The notes beneath the pieces are model-generated. The model did no database searches. It was given only the letters and a program-made list of their open reading frames with translations, and was not told the DNA's origin. Of a stretch of DNA of 64,000 nucleotides, positions 1 to 64,000 are shown piece after piece. The position numbers and the translations under genes are program-made. How positions within the stretch are numbered: the stretch's first letter is position 1; each line of letters starts with the position of its first letter. Location of the stretch: contig NC_079875.1 of NCBI RefSeq assembly GCF_029227915.1, positions 28,644,001 through 28,708,000 of the forward strand. The letters are read 5' to 3'. This DNA is from Hydractinia symbiolongicarpus. Its lineage: Eukaryota > Cnidaria > Hydrozoa > Anthoathecata > Hydractiniidae.

Positions 1-204
1 TGTGAGAGTTAAATCGAGAAGTTTTTCCAAGGCTGCAAACAGACTATTGACTGAGTAGGTGCTAGAAATAAGCCCATGTTTGGTTACCAGTCACCACCTA
101 CGGCCAGGGCATATGATGGTTACCAATTGTTCAATATCGAAAACCTATTTGTTGTAAGTCTTAAAGGGTGGTTTAACTGTTTCTAGCACGTTATGTGTAA
201 CCAA

Positions 205-535
205 GTTTACTACTGTCAACGTCTCATTTTGACCTGTTCGGTTAGACCATCTACAAATTTAAAATTGTACGAAGGTCATTACTGCTAACATCTCATTTGG
301 ACCTGTTCGTTTAGCGTCAATGTGTCATCTTTCAAAGGTAAAGTATTGCACCTAACACTTTTTTCAACGCTGACGAAAGTGCGCAGCGTACCAGAGAACA
401 TAGTATTAAGTAAGGCACCTAACTCTCTTTTTCCAACGCTAACGAAAGTGCGTAGCGTACCAGGGAACATCATATTTCGATATCACATGAGATTGCGTAG
501 CGTACAAAAAAACATAACACATGTTACTTGGTACG
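205..535. repeat. Short direct repeats with a recurring GCGTAGCGTAC motif
   Basis: Two kinds of imperfect direct repeat are visible. A roughly 38-base copy at 209-246 recurs at 278-316 (both contain CTCATTT followed by GACCTGTTCG). A roughly 58-base copy at 349-406 recurs at 416-473 (both contain GAAAGTGCG followed by AGCGTACCAG). A further AGCGTAC occurs near 500 and its reverse complement GTACGCT near 530. Open frames through this stretch are repeat artefacts. No function is assigned. Confidence 0.6.
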
Positions 536-585
536 CTAGCCTACATGCGCAAATGAAAAAAAAGACAAAGTTGCCACCAATGACA

Positions 586-985
586 TCCAAGTGCACAGAC
601 ATCTAAATGCACAGACACCCCAAGTCAATGACATCTAAATGCAGAGACATCCAAATGCTCCGACACCCAATATCAATGACATCCAAATGCAGAGACAGCC
701 AATATCAAGGACATCCAAATGCAGAGACATCCAAATGCAAAGACATCCAACGTCAATGACACCCCAACGCAGGGACATCCAATGTCAATGACATCCAAAC
801 GCCGAGACAAGCAAATACTCAGACATTTAGTAAAGCGTAAGCACGGCAAATCGTAGCCACCCAGAGGAAAAGACATCCAGTTTAAATGACACCCTGAAGC
901 AGAGACATCCAGTTATTCGGACATCCAAATGCAAAGACAACCAAACGCGCATACATCCAAACGCAAAGACATCCAAGAATGATGT
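586..985. repeat. Minisatellite, 14-17 bp unit (GACATCCAAATGCA-like)
   Basis: Some two dozen degenerate copies of a unit close to GACATCCAAATGCA, alternating with variants such as GACACCCAATATCAAT, run almost without a break. Copies vary in both length and sequence, so this is an ageing tandem repeat rather than spaced repeats. Long frames on the minus strand read as a repeating hydrophobic peptide only because of the periodicity. Confidence 0.8.
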
Positions 986-2619
986 GGACAATACAAACAC
1001 AGGTAGCAACCAACACATAGCCGAGGCCAAGCCCAAACGGCCGGGTGGGTGGGTGGGACCACATCCACTGTAGAGGTATTACCACTTTTATTCCCATCTT
1101 TAATGGTAGTGGCCCTTGTCCTCCTCGAAAATGAGCTAGTGTTACATGCGGTAGATATCTCATCTATTTTGAACGACAATTCCTCCCATCAAAACAACCA
1201 AGACGCATAATACAATCTGTCTAGTCAGGCTCGAAATTCCTCCCGATAGCAACCATTGGGTCCTTCCGTACATTTGTCTCCGTTTTGCTCAAATTGCGAC
1301 GCGTCACTCATTCTTCCCGCACATCCCAAACAAGAACCGAAGTTATCGACCAGTCCATCAGAATTGCAGACCTGCATGGGAGTAACTATTAAAGATGAGG
1401 TCAGGACACCGGAAGGCGAGCCGCTCCAATACTGTACGCGTTCTTATGTGCGTGCCAGCTGCTCGAGAGTTTTCTAAACTGAAGGGGAAATTCTTACGTA
1501 AAAAGCGTATTACATTCGTGACGTGTGTCGATATCAGGTGCTTCTCAAATAAACTATTAGACTCCTAGACATGGCTACACAACGGACAACACCGCGTTAG
1601 GCTACCGCCACCGGGATGCGTGACTATCAATAAAGTTCCAGGAGTTTCTCCACTGCTTGTTTCCCCTTTGGCCAGGGTATACCGGTCAATGTTTCTTATT
1701 CGTTTTTTAGTAACCAGTGAACTTTTGTCTGAACATTAAGGGGGTCAGCCTGAAGCCCATTATAGACACCCTTTTTCTCAAACACGTCCCTTAGAAACAA
1801 TCTACTTGGCCGCCATTACTACTGAAAAGTTTTATACGTGTTTAAGAAAGAGGATGAATTGGGCTGTACCAAAGAAATATTAAGATAGTTTTGTCACTAC
1901 ATGAACATAGGAACTTTTATTTTTAAAATAGCAGAACGAGATTGTTTACATCGTAATTGGCAATTCTTTATTTATTTTTATTATGAAAAATTACTAATAT
2001 GGTCTCTGAAACAACAATTTTTCGCAACGTTAGGCAGAAAATGTTTAACAATTCTAACATTTTATGCAGTGATATTATCAAACATGAATCATGAGCTCTT
2101 GTGTTCAGCCAACAATCTCGACTGAGGTTTAAATCAATTGTTGAGAAAAAGAAAAAATATACTTGTGTACCTCGGTTAGACAAAAAGAGAAAAATTAGAG
2201 ATTTCTGTTCTAAGTTATATTAAGTTATAAATCAAGTCAATGCACAGTTCTTTTCATATAGATATTTTGAAAGAACTGATACGCAGATTTCTTGAGTGTG
2301 TTATGTTACCAATGAAAAAGTTGAATGCCAGTTGCAAATAATTTCTATTGAAACATTATGTGAAATAATTATATCATCGTAAATTTGGAGATAACACTAC
2401 TCCTGCAATATTTATTTTCTTGTTTTAAGTAACGTAATGTAATACATAGTGACGAATTGAAGCATCCATATGGGGTAATATACATACATATACAGCAAAT
2501 TAATTATTTTCTCACTAAGAAGAAGAAGAGAAAACTTGCACTTTTTCTTATAGCCATGAAAGCATGCTTGAGGAAGAAAAATTCTGCATCGCGTAAACAA
2601 CAGTTTTGGGCGATATTTG
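986..2619. other. Unassigned AT-rich sequence
   Basis: No coding similarity, repeat array or RNA gene was recognised. Frames are short and fall on both strands without splice-consistent order. A GGGTGGGTGGG tract lies near 1044-1056. Confidence 0.4.
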
Positions 2620-2960
2620 ATGCTTTTACTCGTGTGGTCGCTACCTTTACAACGCCGCTATTGGATGATGGAATACAATCAGCAATGGTTTAATGAAATT
2701 TGACAGAGAAAATTTCTTGTATCGCCAGCCACTTTCGATTACCTTGTAAATTTACTCCGTCAGTCGCTTGAGAAACACAACACAAACTTCAGGACGGCGA
2801 TTAAAGTCGATAAAAGAATAGCAGTAGCCATTTGGAGGTTGTCCACTGCCTTCACCGTTCTCTTTTCGCCTTAAAACAATTCGTTTGGGAAGCAATCTTC
2901 TCTAATACAGCATCGCTCTGGTTGCTGCACGATGCTTGTTGAGAATTGGAAGTTTAAGTA
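2620..2960 (+). pseudogene. PIF/Harbinger (HARBI1-like) transposase relic
   Basis: The plus strand around 2,707-2,860 reads SPATFDYLVNLLRQSLEK, then NFRTAIKVDKRIAVAIWRLST. This matches the helical region ahead of the DDE nuclease in Harbinger/HARBI1 transposases, where an S-x-x-TF-xx-L segment is followed by I-xx-xKR-x-A-x-x-L-xx-L. A W-rich stretch just upstream (YWMMEYNQQWF) fits the usual N-terminal motif. Stops and frame changes occur on both sides and the catalytic D-D-E residues were not found, so this is a fragment. Family assignment is from motif memory, not a search. Confidence 0.6.
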
Positions 2961-3804
2961 ACATTATTTGGTGTTTCGGACAAGATGTTGTACAAATGCA
3001 TCCACTCTTGAACTGAAGGTACTTCTACGCTTGGAAAAGCTTGTAAAAAATATGGTAAGTATGCTCGATAAGCGCATCTTCCATGTTCACAAATTGTTCA
3101 TCAACAACAAACTACTTTCACAACAACTTTATTTTTGTCATGTTTTAATTTTTCAGGTGGCTGCATTGTTTTTATTTTTTTAAATCTACTAAATCACGAT
3201 AAGACTTGCCTCGAGGTTATTTCAAAATTTCAATTAAATTGAATAAATCAAAGATGAGGTCACACAAAACTGCGCTTTATAACCATAACAACGTTAAAGA
3301 TTAATCTTAAATTAATCTGACCCCCCCCTCCTTTGACACATACATTTTTTGTTGGACTTCTTAAAAGAGAAAAGGTAAAGTTATATTGTGGTGTCCTTGA
3401 TTTTATTTAATAAGCGCCCTATTGTAAAATATAAAATTAGCACCCCCTTTGAGAACTTAAATTTACTGAGAGCCGCAGTTACTTAAGCAAACACGGTACG
3501 TAATCTATAAAATTTTGATATTTCTTTTTGAGAAGTTCCTTCTTTGTTTTACTTTTACAGGTGGCATTCACCTTTATCAAAATCATAGTCCAAGCGGCAA
3601 AAAGCCTTGTTAATAAAATAATTTTTTTCTTTAAAAAAGGAAAATTTAAGAAACTCCTATTAATTGAGCCTGAATCGGTTCTTATTTTGTTTTTATTAAT
3701 CGGAAAAATTTGAGAGCTCATCTCATATGAAATTGTTCTTATAAAGAAGTGTATATTTTTTTTCGAGATATATATGCCCCGTTTTTACTCACTAAAAACA
3801 CACC

Positions 3805-4040
3805 CCGCTGGTGTAATGGCTATGACACTCATGCAAATTAGAGAACCGGGGCTAGGAAAAACAATTATGCATCTAACAACGGCCCGGTAATCCGTCGGTA
3901 TACCATATGGAGAGAAAAGACTCGACTAAATTTAAGATTTGGTGGCTTTCCCCAAAATAACATTTACCCTGGGGTTTTTCCCTGATAAGATTGAATTTGA
4001 AATATATACCCGTGGGCTAATATGATACATTTATTAAGGA
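3805..4040 (+). repeat. Possible tRNA-derived SINE (degenerate)
   Basis: The segment starts with a tRNA-like TGGTGTAATGGCTATGACACT, which resembles an A box. It is followed by AGAGAACCGGGGC, where the T-arm (B box) would be expected but has decayed. About 180 bases of non-tRNA body follow. This fits an old SINE head. It could also be chance similarity, because no second copy is seen in the window. Confidence 0.3.
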
Positions 4041-4082
4041 TACGTAATCTTTGAGTTGCAGGGGGAAGTTTCTATTATGGTG

Positions 4083-4300
4083 CCTGCCCTTGCCTTGCCG
4101 TTCCCTTGCCTTGCCAGCACTTACGGTGCCTTTGCCTACTTTTCCTTTGCCTTTACTGATGCCTACCCTACTATGCACTAGCCTGTGCCTCCCATGCTTT
4201 GCCTACACTTGCCTTGCTAATTCCTCTTCCTGTTTCCTTGCCTGTCTTTGTCGTGCCTTTTCTTGCCGTGATCAATGCCTTTGCCTTGGCAACCTCTCCG
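4083..4300 (+). repeat. Degenerate (TTGCC)n microsatellite
   Basis: The sequence is made of TTGCC, TTGCCT and TGCCTT units with point changes. A 114-residue Leu/Pro/Cys-rich open frame crosses it, but the composition is dictated by the repeat, so it is not called as a gene. Confidence 0.75.
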
Positions 4301-4637
4301 CAATTCCTTCTATATTGATTTTGTACATTTGGGAGACTTTGACGACGTCATCGAAATTCAAGTGCGGTTCTTTTCTCCATTGCTGTCCTGCATAAGTGGA
4401 GTTTTCCACGAGTCTAATCGACTAGTTATAAAACAATATTTATGTTACATGTATTTGTATAAGTATGCATTCTGGTTAAGTCACTACTAGATTTTCTTTA
4501 CAAACTTTCCCATTTAAATTTCGCTTCTTTACGACGCATGGCTGTTAGTTCAAAAGTTAAGGGTGTGGGCAACTTTTGACAAAGGTGGAACAAAACTGTC
4601 CCTAACAGTCGATTCACTAGAAAGATGAGAATATAAT

Positions 4638-4920
4638 AAGTGGTTAGGTTATAACTCTCGTACTTTGTGCGCGAGACCATGGTTCGATTCCCCTTCGCGG
4701 CTATTCAATATGGCTGAGTGAATGTTAGCCATGTGAGGGAAATTGGGGAGATGTCACAATGTGTGGGCCGTTGGATGTTGCAGCGAGTTGTCTGGTAGAG
4801 CGCAGATCCTAAAATGAGCATTAAATACTCTAGGACTCCCCATCTAAGCCGTTGCCTTCCTGAAAATAAGAGACAGGGTATATCCCTAGATATTTGTGAG
4901 GCTAACCATGTAAGCTATGC
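4638..4920 (+). repeat. tRNA-derived SINE or tRNA pseudogene with body
   Basis: The stretch 4,638-4,702 has the layout of the last three quarters of a tRNA: an AGTGGTTAGG A-box-like D loop, an anticodon-stem-like CTCG/CGAG pair, the B box GGTTCGATTCC, and a 3' acceptor half CCTTCGCGGCT. The matching 5' acceptor strand is absent, so it should not fold into a full acceptor stem. About 200 bases of unrelated body follow (containing TGAGGGAAATTGGGG), as in a SINE. A plain tRNA pseudogene is the alternative. Confidence 0.5.
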
Positions 4921-6958
4921 GCATAAATCTACTACACATTAAATTCCTCTTACAGTTTTATTCACTATAGCTACTTATCCCAATTGGCAGATGGCATTCA
5001 ATAGCAGTAAAAACTGTTATGGTTGAAAAACATGCACCTTCCAAGATTGGGTGGAACTTGGTAAGGCATCCCTTGTTCTCATTTCCAACTCGTACAACAT
5101 GCCTGTCAAGCGTTTTACACTTTCTCAGCTCGCCCAAGCTCTATTTGAAAAATTTCGGCGCAAAGCAACAGAGGTTACAGCAGAAGGCAATGATAACACA
5201 ACTTAGTCCACCTTTATTCCCTTGAATTTTTGCTTTTTTTTAAATAAAGTCCATAAAAATCTTACAGAAGAAGAGTGAGCCTTGCCGATTTAATCCAGAC
5301 TGCCTTTTATTTCCACATTACGTGTTGTTTACTCGCCATTTTCAGTCAATGCTTATTAAATGTCTATCCACCTAAAAACAATAGAAAACGCACATCTAAT
5401 TGGCTAAATGTCGGAACTATACTTTCGCCTGGTTCAACCAATCAGAGCCTAAACCTAGTTTCAATCATTAAAATAATTGTGTAATTCTTTTGGGTTGTTG
5501 TTAAATTCGTCAAAAAATCATGTTCTACAGAACCTTTGGAGCCTGATGTCATGGAGAAGCTTTCAGGGCATACCAAGGTGATTTTTCTTATTTGTTATAA
5601 ACATCTTCAACACGAGTCAAACCCGGTTCGATTTCTGTTCTTTCTATGTTCCAAGATGTGTCCGCAATCAGAATGACACATACCTATATTGTCATGGAGA
5701 AGCATGGTAACATCAGCCTCAGCTATTATTCTTTTATGTCGAATGCTCCTCGCCAGGATGAGCCCGATTAACTTTTTTCCTTAGTGAACACAAAATATTG
5801 TCTTCTGTCTTCTCTAGACAGGCTGTCTACATATTTGTTAAAGTTCGCATACGCAAAATAGCGACTAAAATTCTACACTGTCACTTATAGCTTTACTTCA
5901 TAGTAAGCTATATCAAAACGGCATTAAGCTCAGGCTGTCTTTTATTAAAAGAATGTTTTTTTAAATACCAGCCCTCTCGAATAAGAAGTAACGAGAAATG
6001 CTATGCTCGGCACACATGGATATATGCCATAAGAAATGCCAGTCAATGAAAGGAAAGAATTTTTTTTAAATTGGTGTTAGGATGAGACAATTTATGATGT
6101 ACAAATTATAACACCGTAAAAAAAACTGGACTATTCCGTTCTCTCGGGATGGATAATTAAAACAATGCATTGCGTTGACCGGAAAGGTTGTTGACGCAAT
6201 GTGGCTTCTGCACAGTGCTTTAAATGTCAAAGTGAAGAAATTTAAACAAGTGTGGGTAAATGGCGGGAATAACTGACTCTCCTATCACCCTCTTTTCGCT
6301 CAAACTTGCAGGGTGATGCATGTCTTTTAGTATTGCGTGCAGCAGATAAGGCTGTACTGGTTGTTTAATGGAGGGACACATGCTCAGTCGGTCTTGGGAA
6401 GACTTATGTTCTACACTTGGTATGAGGTTTTGTGGCGATGTCGACATTCTGCTGCATCTTGGCGTGTGTGTCAAGTTGTCATCTTCTGGTGGAATAAGAA
6501 ACCCTTCAGGTTGAGTTTGGGTTCACACCCTGCGCCTAAAATTACTCTTGTTGCTACAGATACAAAGAATTCAAACCTGGTAATCCCAATCGGCAATCGG
6601 ACTGGACACGAACTTTTCTGCCACAGCTTTGTATATGAGAAGCCTCAGTGAACTTTTTTGGATCATTAGAAATTAGTTAAGACACATCACTTCTCATCAG
6701 CGTTCTTGTAAAGATGTTCGAAATGTTCCAACCTGTTCACGTTTATGCAGCTGGTCATGCATATGTTGTGATTTGAAGTTTATTTATGTTGTTTAAAATA
6801 GCATGAAAATACAGTTATCGTCGTCATTTTCACGTTATCAGCAATTACATATTTAACCGCTCATTTTAAAGCGTAGAGGAAAAGAAGTGATTGTAACATA
6901 AAAAAAGGTGACTAAACCTGTTGAAAGAGATATGCACGGACGGTGATGTATAAGAGAG
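4921..6958. other. Unassigned AT-rich sequence
   Basis: Nothing could be assigned. A minus-strand frame at 6,220-6,474 and a plus-strand frame at 6,337-6,651 overlap each other and show no recognised motif; either could be a decayed exon. Confidence 0.35.
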
Positions 6959-7560
6959 TTGGCGCCTGTGGGTGTTAGTGAAAAGAGGGTCTGGTTTTTG
7001 GGTACAGACAAAATGATACAAAGCACCCAGATTTATTACCGAGTTCTTTTGTTTATTGATGATCTAGAATCTGTCATCAATTCAAATTACCACCATCTAT
7101 ATGCAGATGATACAATCTGGCTGAATATTAACAAAATGACTACTCGGACAAAACAGAAACAATCTCTTTCGGCAACCACAAACAGTTAAAAAACGTTAAA
7201 TAAATTATCAACTATATGGGTATTTCTTTAAAGAGGAGCGAAAAAGTTGAATATGTTTGGGTAATATTTGATCAAAAAATGGAATGGGAAAAGCACTCGC
7301 CATATTTTAAAACTAGAACACTTAAAATATTTTCGTACCTTGAATTATTTACCTATTAAAAACAATGCATGTTAGTTTTTAAAGCCATTAATCACATCGC
7401 TCCTGATTACCTGAGAACTGCCACAAATGCGAAACAAGAGGAACTTCTAAAAACAGGTTCACATTTGCCTTGGTCAACACAAAATTTGGCAAAAAAACCT
7501 TCCCATTTAGAGCTGCAAAAGGGTGGAATAATGTTTCAGACTCTTTAATGTATTTAACAA
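6959..7560 (+). pseudogene. LINE reverse transcriptase relic
   Basis: A plus-strand frame contains FIDDLESVINSNYHHLYADDT, which is the RT block holding the catalytic YADD box in CR1/Jockey-type LINEs. Downstream, in shifted frames, come FDQKMEWEKH (the usual G-x-xFDxxLxWxxH segment) and LVFKAINHIAPDYL (the conserved C-terminal region). The pieces are in the right order but separated by stops and frameshifts, so this is a 5'-truncated dead copy. It is more diverged than the element at 58.8-63.1 kb. Confidence 0.7.
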
Positions 7561-8179
7561 ATTCTAATGGAGATCATATTTTAATCTTTTTATTTTTTCC
7601 CTATCTTTTCCACAAAATACAATTCCTGAGTGATTGATTTAGATAAATAGGGTAACAACGGGTTGTTTCATGCATCTCTATTTAAACCGAAGTTGGTATA
7701 TATATATGAGAACTGAAATTGCAATGGAAGAGTGTATTACACCTATATAGCTGTGCGACATTGTTTACCTTTACTAAGTGCTCATTCAGAATATTATTAA
7801 TTTTTAAACGTTCATATATAGCAACGGGTTGTAAACTGTGTCTTTATGTCAGCTAAAGTTGTGGGAAAGTTATTTTTTGAAAAATATATTCACTGGAACC
7901 ATAATGTTGTGTGCGCTTCATTCGATTTACGACATAATTTATATCTGTACTAAAGCGCTTCACGGAGTTCTTGTTATTTCAAAACAAAATCATTCAGGAG
8001 GATCTACAAATACCGCGTTATTGCTCAGAGATGTTGTTGGAAAACTATATTGGTAATTGCCCTATACACAATAATATCAGTTATTTGCTTCCTTGCAGTC
8101 CCTTATTTATTAATCCAACATTTTGAAATAATAGTGGAAGCCTCCCTCCACAAACGTAACTTAATTGACATTTTTTAAC
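7561..8179. other. Unassigned AT-rich sequence
   Basis: No recognised coding or repeat feature. A 72-residue plus frame (7,838-8,056) shows no motif. Confidence 0.35.
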
Positions 8180-8640
8180 CATATCTCACGTCGCTATGTT
8201 TAAAGATTTTGGCTTACCAATGTGGTAAGTTCATATATTTGTGAATATTCAAAGAATTTTGCGCCATTCGCAATATTAAAAATATAACAATGTTCATAAA
8301 TTTATGATGGTTAACGATAACAATCACCATAGTCAGTTTTCTATAGAAGACCTAACTTTGGATCAAAAGATTGTTGTTTATTTTGTAAAATAATCTTATT
8401 GGGAATGACTCCCAGACAAAATGCAAGATTTCTTTTATCTTCCGAATAGAAATGTACCTCACCAAGATTCAGTTAAATTCAGTTCAATTCACGAACTAAT
8501 TCCCCTATTGATAATAGATTTAAGTTTCATTGTTGATGACAGCATGGCCAGCTTCCTGATGCCAAAAGTTATAATGCTAACGAATCCAATCAAGATACTT
8601 TCATTGAGCCAACTGTTCATAACGAATCCACCTCAAACCA
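8180..8640 (+). mobile_element. Helitron fragment retaining an exon-intron-exon order
   Basis: The sequence parallels the reverse complement of the Helitron gene at about 51,080-50,640. A TTTAAAGAT-TTGGC-TACCAAT exon end precedes GGTAAGTTCATAT, an AT-rich intron follows, and then comes TTTTCTATAGAAGACCTAAC, encoding FSIEDLTLDQKIV (SIEDLTVDQKIV in the larger copy). Homology continues through an acidic segment (SLSFIVDDS against SSFIDDDS) to about 8,640. Stops break the frame. It is a second copy of the same Helitron family on the opposite strand, and its intron shows it arose by DNA copying rather than retroposition. Confidence 0.65.
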
Positions 8641-10084
8641 CAAAACTTAACATTGTTGAAACCAGGAACAGGAAAATCACATTTAGTAAAAACGATAATA
8701 AGATTTGCCAGAATAGCTAGTTTTCACTTGTCACACAAAGCAAGGTGAATTGAAAAAGCTAAAAAAGACTGTGTAAACACATTGAACGCATCGCCAAACT
8801 TATACAAACATATTTTTATAACTTTGCGTTTGTGTCAGTTTTGCAGCAGAATTTTCATAGTGTGAACCAGGAAACGCATAAAAACACAGAAACAACAACA
8901 AAAGCAATTATATTGTTAAAAAACTTGAATTCCTTGCCAACAACTCTATTCTTCTAACACTTCACTTCCGAAGACATAAAAACTCTGGTAGCTGCCAGAT
9001 CAATTTTAAAAGGCTTTTGGAATACGATGCAAAAGAATCAAAGAGAAGAATAGTCATGTATGCAGAGTAAGTGATGGGATGCTACCTTCTTTAATTTACA
9101 CATGAAAGCAAACAGCTCTGGTATGTTTTTATATGTTAACACATTGTATTGGAGCTTGCAATAGATAAAAAATTTGTGAAAAAAAATTGTACTTTCCAGG
9201 GGGCACTGTATTTGATTCAAGAACATTAATGCAATAGTCAAAGTACTTACATGTTATTTATTCCGAGTATAAGAATTCGAAAGCATTTAACTTAATTATT
9301 TATATTTGGTTTTGTTCAATCAATCATTCCACGTCATGCTTCCTTACCTTAGGAATACTTTGTAGGAGAAAGAAAGCAGAGAAATATTATGTACACCAGG
9401 GTTAAAAAATTTGACAAGATGGGATTACGATATGAAAGCGGTGAAATACTTATTTTTTCTCACTTTAGCATGGATGGCAGTATTTCATCTCAGCTCTGCA
9501 GCTTGCAGCTGAATAACCGCCCGATAGGAAGTGTTGCATGAAAAAGGCTATAAAAAACAAAACGCAACATACAAATTGTTTGTTTATGTTTAAGTTATGG
9601 AGATACGAAAAATCTGTTGTTGCGTTACCAGGTCAGTTTTAAAATTAAAGTACTACGATAGAAATATTAGAATTTATTTCTTCTGGAAAAGAGATGAAAT
9701 CTCATTATGGTAAATCCTTTACTATAATAAGATTTCAAATTCAAAAACTTTTTTTCTTCGTTTTCCCCTTGTGAAATGTTTAAATTAGAACATTAAAACC
9801 TCAAAGCATATCTCTATAATAACAGAAAATACTTATGTTACTGAAACACGAAATGCGTTAAATAAAGGATGGGTGATATTAGTGGCTGTATTATGACTGT
9901 CAAAACTTGTCATGCCACACCACACACGAAATTTCAAATGTGGTACATAAATGACGGCGAACCAGTGAATTTATCTGTAATTTCAGCACTTTGCGATACT
10001 ACTACGTAATTACGTCTGCAACATTTATGCTTTGTTTGTTTTAGTTTTTTTATAGTTACAAAAAAATTATCAATTTTAGAAAAG
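8641..10084. other. Unassigned AT-rich sequence
   Basis: Only short frames on both strands; no recognised protein motif, repeat array or RNA. Confidence 0.35.
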
Positions 10085-10290
10085 AATGATGATGAGGTGA
10101 CAAAACAACTAGCCGCAATGATATTACTTGTCTAATGACAGCTGGTTATACTATAGTTAGGTTGCAACCCTCTAAAGATCTTTTAAAAAAGCAAAATCTC
10201 CCTTTTTGCAAGGATTTTCATTGACATTTACCGCAAAACACAGAAAAACAGCGACAGAACAAATATTAAAGCAATTCAAATACATGAACA
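10085..10290 (+). repeat. Dispersed repeat, copy 1
   Basis: This stretch (GATGAGGTGACAAAACAACT, TGTCTAATGACAGCTGG, TTGCAACCCTCTAAAGATC, then AAAGCAATTCAAA) recurs as a reverse complement at about 30,700-30,965, and a shorter diverged form lies at 11,325-11,405. The shared block ends inside the zinc-finger exon that follows, so the repeat carries coding sequence. That points to a transposon that includes a zinc-finger gene, or to a segmental duplication. Confidence 0.65.
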
Positions 10291-10437
10291 GGAAGAGCAA
10301 GAAAATCCTTTTGGCGTTAATTCTAAAAAGATGTTAAATTGCACACACTGCAAGAAAACCTTTTCGCTAAAGCAAAAGCTAAAACTGCATATAAAAGAAT
10401 CTCATCACACAATGCCAAAACGTATGTGTATAAAATG
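10244..10437 (+). CDS. Putative exon with one C2H2 zinc finger
   Basis: An open segment follows a possible acceptor (CACAG at about 10,243) and ends at the donor GTGAGT (10,438-10,443). It contains a clean finger CTHCKKTFSLKQKLKLHIKE ending SH, i.e. C-x2-C-x12-H-x4-H, preceded by an acidic HEQEEQENPFG linker. Such fingers usually bind DNA. A further open segment at about 10,480-10,630 (reading EATEFQGFDPSQLLP) may be the next exon, but its phase does not join cleanly to this one. It may belong to a host gene or to a repeat, since the exon's 5' edge recurs at 30.7 kb. Confidence 0.45.
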
Positions 10438-10770
10438 GTGAGTACCTGATTAAACTTTATTTTTCTCCTGATACGTTTTGTGGAGACAGTATGTGGAAAC
10501 CGCAATGAGAAGGATGGGAAGGAGGCAACTGAGTTTCAAGGATTTGATCCAAGTCAGTTATTACCTGATACTCATCCTGTAGCAACACCTGTCGATGCCC
10601 TAGAAATGGAGAATAGCAGTGACAGAAGGACTGTCTTATATACATGTTGTTTTTTATAAGCATTGCGCTTATCGGATAAGGGAAAATTTTAAGCATATAC
10701 TAAGCATTATGTCGAGCCTCCAAAAATGCGTTACAATAATCCTTTTAAAAGAAAAAAAGAGGAATACAGC

Positions 10771-10867
10771 ACTGTACTTTATAACCTTGACATTGTCCAT
10801 TCATTTAAGTATTGTAGCTACTGTACTTTATAACCTTGACATTGTCCATTCGTTTAAGTATTGTAGC
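10771..10867. repeat. 47-bp tandem duplication
   Basis: A block containing ACTGTACTTTATAACCTTGA and CATTGTCCATTC is present twice in direct succession with one clear base change (CATTTAAG against CGTTTAAG). A simple recent duplication. Confidence 0.8.
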
Positions 10868-11000
10868 AAACATTCGAATTTTGAATATAATTACAAACAG
10901 AAGAAAAAATGATGATTAGATGTGAGATGAATTGCATGATGAGAGTGTTTACTTGATGGAATTGCTTGTTCGTGTATAAATCATTGTTTTCTTTTTTTTA

Positions 11001-11091
11001 GCTAATACTAGTACAATGTCAAAAGTTAAAATACGTAAGCAAAAACAACGAGTTCGGCATTTATTATCTTGCAATTTTTGCAAGTCTTGTA
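11001..11091 (+). CDS. Possible short exon with a Cys cluster
   Basis: After a T-rich tract ending TTTTTTTTAG the plus strand is open and reads MSKVKIRKQKQRVRHLLS followed by CNFCKSC, stopping at a possible donor (GCG/GTAACG). The basic stretch and CxxCxxC could be part of a metal-binding protein. It lies 3' of the C2H2 exon on the same strand and could be part of one transcription unit; the joins cannot be proved from sequence alone. Confidence 0.25.
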
Positions 11092-11324
11092 CGAGCGGTA
11101 ACGGTTCGTTTTTGCTTATTTTTTCTAGCTGAGATTTGCTCAGTGGCATTTTTAATTGATTGTAGTGTTATAAGATACTTAATTCGTCAGACAGTTTACC
11201 AAAATACAGGATATATAACATGTATCGTTTTATCTGAAGAACTAACTCCTTGATCTTAGAGAGCAGAATTTACTGTTGTTGTATTGCAGTAATAATGTTT
11301 GACGATGTGGTATTGTAATTATAA

Positions 11325-11405
11325 TACTTGTCTAATGACAAGCAGTAGTAAAATGTAGAGGTGCAACCCTCTGAAGGTTTCGCATCTAAGCAAAATTTCT
11401 CTTAT
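11325..11405 (+). repeat. Dispersed repeat, diverged copy
   Basis: Shares TACTTGTCTAATGACA and GCAACCCTCTGAAG with the copies near 10,130 and, inverted, near 30,850. Too short to classify. Confidence 0.5.
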
Positions 11406-12374
11406 GTATTTTTATTAGATAAACTATTAACAATAGGAGGGCTATTGAAGGTGGGAGATCTTCTTTTCTTTTCTTGTAACTTTAGAGAAATTGCGAAATG
11501 GCACCATCGTTAGTGTATGTTGAAAAAAGTACTCCCCATCAAACAAGATACATACGTACATATCGTGTGCTTCGCACTTTGTAATTTTCCCTCTTTTTCC
11601 TTACCTTACTATTTTTGTAGGGACTCGGTTTCAATTAAAGCAAACAGTATTTTATATTTATGCTACAATAGGTGTTAATGTCCCACAGATTTTTCCTCTT
11701 TTTTTTCATAGATCTTGTTCACGTCCATGCTATCTAAAATATACACAATTAAAATTTTTAGTTGTTAAATGGACTTTTTCCGTGCTACAGTAGAGCATGT
11801 CATAATAGCACCATTTATGGCTCTGTTAACTTCAGATTGCACAGATGCTGACAAACGAACGTAAAACCTTGAGAAGATGCTGCATTATGAAAATACAAAC
11901 ATACAACAAAAAAGAGTAGAACGGATTTAAACGAAAAAATAAATGTTAAATCTACCACCTGCACATTAGAGTGCCCAACAGGGTATCTATATACGCACGT
12001 AAATTCTGCACGAATGCTAAAGTCTAATGTCTCAAGACATGATTCTCCATTTCCTTTTGTACCAGTAAATTTGCTATTGTCTTTGTCACTTTAACATATG
12101 TATTGATGAATATATATAGATGATTTTATGGAGAATATAACCAAACCCGTCAGTCCGGTCATTAAATCAACACTTATTACGAACTAAAATTAAACAGCCG
12201 AAGAGCAGTTCGCCTACCTTTAATTATTCATAAACAGGTCGTCTAGACCTCTATGTTGTACCAAAGCGTGTAAAATTTCTTCCAAATTTACCTTCATGCC
12301 ATTCTTTATAACGTGTGGAAATAGGTTATTGAATCGTTTGGTAGTGCGTCTCAGAAGCGGAAGATCGTTTTTAT

Positions 12375-13049
12375 GTGTGTAATCAATATAGAAAGGGTTG
12401 CGGAAAGTTTGTCAAGGCAAAGGCATTAAGATTCGTGACGCATAAAATTTCATTCAAGGGAGGGAAGAGTTGCCATAAAAGCACTATGCAGTCACAAAAA
12501 TGCTATGCAGTCAAAGTAGCAAATAAGAGATATTTGGCAGCTTTGCGTTCCTCAAATCCAAATGATTTAGTCAGCAAATATAAAATTTGCGACACCTGTG
12601 CGACAATGTATGCGGAAAAGACAAAGGCGTACAAAGATTTAAAAATTAAACGGAATCTTTTGTCACTGTAACACTTCTATGACTTTCTACGGAGACAATT
12701 TACCTGAGATAACACCAGATGCGATTTCAAGGATAAAAGTTAGTGTATCTCGGTATATGGGTAGATGAGAAACAAACAGATGAGCAATAATTGCTTACTC
12801 GCTTTAGACTGCCAGTAAAATCTACGGAGTAAAAAACAAAAACAAGCAAGAGCAGTGCATGCCATGATACAAAAAGTTCTTGGTGTTGTTGATCATCTGA
12901 AAACTCCAGAACGTGGTTGCTCTAAGGAAGATGCTGCGCTTATCATTCAGTATTTTGAGAAGGAGTTGGAACAACAGAATCTCACTATAGCTTGTGAACG
13001 GGAGAAGATGGATCTTTTAAATATAAAGAAATCTGAAAAACAGATCTAA
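12375..13049 (+). CDS. Unrecognised Cys-containing coding relic or exons
   Basis: A 98-residue frame (12,375-12,671) has a cysteine pair near its start (CNQYRKGC), a further CDTCATM near residues 73-79, and many Lys residues. A second frame (12,855-13,049) is charged and helix-prone (ALIIQYFEKELEQQ). The stretch between holds stops in all frames, so these are either separate exons or pieces of a dead gene. I do not recognise the family. The composition looks coding (lysine-rich but not repeat-driven), and both lie on the same strand as the zinc-finger exon upstream. Confidence 0.3.
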
Positions 13050-13401
13050 AGCAAGGCCCGATTGTATTCCCGCATAAGTATAAATAAGAAATAGCTACCA
13101 CGTTAAAAGTGTCAAATGGCAGTTAAAATTCCTAGAAAATCAAGTTGTAACTTTTTTAATAAGATTTCTTTTAAGATCATTTGCGAGGTTTGTTTTGTTT
13201 TGGTTGATATGAATATAAAGAATTTTCTATTAAGCGCCTCTTTCTTTTAGAGGGAGAGAATACTTGTTACGTGGGGTGCTTTAATGAGGGAGACGCTAAT
13301 AACAAATTATACTTCTAGGGTGATGTGTTGCAGCTTGTTTCGTTGATTCATTATTTTATCACTTTGACTGTTATAATATATGATTCCTTATTGCACCTTA
13401 G

Positions 13402-14021
13402 TTCCATCCATAGCAAGTGTTGACCCTGCATCTGTCTTTTTGGACGAAACAGAAGAAATAGGTATAATTTCTTATTCTGATTTCTGCGAAAGCGCATGTC
13501 AGTTTCACAAAACTATTCTAATTTCTCATAGATACAAAAAAGAAAAGGCGCTCTCTGTCCCAGTTACCGCTTTGTTTTAGCACCTTAAACTGTTAAAAAC
13601 ACAATTTATTTGGTCAACTTATAAAACCTGACTCAAATTTGCCAATTTTCGACGAGACAATAGGTATGTATGCTTAGCCTTGAGTGTATATTTGACAAGG
13701 AGTCGTCATGGCTCTCTTGATTGTGTAATACATCCTTTCTGTTATTATATCACAATAATTGTCAATAAATCGTCTTATCTCATCTTAGCTCTCCCTCCAT
13801 AGCGACTGTTGACCCTTCATCTGTTCATTTGGAAGAAAAAGAAGAAGGTATAATTTTGTCATTCCATGACCTGCCTTAGCAACAACCATAAAAAACTCCA
13901 GTTTTCTTCAGATAAAAGAAGACATTTAATGTATTTCTTGTGACTTATTCTAATTTTAATTTGTTTATTTATAGAACCTGTCCGTAGTATATTGCCAAGA
14001 ATAAGCAACAACGACTCATTA
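13402..14021 (+). CDS. Tandemly duplicated two-exon module (micro-exons)
   Basis: A 60-base segment at 13,402-13,461 (PSIASVDPASVFLDETEE) and a 59-base segment at 13,789-13,847 (PSIATVDPSSVHLEEKEE) are clearly homologous. Each sits between CTTAG and GGTATAAT, as exons would. Each is followed by another pair of similar segments, about 13,622-13,664 and 13,974-14,021, both ending in ATTAG or ATAG then GTATGT. The unit of about 390 bases has therefore duplicated with introns included. The peptides are acidic and of unknown function. The same-strand neighbours at 10-13 kb might belong to the same gene. Confidence 0.4.
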
Positions 14022-14592
14022 GGTATGTAATGTTTGACTTGGGTTGCCGGAAAAAACTCGGAAGACATAACCCATCCTCTTTTGTCACAACGCTACGTAA
14101 AAATGTAGCTCTTAAGATATGAGCTTATGATATACATATATTGAAACGTTAGACTTTTGAAAGAAATATCGACCTTTATTTTCTATACATGATTTCTGCG
14201 TAACTTCTCTCAATAAACTTGTTTCTATCCAGTTTAAAAATATTTATCAGGATTAAAATTTTCAAGGTGGCTCTCCTGTAAAAAAAAATGGAAAAATGAA
14301 AAAAATGTTTTACCGATACTCAGGTACTTATTATTAAAGTTTCATAGCAACAGCCCTCCCTAGTAACCGGTTGGATGTATTTTCTAGGTCATTTTTGGGT
14401 CTTTTTCCTTCAAAATTTTAAAACACCCATTAGGGGCGTGCTGCAGCTATTTCTCCCTTTTCCCGCGCTAAATTCCATGAGTTAAAACCACATAGTTACT
14501 TTCAAATGCGAGCCTAGTTTTACATTTAGTGTTGAACTGCTGCTGATGATGGAGTCTTACATTGGTATAGAAAAGACCTTTACATTGAAATT

Positions 14593-15392
14593 ATGGGATC
14601 AGGTAAAAGATTTAAATTTGAGAGAGCTAGAAAAAGACGTTACTATGAGAGAAAAAATGTTTCTGGGACAGATTCAAGTGCACAAACACATAAGGAATTG
14701 AACGAAAATCCAGATGAAAATACACAACAACCTGAAGATCCACATTCTAACTATGAATGCAACATACTGATCGACACAGACCTTCTGCTTGGGTTACTCT
14801 ACGTTGTAGCTAAATGCCCTAGCTGCACTTCTGCGATCAAAATTCAGCATGATGTAGAAAAGAAGAAAGGACTTTCGCATGTTCTGTTTCTGAAATGTAA
14901 TAAATGTGATTGGGAAATGAATTTAAAAACTTCCTGTGAAGTATTACAAGAAGACAAAGGGAGAGGTAGGAAGTCATATGAAATCAACTATCGAGCCATT
15001 GTGGTCATATTGCCATGAAAACATTTTGCGCAATAATGAATATGCCACAACCAATGAACTTAGATTCTTTTGAATCCATAAATAAAGAATTACATAATTC
15101 TTATGTTGCCACAGCCAGGAATTCAATGGTTAAAGCTGCAAATGAAATCAGAAAAGAAATGCTGAAAGACAATTTTGATGACAATACAATTGTCAATATA
15201 GAAGCAAGTACGGATGGATCTTGGCAGGGTCGAGGTTATGCATCCTTAAATGGAGTCATGACAGAGATATCACAAGTGTCGACGTTGACGTTCTCTCAAA
15301 ATCTTGTATATCATGCAATGTTTGGGAGAAGAGAAAACAATCTGAGGGGTACGCAAAGCCTATTGTTTGATCCTGAAAGTGATGAAATTTAA
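14593..15392 (+). pseudogene. Mutator-like transposase N-terminal region, frameshifted
   Basis: Frame one (14,593-15,018) holds a basic start, then a Zn-ribbon-like pair, CPSC near residue 74 and CNKC near residue 101. Frame two (15,015-15,392) reads MKTFCAIMNMPQPMNLDSFE, then DGSWQGRGYASLNGV at about residues 70-84. The order Zn ribbon, KTFC-x3-MNMP, DGSWQ-x-RG-x-SLNG is that of an uncharacterised Mutator-type transposase family common in invertebrates; the D of DGSWQ should be the first catalytic acid. One base is lost or gained near 15,005, and the rest of the catalytic domain is missing. A further relic of this family is at 43.2-43.6 kb. Confidence 0.6.
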
Positions 15393-17430
15393 GGAAAAAT
15401 AAATAGGAAAGTCATGTCGTCAAAAAAAAAAAAATAATAATAAACCATGATTTGCAAGTATCAATTAAAAGAGACTGTCGTTAAGAAACTGACAGGTGGA
15501 CATTACTACCGCTTAAAAAAAGTTTAAATGTTACTATTTTGTGGTCCTTTTTCAGAATAGCTACTAGTAAAAAGGAATAAGAATAAGAAAAACGATAGAC
15601 ACCACAAAAGAAGATAATAGTTGACCAGTTTCAAAAGTGCTGTTCAAAGAAAAGGCAAAAATCGTATCATTGAAAGAAACAAAGGAAATCTGTAAAACAA
15701 AGGAAATCCATCAATCAATTTCAAAAGCAGAAATATATGGTTCTCGTTCTGGAAGTGGTTAACTTGTTTTTGAACACTACGATTTTTTAGTAGAGATATG
15801 GGGTGGACCTGCCACTTCTAAACGATTGCCTTTTGGAATAAAGAGTTCATTTTTTCTCACAGATAACACATGAGGAAATTAATGACAATAGCAGTAGTAG
15901 TGACGATGAAAGAAACAATTAAATACTGTGTGTAAGATTCAGTCTGTTGCGAATGAGATAATCCATTGTCAACTCTTGGATTAGGTTGCTGGTAGATACT
16001 GTGGATAATAAATATTTTGTAGCCGTATATGTTGTTTAGTTTGATTCTCTCATCTCTTGAAGTAAAATTTGGTGGAATGCATCCCCTTTCATCCCTTTTT
16101 TAACATGCAAATCTTTGAATAAAGGTGCAATGACTATTGAGAAATGCAACGCATGTTTACTTTTTCATGTGAGAGTTCTTTAGCAAAACGGATGGCTATC
16201 TTTGATCACTTGAGAGTGTACCTTGAAGCAAACACCCTTTCCTAAACATGAGAATCGATGATTGATTTGCTTAGCTGGATAACTTTTTTATTTCACGCGA
16301 GGGAAATGCGAAATGCAATGAGTTGATGACTAGTTTTCTTAATAATAGCCGTATTTTGTCTGTATCTGCGCGGGCCATTATGTTCTCTATAAGCGATAAC
16401 TAGTACTTATGTATACTAAAATAGGTTTTCAATATAATTATTAAGCCCCAGTAACTTATTAACACTTATTTGCATGTAATGTAAATAAGAATATTTCTCA
16501 AAACTTTTGTTATTTGACTACATATTTGTCGTAAAAATCTAATTTTGTTAATTTATGAAAAAAGTAATAATTTAAAGAGTTACGTCATTTTTTTTTTTTT
16601 TTTTTTTTAAGTAGAATACTGGATTTTAGTCATTTTTAAGGGAAATAATATCGATGTTTCAAATTTACACTTAACAGTATGTACTTTTATTTAAAAATTT
16701 TGTGAACTCCCGAAATGATTAATTGAATGCAAGTAAACCTGACTTTTGCCAAGACTGCGCAGAATTAGGATCGATCTCAATTTTCCTGATGCTTGTTTAA
16801 AAAGGTGTTAATGTTAAAGTCATCTTTTCAGTCCTTATTCGAATCAAAATGGCCCAAACGATTTTGCCCATTAACAAAAACGTCAAGAATGCGTTGAAAT
16901 TGCCAAAGATCCAACAATTCAAAAAAAAGGCATTGTATTGTTTAACAAAGAACAATCAGCAAATGATTCTTCCAAATATCAAAGTAAACAAGATAACAAA
17001 AAAGACAAACCTTCGTCTCTATTGTGATGTTATTGCCATGAAGGAAAATTACTCCAGGCACAAAAAGAAATGCGTTGCAATGACAAATGGTCTGTTCCAC
17101 TGTCATTACTTAAAATGGAGGAGCATGAAAGAGAATATGAGTAACTACATCGCAATGCAGATATAACTAGCCTTTTAAGACAGGGATATTAATGAAAAAG
17201 CAGGTTTTGCTCCAAAGAATAAGAAGCAACTGGAAAACTTCTGTATTCTGCCTTTTACAGGGATGATAGAAAATCTCATGGATTTCGGCTGTACTGAAAC
17301 AAACACCTATGAACGTGGAAACATAAGGATTAGTTAAATTCACTCATGCTTTGGATCTTTTTCGGACCCTTGAGTAAACATCCCCTGCCTCCTGCAGGAC
17401 ACCAGCCACATTCATTGACACCATCCGCCG
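15355..17430 (+). repeat. Inverted repeat arm A (partner at 26,395-28,770)
   Basis: From CTATTGTTTGATCCTGAAAG near 15,360 to the AGACTCCTGCAGGACACCAG region near 17,400, this arm matches the reverse complement of 26,395-28,770 in blocks. Examples are CCTGATGCTTGTTTAAAAAG near 16,800 and ATCGCAATGCAGATATAACT near 17,150. A short frame at 16,849-17,166 is shared by both arms in part (KLPKIQQF, LPN-KVNKITKKTNLRL) but is broken in each. Arm A lacks about 0.95 kb that arm B carries near 26.65-27.58 kb, while having extra sequence at 15.5-16.5 kb. Arms have diverged visibly, so the duplication is old. Confidence 0.7.
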
Positions 17431-17759
17431 AAACCAAGAACTTTTGTTAAACGTTGCAAAAAGAAGAGTTGACAACATAACTATTATCCTTGAAAAAGGG
17501 AGATCTTTCACTGTGTTTCGATCTTCAGAGGGGGTAGCCTCTACAATTTTAACTTTAAGGGTCGTTATACCTGTTCCATCATCACAGCTTGCTGTCTTGT
17601 TATCTCATAATCATTTAGAATAGTATTTTTCCTCCCTGTAGCTATTAACATCGCTATGGCGTTGGTCCCCAGCTATTGAATATAACTATATGTAACTATT
17701 TATATAATGGGTTATACCTAATGTAGTCTGAACTTTTCTATGGCAAATAATTAAATTGA

Positions 17760-17910
17760 ATTGAAAAATGGTTAAAATAGTCGAAAAGCTAGTCATTGAA
17801 GACGACAGTTTAGATGAGGGGGAAAAAGCTGGAGGTGTGGATAATGACGAGAAAATCATTTCTGAAGAAAAAAGTTATGTAATGTGAGGCTATAAAACTA
17901 GCAATAAAGA
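17760..17910 (+). repeat. Dispersed repeat, pol C-terminus/LTR-like
   Basis: Reads KIVEKLVIEDD, then VDNDEKIISEE, then a stop followed by GAGGCTATAAAACTAGCAAT and AATAAAG. The reverse complement of about 37,605-37,770 has the same order (KIVEKLL, VENDEKIISQ, stop, GAGGCTATAGAACTAGCAAT). Both fit the end of an LTR-retrotransposon polyprotein running into its LTR with a polyadenylation signal. The element type is not established. Confidence 0.4.
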
Positions 17911-18949
17911 ACCAATGTATATATATGTATATGTTGATCTAGCTAAGGACACATGGGAATCTGTCTTTTCTAACTGATGGAGTGTACAGGCATGGTCAAT
18001 GGGTGGGGAGCTTTCTAAAATAACCAGTCCCGCATGTGTTCTGACAACAAGAAGATGTACATCTCTAAAACCAGACTTGTGTTTTCCGCGTTTGGACTCA
18101 ATTGGCCACACTAGGCTTTCAAAAAAATCCTTACAAAACAACTGTTCATTCTGTATTAAGACAAAATATAATTTGTAATGTGGGAAACTCTTTCAGCAAG
18201 AGAAAAATAAAAATATATAATACAGGGCGAATTTGACCGTATTTGCTCTGCATGGAGTCTTGTGGGTCCCGCGCACGCTATTTTATCCAGAAATACGAAA
18301 AATCGTGTAGCAAAACCGTATGCTAAGGACGGTATACTTGGAGACGGGTATAAATTCCAATTGCATTTTGGCAAGTATCGACTTCAATTTCGATCCGTTG
18401 AAACCTTTATCATAACTAAATAGCTTAAAACTGACTCTAACACACCACATCTTGCATTGCTTTACCATATGCATTGAGTTTTTCCTCAGACTCATAACAT
18501 CTTATTTCATAATTTACTCTTGATTTATGTCACTAATGCATTTGGAAAGCTTAAAGCGTAAAAGCTTCTTTTCCGTGTTCGATTGCCAGAAATTTACCAT
18601 GTTGGTCGATAAATAGCAGGGGCGGATCTAGCAAATTTTCTTTCCTACTAAGAAAATTTGAATATACAGCTGGGGGTCTTGGTAAAACGGGCTTTGCGAA
18701 CCCTGAAATAGGCTTAAACGGGGACAAAAAACAACCTCGTATGCAGACGTTTTAGACCTTGATAACAGAAACGAAACATTCTCATAAACGCCGCAGCTCC
18801 GCATAAACACTTCAAATAGAAAAAGAATGACAACTTAAATGTATTTCGTTAGCATAAATCATTTTTAGACTGTTTCGCCCAATGTCAAGGCTCGTCAACA
18901 TGCCTAGGACAAACTTGCAGACAGACATATTGAGAATATCTTCCATAGA
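17911..18949. other. Unassigned sequence with a possible transposon terminus
   Basis: A minus-strand frame (17,890-18,141) is amino-acid-rich in a coding-like way but not recognised. At 18,617 the motif CAGGGGCGGATCTAG begins; a near-match in inverted orientation ends at 25,637. Confidence 0.3.
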
Positions 18950-19108
18950 TGTATAAGGATGAGATCAATAACTGAGACAATGTTGTGACTTGCTGATATG
19001 CTATAATCTTAAATAATAATAAATGCTAGATCATAACGAGTAGAGTTCACTAAATATACTAAATGATGGACACGAGTAATTTCGTGTGTAAATGTCTATT
19101 TTATAACA
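18950..19108 (-). repeat. 3' LTR of the Gypsy element
   Basis: The outer 98-100 bases (from TGTATAAGGATGAG on the plus strand) match the right LTR with two changes. The inner 60 bases do not match. The inner boundary is placed at TTATAACA because it gives a 159-base LTR close to the 160 of its partner and starts with TG on the minus strand; that edge is inferred. Confidence 0.65.
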
Positions 19109-20492
19109 TAGTCTTTAAATCTTTCTGGTGGTCTTCTAGTGCGTGTTGATCGTCTCGTTTGGATGACGGGTGTCGGAGGGCAGACGATTGATGGTGGAGT
19201 GTCTGCCTGAGTTGTCTCTTGTTAAGTTGGAATTGTTTCTGGTTGATTGATTGCTGGTAGATCTGTCCCATTAGTACTGGGAAGATGTTCTTCTTTTGTT
19301 TGTCCGAGAATGTCTGAATCGATGATATCGTTGCGTGTTTCGTTTGGTATTGGGCGTAAAAACTGTCTATTACGTAATGTTGTACCACGGCTGCCATCGA
19401 CTACAACACGGTATTGTCGATGGTGTAAACTTTCGCTGATTACCCCGGTCTTTTCCCATCGAAGCGGGGCGTTACCAGTTTGGTTCTGAATGGAAAAGTG
19501 TCTCTAACTTTCAAGACAGGGAGTTGTCGTTGTGATGTCGTGCAAGCATGTTGGTGTCTTCTCGTAAAAGCGTTCTCGCGAATATCGGCTAAGTCAATCC
19601 ATTCTTTCCGGAAACCTCTTGGTGCTGGAAGATGGTCTCTGATGTGGCGTCCAAATAGGAGCTCAGAAGGTGAGACTCCCATGTCTGGTGATGGAGTGTT
19701 TCGGTACAGGAGAAGGGCTTTGGCGACATTATCGGTGTCCAGTGACCCAGATTGACTAATATTGGTCGTTAATATTCGTTTGACAGTCTTAACTGCGGCT
19801 TCTGCTCGTCCGTTGCTTTGGGGGTAGCCGACAGATGATACTCGATGTGAAACGTTCCAAGATCGTAGAAAGTTTTCGAACTCGTGAGATGTAAATGGCG
19901 GACCCCCGTCTGATGACAGTCCTTCGGGGACGCCAAAATTTGTGAAATATCTTCGAAGAATGTTTACAACCGTGGTAGCTGTAGCATCAGGTTTGGTTGA
20001 GGCTACCTCTGGCCAACCGGAGAAGCGATCTGCGTAGACTATATACAGACGCCCTGCCATGTGAAATAGATCGGCAGCTGTCTGTTGGAATGGATAAATC
20101 GGCGGATCGGGGACTTCCGGTGTATCTTTGCGATTTGAGGGAGCGATTTGGTTGCATCGGGTGCATTGACTCCTGTGGTTTTGTATGTGTGAGCTCATTT
20201 GTGGCCAGAAGAATCGTCTTTTTGCATTTTCTCTCATTGCGCTGACGCCTTGGTGTCCGATGTGTAACTCTTCTAGTAGGGTACGTCGAAGAGCGCGTGG
20301 TATCAGGACGCGATCTTCAAGCATAATTAGATTGTCTACACAATATAAGTCATTTTTCAATCTCCAGTAGGGTAAGATATGTTGTGGTAAAGTTTCTTTA
20401 TTTGGTTTCTTTGGTTGGAAATCCCTCGAGAATTGTACGGTGGAGATCTTTGTACTCGGCGTCTTCAGATGCTTTGCGTGAGATGTCCTCAA
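19101..20492 (-). pseudogene. Gypsy pol: integrase
   Basis: The N-terminal zinc-binding domain shows GHQGVSAMRENAKRRFFWP followed by CTRC. The DDE core has D in TAADLF, D in SSDGGPPFTS and E in NGRAEAAVKTV, all three catalytic acids being present. The segment ALLLYRNTPSPDMGVSPSEL is the usual end of the core. The main frame (20,492-19,440) is open for 350 residues. A one-base shift near 19,440 breaks the C-terminal domain (GTTLRNRQFLRPI in the other frame). A second tail frame ends inside the presumed LTR edge. Confidence 0.85.
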
Positions 20493-21640
20493 GGAAACAC
20501 GAGTTGTTTTGGTTGAAACGGAGGTGGATAGAAGCCGAGATAGTAGCCTCGATCTTATCAGAGGTGTTTGACGGTGGTGAAAGCGGTATCCGGGACATGA
20601 TGTTTGCTCCTACGTTTTTCTTGCCCGGGATGTGGATTACTTGGAAGTTATACATTAGAGTCTTTTCTCTGATGTCTAACAGTCTTGGTTTTTTAGCTCG
20701 AACAATTCTCTTTTGTTAAATATTGGTACCAGAGACTCGTGGTCGACGGCGATAATTAGGTTAGGGCATCCCATTACAAACATTCGGCAAGATTGTAAGG
20801 CGAATAGTAAAGCGAGTGCTTCGCCTTCGACTCGTGCATATCCGCTCTCTGCGGGGGATGTGAAGCAAGAACAAGCGTAGCATGTTTTCCAGTAGTTTTC
20901 TCCGCACGTTGGCTCAATCGAAGGACACGAACAATGTTTTTGGAGAAGGGTGAAGCTGATACCAGTCTTGCTCCAGTCGGTCGTGATGCAGGTTTGTCGG
21001 TTTATCTCGAAAGAGCGAACGCCTTCATCGATGCTGTCGAGGATCTTTTGTTTGGATTCTTAAAATACGCGCTCTAACGTCTCATCCCAATAGAATTTTC
21101 CATCATGTTTCAAGAGTTCTCTGAACGGAGTCATGACGGGTGCTTGTGCGAAGGCGTAGGAGACTTGGTTTACTAAGCCGAACCATGATCGAACACCGGT
21201 GATGTTGGTCGGTGATGGAAAGTTTTTAATGCCTTTTAAGATTTTTTGGTTTGGTTTGTAACCATGTGGTGTGATAACAAAACCAGCGAATTCAACGGTG
21301 TCTTTCGCGAATTGAAATTTCTCGGTATTAAACACTATCCCGTTGTTGGCACATAGTGTAATGTAGTTCATTGTGTGCCAAAATGCTGTTGCGATGTCAG
21401 AGTCCCAAAGGATCGAGTCGTCTACACAACGTTGGACACGGGGAAAGTCATTTGTTATATCGTCAAAGTATTTCGTATACCCGTCTCCAGATCCATGGAA
21501 TCCTTGTGGTGCTCGGAGGTAGCGGTATCTGCCCCATTCGGTGATGAATGTCGTTGCTTCTTTTGCGTCGTTGGCTAATGGAACGCTGTGGTATCCGTTC
21601 CAGGCGTCGAGGGTTGTCTTTTTTGGTTTGCGGTGGAACT
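20398..21640 (-). pseudogene. Gypsy pol: reverse transcriptase and RNase H
   Basis: After the frameshift the frame reads TLDAWNGYHSVPL (RT motif A, D present), TEWGRYRYLRAPQGF, and RCVDDSILWDSD, which is the RT catalytic box as VDD instead of the commoner YADD or IDD. The thumb follows (NTEKFQFAKDTVEFAGF). An in-frame TAA lies at 21,060. RNase H follows with TTDWSKTG, VEGEALALLFALQ and AVDHESL, giving its acidic residues, and ends in IHIPGKKNVGANIMSR. The pieces are in correct order but need two frame changes, so the enzyme cannot be made intact. Confidence 0.8.
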
Positions 21641-22584
21641 ACACTTAGGATGTTGAAGGGTGATTGGCTGTAATGAGTTTCTCGTTTGGTAGATGCGTTT
21701 AGTTTTTGCAAATCTAATGTTCGACGGGGAGTGCCGTCGTTCTTGGGAACGGTAATCATCCGAGAACACCAGTTTGTAGGTGTCCCGGTTGGGACTGGTT
21801 CGACTATCCCCAAGTTTACATCTTGATCGAGTTGGTCTTTGACGGATTCTTTCCACTGATGTGGTACTGGTATTGGTTTATGAACGGAGACGGGGTTTTC
21901 GTCCTCACGAAATTGGATTTTTAATGGTTCGCCTGTCATCACTTGTAGCTTTTGGTGTTTGCAAGTGTTAAATGCACTACTCGAAAAGTATGTTTTGATC
22001 CAAACCTCTAATTGTTCTGTATACTCTGGTGTCGCTGGAAACGGAATCGTGTCAGATATGGGTGGACATGGTGAACGACGTGGACATCTGCACTCGGCAA
22101 CGGAGTCGTCTGGTGAGTCTGTTGCATTCAGTTGGCTGGTTGCAATCTGCTCCGGGAAGGTAGAGTGTACGATGTTCAACTTTTTCAGTGCTGTTTTTGA
22201 TAGAAATAATCCTTTAACTTTGTCACATAAGTAAACAATTTCTGTGGTGGTCGATGTACCGACGGTGATGTCAGCAATGATTGCGCCTTTAATACTGATG
22301 TCGTTATTGTTCACAGCGCGGAGACGATGTCGAGTTTTTATCAAAGCGTTTTTACTACAATTCAATTGTGAAAGCAGTTCTATTCCTGCTGTACATGTTT
22401 GAGCGCCAGTATCAGCGATGGCGCTAACTCTGGTAGGTTGAAGTTTATTCAAAGAAAACGATATACAAAGTTTCTGATGTGCAGATGAGTTGAGTGAAAT
22501 AGATATATTTACTGTTGGCTGTGGGGATGGTTTTTGTTCGATGAATTTATCATTTTCCCATTGTCCGTGAGGTACGCCATCTAG
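21463..22584 (-). pseudogene. Gypsy pol: aspartic protease and start of reverse transcriptase
   Basis: Follows gag in the same frame. The protease active site ADTGAQTC matches the retropepsin D-T/S-G triad and should process the polyprotein. A linker ends in IPVPHQWKESVKDQLDQDVN and then VPTGTPTNWCSRMITVPKND, the entry into the RT fingers, followed by RTLDLQKLN. Near 21,640 the true RT frame moves by one base, so the remaining residues of this frame are out of register. Confidence 0.8.
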
Positions 22585-23685
22585 TCAGAAGGACTCGGTG
22601 ATGCTACCAAGGAAGGAAGTTTCGGCTGGGTCGGATGGATCTGGGGCGTCTTGAATGGCGTTCGTCTTACTGCTCATGCAAACATTCGCGAAATGGTTAA
22701 GTTTTCCACAGTTATTACATTTTTTGCCTTGTGCTGGGCATTGCTCTCTTCCTTTTGGATGACGGTTGTGTCCACATCCTCTGCATTTTCGATCCCCTTC
22801 CTGATAGTTTGGGCGATTGTTGCCTTGTGACTTCTGTCTTAAGTCACTACGTTTGTTGCGTTGTTAGTCGGATTTGACGCCGCTTACATCTGATTGGGCG
22901 GGCAATGATGGTTTGAAGTGCTCCGTGGCTTGGGCGGTTGCTTCGAGTGTAAGGAGGTGGTCTGTAATTTGGGTAAGTGTCTCTATGGAAGTCATTTCAC
23001 TTAAGATCTTTGTGCGATGGGAGGAGCTCAATAATCCTGCTATGACTTGCGACATAATCATATTTTCGGAATACGATATTTCACAGTTTTAGTCATCGCA
23101 GTCACATTTACGTGAAAAGTTGCAGAGCATCGCTTGAGATTTTAAACGGGAGATGAAGTGAGTGATCGTTTCGCTGTCACTTTGTCGCATGGAGATGAAC
23201 TGTTGTCGGTAAACTTCAGGGTGAATCGTTTTTACTGCAACCGATTTGATGTATGATAGCAGTTCCGCTTCGGTGGCTCTATCGAGGGCTTCTGGCCCAA
23301 CAAAGTTGTAAAGCATTTCATTCACGTTGGAATCGCAGGTGGAGCGTAGTTCATTCCTGATATCCTGTATGTTTTGAAGGTGGGTCATTTGTTTGTATCG
23401 TCTCCACGCATCCGTGAAGATTATCCATTTGTTGTCACTGCAATCCGCAGAAATCGTCGGTCGGTCCGGTTTCGAACATCGATTTCTTTCGTTGGTAGAT
23501 GGAGGTGCAGGTGCTTGGTTGTTCAGAGCTACGGTAGGGAGGACTTGGGACATGAATTGGGTCCATTGTTCCTGCATGACTTTCTGTTGCTTTTGCATTT
23601 CTAGCACCATGGCCAGAGCGGCGGTAGTTGCATCGGTGCCGGCGGGGGTCGGGGCGGTTGGGGCGGCGTCCTCAGGGTTCGACAT
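22585..23685 (-). pseudogene. Gypsy gag with CCHC zinc knuckles, three in-frame stops
   Basis: Encodes the nucleocapsid/capsid precursor. It starts at an ATG with an Ala/Pro/Thr-rich, helix-prone N-terminus (EMQKQQKVMQEQW), passes a capsid-like region (DAWRRYKQMT, IHPEVYRQQF, ITHFISRLKSQA), and ends with two knuckles: CRGCGHNRHPKGREQC and CNNCGKLNHFANVC. The reading frame is continuous with pol downstream but interrupted by TAA at 23,089-23,091, TAA at 22,864-22,866 and TGA at 22,585-22,587. Stops are probably decay. Translational readthrough is possible only for the last one, which sits near a gag/pol boundary. Confidence 0.85.
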
Positions 23686-24104
23686 TGCAATTCAAGGCGG
23701 AGTACGGCGATATAGCGGGAAATCTTTGAAGAGCGAATCGGCGTGTGACCACGATGGCGTAAATCCAAGATGGCGGTGTGACCAGGGAATAATAACAAGC
23801 GAGAGTGTTCGGAGCACTCACAAAACGACGAAAAGTGAATACAATTGCGATAACAAAGCGAATTAGTGAGTAAACAATGTTCTGTAAAATGATGCAGCAA
23901 GTTCAAATATGTTTGATGTATGTGTAATCGTATAACTTCGAGTGAAATAACAAGTTTTCAGTGGTCTGTGAAAGTTTTTTTATTTGAATGTTTGTATAAC
24001 TTACACAGTTCGAGTTCACGTTTGAACAAACGAATGATAGATTCGAGACATGGTTTGTTGAAGGAACAAGCGTCAAGGAATCGAAGGTTGTAGGTATGAT
24101 TAAA

Positions 24105-24119
24105 CTGCTCGCAGCGCCA
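24105..24119 (-). other. tRNA primer-binding site of the Gypsy element
   Basis: Immediately inside the 5' LTR the minus strand reads TGGCGCTGCGAGCAG. It starts with TGG, as expected for pairing with the CCA end of a tRNA primer, and directly abuts the LTR end. The exact tRNA species was not determined. Confidence 0.75.
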
Positions 24120-24279
24120 TGTATAAGGATGAGATCAATAACTGGGACAATGTTGTGACTTGCTGATATGCTATAATCTTGAATAATAATAAATGCTAGA
24201 TCATAACGAGTAGAGTTCCTAACATAAGATAAATCGTAACAAGTAGGGTTCCTAAGATATAACGGGTAATATATATACA
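24120..24279 (-). repeat. 5' LTR of the Gypsy element
   Basis: Runs from TGTATAAGG just outside the primer-binding site to TATATATACA at the target duplication, giving short inverted ends TGTATA/TATACA. It contains a partial internal duplication (AACGAGTAGAGTTCCTAA against AACAAGTAGGGTTCCTAA). LTR length is short for the group. Confidence 0.8.
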
Positions 24280-24284
24280 ATAGA

Positions 24285-24766
24285 TTTAAAGAGACTTTCT
24301 GGAAGAGCAAGGATAGAAGAAAATAGAGGATGCTTACAGTAAAAGCTAGCATTCATCATTAGCTCCACTGACACAAGAATTCGTAAGTCGTCAACCATCA
24401 CATTTTTCCCAAACAAACACAACGCCATAGAACTGTACAGGCAATTTCCATTGACCTGAGACCTGTAATAAAAATAGGTATTGCTAGCTATTCTAAAACT
24501 TTAACTACACATTTTGCCAAACTGCTGCCTATTAAAGGTTTGTTTATGAAATTCAACTTGCTCAATATATAAATAAACTAAGAATGCATCAACAAAAGAA
24601 ACTGAACAAGCAAGACATATTTGAGATGACCTTTGCACATTTTAAAACAACAAAGATTATTCATAATCTTTTTAAGACAATATTCAGCTGCATAGTTAGT
24701 GGTCATAGTAACAAAAACGCATAGCTATTATAGAAACAACAAAAGATAAACATAAACAACTCACTT
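24285..24766. other. Unassigned sequence
   Basis: AT-rich, no recognised feature. Confidence 0.35.
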
Positions 24767-25000
24767 CTACGTAATTGCGCAACCATCCTTCTTTGCTTTC
24801 ACATAGGCAGGAAGGTAGTATTCTGCATGGCAATTTCTTTGGATAAAACCAAAAGTAAGTTGTTTTTGCAACACGTTAGTAGATGGCAAAACAGAATTAC
24901 ATTTAAACTTTTTATTTAATTCGGCGTAAATTTGAGGTAGCTCATCAAAATTTTCGTTTTCAAAAACTAACTCCACACGCTCTCTCAAGCTCTTGCAAGC
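24767..25000 (-). CDS. Unrecognised exon-like frame
   Basis: On the minus strand a possible acceptor (TCTCAACATAG) precedes an open stretch: a helix-prone RERVELVFENENFDELPQIY, then ELNKKFKC, ending in PAYVKAKKDGCAIT and a stop. Codon use looks coding rather than random. The family is not recognised; it could be the last exon of a host gene or part of another transposon. Confidence 0.3.
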   Translation of the reverse strand, partial: ACKSLRERVELVFENENFDELPQIYAELNKKFKCNSVLPSTNVLQKQLTFGFIQRNCHAEYYLPAYVKAKKDGCAIT

Positions 25001-25079
25001 TATGTTGAGAACGGAAAGAATCTACCGCATGCCTTACTTATATTTATAACAACATGCTACAAATTTTGACAGGTTTGTT

Positions 25080-25500
25080 TAAAACTTTCTGACTAAAAAT
25101 AGGTCAGGCCCACATAGGTTGATTCTAGTCAACGGTGAAAGCCTCACGGGATAACCTAGAGCCAAGACTGGCTGGCTTCAAAATTTCTGACTAAAAATAG
25201 GTCAGGCCAAGATAGGTTGACTCTAGTGTATGGTGAAAGCCTCACGGGATAACCTAGAGCCAAGACTGGCTGGCTTTAAAATTTCTGACTAAAAATAGGT
25301 CAGGCCAACATAGGTTTGATTCTTGTCGACGGTAAAAGCCTCGCGGGATAACCTAGAGCCAAGACTGGGCTGACTTCAAAATTTCTGACTCAAAATAGGT
25401 CGGGCCCACATAGGTTTGATTCTAGTCGACGGTAAAAGCCTCGCGGGATAACCTAGAGCCAAGACTGGCTAACACAGGTCAGGTCAACATAGGTTGATCC
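25080..25500. repeat. 98-bp tandem repeat, about four copies
   Basis: Units begin with TTTCTGACTAAAAATAGGTC at 25,086, 25,184, 25,282 and 25,382, giving spacings of 98, 98 and 100. Each carries CGGGATAACCTAGAGCCAAG and ends in GACTGGCTGGCTT. A partial fifth copy (GGTCAGGTCAACATAGG) follows. Copies differ by a few substitutions each. No open frame is shared. Confidence 0.9.
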
Positions 25501-25639
25501 AATTCGCGTTATGAGAAAACAAGGAGAAATATTTCGATCTTCAGATTCTGGGTAAATTCGACAGAATTCGATTTCAATCCTCGGCATTTTTTTACTAGGT
25601 CGCGTGACAGGGTTGACCTAGTCTAAATCCGCGCCTGAA

Positions 25640-25890
25640 TAGCTACTTAGGTTCAGAAATATGGGTGGAAACCTACCTGCCCTTGGTTAAAGTTCTGTTC
25701 ATCTTTTCAAATGAATTTTTTTTTTTTTTTTTTTATAATTTTTTTAATTAATTCCTTGTAAAAAGGGAGAATTGTGCTTTTAGAGGCATTTACTCTAGAG
25801 GAGTATAACATCTACCTTATTTCCAAAGACCTAACAGGTTGAGATCATCATTGCGGTGGCTTGCCACCTCTTTGTAAATTATTTTCTCTC
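25640..25890 (+). repeat. 3' tail of the endonuclease-USP non-LTR element
   Basis: From TACTTAGGTTCAGAAATATG to GCCACCTCTTTGTAAATTAT this matches the 3' untranslated region at 57,565-57,815. It includes CTTGTAAAAAGGGAGAATTG and GGAGTATAACATCTACCTTA. It is a severely 5'-truncated insertion, the normal product of aborted target-primed reverse transcription. Confidence 0.8.
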
Positions 25891-26394
25891 AGAGAATAGT
25901 TATAGTTCCAAGTTGGGCAGTACTCATGCTTGTAATAAGCAAGAAAGTGTATTCAGCACCTCCTGGGAGCCTAATCCCAATTTTATTTACATCCACCGTC
26001 CCTGTAGACAAAATACTTCAGTGCAGTTTGCTGTATTGTAAACCTTTTTATTTCACGCATACATATCGTTACTGTTATTTGCCCAGGATTACCTATTAAG
26101 GTTCTAATGATACTGTTATCAATGAGGGTCCTATGAAAAGCGTCTAGTACATTTAAAGCATGGTATTCTGGGTTGCCGCCACTGGTTTCCAAGTCTGCCT
26201 TTCTAAGGGGCGGTTTTTTGGTCAGTCCAGCTTTTTTGTTTCCAGGTGTACTGCTTTTCAGTCTTAGTCACAACCTTTCTAAGGGCTGGTTTTCAAGTCT
26301 ACCTTTCTAAGCCCTGGGCTCTGAGTCAGTAGGTATAAGCAACAAAAATATGATTTGTAATTGTCGACTCTTCTTTTTCCAATGTTTAATAAAG

Positions 26395-28770
26395 TTATTG
26401 GTTTTGGCGGATGGTGTCAATGAATATGGCTGGTGTCTTACAGGAGGCAGGGGATGCTTACTCAAGGGGGCCGTGCCAGATCCCAAGCATGAGTAAATTT
26501 CACCAATCCTCATGTTTCCACATTCATAGGTCTTTATTTCAGTTTAGCCGAAATCAATTAGCTTTTCGGTCATCCCTGTAAAGGGGAGAAAACAGAAGTT
26601 TTCCAGTTGCTTCTTAAAAGGCTAGTTATATCTGTATTGCGATGTAATTACTCCTTTTCTCTCTCCCATTAGAGCTATGTAAGGCATGCAAGTACAACAG
26701 TTGCTCAAGATACAATGCTATTCTCCTGCAAAAACGATCAATCTACACTTTTATAGCTTCTGACATGGCTCGGACCGTGCTTAAAGCGAAGACCTTCCGC
26801 ATCGCTCTGTCATGAAGCCCACAGTTGGTTAGATACTTTGGTTAGTTCTATGAAATTAATGCCAGTAATGAAAGGCAGAGCGCAGCTCTTGCATTTTCTT
26901 TATCTAATGTTCCAGAACTTTGGTTAAATCTTCTTAAAGTGGGACTGTTTGGGTTTTTCTCAGATTATCTGTCTGTTGTGCTTAGCCTGTAAGTAGCATC
27001 TGCAAAAAATATTGCTTCCACTTCTTCCAAAAAACTAACAACCTGCCAACTCATTCTGCTTCCTCATCTTTACCTTTATTAAACAAGTAGAACTGCAATA
27101 ATTGTGCTGCTCGTTCCCTTCAAACCAGCATTCATGTCATTCCTGCTGCTTTTTCTGTACTCGATGGAACTTGCCAGACAGTCAAAATTCCGCCAATTGG
27201 ACATGTCATGGCTATCCTTGTGTTCATGTAACACATCTTTACTTTAAAGTGGTTATAACAATGAGCTATTCGCCTCATGTACCTGTCTTACAGCCCTCGA
27301 CACCCCAAACACTTTGTCCTTCTTCCCTTTCAATTGCCAGAAAAATCGAGATGCGATGTGCATGACTTGTCAGTTCGACATATCTTCCCAATACTGTTTT
27401 TTCTACCTGTCTTACAGCCCTCGACACCCCAAACACTTTGTCCTTCTTCCCTTTCAATTTCCAGAAAATCGAGATGCGATGTGCATGACTTGTCAGTTCG
27501 ACATATCTTCCCAATACTGTTGTTTCTAAATTTTGCAACAATTCTGTCCAAAAAAAACAAGATTGTAGTTTTCATGCTCCTCCACTTCAAGTAATGACAG
27601 TGGAACAGACCATTTGTCATTGCAGTGCATTTCTTTTAATGTCTGAAGTAATTTTCCTTAATAACATTAACATCACAATGGCTGCAGCGAGACGAAGGTT
27701 TGTCTTTTTTGTTATCTTGTTTACTTCCATATTTGGAAGAATCATTTGCTGACTGTTCTTTGTTAAACAATACAATGTCTTTTTTTCGAATTGTTGAATC
27801 TTTGGCAATTTCAATGCATACGTTTTTGTTGTTGTGATGTTTCTTTTTAAATGTCTACTCAATTTTTATCTCATTTTCAAACATAATGGGCCTAATCGTT
27901 TGGGCCTTTTTGATTCGCCCTGTTTTCTCTGAAATGAGGGAAAACTGAAAAGAATATTTTAATATTAACACCTTTTTAAAAAAGCATCAGGAAAATTGGG
28001 TTCGTTCCTAATTCTGTGCAGTCATGGCAACAGCCCGCTTGCTTGCATCCAAGTAATCACAGATTTTGGGAGTTCAAAATCTTTTTAAATAAAAGTACTT
28101 ACAGCTAAATGTAAATTTGAAACACCGATATTTTTTCCCTTAACTCTTCGAGTTATTTCTTTCACTTTTTTTATAAATTAGCAAAATTATTTCTTACGAC
28201 GAATATGTAGTCAATTAACAAAAGTGTTGAGAAATATTCTTTTTTACATTATATGCAAATAAGTGTTAATAAGTTACTGGAGCTCAATATTTATATTGAA
28301 AACCTATTTTATATAGAGAACATTATGGCACATACCTTTCAATTTTGGAAATTATTGCACCATTATTTAGAACTGGTTATTGGTCCGTGGAAAAATCTAC
28401 GGGTTCCCTTATCCTGCATTTTGTGTAGTTGGCTACTGCGCTACTATTTTGGGCAGAGACTGTTATTAGATAGAGCTATTATTGGTGGTAATTCTTTAAA
28501 CAACGCAGTTTTGGAAGTGGTCAACTATTATCTTCTTTTGTGGTGTCTATGGTTCTTCTTATTCTTATTCTTTGTTACTAATATATTTTCAAAAAGGACA
28601 AAAAAAGACTGTTTAAAGCGGTAGTAATGTCCACATGTCAGTTTTCTTTTAATTGTTACTTGTAAATCATGGTTTAATTTTTTTTCTTTCTTTACGACCA
28701 TTACTTTCCTAATTATTTTTCCTTAAATTTCATCACTTTCAGGATCAAACAATAGACTTAGTCATGTCAC
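26395..28770 (-). repeat. Inverted repeat arm B (partner at 15,355-17,430)
   Basis: The reverse complement matches arm A from the Mutator-like coding edge (near 28,768) through to the GGAGGCAGGGGATG region near 26,440. The hydrophobic 123-residue plus frame at 28,253-28,624 is antisense to the matching arm and is not a gene. Arm B contains an extra block at about 26.65-27.58 kb that includes a 124-bp tandem duplication. The outermost end of the matching pair coincides with the transposase frame in arm A, so arm B looks like an internally truncated copy of the same element. Confidence 0.7.
27281..27527. repeat. 124-bp tandem duplication
   Basis: 27,281-27,404 and 27,405-27,527 are nearly identical (one deleted A, one T-to-G change near the end). 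Each unit contains ACAGCCCTCGACACCCCAAA and GATGCGATGTGCATGACTTG. The very low divergence makes it one of the youngest local changes in the window. Confidence 0.9.
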
Positions 28771-29856
28771 CAAAATCTGTACCTTCGATTGGGCTATTTT
28801 TCGTGAGGTACCGCTATTTAGCAAATAGTGAAGAGGGGTAGCAGAGACAGACGCTAACGTTTCTCTCTCAAGCTATATGCAAAATTAAAAATAATTTAAG
28901 AATAAAGGATTATTGTTTTTTTTTCTTGTTTTTTTTTTTTTGTCTATAAAAATGAGTATATTTTGTGTAAAAAAATTAATAGAACAAGTATCACAGTGGT
29001 GGACTGTACCTGTGAAAGAAGTTACATTGTCTGATGTTAATTCCGTCATGTGGTCACAATAGTTTTGATGCCAGCACCGTTACAACTATTATCCCAGACT
29101 ATTCAGTATCTTTTTAAGTTCTAGTGAAAAGAAGAAAAATAATTGGCACAATTTATACATGAAAAGGTGTTAAAGAATTGTCAATGTTTATGGTCAAACA
29201 CTAAAATAAATAAATTTTCTTAATGTGAAATTACATTGTTTACTTTGGGAAAGCATGTACTTAGTTGTATTTCCATCACGTGACAAGTAGCTATTAACTT
29301 GTTCAGCTTCTTCGACTGATGTCTGGAGAACATGATTTGGAATCATGTTATTGACATAGCATTAAATCAAACTGAAAATTAAAAAATCTGTATGTATATG
29401 ACCTGACAAGACATCTGGTGTAGTTTCGCCAGGCATTACTGAGACTGGGAGTTTCATTTGATCGGAGATAAACGAGTCGTGTAAATTAAGCTATAGACAA
29501 TATTTATAAGTATTAACAATTGCAAATTATCACCCGCAGCATATTCGTATCTCTTCATTTATTTCTGTCAAGGTTTTCTTTGGTACATTTCCCAAAGTTT
29601 GATTCGGATCAAGAGTCATTTTTTGTGCACAATGATCGAACTTTATCGCATATTTTAACGAGTTGAAATGCCACAAAGCAAATTAAAATACCTCTTTTTT
29701 CTCCTTAACCAGGTTAAAAGTCATACATTTTAGCCATATGTTATACTGTTTACTCTTCCGTACAAACAAGACAACATTAATAAGGAAATCCTAAAAGTGC
29801 ATTAACAAGGACAAATACTTCTTCACTAACAGTTGGGCATACGATTGTTTCTCGCA
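28771..29856. other. Unassigned AT-rich sequence with T tracts
   Basis: Poly-T and poly-A tracts near 28,915-28,945; otherwise nothing recognised. Confidence 0.35.
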
Positions 29857-30420
29857 TTACTTGGCAAGAAACTCATTTCTAATGATGTTCTGGACCAGGA
29901 GGGCTGCCAAGTCATCCGTTTTCATAGCTTTCATAATATTTTGAATGTTTAAAACTTCACTAGATGCGGTACTGGCATCTAATCTCCCTCCATCAACTGA
30001 CGTCAACTGACAGGTATCGAAAAATGCGTTTCTTGAATACACTTTTCCGTGGCCATACATGTAGACTGTTTTATGTGTTTTTTATTTTAATTCGGTACAT
30101 ATCCTTTTCTAAAAGCGCTTCCCTAAATTCTTTACAATGATGCCTTCATTAGAATTTACGCATATTAAAAACTTGTCTAGTTCTCCCGATAGTTCATCTT
30201 TCTTCTCCAAAAACATTCTATTTCGCAACCTTTTCACTTATTTGACAAGAAGGTAATTCAAGTTGTGCCGCATTCCAGCCTTTAAACTTTTATATTCTAT
30301 CATTGTTACGATATAAATGGCATTGCACAGATCTTCAAAATTGTCCCTAACAAACGAACTAATGTCAGAAAAACCTGCCATAGTCTTAAGCGTTTCATAA
30401 AAACTTCCTAGTTGGCGCAT
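29857..30420 (-). pseudogene. Relic of an uncharacterised transposon-associated protein
   Basis: Two minus-strand frames in order, 30,420-30,238 then 30,060-29,857, separated by stops. The first reads FEDLCNAIYIVTMIEYKSLK then AGMRHNLNYLLVK, continuing in a shifted frame with RNRMFLEKKDELSGELDKFL. From memory this style resembles an uncharacterised protein family in cnidarian genomes with a tyrosine-recombinase-like C-terminus; that link is weak and no catalytic residue is seen here. It could equally be a decayed host exon set. Confidence 0.35.
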
Positions 30421-30699
30421 ATCTGCTCAAAACTCTTTAGAATAGAAGCACAACGAGTTGTGCCTAAAAAGGAGTCCAGATGATACTTATTACTTTATCT
30501 CTTCGAATCTGTTAAAAAGACCTGAGTCTTGGAATACGCCTGAGTTTAAGATCATTTGACACTCGGTTACCTGATTTATGCCCATAACACATGTGGAAAG
30601 CTACAGCCAGGGTCACAAGTCCTGGCGTGCAGATAGTTGTTTGCTTCTTAAACACATTCTCTAAAGAATAATTTTAAATTTATCCGTTAAAGGATATTC

Positions 30700-30965
30700 A
30701 CGTTATGATAAGTTTTATTTATCTCATTTTGTACCTATTCAATTCATTTTGAATTGCTTTAATATTTATTGTTTAGTGTTGTGTTCTGTCGCTGTTGTAT
30801 TTTTCTGCCTTTTACGGTCAATGTGTTTAGGAAATCCTTGCAAAAAGGGGATTTTGCTTTTTTGAAAAATCTCTAGAGGGTTGCAACCTCTAACTATAGT
30901 AGAACCAGCTGTCATTAGACAAGAAATATCATTACAGCTAGCTGTTTTGTCACCTCATCATCATT
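30700..30965 (-). repeat. Dispersed repeat, inverted copy
   Basis: Reverse complement of 10,085-10,290, including GATGAGGTGACAAAACAGCT, TGTCTAATGACAGCTGG and AAAGCAATTCAAA, but lacking the zinc-finger codons that follow in the other copy. Confidence 0.65.
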
Positions 30966-32543
30966 GTCTTTTTATGACGCTGCAATTTTGCAAACATTTT
31001 GCCACAGCGTTGTTTCATAAAGAGCATACTTTCAAAAATCTTGCGAATCTCTCTTGACTAAAGAAACAATATATGCTGGAGTATTTGGAACGTGAATGCT
31101 AAAGAGATGATGTGAACACACAGTTCCACCGCCAAGCAAAGTGTTAAAATCCCGTTGCTTTACCATCAGATAAAATATAAAGTAGCTGTCAAAAAAGGCA
31201 TGTTAAAAAATAGTGGCATGTTAGCGGTAGCAAAGAGGTACTTCATTAAAAAAACCATATTTAAGTGAGTAACCTTGATTAAAAATCCTTTATTTAACGT
31301 CATCTATGCATAAATCGAAAAGATTTAATACTTGGGATGTTTTCAGTTCAGTAAGTTTCCGTATCTTAGTTATAAAGCTGTAGTCTATGTTACGTACTGA
31401 CTTGTATCAGGTTTTCGTTCAGTGATTTGACTCGTGTTTGCAAAAATTTCCCTCAGTTTGTTTCCATTTTTAGATTTGCTCAGAAAGCCATGGTTTTTTA
31501 AAAATACTTTAAACAACAGTAAAATTTAAAATCATTCCTTCGTCTTAGCTAAAAAGATTCACCCAAAACCCAGATAAAATACCAAAAAACACAAATAATA
31601 TAGTGTAAAAAATGACATATTCTGCAATTGTCAAAAAGACTAAAAAAATGGATACTTGACATAATTCATTTCTAATTGTTGACAAAAAGTCTGCATTCCA
31701 ATCCAAATCGCCAATGGCGTTAGACACTTGTCTGGTTACAGCATGACTTTAGTGTCATCGTCAGTTTTGCAAATATTCTCCTCTTCATCTATTTCCGATT
31801 CTTCAATTTCACATAAAGATTTCGGATCGAGAAAATGTCCAAACGCCAAAAGTAATGTTACAATCGTTTATATCCTACCCAATCCAGCAGGATTAGAAAC
31901 CTACAAAAAGATTGTCGCTTTATAATCCGGGTCTTTTTCTCCTTCTTGTGCAGAATTAAGTTCACCGATATATTCTCCTATGGATTCATCCTTCTTAATT
32001 AGTCTAGTTACAAAGACTCCAAAACCTACAGAAAAGCAAAGACGAACTAAATTAGGTAAGTTTCCTAAAATATTTTCTTCATCAGTTTAATTAATTTAAT
32101 TACTTTAAACGAGGCTCTGCGCAAAATAATGGTAATAAAAAATATTACCTATCACATCATCAATTTTGTGCTTTTCGATATGATATGGGTTTGTGCGAGA
32201 ACGTATATGGTGTTTCGCAACATCACACAGAGTATCTGGCTCTCTTTTTCTTGCCCTTCTCCGAACAGTCTAAAATTATGTGTAACCACAAAGAATATTA
32301 ACGAGGATCGGATAAGTATTTAGCAGACGGCAAGTAAATTGTCTTAAATCATACTTAAATAGTATATGCTGACAAATTATTACTTTAATGTATGGATGTG
32401 AAGATGAATATCTTTGACCACTGAAATATGAGTTTAAGAATAATTGTGACAAGGCACTTGAAGGTCTTTCTGAAATTTGGTAAAATTAGAATGGAAATGT
32501 TATTTTTAACAATCTGCCTAAGAAACGACTTCGGTCATAAAAT
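30966..32543. other. Unassigned sequence with exon-like pieces
   Basis: On the plus strand at 31,728-31,925 a Ser-rich frame (SSSISDSSISHKDFGSRKC) is followed near 32,000-32,056 by another open piece (FLISLVTKTPKPTEKQRRTK) ending at a good donor (GGTAAGTTTC). They could be exons; no motif is recognised. Confidence 0.25.
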
Positions 32544-34994
32544 CATGGTGACCACTGTCCTGGAATGTCCTGGAATTTAGTTTTTGTCCTGGAATGTCCA
32601 TGACTTTCCTTTTTTAGAGATTGTCCTGGAATGTCCTGGAATTTAGTTTGAAGGCTGCATATTTAATTTTTAAGGATCATCAAATTCTTTTTTTCAGGCT
32701 TTCTTGCTTGATTTCTAGTTTTATCATTGGTTTAGTATCTACCATGGTATATCTATGTTATATTTCACTTGACCTTACCTAACAATTAAGTTTCTTATAG
32801 TTTACTTTTTATTTCTGTTTAGAACTAGACTAAAAGAGATTACTAATGATATAATAATGCCAAGGAAATCAAATTTTTTAGACGACTGACTAAAAGATCC
32901 GAATTACAAGAGCTGGCTTTCCAAAAAAAATGAAGGCTTTGAAAGATGTAAATACTGCTCGAAAGATATTTGCGTCACAAATATGGGCGAAGCAGCTATC
33001 AAAAGTCATAAAAAAAGTAAAAAACACACTGAAAGAGAACCTGTTAATTCTTCTGTTCTCCCTTTTGTTACCGGTAACCAAAATGTAACAGATTCTTCCA
33101 AGCTAACGTACTCTTCTGAGCCAACATCCTCTTCTGAGCCAACATCCTCTGGTAAACCAAGATCCTCAACTAAACCCTGTCAAGGTACTTTAGATTCCAT
33201 GTTTGAGAGAGATCAAATATTATTTGCAGAAATCCGCTGGGCTATGAAGGTGGTCCAGGCTAACTTTTCCCAACGCTCTTGTGATGGACAAATAGCAGAA
33301 ATATTTTCTTGCGGAAGAACCAAATGTGGCTATCTCATTAACCATGGTCTTGCTCCATATTTCTTAGAAGTCTTGATGGAAGAAGTCAAGAAATCACCTA
33401 CATATTCGTTATCCTTTGATGAAAGTTTAAACAAAAAACTACAAAAGGGACAAATGGATATTTTGGTCAGATATTGGGATAATGAGAATGATATTTCCAT
33501 AACAAGGTACATGAACTCTGAATTCATGGGTGGTGCAAATGCAGAGCAAATACTCGAAACTTTTTTGAATGGGTCCAAATCTCTTGATCCAAAAAGTCTT
33601 ATGCAAATATCTTCAGATGGACCAAATGTCAACCTAAAGTTTCTTACTTTATTTTCTGAAAAACGTGATCTTGATGAACTAGCTGGTCTAGTGAATATCG
33701 GAACATGTGGCCTGCATACTGTACATGGAAGCTTGAAAAATGGCATCAAGAAGTCTGGTTGGGAAATGGGAAAGATGCTGAAAGCTATGTCAAAGTTGTT
33801 AGATGAATCACCTGCCAGAAGGGATCTGTACGAAAAGTTGACAGAAACAAATATTTATCCACTGCCTTATTGTGGTCACAGGTGGTGTGAGAATGAAAAC
33901 TGTGCAAATCGAGCAGACACCATATGGCCTGAATTTGTGAAGTTCATCAAACATCTAGATCGTCTTATAAAGTCCAGACAGCCACAGAGGAAATCATTTG
34001 CAGTTCTTCAAAAAGCAGTTAAAGATCCCTTGATGCCTACAAAACTCAAGTTGGTTCTCAAAGCTCATTGATGATGTTGTACCTGAACACCAGGAAAAGT
34101 TTCTCTAATTTGAAAAGTTTGATCAAAGGCTAGATACATTCTTTGCCCAGTTTCTAAAAACAAAAGGTTTTGAGTCTTTATGGAGTATTTTTAAGCTCGT
34201 ATTCTGGCTGAGTCACGGACAATCTGCTATTGAACGAGGCTTCAAAGCAAATAAAGAATTCATTAAAGAGAACCAGTCAGAATGTTCGCTGAAATCATTA
34301 AGAGTTCTGCACAATCACATGATTGCAAAAGAAGTGCGAGCACACAACATTCCAATTACAAGGGAATTAGTTAAGTCTGTCAAGTGTGCAAGATCGCGTT
34401 ATGTTGAAATTAATAATGAAAAGAAGAAGTTAAAAGTGGATTCTGGAAAAGCATTGAAACGAAAGGTTATTTCAACTGAAATTGAAGAAGTGCAAAGGAA
34501 AAAACAATTCCTCCACACCAGTATAAACACTCTCATTAAAGATGCTGATGAATTGGCATTGAAAGCACACACAAATGCTGACTTTCAAATCCTTATACGA
34601 TCAAACGATTTACGAATGTTAGCCAACACCAAGAAGGAACAATTTGACGAGTTGGTTCAGATGGAGCAAGCATTAACACTTCGAAAGGATTCCATTGTTT
34701 GATTTGAAAAGTATTTTGTAGTCTTACGTTGCTATTTTGTTATTGGGGTTAATTTTTGTTTGGCTAGCTAGTGTTTATTATAGTTCAGAGATTGAATTCT
34801 TATGTTGTTACAGCTTTTAGTTTTAAGCTCAAAGAAATACATGACTTTACTTTATTTGTTGTCCTGGATTGTTCTGGAATTTTTTATTTTTTTTCAATTT
34901 TGTCCTGAAATGTCCTGGATTTTAATTTAAAATGTCCTGGAAAAAAAGGTAAAATGTCCTGGAATTTGAAAGTTTTTTTTGAGTAGTCACCATG
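32544..34994 (+). mobile_element. hAT transposon relic A with terminal inverted repeats
   Basis: The outer ends are CATGGTGACCACTG (left) and its near reverse complement at 34,981-34,994, 12 of 14 bases matching over the aligned part. Inside each end lies a cluster of TGTCCTGGAATTT-type repeats: three to four on the left in direct form and four to five on the right in the same orientation. Between them is a broken hAT transposase. The flanking eight bases (CATAAAAT and AAAATCTA) do not match, so no target duplication is claimed. Confidence 0.7.
32880..34702 (+). pseudogene. hAT-superfamily transposase, internally deleted
   Basis: A BED-like zinc finger opens it (CKYCSKD, with HKKSKKH about 20 residues on). 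A Ser/Thr/Glu-Pro-rich linker follows, then the RNase H-like core (SLSFDESLNK with its Asp, SSDGPNVNLKFL, CGLHTVHGSLKNG), and CGHRWCENENCANRA. The main frame (32,983-34,071) ends after KLKLVLKAH. In another frame WLSHGQSAIERGFKANKEF, the hAT C-terminal dimerisation region, appears near 34,205, followed by a 127-residue charged frame to 34,702. Comparison with relic B shows about 150-200 residues missing between these parts, plus a frameshift and a stop. It cannot make an active enzyme. Confidence 0.75.
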
Positions 34995-35114
34995 AAAATC
35001 TATGCTCAGTGTAGCAAATCTACTTAATTTTTATTTCGAAATTATGTCTCTTTTGCAAAACATGTACCGTGTTTCAAGTACGATAAAATTTTTTTTGATT
35101 GAAAAGAATGTGTT

Positions 35115-35800
35115 TTAAATTTCATTACTTACCACAACAGAATCTTCAACCTTACTTTGAAACACTTCTAGAGCTTGTGTTGCATTTGGTTTATCTGAAT
35201 TGTGAGACCAGCAATTTGAAAGTAAGCAATTAATTTGATTTGCTTCTTCACCATATAGCTCCTTTAAGTCATTAAGGTTAGGTGTTTGCCCCGGTCCCAT
35301 GGTGAGTTTAACTTACTTTTACAACTTCGAACAATGTTATGCCTAGGGCGTAAATATAAGAATTTGTTGATGCCTCATTACCGCCTTTGATTAGCTCTGG
35401 TGAAATATATGCCAATGTTGTGCCTGAAACAGAGATTACACAAAAGTTAATATTAAAATTTCAAAATATTTTAATATTTTTATTTTACTTTACGCACCAA
35501 GTAATGGGTTTTTCGTTAAAGTAGTAAGTACCGTATCCTTGAAAACGGCAACTTCACTAAAATCGTGTTTTATCTTTAATGAGGCATTAGCTGCTTTTAA
35601 AATTGCTTTTTTTTTGAGAGCATCTGGAACATTTTTACAGCAGCAGTCTTTTCTCGCAATGTGTGTTTAAACACTACTGCCGACGACCCTTTTCCAATTA
35701 TGCCACCAGAAGCGTTCAGTGGTGTGTCAAAAACCTGTTTTATTTGCTCTGTACATGAAAGGTCAATTTTTTTAAAACTAAATCCGGCCATAATTTTACG
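35115..35800 (-). pseudogene. Protein kinase gene fragment (TKL-like), broken
   Basis: In minus-strand order: a glycine-rich loop IGKGSSAVVF, then KTAAVKMF with the VAIK-type lysine. After a frame change comes ILKAANASLKIKHDFSEV, resembling D-LKPAN-LLK-DFG with DFS in place of DFG. A possible intron (donor near 35,497, acceptor CTGTTTCAG near 35,424) leads to GTTLAYISPELIKGG (APE motif as SPE) and SYIYALGITLFEVV. The last exon has LLSNCWSHNSDKPNA (subdomain XI). The alphaC helix and the HRD aspartate are absent, so catalysis is unlikely. It could be a host receptor-interacting-type kinase duplicate or a captured fragment. Confidence 0.55.
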
Positions 35801-36010
35801 CAACCATATCTAAAAAAAATAATTCACTATTAGTTAGAACTTACTCATCTTGAGTGGTAACACTTTTGTCTTATTCCATCCAACATTGAAAGCTTCTCGC
35901 GGACAACGAACGCAATCGGTCTTTACGTTTGTGGGGTTACGAAGTTTTGGTCTCAGTAAATCAAGACAAAATCGCAGTCTAATATTAGCACCTCTGAGCA
36001 AGTAAGTCCA

Positions 36011-36975
36011 TTTCTTCAACTGTCCTTGACATCGACTGTACAATCTTTAATAGATAACTTTTTGGAGAGCGAAGAATTGTCAGTTGTCAACTCGTACTTC
36101 TGTCACTACTGCAATATTTACCAAACTGCAACAGTTAAAGAAGAGGTCGCAGAGTTCAGTTCAATTTTGGTTCTGCAATTAAAATGCTTTGCCTATAACA
36201 AAGGTCTTGTGTCTAAGGTTAGTTCTCCTGTCACAACTTACCCGAGCACTGTTTCTATACCTATCACCATAGACAGTGAAGTCTCTTGTCGCAAGCACTA
36301 CAACTTAAGGGTTGCAATTAACCACTCAGGAAATTTGAACAATGGCCACTATACACTGTTGCTTATAACCAAATGCATGATAAGTGGTTTTATTGCAACG
36401 ACAGAGCAGTGGTCTCTTGCAAACAAGGCTTGCTAAGTGGTGTACAACCTTACATCCTTTTCCTTGAAAAGCTTAGGTAAATTGCAATCAACATCACAAC
36501 TTCCGGTTTATGTCAGCAAGGGGGTTTGACTATTCTACTCGACTTATTACCCTAGTCAAAAACAAAAAAAAAATAAACAAACAAAGCACAGTCTTATATT
36601 TGGAGAGTGACGACTCCACTTCTTACCCCAGTCACACAAGATTGTCCAGAGTAGGACAGATGAAAAGGTATGGATGAAAGAAATGTCTAGTTCCTGCTGA
36701 AGACTGTTTGCAGACCTCTTTTGTGGTGACTCAACTAGACATTTGGGTACCTTGGTTCAGGAATATGAGTCGAAACCTTTGTACCCTTTACAGAAGTCCT
36801 GTCCTACTCTCTCTGTCTGTTTGTTTGTTCAGTTTTTGTGCTAATCATCTCCTTGGAAAAAGAAAGAATTGTGTTCTTTTATATGAGCATATTCTTTTGA
36901 GGAAACAAAAGAATTTAAGTGTGAAGACTTAACTGGTCGAGTTTATCATTGTGCGCGCCCTTTGTAATTTTCATT
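36011..36975 (+). mobile_element. Endonuclease-USP non-LTR element, copy 2 (5'-truncated)
   Basis: Starts inside the USP domain and runs into the 3' untranslated region shared with 57,290-57,815 (TCAGCAAGGGGGTTTGAC, GTGACGACTCCACTT, GACCTCTTTTGTGGTGAC, TAGACATTTGGGTACCTTGG). The coding part (36,026-36,436) has the Zn-ribbon YFCHYCNIYQTATV, LVLQLKCF, and the histidine box NHSGNLNNGHYTLL. The frame is then lost near 36,360, where the Asn/Asp box (CNDRAV) sits in another frame. Sharing both the USP region and the 3' tail with copy 1 shows the USP domain belongs to the element. Confidence 0.75.
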
Positions 36976-37074
36976 CTTCTCATAAGTAATTCGGCAAAAC
37001 TCTTACCAGTTGTAGTGTAAGGAGTTATTCGGTATGTGAACAAAAAATCGATTCAGTTTAACGTTAAGGAGACT

Positions 37075-37266
37075 TTAGACCAATCCATTTGTTGCGGGAT
37101 GATATGATGCTGACAAAATCTGTCTGGTTCCATTCATTCGAAGAAATTCCTTGAATTCTTTACTAATAAATGCCGGACGGACCCTTATCTGAAAGACAAA
37201 TTTCCGGTAATCCATGGCTAGGAAACACGGAAGAAAATTTACCATTTTAAATATTTTGAATTGCAC
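37075..37266 (-). pseudogene. Gypsy-type integrase core fragment
   Basis: Reads AFISKEFKEFLRMNGTRQ, then SASYHPATNGLV, matching the DNGP-x-F-xS-EF-xx-FL...YHP-x-TNG-xxE stretch of LTR-retrotransposon integrases. The catalytic aspartate region is altered (RVRPAF where DNGPAF is expected) and the following glutamate falls after a stop. It is a short dead fragment, from a family different from the 19-24 kb element. Confidence 0.65.
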
Positions 37267-37318
37267 CTAACAATGATGTCGATGTTAGTTTTCTGGATTT
37301 GCAATAAATTTTTTACAC

Positions 37319-37495
37319 TGAATCTTCAGCCACAATTTACTTGCAAAATATTAGCAGGTTACCTGCAGGTAGTACAAAAGGTTTGCTCAATTAACACAAA
37401 AATGTTCAATAAATCAAACTCTACAGTTGAGAACCCCTTCTGTTTGAAAGGATTAAGTTGATTTAACTATTACTTTTATTCACATGATCAGGACT
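37319..37495. repeat. 176-bp direct repeat, copy 1
   Basis: Matches 39,855-40,031 almost exactly, including AATATTAGCAGGTTACCTGC and TTGAGAACCCCTTCTGTTTG. On the minus strand it follows the segment at 37,605-37,970 that resembles an LTR-retrotransposon pol end and LTR start, and it ends in GATTCA. It may therefore be the R-U5 part of an LTR; no primer-binding site supports this. Confidence 0.8.
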
Positions 37496-37604
37496 TTGTC
37501 TCAAAATTTTGTAACATTATTGACAAGGTCACTATATTTCGGCTTTCAAGGTTGAAACGAAAGACATCAGCTGGCTTTCCGTTACTACTATCTAAAAAAA
37601 GCCT

Positions 37605-37970
37605 TTAGTTCTTTATTGCTAGTTCTATAGCCTCATACATTACATAACTTTATAGTGGTGGTCCTACTCCATTCTCGCTACTCCCTTTCTTCTTGAGAAA
37701 TGATTTTCTCGTCATTTTCCACATCTACAGCTTGTCTGTCGTCTTTAATAGCTTTTCGACTATTTTAACAGGTTGATGGTTGTAACAAGCAATTGCAATG
37801 ACTTTCTCATCACTTGATTTATCTTCTAAATCTTGTGGTTCGGCGGTGGTTTGTTGTTTTGGTTGCATAGTTGTTTTCATCGGCGTTGGACAAAAGTCGT
37901 TGCATTTCTTTAACAGTTTACAGTGCAGTCTTTTTACTTTTGGTCCATCTCGAATAGTGAATACCGACAC
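37605..37970 (-). pseudogene. Possible LTR-retrotransposon pol C-terminus
   Basis: The minus frame (37,970-37,725) reads VSVFTIRDGPKVKRLHCKLL and later AIACYNHQPVKIVEKLL, similar in style to the basic C-terminal end of Gypsy integrases (a short beta-rich segment then V-x-R-x-LH-x-xLL). Its end recurs at 17,760-17,910. Assignment rests on position and style only. Confidence 0.35.
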
Positions 37971-38169
37971 ATTAGCATCGATATTTTTTAGTTGTGGAGC
38001 TTCTTGCTGCCTGATTGTGCAGGTTACGTAGAATAATCTAACACCACTATTTATGTTGTGAACTCAACCTTTTTGTCATATATTTACTGTTGTATTTGTT
38101 ATTTCTGACGATTTTATCATTTCCAAGTTCAAAAGCTTGATTCATCAATTGCTTTCATTACTCAACAAT

Positions 38170-38470
38170 CTTGTTTCCTATGTTACAAAGAAATCTGCAC
38201 TTCTGCTCACATTCTTGGTGCTTGTAAAACTGCTTTTTCCCAGGGAAGATATACCTTCAGACACCATTCTGTACTTACCCACTTAGTAGAAACTTTGAAA
38301 AAGTTGATTTTTAAACTTCCTTCTGAACCTTCTAAAAAATGCCACAAAATAACCTTCGAATATGCGTCCACAATTACTAGGAGCATCTTTCCCAAGAAAG
38401 GTCTCTCTCCCACGAATGGATCAGCGCACGGTTTGTCTAAAACAAAATGTTTTGCAATAGTATTTTAAGA
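38170..38470 (+). pseudogene. CCHC knuckle fragment of an endonuclease-type non-LTR element
   Basis: The plus strand reads CFLCYKEICTSAHILGAC (C-x2-C-x8-H-x4-C), then QGRYTFRHHSVLTHLVETL, closely following CILCKKPSSNVSHILGAC and QGRYTYRHDSVLTVLVKIL of the 55.5 kb copy. This CCHC segment normally precedes the restriction-like endonuclease domain, which is not found after it here. A separate, older copy of the same or a sister family. Confidence 0.65.
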
Positions 38471-39854
38471 ATAATTACACTTTCAAAATTCCATGCATGA
38501 ATATTTTGTTCCGTTTAGAAAAATGGAAAATTTAACTAACAGTCTGGAATAATAAAATAGCTATAGATATACCAACATTATATGACATGCTCATGAAGAC
38601 ATTCTTGATATCCATCTTGACATTTTGGGGATCTGTATCGTAAAACCCATCTTGGCTTCTCATGTTTGTAAAAAGATTGTATGTATCTCCGCATACCTTG
38701 ATTTATTTCTCACCTTGCTCTTTACCGATAAAATGCATGACTTTCATGCTCAATTATGGGTCCACCTCATCTCAGTAAGGGTGTCATCTCTTAGACATTC
38801 TCATCCTTGACTGATGACTGTATTCCTTAAATCTGCGAAAGACGTTGTTCGCCAAGTCTCTTTGCTTACTGTATTAAAATTTTTACACCTATTGATTATG
38901 CGTGCAATCGAACCCACCCGCAAACAAATTAAATAAGGATTTTTGATGATCCATATAGTTTAAGACAAAAATTCAGGAATTGATGCTCTGAAGATGGAGT
39001 TTACTTCTATATTAAGAATTTTTTTAAAATATTAACTCATTTTTCATTATACAAGCAGTATTTATGAAGATTAGTATTGATGAGGGGTCATGAAGATTAG
39101 TATTGATGAGGAGTCACGACAAGATTTCTCACTAAAAAGAACAAGTGCAATAATTTATGTACTAATATAAGATGAATAACCATATGAATTGCACAATTAC
39201 TCGTCGCTGATTCTTGCGATGGAGCCGAGAGCAAAAATGATAGAAAGTGTAAATTAAAAACCAAGTTTGCAGCTAAATTTTAAGTGGATTATTATTAATT
39301 CATAATTAGAAAATTCAAAACTTTTCAAGCTATAAAGCGAAATTCCCCTTCAGACAGTAGCTTCCCATCAAGGTCAGAATAGAAGAAACCAAGTAAAAGT
39401 TAGCAACGTGCTAGAATTATTGTCCTAGGACTCAATTAAATTTTCTGTTTTTTACTGATAACTCGCAAATTATAATGTAACTGCACTCATATTCATGTGA
39501 TTACTACTACAAAAAATTTCTATGATCAACTCTGCATTCTTTTTTGACAATAGACTCTCTCATTTCAAGGGATAATTTTAACCTGTTAGATACAAAAAGA
39601 ATTATTGTTCAGGAACTTTTCACTTCCCCCAGCAGGATAAATGCTAAACTCTTCATCAATTACAAATTTTATTGGATATTCCTTGACTTGGTGATTATCA
39701 AGTTTTGAGGTGCCTGCAATAAGGTCATTTTCAATATCAAAATTGCTGCGTGATTTTTGTTTTCATATCATTGATCTAATACATGTTTATAGATACCGTA
39801 GACTTTTGTAAGTAATACTTCGTAAAAGTTTTTTTGAAAAAAGTCTAATAGGGT
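38471..39854. other. Unassigned sequence with a 26-bp tandem duplication
   Basis: ATGAAGATTAGTATTGATGA is present twice in succession at about 39,064-39,116. Nothing else recognised. Confidence 0.4.
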
Positions 39855-40031
39855 GAATCTTTAGCCATAATTTACTTGCAAAATATTAGCAGGTTACCTG
39901 CAGGTAGTACAAAAGGTTTGCTCAATTAACAACAAAATGTTCAATAAATCAAACTCTACAGTTGAGAACCCCTTCTGTTTGAAAGGATTAAGTTGATTTA
40001 ACTATTACTTTTATTCACATCATCAGGACTT
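39855..40031. repeat. 176-bp direct repeat, copy 2
   Basis: Nearly identical to 37,319-37,495 (a handful of changes such as CATGATCA against CATCATCA). The two copies enclose 2.36 kb. Confidence 0.8.
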
Positions 40032-40107
40032 ACAGATTTAACAGACATGAAAACCTTTGGTTTCATAGTAACTGCCACAGTTCAACAGACTCAACAACAA
40101 CAACAAT

Positions 40108-41285
40108 TTGGTAATATTTGATTTAATTCACAGATTTTGCGCCACAAGATGGATTGAGGACGAGGAAGTAGCAGCAAGAGCAATTGAATTGTGGGACAAT
40201 GTTGTCAAAGTTATGTCTTATTGGGAGAGTCTTAGCAAAAGCAAACGGCCAAAGTGCAAATCCTATGATGTTCTACTTATGGTCGCAAAGTTTACCTTTT
40301 TCAAGAATGTTGCAACGACCCTGAAATGTTACTTGGTTGCTTTCCAATCAGATAATCCAATGGTTCCTTTCTTGAGTGATGTACTTGAGGGAATGACTAG
40401 AAAAATCATGAACCTTTTTATTTGTAAGGAGGTTATGACTGAAGCGAATACTCCTCGTAAACTTATTAACATTGATGTTGAAGACGTCCAGAATCGATTG
40501 CCAGTTGACATGGTGAACACAGGCACAGCTGTAAAGGCTATCTTGCGGTCAAAAGACATAACAGATAAGGCAATACATCAGTTCCGAAAAGATTGTGTAG
40601 CTGATATTGAAGCTACAAGAGAGAAGAACCTTGAAGTATCTTATCGTTCGATGCTCCTCCTCATTATCACCAGTCAATATGGTACATCATGTGTTGCCTT
40701 CTGTGGCAGATTCGGCAAAAGAAGAGGTTGAGAAATTCTTGTCATCGCTCTACGCAACCAAGAGTGGATGAATTCCTAAGGCCGTCTTTCAAAGATCAAA
40801 AAGCGTTATGGGCCATCTGTAAAGTGATCTTTACATTATCACACAGCCAATCTGCTGTTGAACGGGGATTTAGTATCAATAAAGAAATGTTGATTGAGAA
40901 TCTTCAAGAGAAATCTATTGTTAGCGAAAGAGTTGTATATGACCACCTACAATCATCCAATGTGGATATGCATGAGTATCACTTGAGTAATGGTCTGTTG
41001 AAAAGTTGTAAAGCTGCCAGACAAAGATGCGGAACACATCTGGAAGACCAAAAAAGAAAAGAAATCAACAATGTTAAAAACCATAAGAAAAGATTAATCT
41101 CATCCATCAATGCACCGAACACGGATATTGAAAAACTCTGCTACCAAGCTGAGGAATCTGAGAACATGGACTTTTTAGTTCATGCAAATGCTTTAAGAAG
41201 GAAGGTCACCGAAAAGAAAGCTAACATAGCCGAACTAGATAAAGCTGTGGAGAAGCTAACTAAGGATCTTCAAAAAGAAAAGTAA
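40108..41285 (+). pseudogene. hAT-superfamily transposase relic B
   Basis: Two overlapping frames carry the C-terminal half of a hAT transposase of the same family as relic A. Frame one (40,131-40,731) reads FCATRWIEDEEVAARAIELW, then SKRPKCKSYDVLL, and DNPMVPFLSDVLEG. Frame two (40,689-41,285) carries ALWAICKVIFTLSHSQSAVE then RGFSINKEML, the dimerisation region, followed by a charged coiled-coil-prone tail ending in TKDLQKEK and a stop. One frameshift near 40,700 separates them, and the BED finger and first catalytic Asp are missing. Better preserved than relic A in the middle section that A has lost. Confidence 0.75.
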
Positions 41286-41439
41286 CGTCAATGCTCACAG
41301 ACTCCATATAGGATATTAGTTGATATTTGTTGTTTTTCTAGTCTATTTTTTTCTAAAGTTCTGATTTTATATGAATATTCTGTATGAATATATATGTTCT
41401 TTAAATTTTGACACGATTTTGTTGTTTTTCATCATGTAG

Positions 41440-41475
41440 AAAAAAGTCATGGAAAAGTCATGGAATTTCTTTTAC
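41440..41475 (+). repeat. Subterminal AGTCATGGAA repeats of hAT relic B
   Basis: AAAAGTCATGGAAAAGTCATGG shows two adjacent copies of a ten-base unit about 150 bases past the transposase stop, in a position equal to the TCCTGGAAT clusters of relic A. Likely subterminal transposase-binding repeats; inference. Confidence 0.35.
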
Positions 41476-41514
41476 CAAATTCTGTGGATGGTAGACAATT
41501 TTGCCGGAAAATTA

Positions 41515-42120
41515 CGTAATTGTCACGTGACTTTTTCGCCCCGAGAATGGGAAAACCAGATTGCAATGTCATCCGCAAATTGTGTCTGGATCACTTATGT
41601 TGTTGGGATAGGGAGGTAATTAACAAATAATCTATATAAGATAGGGCTCAAACGGCTTCCTTGGGGAACTCCAAAGTTGAGATGGAATGCCATACCCCAT
41701 CAACTACTATCCTGATTCCTCTATTTGTTAGGAAACTTTTTATCCAAAACAGAGTTTTTTTTTGTTGATATTCATTTTTTGAAGGTTCCAGATGAGTCCG
41801 CTATGCCACACTCTGTCAAAGGCTTTCTCTACATCCAAAAAGATGTCCGTGGTGGTTCTGTTTCTATTAAAACTTTCTGTTACAAATTGACTAAGTCTGA
41901 ATATCTGATAATGTCATTTATCATGTTTACTATTTCCTTGCGGGAAATGTTTTCTTCCCTGTTTCTGCATAAAAGATTGGTGATTTGCTTCAACCAAAAA
42001 ATTAAAACCCTGAAGTAGACCAAAAGCCCTGGAGTATTTTCAGCGTTCCTGCGAGTCAGCACCCTCGTTAACCAAATTTTAAATCCGAAATAGAAGTTTG
42101 CATGAATTAAAGTTACCATT
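41515..42120 (-). pseudogene. Jockey/RTE-like LINE reverse transcriptase relic
   Basis: Minus-strand pieces in order: LSQFVTESFNRNRTTT, FLDVEKAFDRVWHSGLIW (RT motif A with its Asp), GVPQGSRLSPILYRLFVNYL (motif B) and TQFADDIAIWFS (catalytic ADD). They lie in different frames separated by stops. The DVEKAFD-x-VWH-x-GL signature differs from the MDLSKAFD of the 58.8-63.1 kb LINE, so this is another LINE lineage. Confidence 0.75.
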
Positions 42121-43239
42121 TAAGGTTCTAGCCATGGCTGATGATTTTTCTCAAAATTTAGGCTAGCCCGGCTTTAGGATAGCACTCTTTCGACTAATGT
42201 ATACCACGGAATGTCCCAGCATCCAAGTTTTCCTTTTCCCAAGATTTTTTAATATCAGTTTTATTTCTTTTTTTTTGGTTTCGCTTTCCTTCTCCTTCAA
42301 TTTTGAATTTGATATTTTAGTCAGAACTTTTGTGAATGGCGTGTCATAAATTTTATCCCACTCAATGGTCTATACTTCTTGAAATAGACTTGGCGGCCAC
42401 TTTCATGCGAGGAAGTGCTTTGTTCAATTTTGGAGTTGTATTTGTCACATTTTGTAATCGTGTTTTTATTGTATTATTTATATTGAAAACTGGGGTAGTT
42501 TTTGGAGTAGTAGTATTTGGAGTATTGTGAACAGCTTGTTGTGGTGTAATACATTCTTTATCAACAAAATGTCTTTTCTTTCTATGTCAAGACATTGATG
42601 GAGTGTATGTTTTCTTTGTAAGGAGTTATCCCCCTAAATTTTCAACAAATTTCAAAAATTGGAAAAAACATTTTAAGGTACGGTTAATCCCTCCTCAATC
42701 GTTTTCTGCTCTTAGAAAGTCATAACAATGGTAAGTAATATTATTATTAATTACCTGAAGATGTAAAGTTTTATTTACGAAAAGCTTCGTGTATTTTATT
42801 GTAAATTTTATATGTTCTTTTATAAAATAATCCTTTTATGGCGAAGAAAACAATTTTAAACATAACAATGGGTAATAACATGTTCATTTAGCAACGCCTT
42901 AGCAACGGACTTTTGCCTATAAATCCCAAGAACTTTTCATATTCCTCTGGATGTTTTTGGCAAAAAACGCTAGATTTGGGTACGAGGTTGTCCAACGATC
43001 TAAATTTTCCTAAAAAGGTGGACTGTTGAGGGTAAAAATATGATTGAACGAGCCAATAAACATGAGATTATCAATTTTCCTCTTCTACAGTTTATGCAAC
43101 CATGGGAGAACTTGTAGAAAGAAATATAGAACAAAAACCTTCAAAAAAAGAAAAGGATTTCATGGGCGTGTATAAATATTGTATATACAGATAATAATAG
43201 TATAAATTGGATGGGAATGTGAATGTTATAACGACACTT
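42121..43239. other. Unassigned sequence
   Basis: A plus frame at 42,336-42,530 is hydrophobic and Val/Phe-rich without a recognised fold. A possible donor-like GGTAAGTAATA lies near 42,731, and a short frame near 43,100 (MGELVERNIEQKPSKKEKDF) may be the start of the Mutator-like relic that follows. Confidence 0.3.
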
Positions 43240-43609
43240 TGAATACGACTGTCTCCCCAGAAAAAGGTTGTTGATTTAGATGCTCGTAATACAAAGGAAG
43301 ATATAATTACTGGTTACAGATTTGTGGACATAGGGATCATGTTTTCTTTGTTTAAAGTTCTAACTTGTCCAAGTTTTCTGGTGTTTAGCACGTGCCTGGC
43401 ACTCCACCTATTAGAGGATGTACATAAGAAATAAAGGTTGTGACTTTGAGTATGGATGTTACACTTCTACAAGAAGCAGCTACGTTTTTGACATAAATGT
43501 TGAATCAGCATACAGTATGAGAGCTTGTGGACAGGAGGAATATAACGGCTTAGAAAGGTTTGCTACCTTGATGAATCACGAGGGTGACGATAAACCGCAT
43601 ACGCAGTAA
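43240..43609 (+). pseudogene. Mutator-like transposase relic, second locus
   Basis: The pieces LDARNTKEDIITGYRFVDIG and KVLTCPSFL are followed in another frame by FDINVESAYSMRACGQEEYN then LERFATLMN. These parallel LIDTDLLLGLL, KCPSC, YEINYRAIV and MKTFCAIMNM of the 14.6 kb copy in the same order. Stops and frameshifts are frequent. It ends abruptly at the palindrome at 43,612. Confidence 0.5.
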
Positions 43610-43611
43610 AA

Positions 43612-43680
43612 AATGCGGGCGTTTTCGGGCAAGTTCGGCGTTTTGAAAAAAATTTAAATATTCGCCCGAAAACACCGCAT
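43612..43680. other. Long hairpin (17-18 bp arms, 33-base loop)
   Basis: ATGCGGGCGTTTTCGGGC (43,612-43,629) is matched by GCCCGAAAACACCGCAT near 43,663-43,679. The arms pair except for a small mismatch (GCG against TG). The arms are GC-rich in an AT-rich setting. Related words (GCGGGCGG near 43,803 and GAACTCGCCCTTGCGG near 43,852) occur just beyond. It lies between the Mutator-like relic and the orphan gene on the minus strand, so it may be a transposon terminus. Confidence 0.65.
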
Positions 43681-43867
43681 ATAAAAATTAAAATAAACTT
43701 ACTATGTGGTAGATAAACTTTATTAACTCCTTTCTCTTCAAGTGCCTTCTTCCCAACTATCGTCCGCTTGGCATGTTACAAGGAATTGCATTTCGTGAAA
43801 GCGCGGGCGGTTTCGGTGGACAGCCGTCAATTTTATTCGAAAAGTCGCCCGAACTCGCCCTTGCGGC

Positions 43868-44663
43868 TTAACCGCACCCTCCTTCGTTCTTTTTTTTTGA
43901 CTCTTCCTCCGGCTGTTTAACTGCTGCAACGCTGTCCTCCTCGTCTTTGTCATTAAGCATGGCCAATAAAGACCTTTTTGTTGCGGAGGAAGATGAAGCA
44001 GACGTGCTTGGTGACTTGTCAATGCACAAATCATAATAATTCTTCAAGGTTGTTTCCTGCTCCACCCTGCCCCGCAACAAAGGGTAAATTGCTATGGACG
44101 AATCGAGCGCATTTTAGGTGAAGTGCTGTGGAGAACAGCGCTGCACCAGTCTTCAGCGCAAGATCTAAGTACTTATCGAATATCTAAATATGAAAAGAGA
44201 ATTATAGCACATTGTGACATTAGTGCATTGTTTTAGTGAATAAGTGTTTGAAATGAGTTACTTCTTCACCCTTTTCGGGCAGCGCAGCCCCTGTTACCGC
44301 CAAAGTTACTTTTCAATTTTGACTATGACGGTTTGTTTTCTTCACATTCTCTATGAAATGGTTGCAACGATTCTTTGACTTTAGATATGCGCCCTTTCAC
44401 AATGTTATTTAACTTTTTATCCGCCAGCAACGGCAAGTTTTCATCAATCGTCTCAGAGTTTGTTTCAACAGTTTCGACGAATTCTGACAACGCTACGTTA
44501 GGACGATTCAGCCATTCGCATGTGAAGGACCTTAATTTTTTGCGAAAATCACCATCAGAACCCGTTTCTTCTTTCGTTGCAGGACCATAACCGCGTATAA
44601 AATCTTTCGCTAACTGGTCCAAGAAGTTCACAGCTGTTTTAGAGGTTTTTTTATTAGACATTT
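43868..44663 (-). pseudogene. Orphan protein family, decayed paralogue
   Basis: The first exon (44,661-44,323) starts at ATG with MSNKKTSKTA, then LAKDFIRGYGPATK at residues 18-31, FTCEW, and RPNVALSE at residues 53-60. These align directly with KDFICPYGKA, SCEFLC and RPSVALSE of the gene at 46.4-47.4 kb. After ENKPS there is a stop; the shifted frame continues with VTGAALPEKGEE. A probable intron ends at CATATTTAG (near 44,190), and the next exon reads KTGAALFSTALHLKCARFVH (KLGACLYSLSTHYSVARFVF in the partner). One more frameshift precedes an acidic/Lys-rich tail ending EESKKKNEGGCG. The function is unknown. A 5'-leader intron (donor GTGAGTG near 44,759, acceptor CTCATTTAG near 44,664) is visible. 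Confidence 0.6.
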
Positions 44664-45103
44664 CTAAATGAGGGAAAACATACCGATAATTATAAGAAAA
44701 AAATAATCATTTTACGTAAAAAAATATTGAAGAATAAAGCGTAACAATAAAACACTCACCGATGTGCAATATGAAGCACTGTCAGATTTGGCGGCTAAAT
44801 GTAGAATGCAAATGCAGTTGCTCCCATCAGTATTCATACCTTTTTTTCCATACCAAATAAAATGACATTTGACCCCAAGAATTATTAGCCAAATCTCATT
44901 GGTTGAACGTCTATCTCACCACTTTGCAACGCTCATTAATATTTTTTGCGTTGTGTAATTGGCTGAGATTGCAACATTCCATTTTATTCCATCCAATGAA
45001 TGATTTTTTCAACATTAATATGATTGGATAAAAATAATCACACCTTTTTACTCTGTAGTTCATGTCCGAAATTGTTGCAGGTGCAACCCCTGTTAAAGAT
45101 TAA

Positions 45104-46340
45104 ATGGGAATCCTCTTTACCTCAAATCTCATACACAGGCTGATTTTTATGGCTCTCAGACGCTATGGTGTACCAGAATCCTGGATAGGGCTCATACAGC
45201 TATACTACGACAGCCTGTGGAGTAAGTCTTTTTCGGCTTCTGCTCCATCCAGTTGGCATCAACACTGTAGGGGGATTTTTATCGGCTGTACACTTTCCAT
45301 TATACTATTTCTTGCAGCTATACACGTTATTATTGAATATGTTTTTGTTACTCCCACCCTTATTGATACTGAAGGTAATAAAACAAAATCCCAGACCAAC
45401 CCTCAATAAAAGCTTTTATGGATGATATATTCGTAATGTCCACGTCAATTCCAAGTACTCAAAATTTATTAAACAGGTGTACAACAGCTCTTGATTGGGT
45501 AGGCATGTCGTTTAGGCCTTCTACATCACACAGCATTGTTATTGATAAGGTAAAAGTCGTCCAAAGTTCACCGTTTTACAGTTGGCAGCGAAAAAATTCC
45601 ATCCATTCATTCTAATCCAATTAGGTTTTTAGGCAGAACAATAAACTCATCCTTGTCTGATTCTGCTGCAATACAAGAATTTCTAAATGATGCCGAAGAC
45701 AAACTTATAGCTATAGAAAGGTGCTTTCATAAAGGGGTCCATAAGGTTTGGTTTTTACACCATCTGTTAATTCCCAGAATCCGCTGGCCATTATTAATCT
45801 ATGAAGTTTCTCTATCTACTATCACAAAACTAGAGCAAAGATTTTCTGTTGTCATTAGGAAATGGTTAAAACTACATCATTCAATTTCCAACATTTCCTT
45901 ATATTCCTCGACATCGCCTTGTCCTCTTCCCCTGAAAAGTCTTGCATCTGTTGTCAGATCTGCCAAAATCAGTGGACATCTGTTACAAAGAGATTCTGTC
46001 GACCCTTGTGTGTCAAAGTGCGTACCAGAAGCTGGAAATTGGAAAGTTAGTGATGCAGTTCTTTTGGCGGATAGTCAACTCTATTTCAAAAGGATTTTAG
46101 ATTTGCATCAGACTGGTCGAGCTGGCTAAGGGCTACTAGACCACAAAAATATACCACCAAAAGGCACTTATGCTTACCGAAAGCTTGTTTTCAATATTAT
46201 TGAAGAAAATGAAGAAGATATTTACCATGCCAGAGCTTTACAGTTGCATTTGCAAGGCAATTGGACAAAATGGTGCTCTTTTGTGAAAAATGATTTATCT
46301 TGGAGAACAATTCCTTCACTGCCACAATGTCTAACTTCCT
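45104..46340 (+). pseudogene. Reverse transcriptase fragment of an endonuclease-type non-LTR element
   Basis: Three frames in order. RYGVPESWIGLIQLYYDSLW, then HCRGIFIGCTLSIILFLAAI (RT motifs around the template-binding GxxxGxxLS). FMDDIFVMST follows, the catalytic xDD box as MDD. Then the thumb: HKVWFLHHLLIPRIRWPLL, YEVSLSTITKLEQRFSVVIR and KWLKLHHSI. After LPQCLTSF the similarity stops abruptly at about 46,340, where the first exon region of the orphan gene begins. In style this RT is the kind that accompanies the CCHC and restriction-like endonuclease found at 55.5 kb, so it may be the missing front half of that family. Stops show it is dead. Confidence 0.65.
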
Positions 46341-46412
46341 TTTGTAGATTATGCGGTATAGTTACGTGTGTCATTGCTGGCAAAAACACATTTGTTTCAA
46401 TTTTGTTCAAAG

Positions 46413-47448
46413 ATGTCTTCGAAAAAGAACAGTGCGTCAGGGTAAGTGTTTTTATGTACATGATGTAATATTATAAAACTATGTAATATCATACGCTCCG
46501 TCTTTCAAACACGGTCCGACGAAAAATAAAGAGAATCTGGCCGTAGGGTAAGTTGTGATTATAATAACGTTGTATGTTGCTTTTATGCATTGGAATGATT
46601 AAATACATTTTATTATTATATATTTTAGATATCATAAACAGTTCCTGAAGGACTTCATTTGTCCTTACGGAAAGGCGTATGACGAGAACTTCCTCTCGGA
46701 CGACATTTTCAAAGCCCGATTGAAAACTCAATCATGTGAATTTTTGTGTAGACCAAGCGTGGCATTGTCGGAATCAGCGTCATCCCTGCACAACAACATA
46801 ACCGCTTTTGGCGATTTGCGACAAAAGTTAAAGACGAAGTATATAAAACCTTTTGCGCGATACCTGGACACAGTGCAAGATGCCTTAAAAACTGTTGATG
46901 CAAAACATAAAGGTGCAAAAATAGATGTGCGGGATGCAATAACGCAGTTGGGGGAATTCTTTACTACCAAAGATGCTTATGTGGTTGAGTATGCAAAGGT
47001 GTTGGGGAAGCTGGGTGCTTGTCTTTACAGTCTAAGCACCCATTACAGCGTAGCAAGGTTTGTGTTTACCCACCCTCAATGGGTAAAGGCAAACATGCTA
47101 CAATGTATTCCCGAATTCGGGAGATTTTATGAGAATCCGACCACAGATAGTTACCTTGAGGGGCTGTGTTTGCAGTTTGCTTCCTGTTCTTTGAGGGATG
47201 TACCACAGGATTCTAATTCTATGGATTTAGACACGTTGTTGGAAGAATCATTTTACAATGATTCTCCCGATGCCGTGTTTAATACCATAGAGTTAGAGGA
47301 CTGTGGAACCCCCTCTACAGGTAGTAAACGCAAGCACGAGTCCCAAGAGGATGATTTCACTGTGGAGGGTTCTTGTAGAACTCCTGAACGGGAGCTTTCC
47401 CCAACACCTCCAACTAAAAAAATAAAGAAAACAAAAACAAAAAATTAG
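46413..47448 (+). CDS. Orphan protein, two-exon gene, apparently intact
   Basis: Exon 1 is 46,413-46,441 (MSSKKNSAS plus a split Gly codon), donor GTAAGT; exon 2 is 46,629-47,448 after TATTTTAG. Joining them gives 282 residues without a break. Visible features: FLKDFICPYGKA (residues 16-27), RPSVALSE (51-58), a predicted helical middle (QKLKTKYIKPFARYLDTVQD), LGKLGACLYSLSTHYSVARF (about 135-154), an acidic stretch (SMDLDTLLEESFYNDSPD), and a basic tail GSKRKHES and KKIKKTKTKN typical of nuclear localisation. The decayed paralogue at 43.9-44.7 kb shares the first two blocks, the ARFV block and the charged tail, and has MSNKK at its start, supporting this start codon. No known domain is recognised. 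It may be transposon-borne: the Helitron lies 1.6 kb downstream in convergent orientation. Confidence 0.7.
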
Positions 47449-47509
47449 AATAATATGTTGTATATTTACAAAGATAGATTTAGTTTATTACAATAAATCT
47501 TTGAACAAT

Positions 47510-48950
47510 GTATTTTGTATTTATTCCCAGACTAATGTTTTAATGATAATGATGAATGCGCTGCGTTAATATTATTTTTATTTTATATTGCTGGAATGTT
47601 TTGACTTATTTTCGATATTGCGAATTCAAAAGTCTAGTTATAATATCTTATTAAGTTATAGTGCCGTTAAGTGAGATTCGTTGCTAAATGCGCATTTAAG
47701 GAATATAATAAATACAAAAAAATTGCTGGACGAATGGCTTTGTATTTTTTATTCCCATATTAACATTTTCTTAATGATCTTGCATAATACGCCGCGATAA
47801 TATTATTTCCAATATATATTACTGAAACGCTTTTACTTAATTTCGATATCGCAATATGTACTTCTTCTTTTAATTTCCATGCTAATGTTTTCTTAGTAAT
47901 CATGGTTAATGCACGGCGCCAATATTATTTCAATAAATATTACTGAAATGTTTTTGTTTATTTTCGATATTACGAAAAAAAAAATCTACTTTATATTATG
48001 TTAATAACTTATAGTGCCGTTAATTGCGATTCGTTGTTGAATGCGCACTTAATCAATATAATAAATACAAACTATTGCTGGAACAAAGTACTATGCATTT
48101 TTAATTCCTATACTAATACTTTCCTACTGATCTTGCATAATGCGCCGCGATAATGTTATTTCCAATATAGAAATTGCTGATGTGTATTAAATGTAAACAA
48201 ACTAGAAAGTGTACTTTACAATATCTTAATGGATTATAAGTACAGTTAAGTGTGATTCGTTGTTAAATGCGCGTTTAAGGAAAATAATAAATACAAAAAA
48301 ATAATTGGAACAAAGTACTTTGTATTTTGATTCCCATAATAATAATTTGTAAATGATCATGGTTAATGTGCGGCATCAGTATTAATTTACATATACAAAT
48401 GAATTGCTTTTATTTATTTTCGATATTGCGAATTAAAAAGTCTACTTTATAACAACGTAATAACTTATAGTGCCGATAAGTGCGATTCCTTAAGTTATAA
48501 TGCCCTTAAGTGTGATTTTTTGTCATGTGCGCGTTTAAAAAATGTATTACCGGCTAATTTTTGTTTGGAGACATCTTAGAAAATTTTTTACAGTGGAACA
48601 ATACGCAACGGATGTAGTTAATTAAAACAAAAAATTTTAGCGCCATACTAATGTTTTGTTACTGATCATAGATAAAGCGCTGGGCCAATATCATTTTAAA
48701 TATGAATTGCTGGAATGCTTTTATTTATTTTTGATATTACTAATAAAAAGTCCACCTTAAAAAGAGGATTTTGTTTTACAAAGGTACAGTGCACGGGGAC
48801 ATTAATAGATCTCGGTTAGGTTGTAGTTAATTACAATGAAATTGTTTGAACAATGTACTCTGTACTATTTTATTGCTATACCAATATTTCGTTAATGATC
48901 GTAGAAGACGCGCGTACATTTAATACAAACAAAATTTAATTTTTCAAACA
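47510..48950. repeat. Degenerate ~230-bp tandem array
   Basis: A unit with TTCCCATACTAAT, AATGATC-TGCATAA, GCGCCGCGATAATATTATTT and TTTATTTTCGATATTGCGAA, then AGTGCCGTTAAGTG-GATTCGTTG and AATATAATAAATACAAA, recurs with starts near 47,519, 47,748, 47,873, 48,099, 48,331, 48,640 and 48,868. Common spacings are 226-232, with one short (125) and one long (309) interval. It fills the gap between the 3' ends of the orphan gene and the Helitron gene. Confidence 0.75.
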
Positions 48951-49035
48951 AACAGTAGGCGTAGGTGTGGGTAGTGGGAAAAAGTAAAAAATGAATTATG
49001 TTCTGTAAACATTGTTACTGATTTATTTACAATTG

Positions 49036-51375
49036 TCATGACTGCAATATCGTCATAGGCGTTATGTGTTTTGCTGTTAATACTGTCGCAAATTCTACGT
49101 TTCGTGCTTCACGAACTCGTGATAACACAACGTAGCCAATGCCGGGACCAATTGTGTCTCTGTCGATGGCCCAGGTAATATGTGGGAGTGTTTGTCCTAA
49201 AAAAACGGAAATTATTAGGATCAAAGTGCGAAGGAAGTGATGGCGCGTTAAAGTATTTCACTAACCTTGACATTTTAAAGCCGTTTGGCAATATGCAGGT
49301 ATGATTGGATAATAATAGGTTCTGTGGCTGTCATATATCGGATAAACGTAAACTGTCGTTCTTGCGGTTTCTACAGCAATGATGGTTGATTGCACATTGA
49401 TTATTTTACCTAGTAGACACATGTATTTTCAATGATGTAAAATACAGTGAAATTTATTAAAAACGTTTCTTACCTATGACGCCATTCATAAAAGAACCCA
49501 TTTGATCGCGATTTTCCGTCAACATACCTATTGAACCGACGAAATACACTTGACGTTTTCTTGAGCTATCGATTACCTAAGAAAAGCAGAATAGAAATGT
49601 AAATGTTTATTTGGATATAAAGTTGATATTCGTTGTTGGAGTAATGGTGAAATTACTGTAGGTTGAAATACTTGCCTCAATGTCGGGTTCTTCGTCGCGG
49701 AAAAGGTAATTCATCACAGTTTTGTTAATGAAATCTTTTGTCTTGTGGGAAGATGCTATATATATGGTATTTGGATTCTCTGTAATTATGGCTAAAATCC
49801 TTTCGCCGGTGACTTTGTTGGTACTTGGTATTTTTGTATGCTCAAAAATACGTTTTATTTCGTCAAATGTAATACTAAAAAATAAATAGAATGTCTTAAC
49901 AAAATTAAAATAGAAGTATAAAAAGGTATACTGCGGGAAGAAACCATACTTAAAACTTCTGATTTTGTCCAGAAACTCTTTATACAAAGTTGTGCTACGA
50001 TGTGAGGTATGTAGTTCAATTTTTTTAAATAAACGAGTCATCAAACTTGAGAAAAAGCTTGAATCAAAGTTTGTTTTTTCTTGAACCGTAATTAGTGGTA
50101 AACTTTGATGCGCATCTCCCAGAAAAATTATAATAGGATTCGATGGAAGTGCATCAAAGGTTTTCATTATATGCTTGATTATGTGAGAATTGACTTGACC
50201 AATCTAAGTGTAATAGAAAAATAAGTGAATTTAATTTAATTGTATAGTTATATTTAACAGCAGTTGTTTCTATTAACAAGTTACCTCATCCACTACAATA
50301 AGCTGGAACCAACTAATATGCCAATTTATTTCCCATGGTGAATCTTCAACTGGTATTAAAAAGGCAGAATGTATTGTTTTGCAAGTGATCGTTGAAAAAC
50401 ATTGTCTGTAGCTATCGGCGAGTAGTGCCGTTGGTGTAGCGTCATATTTGTTTTCTATCGCGAATGCTATTATGGTTTTTACCAAATGCGATTTTCCTGT
50501 TTTAAAAAAGTTAATAAAAAGTAAGTACTAATATTGTATTCGTTATTTCTAAGAAGTAAAGTTGCTTGCACCTGTTCCTGGGTTGCCACAAAGTAAAATT
50601 TTGCGATTTAAAGGAGATTCGCTATCAACATCTGGTTCGACGATACTATCTTCCGATTCATTGTAGTTATTAATATCAATACTTTGAACACAATCGCTGT
50701 CGTCATCAATGAAGCTTGAATCCATTGACTGTTCGTCGAGGGAAACATTGTCGATATCAGAATTAGCTTGTGGATTTGTCTGTGTACGGAAAATAAGATT
50801 GTTAACAAAATGCTGGTAAGATACAGTTTTATATGCAAGATGAAGAAAGATTTACATTTTTTCTGCGATCCATTGACAATAAGATTGATTTAACATAGTA
50901 AAATACTATCTTTTGATCTACAGTTAGATCTTCTATAGAAAATTCGGTATCCTCAGCGTTATTTCTCCTAAATGAGGAATTGTATAAAAATTGTTATATC
51001 AATATTGCTGATGGGTCAAAATTCTTTTAATATTCATGAAAATATGAACTTACCAGATTGGTATGCCAATATCTTTAAACGTAGCGACTTAAGGTACACT
51101 AGAAACGTGTCAATATAATAACGCTTGTGAACAGATGGATCCAAATGATTGCGTATTTTCTGATTATCGTTCCAAAATGTCGGATTGATTATCAAGGCAT
51201 TATGAAAATATGCAATTGATTCGGGTAAGTCCTCCGATTCTGGGTTCACAATTTCTGACGTGTTTCGAAATGGCATTGACATTAACGTATGTTGCCAAAA
51301 GTAAACGGGGTTAAATATTAAGGCGTATATTGTTGCCACCAATCTTGGTTTTTGATCCCTATATGGTGGGGGTGG
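49036..51375 (-). CDS. Helitron Pif1-type helicase half
   Basis: About nine exons, open between splice sites. A linker exon (51,375-51,055; FNPVYFWQHTLMSMPFRN) and an acidic exon (DSSFIDDDSDC) lead to Walker A. GNPGTG ends one exon at 50,572 and KSHLVK begins the next at 50,496, so the P-loop is split by an intron inside the second Gly codon. Walker B is QLIVVDE, again at an exon end (about 50,287), followed by IGQVNSHI. Motif III is FLGDAHQSLPL (50,13x). The C-terminal exon has GQTLPHITWAIDRD and GYVVLSRVREARNV, the Pif1 motif VI region, and ends at a TGA at 49,036. The enzyme would unwind DNA 5'-3' during strand displacement. No stop was found in this half, but a partner frame upstream is broken. 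Confidence 0.75.
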
Positions 51376-51449
51376 CTAAAAATAAAGAAGTATTACAAAA
51401 ATTCGCAAAAAAAAGCAATAACTGATATTAATGCGTATAGAGATATTAC

Positions 51450-54044
51450 ATTTTTTGCTGTATCAAAATTGCGAATATAGTTCTGCAGTGACATTTCTGT
51501 GCAATATTGCGGCCTTTGGAGATACTTTCACCGTATTTTCATTGGTATTCAACGGTTTTGGTATAACAAACGTCTTTGTTTTAGTAGGTGTCCAAGCAAC
51601 CTTAAAATAAACATAGTTGCAAAGATTTTGAATGTTGCAAAGACATTGAATATTACAATAGACAATAAAATAAACTGGGTAAACTGACTTTAATGTTTGC
51701 GAAATGAGCTGTCATCTCAGGCGCCGTTAATTGCAGTTGCATCAGATACTGACACACCAAAGTAAAACCGGGAACGTTGCGAGCATTTTCTCCTATTAAG
51801 AAGTGTAAGTATGTTTGATGAAAGAAAAAATATTTTAGTGTTTGTAATTATTTCAGTAGTTACCTGTTAATTGAAAGGAATCTTTAAATTTGGCAACATA
51901 GCCTGTCACATATTTAATAACGGTTTTTGGGTAGTGATTCACATACGAATAATAATTACCTGCACATCCATACGACACATTAATGTTCCTAGAATGGTAT
52001 CTATATATGCTCTGAGTTTGTTTGCAAAAGCAAGAACGTCGTGCTCCAAATGAATTACCCCACTGTCATCAGTGTGGCTCTTGCAATTTGACACTCGCGA
52101 TTGGAAAACACGTTGATCTGACTTTTGCAGCTTTTGTACCTAATAATGAAAATTCAAAAGTGATGGAATAAAAAGTAAGAAAGAACTAATAAAAGCATTA
52201 AATTGGAGAAAATAAAGAATGAGTTATTGGAATAAAGAAATTTTAAAACATACGTGTAGCCTATGGATGGATTCTTTGATTCCATGGTCCATTTAATCCG
52301 ATCCAATGCTAAATCTTTAGTGTTTTGAATCCAAACAAGTAGATGCAAGTGGATCGTTCCCTCTTTTTTGACATTCAAAACGGTAGAAATACGTGTTGAC
52401 ATTGTTATTCTTTTTTCTAGTTGTACCCACGTATTAGTTGTTCAAGAATGTGCATGATATGCATATTATGGACAGCACCACAATCAAGGTTGCTACTTGC
52501 TTTTAATGCAAAGCGTTTGAGTAATTCTTTCATCTAAAATAAAAAAGCAAGGCAAATAGTTCATGGACAGTCATAAAAATATTACCTGCGGAAACGTCCA
52601 TTCGTAAGGACTTATAGTGATAAAAAGGTTAGGGAAACCAAATTGTTTAACAGCGTCTATCAAAAAGAAATGCTGTTTCTTCCAGAAAGATGAGCTAAAC
52701 CATTTTTGCTCTAATGATTTTCCTGGATTTAGGTTAAATCTTTTGCCAACGTTGACAGCACCTTTATGGGAATTAAAATGCATTATAAATTCTTGCACAA
52801 CTGTGTTAGTAATAGAAAAGAGTAGCTTTTGGAGAATTGTGGCAATACTTACCGGAAACAGTTTTAAAGATCCATCTGTCAAATTGGTACTGCAACAGCA
52901 AGAAGTCATTTCCGTAGTCCACAATAGACGAGAGAAGTTTTAGCCTGAATGAAATTTTGCATGACTTTCTGTTCGCCCCGCCTTAATAAATGTAATAAGG
53001 ATAATGCATTACAAGGTTTTCAAATTAAGAGATAATAAATCGACTTTAACGTAATGAATTTACCATCAATGTGACTTTCGCATCAATTTTTGCTAAAGTA
53101 TAAGAGAGGCCACAATGCACATTCCAAGTATTTTTCTTGGTAGACGTACGCCAACTGACGGCGTTTCTCTCTGTCTTGGGATTCTTCAACGAAGTGACTA
53201 AAAGCAGAAGATACTAATTATTTGTGTTGTTAACGTGTAAGTCTGTTGGTCAATTTGTTAAAGCAAATATAAATACCGGTACATGGATATATCAGAATCC
53301 ATGAGTAACGAATAAACACGCAAGAGACGCCGCTTTCTTTGTGTGTCCTGAATTAAATTAATCCTTTCTAAAACTGTTTCTGTACGATTCTAAATAATAC
53401 AATGAATTAATTGGTTATGTCTTTGCAAGGGAAATACCTTTAAACTGAGAGGAGAAGAGCGTTGTCCGTATTGATGACGTACATATGTACCAGCGTCAAT
53501 ATTAAAAACGCGTAGCAGTAGCTCATCTTCTTTGCTGCAAGTTTTAATAATGTTTGGGAAGTCATCAATATGTGGGATGATGTACCTCCCGCTGCATCCG
53601 TCGCATGTTTGTATTCTTTTCAACCGTGATGTTGCATATGACGGAGTCATCTTTTGTTTCACCAGAGACTGGCAACTATGATGACATAATAAATTTAAGA
53701 AATACTGTATTTACAGTTATGTTTTGTATATATTGAATGAATTATACCTTTCGCACATATTCCAACTCTTCTTTTCTATCCATATTGTCAAATCATTTAC
53801 GATTTTTGCACATTTTCTTGAATCTAAATACAAAATTGTTGCAAATAATGTTGTATGCAATGCAAATGAGTGTCTTTATTAAAAGAAACTTACCAGCTGT
53901 ATGTTCACAATTCATTATATCATTATATCGCTCCTTATTTACAAATACTTCACCTCGCTTTTGGCTTAATTTTTCGATGTTTTCATTAACGTCAACGTCT
54001 GTAGCATAAATACTGTAGCAAGGATAACCGTGGTTTGAAGCCAT
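51450..54044 (-). pseudogene. Helitron Rep half (N-terminal domain and HUH/Y2 nuclease)
   Basis: Start chosen at ATG 54,044 (MASNHGYPCY). Exons then give NCEHTA, SRKCAKIVNDLTIWIEKK, QKMTPSYATSRLKRIQTCDG, RVFNIDAGTYVRHQYGQRSS, ETVLERINLIQDTQRKRRL, ECALWPLLYFSKN then an in-frame TGA, SIVDYGNDFLLLQYQFDRW, KQFGFPNLFITISPYEW (normally ITF-xx-P-xW) and the HUH motif IHLHLLVW. After HUH come RAYIDTILGTLMCRMDVQ and the two-tyrosine motif KYVTGYVAKF. The HUH histidines and both candidate tyrosines are present. Besides the TGA near 53,065, frames shift near 52,375 and 51,530, so the nuclease would not be made intact. Confidence 0.8.
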
Positions 54045-54049
54045 AACTG

Positions 54050-55126
54050 TTGTGTTTACTATGGTACAAAGAATATTGAAATGCACAATTTAATAACTTT
54101 AACAACAAAAATGATTACTTACAAAATATATACCACATGATTTAATTTCAGTTATTTTTTTAAGTTTTTTTATACAATTTTTCAAACAAATATGCACGCC
54201 TAAATTTACTCTTGAGTAAATTTAACCATAACAAATGATTAGTTAGGGAAATATAATCAAGCGTTTAAATTTTGCTTTTGAGTAATATCAGGAGTGCAGT
54301 AAAAATTAATTACAAAAGAAGTACTTATTCATTGTTAATAAGAAAGAATATTTTATTAAAGGAAAGCGGAACATTTTTAAAAATGATGTAAAGCCAAAAT
54401 TTTTAAATCAATAAAATTGGTTGACAAAAATTTTTACCACAAATTGCTATTATAGAACAAACGATAAATAGAAACCTATAAATCTGTTTCCATATTCTAA
54501 AGTAAAAAATAATTACTTAGCTAGAATATAATTACACCGTTAAATGTACTGATAAGTGATATTACCAGGGAAGTAAATGTTTAATTACAAAAATAAGTAC
54601 TTCTTTTTTGTTAAAGAGAAAAAAGTGGTTTAATAAATGTACGGTGGAAAATTTTTCAAAAAATATAAAACCAAAATTTTTGAAATTTTTTAAACCGCAA
54701 GATTATTAAATAAATAAAATTGATTGAAAAAGCATTTGTTACGCGTATTAGTATTATATTCCTCCTCCACACTTAAATGATAGTAGAAGTTTTCTTCTAA
54801 GTAATACTAACCGTGAAGTGAAAAATAAACACAAATTACAGTAATAGGTACACATTTTTTGTTGAATGGAACAATAATTTAAGTACAGTTAAAAGTTTAC
54901 ATACAACAGGTGACACTTAGTACTTCGCTGATTGTAATACAACACCGTGCTGTGACAAAAAACAAGAAGTTACAGACCATCGCAGTTGCAAACTTTCCTA
55001 ATACCGTGCTGTGATAAAAAAGAAGTAACAGACCATCGTACTTGTAGATTTTCCTACAGTAACAGCTGACACACTGTGTGTCACCAGCTGCCACACAATA
55101 CCGACGGGTTTCCCGTGGATCACACA
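54050..55126. other. AT-rich sequence, then a 60-bp direct repeat
   Basis: The first 800 bases are A/T-rich without coding signs and may contain the Helitron 5' region. At about 54,941-55,060 a block with ACCGTGCTGTGA, AAAAAA, GAAGT-ACAGACCATCG and TTTTCCTA is present twice. GTAACAG words begin here and continue into the next repeat. Confidence 0.45.
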
Positions 55127-55532
55127 CAGTTACAATGTATCAGACAGTAACAGCCCACGCAACGTGTGTCAGCAGCCGTGCCACAATACCGTATGGTGTC
55201 ACGTCGCGTCAGTGACATGCTTACCTTCACTGACAGCTGACGCTTACATCTGTCTTGCGTCGAAAGCTGTTACAAGGTCACCCAAAGTAACAGGTGCCGC
55301 CTGTCACCATGTAGCTGCCCGTCGTTTCGCAGTTACAATGTATCAGACAGTAACAGCCCACGCAACGTGTGTCAGCAGCCGTGCCACAATACCGTATGGT
55401 GTCACGTCGCATCAGTGACATGCTTACCTTCACTGACAGCTGACGCTTACATCTGTCTTGCGTCGAAAGCTGTTACAAGGTCACCCAAAGTAACAGGTGC
55501 CGCCTATCACCATGTAGCTGCCCGTCGTTTCG
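55127..55532 (+). repeat. 203-bp tandem duplication, GC-richer than surroundings
   Basis: 55,127-55,329 and 55,330-55,532 are nearly identical (for example GTCGCGTCAG against GTCGCATCAG and GCCTGTCACC against GCCTATCACC). Each unit holds TATCAGACAGTAACAGCCCA and TTGCGTCGAAAGCTGTTACA. Because 203 is not a multiple of three, the same peptide appears in two frames (MCQQPCHNTVW at 55,164 and 55,367). The second copy reads straight into the retrotransposon frame at 55,533. Confidence 0.92.
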
Positions 55533-57285
55533 CAGTCAAGCCTGGGGCGGGTCTGGCGGGGTACGGTCGCGATGGAAGTTGCATTCTGTGCAAGAAACCA
55601 TCCTCAAATGTCTCTCACATATTGGGTGCCTGTAGGACCTCTCTTTTGCAGGGTAGATACACATACCGGCATGACTCGGTTTTAACAGTTTTGGTTAAGA
55701 TATTAAAAGAGTTTTTGGTATCATATGAACCTCTTAGGGTTTCCAAGTGCAACAAAATTAATTTCATTCCGGCCGGTCAATCACCATCTAAGAAGAGGCA
55801 TACAAAGTGTCCAGGCCTTCTTCACCTTGCTTCCGATTAGAAAATACTGTCAGATTTAGATTCCGTTTTAGTTGTTCAACCTTACACTGCAATAACGCAA
55901 CTACGCCCAGACGTGTTATTAATATCCAGTTTTTCCAAAACTGTAATTATGGTAGAACTGACTTGTCCATGGGAAGAGAACACGGAATATTGGCACAAAC
56001 GAAATCTTAAAAAATATTCTTTACTTTGTTATGCTATGAAAAACAATGGATGGATCGTGCATTTCTTTGCCATTGAAGTGGGTACAAAGGGTTTCTGTTC
56101 AGAATCAGTAAGGACCTGTTTTCGTCGCTTTGGTTTCCCTAACAAGCCTTTACGTTCCCTATTAAAATTCCTAACTTTTACCTCCATGAGTGCCTCTTTT
56201 TACATCTGGATGTCTCGAAATTCTACCACTTGGGTTGAGCCTGAAAAGGCCCCAATCATTCCTGTAGTTTCTGTCACAAATATGGAATGTAAGAAATCAA
56301 AAGACCCTGAGAAATCTTCCGCAAGTCACACAAAATCGTGTAAAATCAAAAAACTTGAAAAACGTGCTACAAGGTCTCCCAAAACAACAGTCGCATTGCC
56401 ATCTAACCCTGATTTTAGGAATAGCGGTCTAAAAATCTGGGGAAACACATGTTATGCAAACTCAATCTTACAATGTTTTTATAACCTTCCAAAAGTTAAA
56501 GAAGCTATTTCTGTCAGCAAAACAACCTCAAAGTTAGGCGAAGCATTTGTAGGTGTTCTTCAAAGTTTGGCTATTTCCAGAAGTCCAGTTGATCCCTCCC
56601 ATTTTTTGCGTGCTATGAAACATCATATCTCAGCTGCGAAGGGAAGTGCATTTAATATCTTTGCTCAGCACGACATCCCCGAGGTTCTTGAATATCTCCT
56701 ACCTGGTCTGTCATTAGACTTTCCATTTCTTGGAAGTCTTTTTAGTATTGGCATCAAGACATCTACCACTTGCAATTCATGTCATATTACGAGCTCCTCA
56801 GAAGTTATAGCACCATGCATCCAAATTTCTCTGCACCCTACGCTACAATCTTCCTTAGATAATTTCTTTGAAAGCGAGGAGTTGTCAGACACCAATGCCT
56901 ACTTCTGCCATGTTTGCAACGCTCAACAAACTGCTCTAGTTGAAAAAGAGTTAATGTCGTGCGGTTCCCATTTCATTTTACCGCTAAAACGTTTTGCCAG
57001 TGCCAACGGCCTTGTGTCAAAATTGCCTTTCGTATTACTGCTTACCCTGGTACCCTTTCCATACCTTTTACCGTAGATGGAGAAGTGAAATTTCGTAAAA
57101 ATTTTCAATTAAGGGCTATTATCAACCATTGCGGCAACTTAAATGATGGTCACTACACAACCACAGCCTTCGATCAAATGGTTCACAGGTGGATACATTG
57201 CAATGATAGAGCAGTAATTTTCTATGATGACCGCCTTATTAACAGTCACGAGTCATATGTTTTCTTTTTAGAAGAGCTGAGATAA
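55533..57285 (+). pseudogene. CCHC - restriction-like endonuclease - USP polyprotein
   Basis: Knuckle CILCKKPSSNVSHILGAC (C-x2-C-x8-H-x4-C), then QGRYTYRHDSVL. After one in-frame TAG (55,838-55,840) comes the endonuclease: RPDVLL (Asp), VELTCPWEEN (Glu), then KRNLKKYSLLC (Lys/Tyr), as in R2/R4/NeSL-type target-nicking nucleases. A basic linker (KKLEKRATRSPK) leads to the USP domain: Cys box GNTCYANSILQCF, QHDIPEVLEYL, zinc pairs CNSC and CHVC, HFILPLKRF. After a one-base frameshift near 57,020 come the His box NHCGNLNDGHYTT and CNDRAV, then ESYVFFLEEL. All three catalytic positions (Cys, His, Asn/Asp) and four zinc cysteines are present. The domain should cleave ubiquitin from conjugates. Its benefit to the element is unknown; protection of its proteins from degradation is one guess. 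Confidence 0.75.
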
Positions 57286-57815
57286 GAATATTTTAACCAG
57301 AATGAGTCAGCAAGGGGGCTTGACTACACTCAGTCTTGTCTTTGGAGAGTGGCGACTCCACTTATTACCCCAGTCAAAAATAAAACAAAATCAAATAAAA
57401 ATTAAGTTAGCAAGGGGTTTGATCACACATGATCTTGTCTTTGGAGGGTAAGAGTAGCACGGTTGAACAGAAAGTGGTCAAAGTTTACTTTAGGAAGATA
57501 GGGATGTCTAGTTTCTGCTGATGACCGTCCGCGGACCTCTTCGAGGTGACCCAGCTAGACATCCAAGGTACTTAGGTTCAGAAATATGGGTCGAAACCTA
57601 CCTGGCCTGGGTTTAAGTTCTCTTCATCTTTTTAAATGTGTTGTGTCCTTTTAATTTTTTTACATATTTTTTAATTAATTCCTTGCAAAAAGGGAGAATT
57701 GTGTTTTTAGAGGCATTTTCTCTAGAGGAGTACAACCTCTAGCTTATTTCCAAAGACCTAACAGATTGAGTTCATCATTGCGGTGGCTTGCCACCTCTTT
57801 GTAAATTATTTTCTT
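55533..57815 (+). mobile_element. Endonuclease-USP non-LTR retrotransposon, copy 1 (5'-truncated)
   Basis: A 3' half of a non-LTR element: CCHC knuckle, restriction-like endonuclease, USP deubiquitinase, then a 3' untranslated region of about 530 bases ending near GTAAATTATTTTCTTAAC. The 3' region holds TCAGCAAGGGG...TTTGA twice and CTCTAGAGGAGTACAACCTC. Parts recur at 25,640-25,890 and 36,011-36,975, and a CCHC piece at 38,170, showing a dispersed family. The reverse transcriptase is missing here; a related RT fragment is at 45.1-46.3 kb. Confidence 0.8.
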
Positions 57816-58357
57816 AACATTTTATTGTTCTCAAAATGTTGTTAGAAATAAATCCTGGCATAGTACGCCATCCTACATTTTTAATGTTAAAAAATACTGT
57901 CATACAAAGTCGTTAGCAATTAAAAAGTCCTGTTTGGGATAGGAGAGCGTGATATAAAGAACATAATGACCATTTCAAAAAAAAGTATGTGAAACAACTT
58001 CTTTAGAAGACAACTCTGTTAATGCTGGTAAAAATATAATGGTACGCAACGCTTCATTTATATTTAAAAAAAGAAATTGTGCGCAAAGTAAATGACAATA
58101 TGACATGTCAATGAAACCTTCTTAAGTCATTCAAAAATTGGCAGGTGCACTAAAAAGAATAGAAAAAAGAAATTGCAGCTTAAAGGAGATGACGATGGTG
58201 ACCACTTTACAATTCTAATCACACAGATACCATCACAATGATCGTGTAGTAATAAGTCATGATGAAGCCTCTCTAAAAATTAAGTAAATTCGCATTGTTC
58301 GTCGTACCATGCTTACCCTGCACATTTTGTTTGTATTATGACTGCTTTTCCATTTAG
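57816..58357. other. Unassigned AT-rich sequence
   Basis: No feature recognised until the splice acceptor at 58,357. Confidence 0.4.
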
Positions 58358-58561
58358 AAGGAGCCAGAATTGACATGGGAAAATTTTAAAGAGAGTGTGT
58401 TATTGTCGAAGGATAAGGGTGGCTACGCTTACCGCGAGAACTTTGAGTTGTGGCGTGCTGCTGGGGGGAAAGGCCTTTTCACCCAGGAGGACGCCATAAA
58501 TGCCCAGAAGCGTAGGCACCCATATTCTTCGGCAAGTCGAGCCACAAAAGGAGATAATTGA
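58358..58561 (+). CDS. Putative terminal coding exon of an unrecognised gene
   Basis: A good acceptor (TTTTCCATTTAG) is followed at once by an open frame reading KEPELTWENFKESVLLSKDK, then YAYRENFELWRAAGGKGLFT and a Lys/Arg/Ser-rich end (QKRRHPYSSASRATKGDN) before TGA. The composition (three Trp/Tyr-rich segments, GGKGLF) is strongly coding-like, with no frame damage. AATAAA near 58,760 could serve as polyadenylation signal. I do not recognise the family. Upstream exons were not found in the window; they would have to lie beyond the retrotransposon to the left. A captured exon within a transposon is the alternative. Confidence 0.45.
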   Translation, partial: KEPELTWENFKESVLLSKDKGGYAYRENFELWRAAGGKGLFTQEDAINAQKRRHPYSSASRATKGDN

Positions 58562-58953
58562 ATCTTCTAAAAAATTACTTACTTATCTTTTTTCTTTAAT
58601 TTGGCTGGTCTACCGAAAATTTAGATTTTTATTTCATTGTCCTATTTTTACAATCTGCTTTAACAAAAAAATCGAGACGGAAATTTATCTCCTATGTGGT
58701 CAATTCCAATTAAATTTATTACCAAGAATAACTCTCAAATATTTTGTTGATTTGACTCTCAATAAACACCACTGGCATTGCGACGACTAATGAGTCACAA
58801 AACTTCCACTTCGACGGCACGTGGCATGGCGTATGCGTCAGCAGCTGTCAAATATGGCAAAGTAACACATTTATTTGGTCCCCATTTTCTTTTACCCTGG
58901 ACTGGATATTGTTAAAGTGTATTGGAAGTATCAGTGTCACGTACATTAGCAGC

Positions 58954-60036
58954 ATGGAAAATTTAACTAATACACCAATTGTAGAATTCATTGATACACC
59001 ACTTCGTAAAATTAGCTCGACTTCAGATATTCCTATAATTCTTGAAAGAAATGGAGTTAAAGAAAGTGATGAATCGTTTATAGACCGCATGTATTCAAAC
59101 ATCAACTTACAAAAAATGAAAGGTGAGCTAATACACGATCTTAAAAACTACCTTGATGAATGTGTTAAAAATGTTGCTCTGTCAAACCGTCACGTTTCTA
59201 CCGAATGGGATAGTAATAAAATGTTTAGTGTGTTGGAGGAAAGGATTTTATTTTTGGAAAAGGAAGTAAATGCCAAAAATGAAATGATACAAATGTTATT
59301 AGCGACGAAATCATCAACGCGTGACGACATACTACATAACTCTCATAGCTTCAACAAATTAAAATCTTGCGAAACAAACGAGAATTTTACAATTCCCAAG
59401 GACACCGTTAAGGCAAAAATCATTAAACAGAGTTCCTTTATTCACGCAAATCGCTTTGAAAACTTGCCCATTGAAGAAATAATGGATGATGTAAATAGTG
59501 TTGCCAACGAAGTGCCGCATAAAACGCCGCGAAGGAGATCTGACAAAAAATCTAAAGTTACGCAAATAATTGGAGACTCGATTGTAAAAGAAGTGAAGGG
59601 CTGGAAACTTTCTTCAAACGAGAACAAGATTATAGTGAAATCCTTCTCTGGAGCCACGACTAAATGCATGGAAAGTTACGCAATACCAACTACGAACATG
59701 TCTCCCGATAACATTATTATTCATTGTGGCACTAACGATCTTAATAGAATCGAAACCGATCAAATTGCTCAAAACATAGTAAAATGGGCTATTAAATTGA
59801 AATCTGGTGAAAATAATGTAATGATATCGGGCATAATTCAACGAAAAGACAGACTAAATAAAAAGGTGATGGCAGTCAACAAATCTCTCGCTCATCTTTG
59901 CGAACAAAGAAACATCGGCTTTATCAATAATGATAATATAAACCCCGACTTGCATTTGAATAGAAGTCGCCTTCACCTAAATATGAAAGGGACTTCAATA
60001 TTGTCTCGGAACTTTCTACAGGTGATTGAGGATTGA
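58954..60036 (+). CDS. LINE ORF1 protein with coiled coil and GDSL/SGNH esterase domain
   Basis: 360 residues if started at the ATG at 58,954, preferred over an earlier frame start because MENLTNTPIVEF begins the charged N-terminal part. A short coiled coil (SVLEERILFLEKEVNAKNEM, about residues 92-111) could allow self-association. A basic linker (TPRRRSDKKSK) leads to the esterase-like domain: block I IGDSIVKEV (catalytic Ser near 208), FSGATT, block III HCGTNDLN (near 257-264), and a C-terminal DLHLNRSRLHLNMKG with the Asp/His pair. Such domains occur in CR1 ORF1 proteins and are thought to act on lipids or membranes; the protein would also bind LINE RNA. The frame is intact. Confidence 0.85.
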   Translation: MENLTNTPIVEFIDTPLRKISSTSDIPIILERNGVKESDESFIDRMYSNINLQKMKGELIHDLKNYLDECVKNVALSNRHVSTEWDSNKMFSVLEERILFLEKEVNAKNEMIQMLLATKSSTRDDILHNSHSFNKLKSCETNENFTIPKDTVKAKIIKQSSFIHANRFENLPIEEIMDDVNSVANEVPHKTPRRRSDKKSKVTQIIGDSIVKEVKGWKLSSNENKIIVKSFSGATTKCMESYAIPTTNMSPDNIIIHCGTNDLNRIETDQIAQNIVKWAIKLKSGENNVMISGIIQRKDRLNKKVMAVNKSLAHLCEQRNIGFINNDNINPDLHLNRSRLHLNMKGTSILSRNFLQVIED

Positions 60037-60135
60037 CACAAAAAACCTGTCGAAATTTACGACACAGATCCACCGAACACTGCCTCAGATACTTTTGATT
60101 CAACATATGATATTTTCACTCTACGTCGCAGTAAC

Positions 60136-62986
60136 ATGTGTAACTTGATAGTCGGTCATTTGAACGTAAACTCGTTGCGAAACAAGTTCGAAGCAATTGA
60201 TTTAACTTTCAAGCACAATATTGATGTTCTGCTTCTAACTGAAACGAAAATAGATGAATCGTTCACTGATGCTCAATTTAAGTTAGATAATTACGCAATT
60301 CTGAGGAAAGATAGAAATGGACATGGTGGCGGTATTTTACTCTATATAAATGAAAATATTCCCTTCAAAGTGTTGCGAAAATATACTTTACCGGATGATA
60401 TCGAAGTTTTAGTTGTCGAAATAAATCTTCGAAAACGCAAATGGCTTTTAATCGGTGCATATAAACCACCGTTACAAAAAAATTACTACTTTTTAACTCA
60501 AATCGCAAATGTATTGATTTCACATCTCAACTATCACGAAAACATCATAATTATGGGTGATTTAAACATGGAAATAAGTGACACAGATTTCGATAACTTC
60601 ATTTCAACATACAACCTCCATAGACTAATCAAATCACCAACCTGCTTTAAGTCAAGTACTTCGCCTTCTTGCATTGATCACATATTAACAAATCAACCAA
60701 ATTTCTTTAAAAATAGTGTAACAATCGAAACTGGCATATCAGATTGGCATTTATTTGTTGGAAGTGTGATGAGAATGAACGTGATTAAAGGCGACCCAAT
60801 TGTGAAACACTACAGAAATTACAACAAAATTGACTACTTTGATTTTGAAAGAACATTATCAATGAACTTTTTGAAATTACTTGAGAACAATTACGACTTT
60901 AACCAATCCAATTTATGCATCACGTCTACGCTAAACCATTTTGCACCATTGAAAAAGAAAATACTAAGATTCAATAACGCACCTTTTATCACCAAGGAGC
61001 TTCGCAAAGCTATTATGCACAGATCCAAACTTCGTCGCATATATAACAAATCACGATCAAAAGAAAATTGGTCCAACTTCACTAGACAGAGAAACTACTG
61101 TGTTTCCTTATTACGAAAAACCAGACGTTCGTATTTCAAGGGTTTACGTATGACAAGCATTACTGATAATAAAAAGTTCTGGAAGTCTGTCAAGCCATTG
61201 TTTTCAAACGTTAGTTATAACACCAACAAAATTATCTTAATCGAGAAAGAAAAGATAGTCACCGACGAACAAAAATTATGCAAAATCTTCAATGAATATT
61301 ACACCAACATCACGAAAAATTTACCAATCAAACCAAACGATGATACACATACAGCAACCATTCACGATGCAATCCACTCGTATACTAATCACATCAGTAT
61401 TTTGAAAATTCGTGAAAATGTGGGTTATGATGAAAAGTTCTATTTTTCGCTGGTTGAACAGCCTGATGTTCTCAAAGTCATCAAAGACATGGATGCAAAG
61501 AAATCTTCTGTTAGTGGTGATTTTCCAGTTTTTATGTTGAAAAAGTTTATTCATATCTTTGTTCCTATCCTCACTAATATTATAAATTTTTGTTTACAGT
61601 CTAATATTTTTCCTGATGATTTAAAACTTGCAGAGGTTATACCTGTTTTTAAGAAGGATGACTGTAATGATAAGGAGAACTATAGACCTGTTAGCTTGCT
61701 TCCCTGTTTATCAAAGGTTTTTGAAAGAATTATTCTTAATCAAATGCACACTTTTATGCATGACAAACTCAGCCCTCATCTATCAGGCTTCAGAAAGGGT
61801 TATAATACACAATATGCTCTCATTCGAATGATTGAACAATGGAAAAGCACACTTGATAATAAGGGTGTAGTTGGAGCAGTGCTAATGGACCTTTCAAAAG
61901 CTTTTGATACTATCAACCATGATTTGCTTATTGCAAAGCTGCATGCCTATGGTTTTTCTGAATCTTCTTTATTATTTATTCACTCATACTTGAAAAATCG
62001 TTTTCAGAGAACCAGAATAAATTCTTCTTTTAGCGAATGGCTTCCTCTTCAAGTTGGAGTTCCACAAGGATCAATCTTAGGACCTCCTTTCTTCAATTAT
62101 TCTATAAACGATTTATTCTGGTTCATTATTCAATCATCCCTTTGTAACTTTGCAGATGATAACACCTTATATGCTTGTGAAAATTCATTAGAAGATGTAA
62201 AACAAACACTGCTTACTAATTTGGTCATAGTTAATAATTGGTTTTATGAAAATTACTTAGCAATAAATTTGAAAAAGTATCAATATATTGTATTAGGTCA
62301 TCACGATGAAAGTTTGATATTTAACCATTTGAAAATTGCGTGTAAATCGTCTAGTGCTTCTTGGTGTTACGATTGACTCGAGACTAAACTTTCATTCGCA
62401 TGTCAAAAACATCTGTAATAAGGCTAGTAGGAAACTCAACGTGCTTCAAAGGATATCTTCCTTTTTGACACCCAAGATGAAGCGTTTTCTCTTCAATTCA
62501 TTTATTTTGTCTCAGTTTTCTTACTGTCCCTTAGTATGGATGTTTTGTGGAAAAGTTGCGAATAATCGAATCAATCGTATTCATGAACGTTGTCTAAGAA
62601 TCATACAGGACGATATAAATGGCAGTTACGATGAACTTTTATCTTTATGTAATGTTAAAAATATTCACATCATCAATTTACAGAATTTAATGAAAGAGGT
62701 TTACAAATTTTTAAATGGATTGTCACCTCTATATATGAACGAGATATTTTCTGTTAGGGAAAACAAGTACAACCTTCGTTGCTTTAATTTGATCAGGCGA
62801 CCAACTTGTCGGACAACGTACTATGGCTTAAATACTTTATCAAATATTGCAGGGAAGCTATGGATATCTGTGCCTGACGCTACAAAGAATGCTCCTTCTC
62901 TCGAAGCCTTCCGTAGCTCAATAAAATTTTGGGAAGGTGATGTTTGCACCTGTAAAATATGCATGGATATACCATACATATTTTAA
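60136..62986 (+). pseudogene. LINE ORF2: AP endonuclease and reverse transcriptase, one frameshift
   Basis: The 746-residue frame (60,136-62,376) opens with the APE nuclease: HLNVNSLRNK (8-17), LLTETKID (33-40), MGDLNMEIS (140-148), SCIDHILTN and SDWHLF (202-207; SDH with an inserted Trp). The RT follows with NYRPVSLLPCLSKVFERII (515-533), MDLSKAFDTINHDLL (584-598), GVPQGSILGPPFFN (641-654) and NFADDNTLYA (671-680), the catalytic FADD intact. A one-base shift near 62,345 moves into the frame of 62,336-62,986 (LLGVTIDSRLNFHSHV, FSYCPLVWMFCG, INRIHERCLRII, PSLEAFRSSIKFW), the normal LINE C-terminus. APE nicks the target and RT copies RNA from the nick. The break should inactivate this copy. Confidence 0.85.
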
Positions 62987-63092
62987 CTTTACTTATTTAT
63001 TTATTTATTTTTCTTATTTTTTATCGCTGTTTGCCTTGTTTTACGTTTTGTTGTCGATTTAAATTAGTTATTTAAATACTATTGTATCTATC

Positions 63093-63120
63093 GACGTTAA
63101 ATAAAGAGAAAATCAAAAAA
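63093..63120 (+). terminator. LINE 3' end with AATAAA polyadenylation signal
   Basis: TTAAATAAAGAGAAAATC lies about 110 bases after the ORF2 stop and closes the element. This is a probable cleavage/polyadenylation signal; the exact element end is uncertain by about 20 bases. Confidence 0.5.
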
Positions 63121-64000
63121 GTACAGGACTAAAAGAGTGACTTTTTAATGACCTCTTTGACCTTAGGAGGGAGTAGACAATAACAGAATATCAAACATGA
63201 ACACTGTATAAAATATGCCGTGCATTTTGCTTACTTTGCTTCCATTCATTCTGTTGATCAAAATTAATATTTAGTTAGAATGGAAATGGTCAATGCTAAT
63301 TTAGTGACAAATGTGCCAATCAAAACACAAAGAAGCTTTATGCGTGTGCAGTTAAAAATGCAGATTTAGTAGCATAAGTCAACCGTCTGAAGGCAGTCAC
63401 CCCAGGTTGGTCCAAAATCTCGGTGGTTTTAGTCATGTATTGTTTAAAGAGCTATTTAAATGTGGTAAAATTTGACTATCCAGTCATCAAATAGTTTTGA
63501 TTTCAGTGTTTCTTCAGAATAAACACCTCTTATCCTAACGTAATACACCATTCTTGGTGCAATACTGTCCATTGTAATTTACGACCACATTCTTTTCTGT
63601 TTCACCACTGAATGCAAATACCCAGTATTTATTTCCTCACACAATGATCATCGGGCCAGAAAACAACACCAGTCCTTCCGTCCCACTGACCATCAACCGG
63701 CACAAACTAAAATTAAGAACTAATTAAAAACTCTTGCATTAAAAACGACACTTTGTATTGTACCCCCGCTTTCATCTGTTTTTGTAACGACGTTTCATTG
63801 AACCTACTACTTTCTCCAGCCAAATGTATAATACGTGCTAGATATAGCTAGCTAGGATTTTTACTATGCCCAAACGCTGACCTGGTCAATTTAACAGTTT
63901 TTGTTTTTCCGTTCGCACATTAAAACAAAGCATCATATATGCTGAAACAAAACAAAATATATGATGAAACAAAACAAAACATCATATATCCCAAGTTTTA
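63121..64000. other. Unassigned AT-rich sequence
   Basis: No coding or repeat feature recognised, apart from an imperfect short repeat of AAACAAAACAAAATATATGA-like words in the last 60 bases. Confidence 0.4.

What the first reader, a model, noticed from the sequence alone, without database searches (positions are those of the whole stretch)
55533..57815. Non-LTR retrotransposon whose polyprotein ends in a ubiquitin-specific protease
One frame (broken by one TAG and one frameshift) joins a CCHC knuckle, a restriction-like endonuclease (RPD, ELT, KRNLKKY) and a USP domain with Cys box GNTCYANSILQCF, zinc CxxC pairs, GHY His box and CNDRAV. A second copy at 36,011-36,975 has the same USP end joined to the same 3' untranslated region, and a tail-only copy lies at 25,640-25,890, so the USP is part of the element and not a chance fusion. 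Non-LTR elements with ULP- or OTU-type cysteine proteases are known to me; a USP (peptidase C19) in this position is not. The conservation of all catalytic positions in a dead copy suggests selection on deubiquitination while the family was active.
Basis: partly seen in the sequence, partly recalled or inferred. Interest (0 to 1): 0.87.

Follow-up and report, generated by a model that had tools for sequence, protein, structure and literature searches.

The report
Jumping gene carrying a ubiquitin-removing enzyme
A group of copy-and-paste jumping genes, found here in the marine hydroid Hydractinia and in many unnamed public sequence records, ends its single protein in a ubiquitin-removing enzyme whose active site is conserved, which suggests that these elements tamper with the cell's ubiquitin system.

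The parts
55559..57818 (+). 5'-truncated, dead copy of family A: CCHC, RLE, USP and 3' untranslated region
   Evidence: 3' end at about 57812-57818 in other copies
55580..55633 (+). CCHC zinc knuckle (CILCKKPSSNVSHILGAC)
   Evidence: all four ligands the same in 56 of 56 aligned element proteins
55838..55840 (+). in-frame TAG that breaks the frame
55841..56190 (+). restriction-like endonuclease remains (RPD, ELT, K..KY)
   Evidence: P, D, E, K, Y the same in 56 of 56; R2-type fold of a relative
56420..57285 (+). USP domain (Pfam UCH): Cys 56450-56452, CxxC pairs, His 57151-57153, Asp 57205-57207; frameshift between 56986 and 57055; stop 57283-57285
57286..57818 (+). 3' untranslated region, ends CACCTCTTTGTAAATTATTTTCTTA, no poly(A)
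45134..46346 (+). family A RT and thumb fragment
   Evidence: 94.5% nt identity to L031
35981..36903 (+). family B fragment: C-terminal USP (35981-36477) and 3' untranslated region
   Evidence: Pfam UCH E 1.8e-8
38160..38372 (+). family C fragment around the CCHC knuckle
   Evidence: 91% nt identity to L043
25644..25889 (+). family A 3' untranslated region only
25884..26049 (+). family C terminal piece
   Evidence: 94% nt identity to L043 316-484
55127..55532 (+). two 203-bp tandem repeats directly upstream, shared with the duplicate at C1:29624059 (L032); relation to the element unknown

Best explanation
These are R2-like non-LTR retrotransposons (RT, CCHC, RLE in one protein) that gained a complete USP-type deubiquitinase at the C-terminus, on a flexible linker of 31-144 residues in 55 of 56 aligned proteins. 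The protein copies its RNA by target-primed reverse transcription as R2 does (inferred from homology and fold). The tethered USP removes ubiquitin from proteins that the ribonucleoprotein meets, most likely from the element's own protein and RNP first, which lets it escape ubiquitin-dependent turnover or restriction. Shown: architecture, conservation, purifying selection between families, predicted folds, recent mobility of one family. Inferred: catalytic activity (about 0.85), use of ubiquitin rather than another modifier, and the substrate (self-protection about 0.4).
Against: No activity or substrate is known. Within families omega is mostly near 1. USP is not strictly one clade on the RT tree (AU p 5e-6): P0174, P0113 and P0183 lie outside the main clade beside USP-less lines, so loss or repeated gain is possible and some relatives do without the domain. 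Single copies have changed motifs: L035 GYY for GHY, P0017 Tyr for His. Nothing found here separates self-protection from action on chromatin or repair proteins.
Confidence: 0.55

Rival explanations
1. The USP acts at the target site: it strips ubiquitin from histones or from DNA-damage and replication proteins so that nicking and target-primed synthesis proceed without a block.
For: The USP is fused next to the endonuclease. SAGA Ubp8 and USP1 are among the fold and sequence matches. A 2010 paper proposed that Ulp1 and OTU domains in transposons act on DNA repair factors (PMC2836005, passages).
Against: No specific kinship to chromatin-acting USPs: the best PDB matches by sequence are USP8, USP2, USP12/46 and USP15, which is general kinship.
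Confidence: 0.3
2. The USP is a maturation protease that cuts the polyprotein.
For: ULP- and OTU-type domains in other elements have been suspected of processing (recalled). The linker is predicted disordered.
Against: USPs cut behind ubiquitin (general knowledge); Pfam reported no ubiquitin-like domain at E 0.01 in the three UCH-bearing proteins. The linker has a GG in 5 of 56 proteins, no RGG, and its best column is one residue in 27 of 56.
Confidence: 0.08
3. The domain binds ubiquitin but no longer cleaves.
For: Some dead cellular USPs exist (recalled).
Against: Catalytic triad kept in 100 of 101, oxyanion Asn in 55 of 56.
Confidence: 0.05
4. Local fusion with a host USP, or a chance join or assembly artefact.
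For: The window copy sits in segmental duplications.
Against: At least four families in one genome, insertions at different places, and the same architecture in public proteins from other sources.
Confidence: 0.02

Closest known systems
R2 non-LTR retrotransposons (Bombyx R2Bm, Taeniopygia R2Tg)
   Different: C-terminal USP; no N-terminal zinc-finger motif in 22 of 22 testable main-clade USP proteins; no shared insertion site seen in 27 family-A junction rows
NeSL and Utopia-1_TSP elements of nematodes
   Same: RLE-type non-LTR elements that carry a ubiquitin-like-modifier cysteine protease (PMC4640811, passages)
   Different: Their protease is Ulp1-like and N-terminal; here it is a USP (peptidase C19) and C-terminal
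Dualen/RandI non-LTR elements with an OTU protease
   Same: Non-LTR element with a deubiquitinase-type domain (recalled, not tested)
   Different: OTU fold, not USP; dual endonuclease (recalled)
Ginger1 and Helitron DNA transposons with OTU or Ulp1; Trichomonas protein with transposase_11 and peptidase C19
   Same: Mobile elements with ubiquitin-pathway cysteine proteases; the last is a C19 domain beside a transposase (PMC2836005, passages)
   Different: DNA transposons, no reverse transcriptase
Cellular USPs: USP2, USP8, USP12/46, USP15, USP36
   Same: Fold, catalytic triad, CxxC pairs
   Different: Only about 25% identical; compact domain of about 290 residues encoded in a retrotransposon

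Membership tests
RLE-type (R2-group) non-LTR retrotransposon | Reverse transcriptase of the R2 kind | tested here: met
   Pfam RVT_1; R2 chains best in PDB by sequence and fold
RLE-type (R2-group) non-LTR retrotransposon | CCHC knuckle followed by PD-(D/E)xK-like endonuclease with RPD...ELT...K | tested here: met
   Key residues the same in 56 of 56; family C reads KPD; model aligned to R2 through the RLE end, residues 5-851
RLE-type (R2-group) non-LTR retrotransposon | One protein from one frame; copies 5'-truncated with a common 3' end | tested here: met
   1426-codon frame in L043, L044; 5'-truncated copies with a common 3' end
R2 proper | Insertion at the 28S rRNA site | tested here: not met
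   27 family-A 3' junction rows show no common downstream sequence, judged by eye
R2 proper | N-terminal zinc finger(s) and Myb | tested here: not met
   C2H2/C2HC-like motif in 0 of 22 main-clade USP proteins with a long N-terminus; both deep USP proteins tested have it; 8 of 20 USP-less have it; Myb not tested
NeSL/Utopia protease-bearing elements | N-terminal Ulp1-like protease | tested here: not met
   No Ulp1 family at E 0.01 in Pfam scans of P0122, P0174 and P0183; UCH at the C-terminus instead
USP / peptidase C19 | Cys and His boxes, Asp, and family HMM | tested here: met
   UCH E 3.3e-36 in P0122; triad 100 of 101
USP / peptidase C19 | USP fold with two CxxC pairs | tested here: met
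USP / peptidase C19 | Deubiquitinase activity | not testable with these tools
   needs a biochemical assay

The most novel reading that the evidence does not exclude
A widespread, still mobile lineage of RLE-type LINEs has made an active, tethered deubiquitinase an obligatory part of its replication protein. It lost the N-terminal target-reading zinc finger at about the same time, so the USP (acting on chromatin, repair proteins or the RNP) replaced site choice as its way to live with the host. The lineage also lays copies head to tail with exact end-to-end joints.
Probability: 0.25. Interest if true: 0.87.

Novelty: new variant of a known kind. Interest (0 to 1): 0.76.

Why it matters
LINE replication proteins are small toolkits, and each added domain says what the host makes hard. 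A conserved deubiquitinase in dozens of element lineages points to ubiquitin as a barrier to target-primed retrotransposition, and it makes that idea testable in Hydractinia, a stem-cell model in which one family looks recently active. It also warns annotators: element frames are filed as host genes, for example 'ubiquitin carboxyl-terminal hydrolase 51-like' (P0072; its sequence, holds the RLE motifs before the USP).

Tried and rejected
Local host-gene fusion: rejected (see rivals). Strict single origin of the USP on the RT tree: rejected by the AU test (the group was named after a first tree had been seen). The USP tree (quick) puts P0113, P0183, P0174 and P0098 together (94) beside 40 of 41 rows labelled 'main' (87), but P0147 falls outside, P0104 joins a host USP, P0105 stands alone and P0116 falls inside; long branches leave one gain with losses against several gains open. 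Cellular donor: a search with the USP of P0122 among proteins of similar whole length gave 8 hits, all element proteins, so no donor is named. Selection inside families: not shown for A (RLE 'shared' class even 1.96 on 4 syn and 23 nonsyn changes; the CCHC stretch lower, 0.58 and 0.31), mixed for B (L034/L035: USP 0.40 on 127 codons, RLE part 0.73), too few changes in D. RNA structure at the 3' end: z -0.30, nothing special. IMG/VR scan: 21 pattern matches, no relative. Plasmids: none. NCBIfam: no relevant family. Target-site duplications: not resolved. Finer clade name (R4, Hero, NeSL and so on): no reference sequences at hand.

Rows dropped or relabelled: 13 near-copies, fragments or unclear rows, and any row of 640 residues or less, before the 75-row tree; P0186 and P0095 relabelled 'unclear' after Pfam found no UCH in either (one search had counted P0186 as USP and P0095 as ending after the RLE); L004, L006, L023 and the window copy dropped as segmental duplicates. 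In one search I entered by hand 60 RLE rows and a part of the rows (one row entered in both lists); missing rows can only hide a USP.

Full report
WHAT IS THERE. The window lies at C1:28644001-28708000 of a 480.9-Mb genome in 76 contigs. At 55559-57285 the plus strand reads a CCHC knuckle, a restriction-like endonuclease and a USP, in one frame broken by a TAG at 55838 and a frameshift near 57020. Pfam finds UCH in both pieces. A 3' untranslated region follows to about 57816.

THE USP BELONGS TO THE ELEMENT. A search of the genome with the RLE+USP piece gave 107 matches (1288 candidates, 101 scored). 74 of 107 span from the RLE into the USP; 24 start inside; 3 end just inside the USP; 6 end before it, and each of these 6 has a USP match beside it in the same list (and my reading). 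That query favours USP-bearing loci, so I repeated with the RLE alone (158 matches, 809 candidates, 150 scored). Of the 60 best listed that reach residue 225 of 252, 47 are followed by a USP match, 5 run into the USP, 8 had none. I read 7 of the 8: 5 do carry the USP, 2 do not within about 1.4 kb, 1 was not read. So at least 52 of 60 carry it.

FULL ANATOMY. In L031 the frame RT-CCHC-RLE is open for 1029 codons and the USP follows in the same frame after stops, with a small deletion over the Cys box. In L033, CCHC-RLE-USP is open for 667 codons. Family C gives the whole: L043 and L044 have an uninterrupted 1426-codon frame with AFMDD, CCHC, RLE (KPD...ELT), Cys box, GHY and CND. The genome-wide UCH search gave 150 matches (1015 candidates, 149 scored); 10 lie in open frames of 1345 to 1426 codons. 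I read two of these in full (L043, L044) and three in part (L049-L051). L043 and L044 are 99.69% identical over 5783 bp, so the insertions are recent.

FAMILIES. Hydractinia holds at least four and probably five families: A (window, L033), B (L034, L035; USP 51-53% aa identity to A), C (L043, L044, L050), D (L049, L051, L052, L054; 96.6-98.7% aa to L054, 45-46% to C in the USP) and E (L053, 44% to C in the USP and about 50% to D over residues 361-770 of L054). Each keeps a USP. Motif changes seen: B copy L035 has GYY for GHY, and D copy L051 has GNIC and DHY with Cys and His kept.

BEYOND HYDRACTINIA. One search (RLE+USP query) gave 215 proteins, 120 listed, only the 8000 candidates sharing most words scored; (RT+RLE query) gave 143, 120 listed. 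Many are unnamed, mostly ENA, proteins of 827-1759 aa that carry RVT_1 and UCH; their host species are unknown (two bear the name of a bacterial MAG, which I take for contamination). Relatives without USP, among them fish and sea urchin proteins, mostly end 109-135 residues behind the RPD motif. Aligning 56 USP-bearing proteins (chosen because they carry UCH), the CCHC ligands, RLE residues P, D, E, K, Y and USP Cys, His, Asp are the same in 56 of 56. A count over the 215 session proteins P0002-P0216: 138 USP domain hits, 101 cover Cys to Asp, and 100 of 101 keep all three; P0017 has Tyr for His.

TREE. With 88 RT+RLE sequences, cut before the USP, the USP rows cluster. In the 75-row careful tree one branch (100/99) holds 49 rows: 46 with USP and 3 unclear (P0054 and P0145 stop early, P0095 ends 106 residues after RPD). 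P0174 and the pair P0113/P0183 carry a USP but lie with USP-less lines; holding all 49 USP rows as one clade costs 103 log units (AU p 5e-6). So either one gain and later loss, or more than one gain.

SELECTION. A against B (L033, L035): USP pS 0.809 and pN 0.284; RLE pS 0.719 and pN 0.249; linker pS 0.840 and pN 0.478. C against A: USP pS 0.841, pN 0.506. Neutral simulations that reach mean pS 0.764 give pN 0.704 on average and not under 0.667 in 40 runs. So the USP is constrained, about as much as the RLE between A and B and more than the linker. Inside families the picture is mostly decay: in 26 family-A copies the singleton omega of the USP is 0.88 and the shared one 0.60 (17 syn, 29 nonsyn, 1 nonsense); of the RLE 0.92 and 1.96 on few changes; of the CCHC stretch 0.58 and 0.31. 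The B pair gives 0.40 in the USP and 0.73 in the RLE part; in D the counts are tiny.

INSERTION. Family A ends in ...CACCTCTTTGTAAATTATTTTCTTA without poly(A); 27 junction rows show no shared target by eye. Three of them run into pieces of other USP elements (L033, L027, second L024; read by eye). Family C shows 3' end GTAAACCTTTTTCATC joined to the 5' start TTATTGTTGACC in 3 of 3 tandem joints read, at two loci; the unit is 5367-5368 bp. At C7 this leaves 480-bp identical direct repeats around one full copy, like the pseudo-LTRs of Penelope-like elements (recalled). Main-clade USP proteins lack the N-terminal zinc-finger motif (0 of 22), while 8 of 20 USP-less and both deep USP proteins tested have it. 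That would fit lost site specificity, but it is a correlation.

HOW IT WORKS. Target-primed reverse transcription is inferred from RT-RLE homology. The USP is tethered, its predicted fold and active site are those of working deubiquitinases, and nothing in the linker looks like a processing site: GG in 5 of 56, RGG in 0, best column 27 of 56. I therefore favour an active deubiquitinase in trans on neighbouring ubiquitin conjugates, the element's own RNP first, chromatin or repair proteins second. That choice is inference.

LITERATURE. Eight searches on the subject of 5.39 million open papers listed none that reports a USP in a non-LTR element. I saw listings (for only 20 of 338 papers) and passages of two of these papers. 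A ninth search was for the host genome. PMC4640811 (passages) describes N-terminal Ulp1-like proteases in NeSL and Utopia-1_TSP. PMC2836005 (passages) describes OTU and Ulp1 in Ginger1, OTU in Helitrons, and a Trichomonas transposase_11 protein with peptidase C19, and suggests ubiquitin-pathway roles in transposition. PMC11067881 (passages) reports LINEs at 4% of each Hydractinia genome, and PMC10411563 (passages) lists R2/R4/NeSL at 0.18%. Repbase, Dfam and subscription journals were not searched, so absence from print is not shown.

VERDICT. Real, conserved, recently mobile, found in many records; a new protease type in a known kind of place. I file it as a new variant of a known kind.

Noticed in passing
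window 58756-62986 (+): A separate, largely open LINE that looks CR1/L2-like (recalled type): first frame with a weak GDSL esterase match (below Pfam cut-off), second with Exo_endo_phos and RVT_1.
   Followed up: partly
window 19440-21638 (-): LTR-retrotransposon-like remains: integrase H2C2, rve, RVT_1.
   Followed up: no
window 14536-15018 (+): Mutator-like transposase piece, PF20700.
   Followed up: no
L043, L044 and flanks (C7:18996700-19006800, C11:27107900-27118500): Family C elements lie head to tail with an exact 3'-to-5' joint; at C7 this makes 480-bp identical direct repeats around one full element.
   Followed up: partly
C1:27241521, 27243958, 27246395, 27248832: Four family-A pieces in a regular 2437-bp array with equal scores.
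   Followed up: no
C1:26816184-26820416 and window 54341-58573: Two places 1.9 Mb apart identical over at least 4233 bp: recent segmental duplication or assembly duplicate.
   Followed up: partly
C2:9924-11264 and 25766-27106: Two COX1 matches with in-frame TGA near the start of a chromosome (one translated with TGA as Trp): mitochondrial DNA insertions or mitochondrial sequence joined to the scaffold end.
   Followed up: no
P0072, P0002: Element frames annotated as host genes in public records, one as 'ubiquitin carboxyl-terminal hydrolase 51-like'.
   Followed up: partly
G000 matches: Family-A matches look clustered, e.g. C1 24-32 Mb, C4 22-26 Mb, C10 1.6 Mb; perhaps heterochromatin. Not tested.
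   Followed up: no
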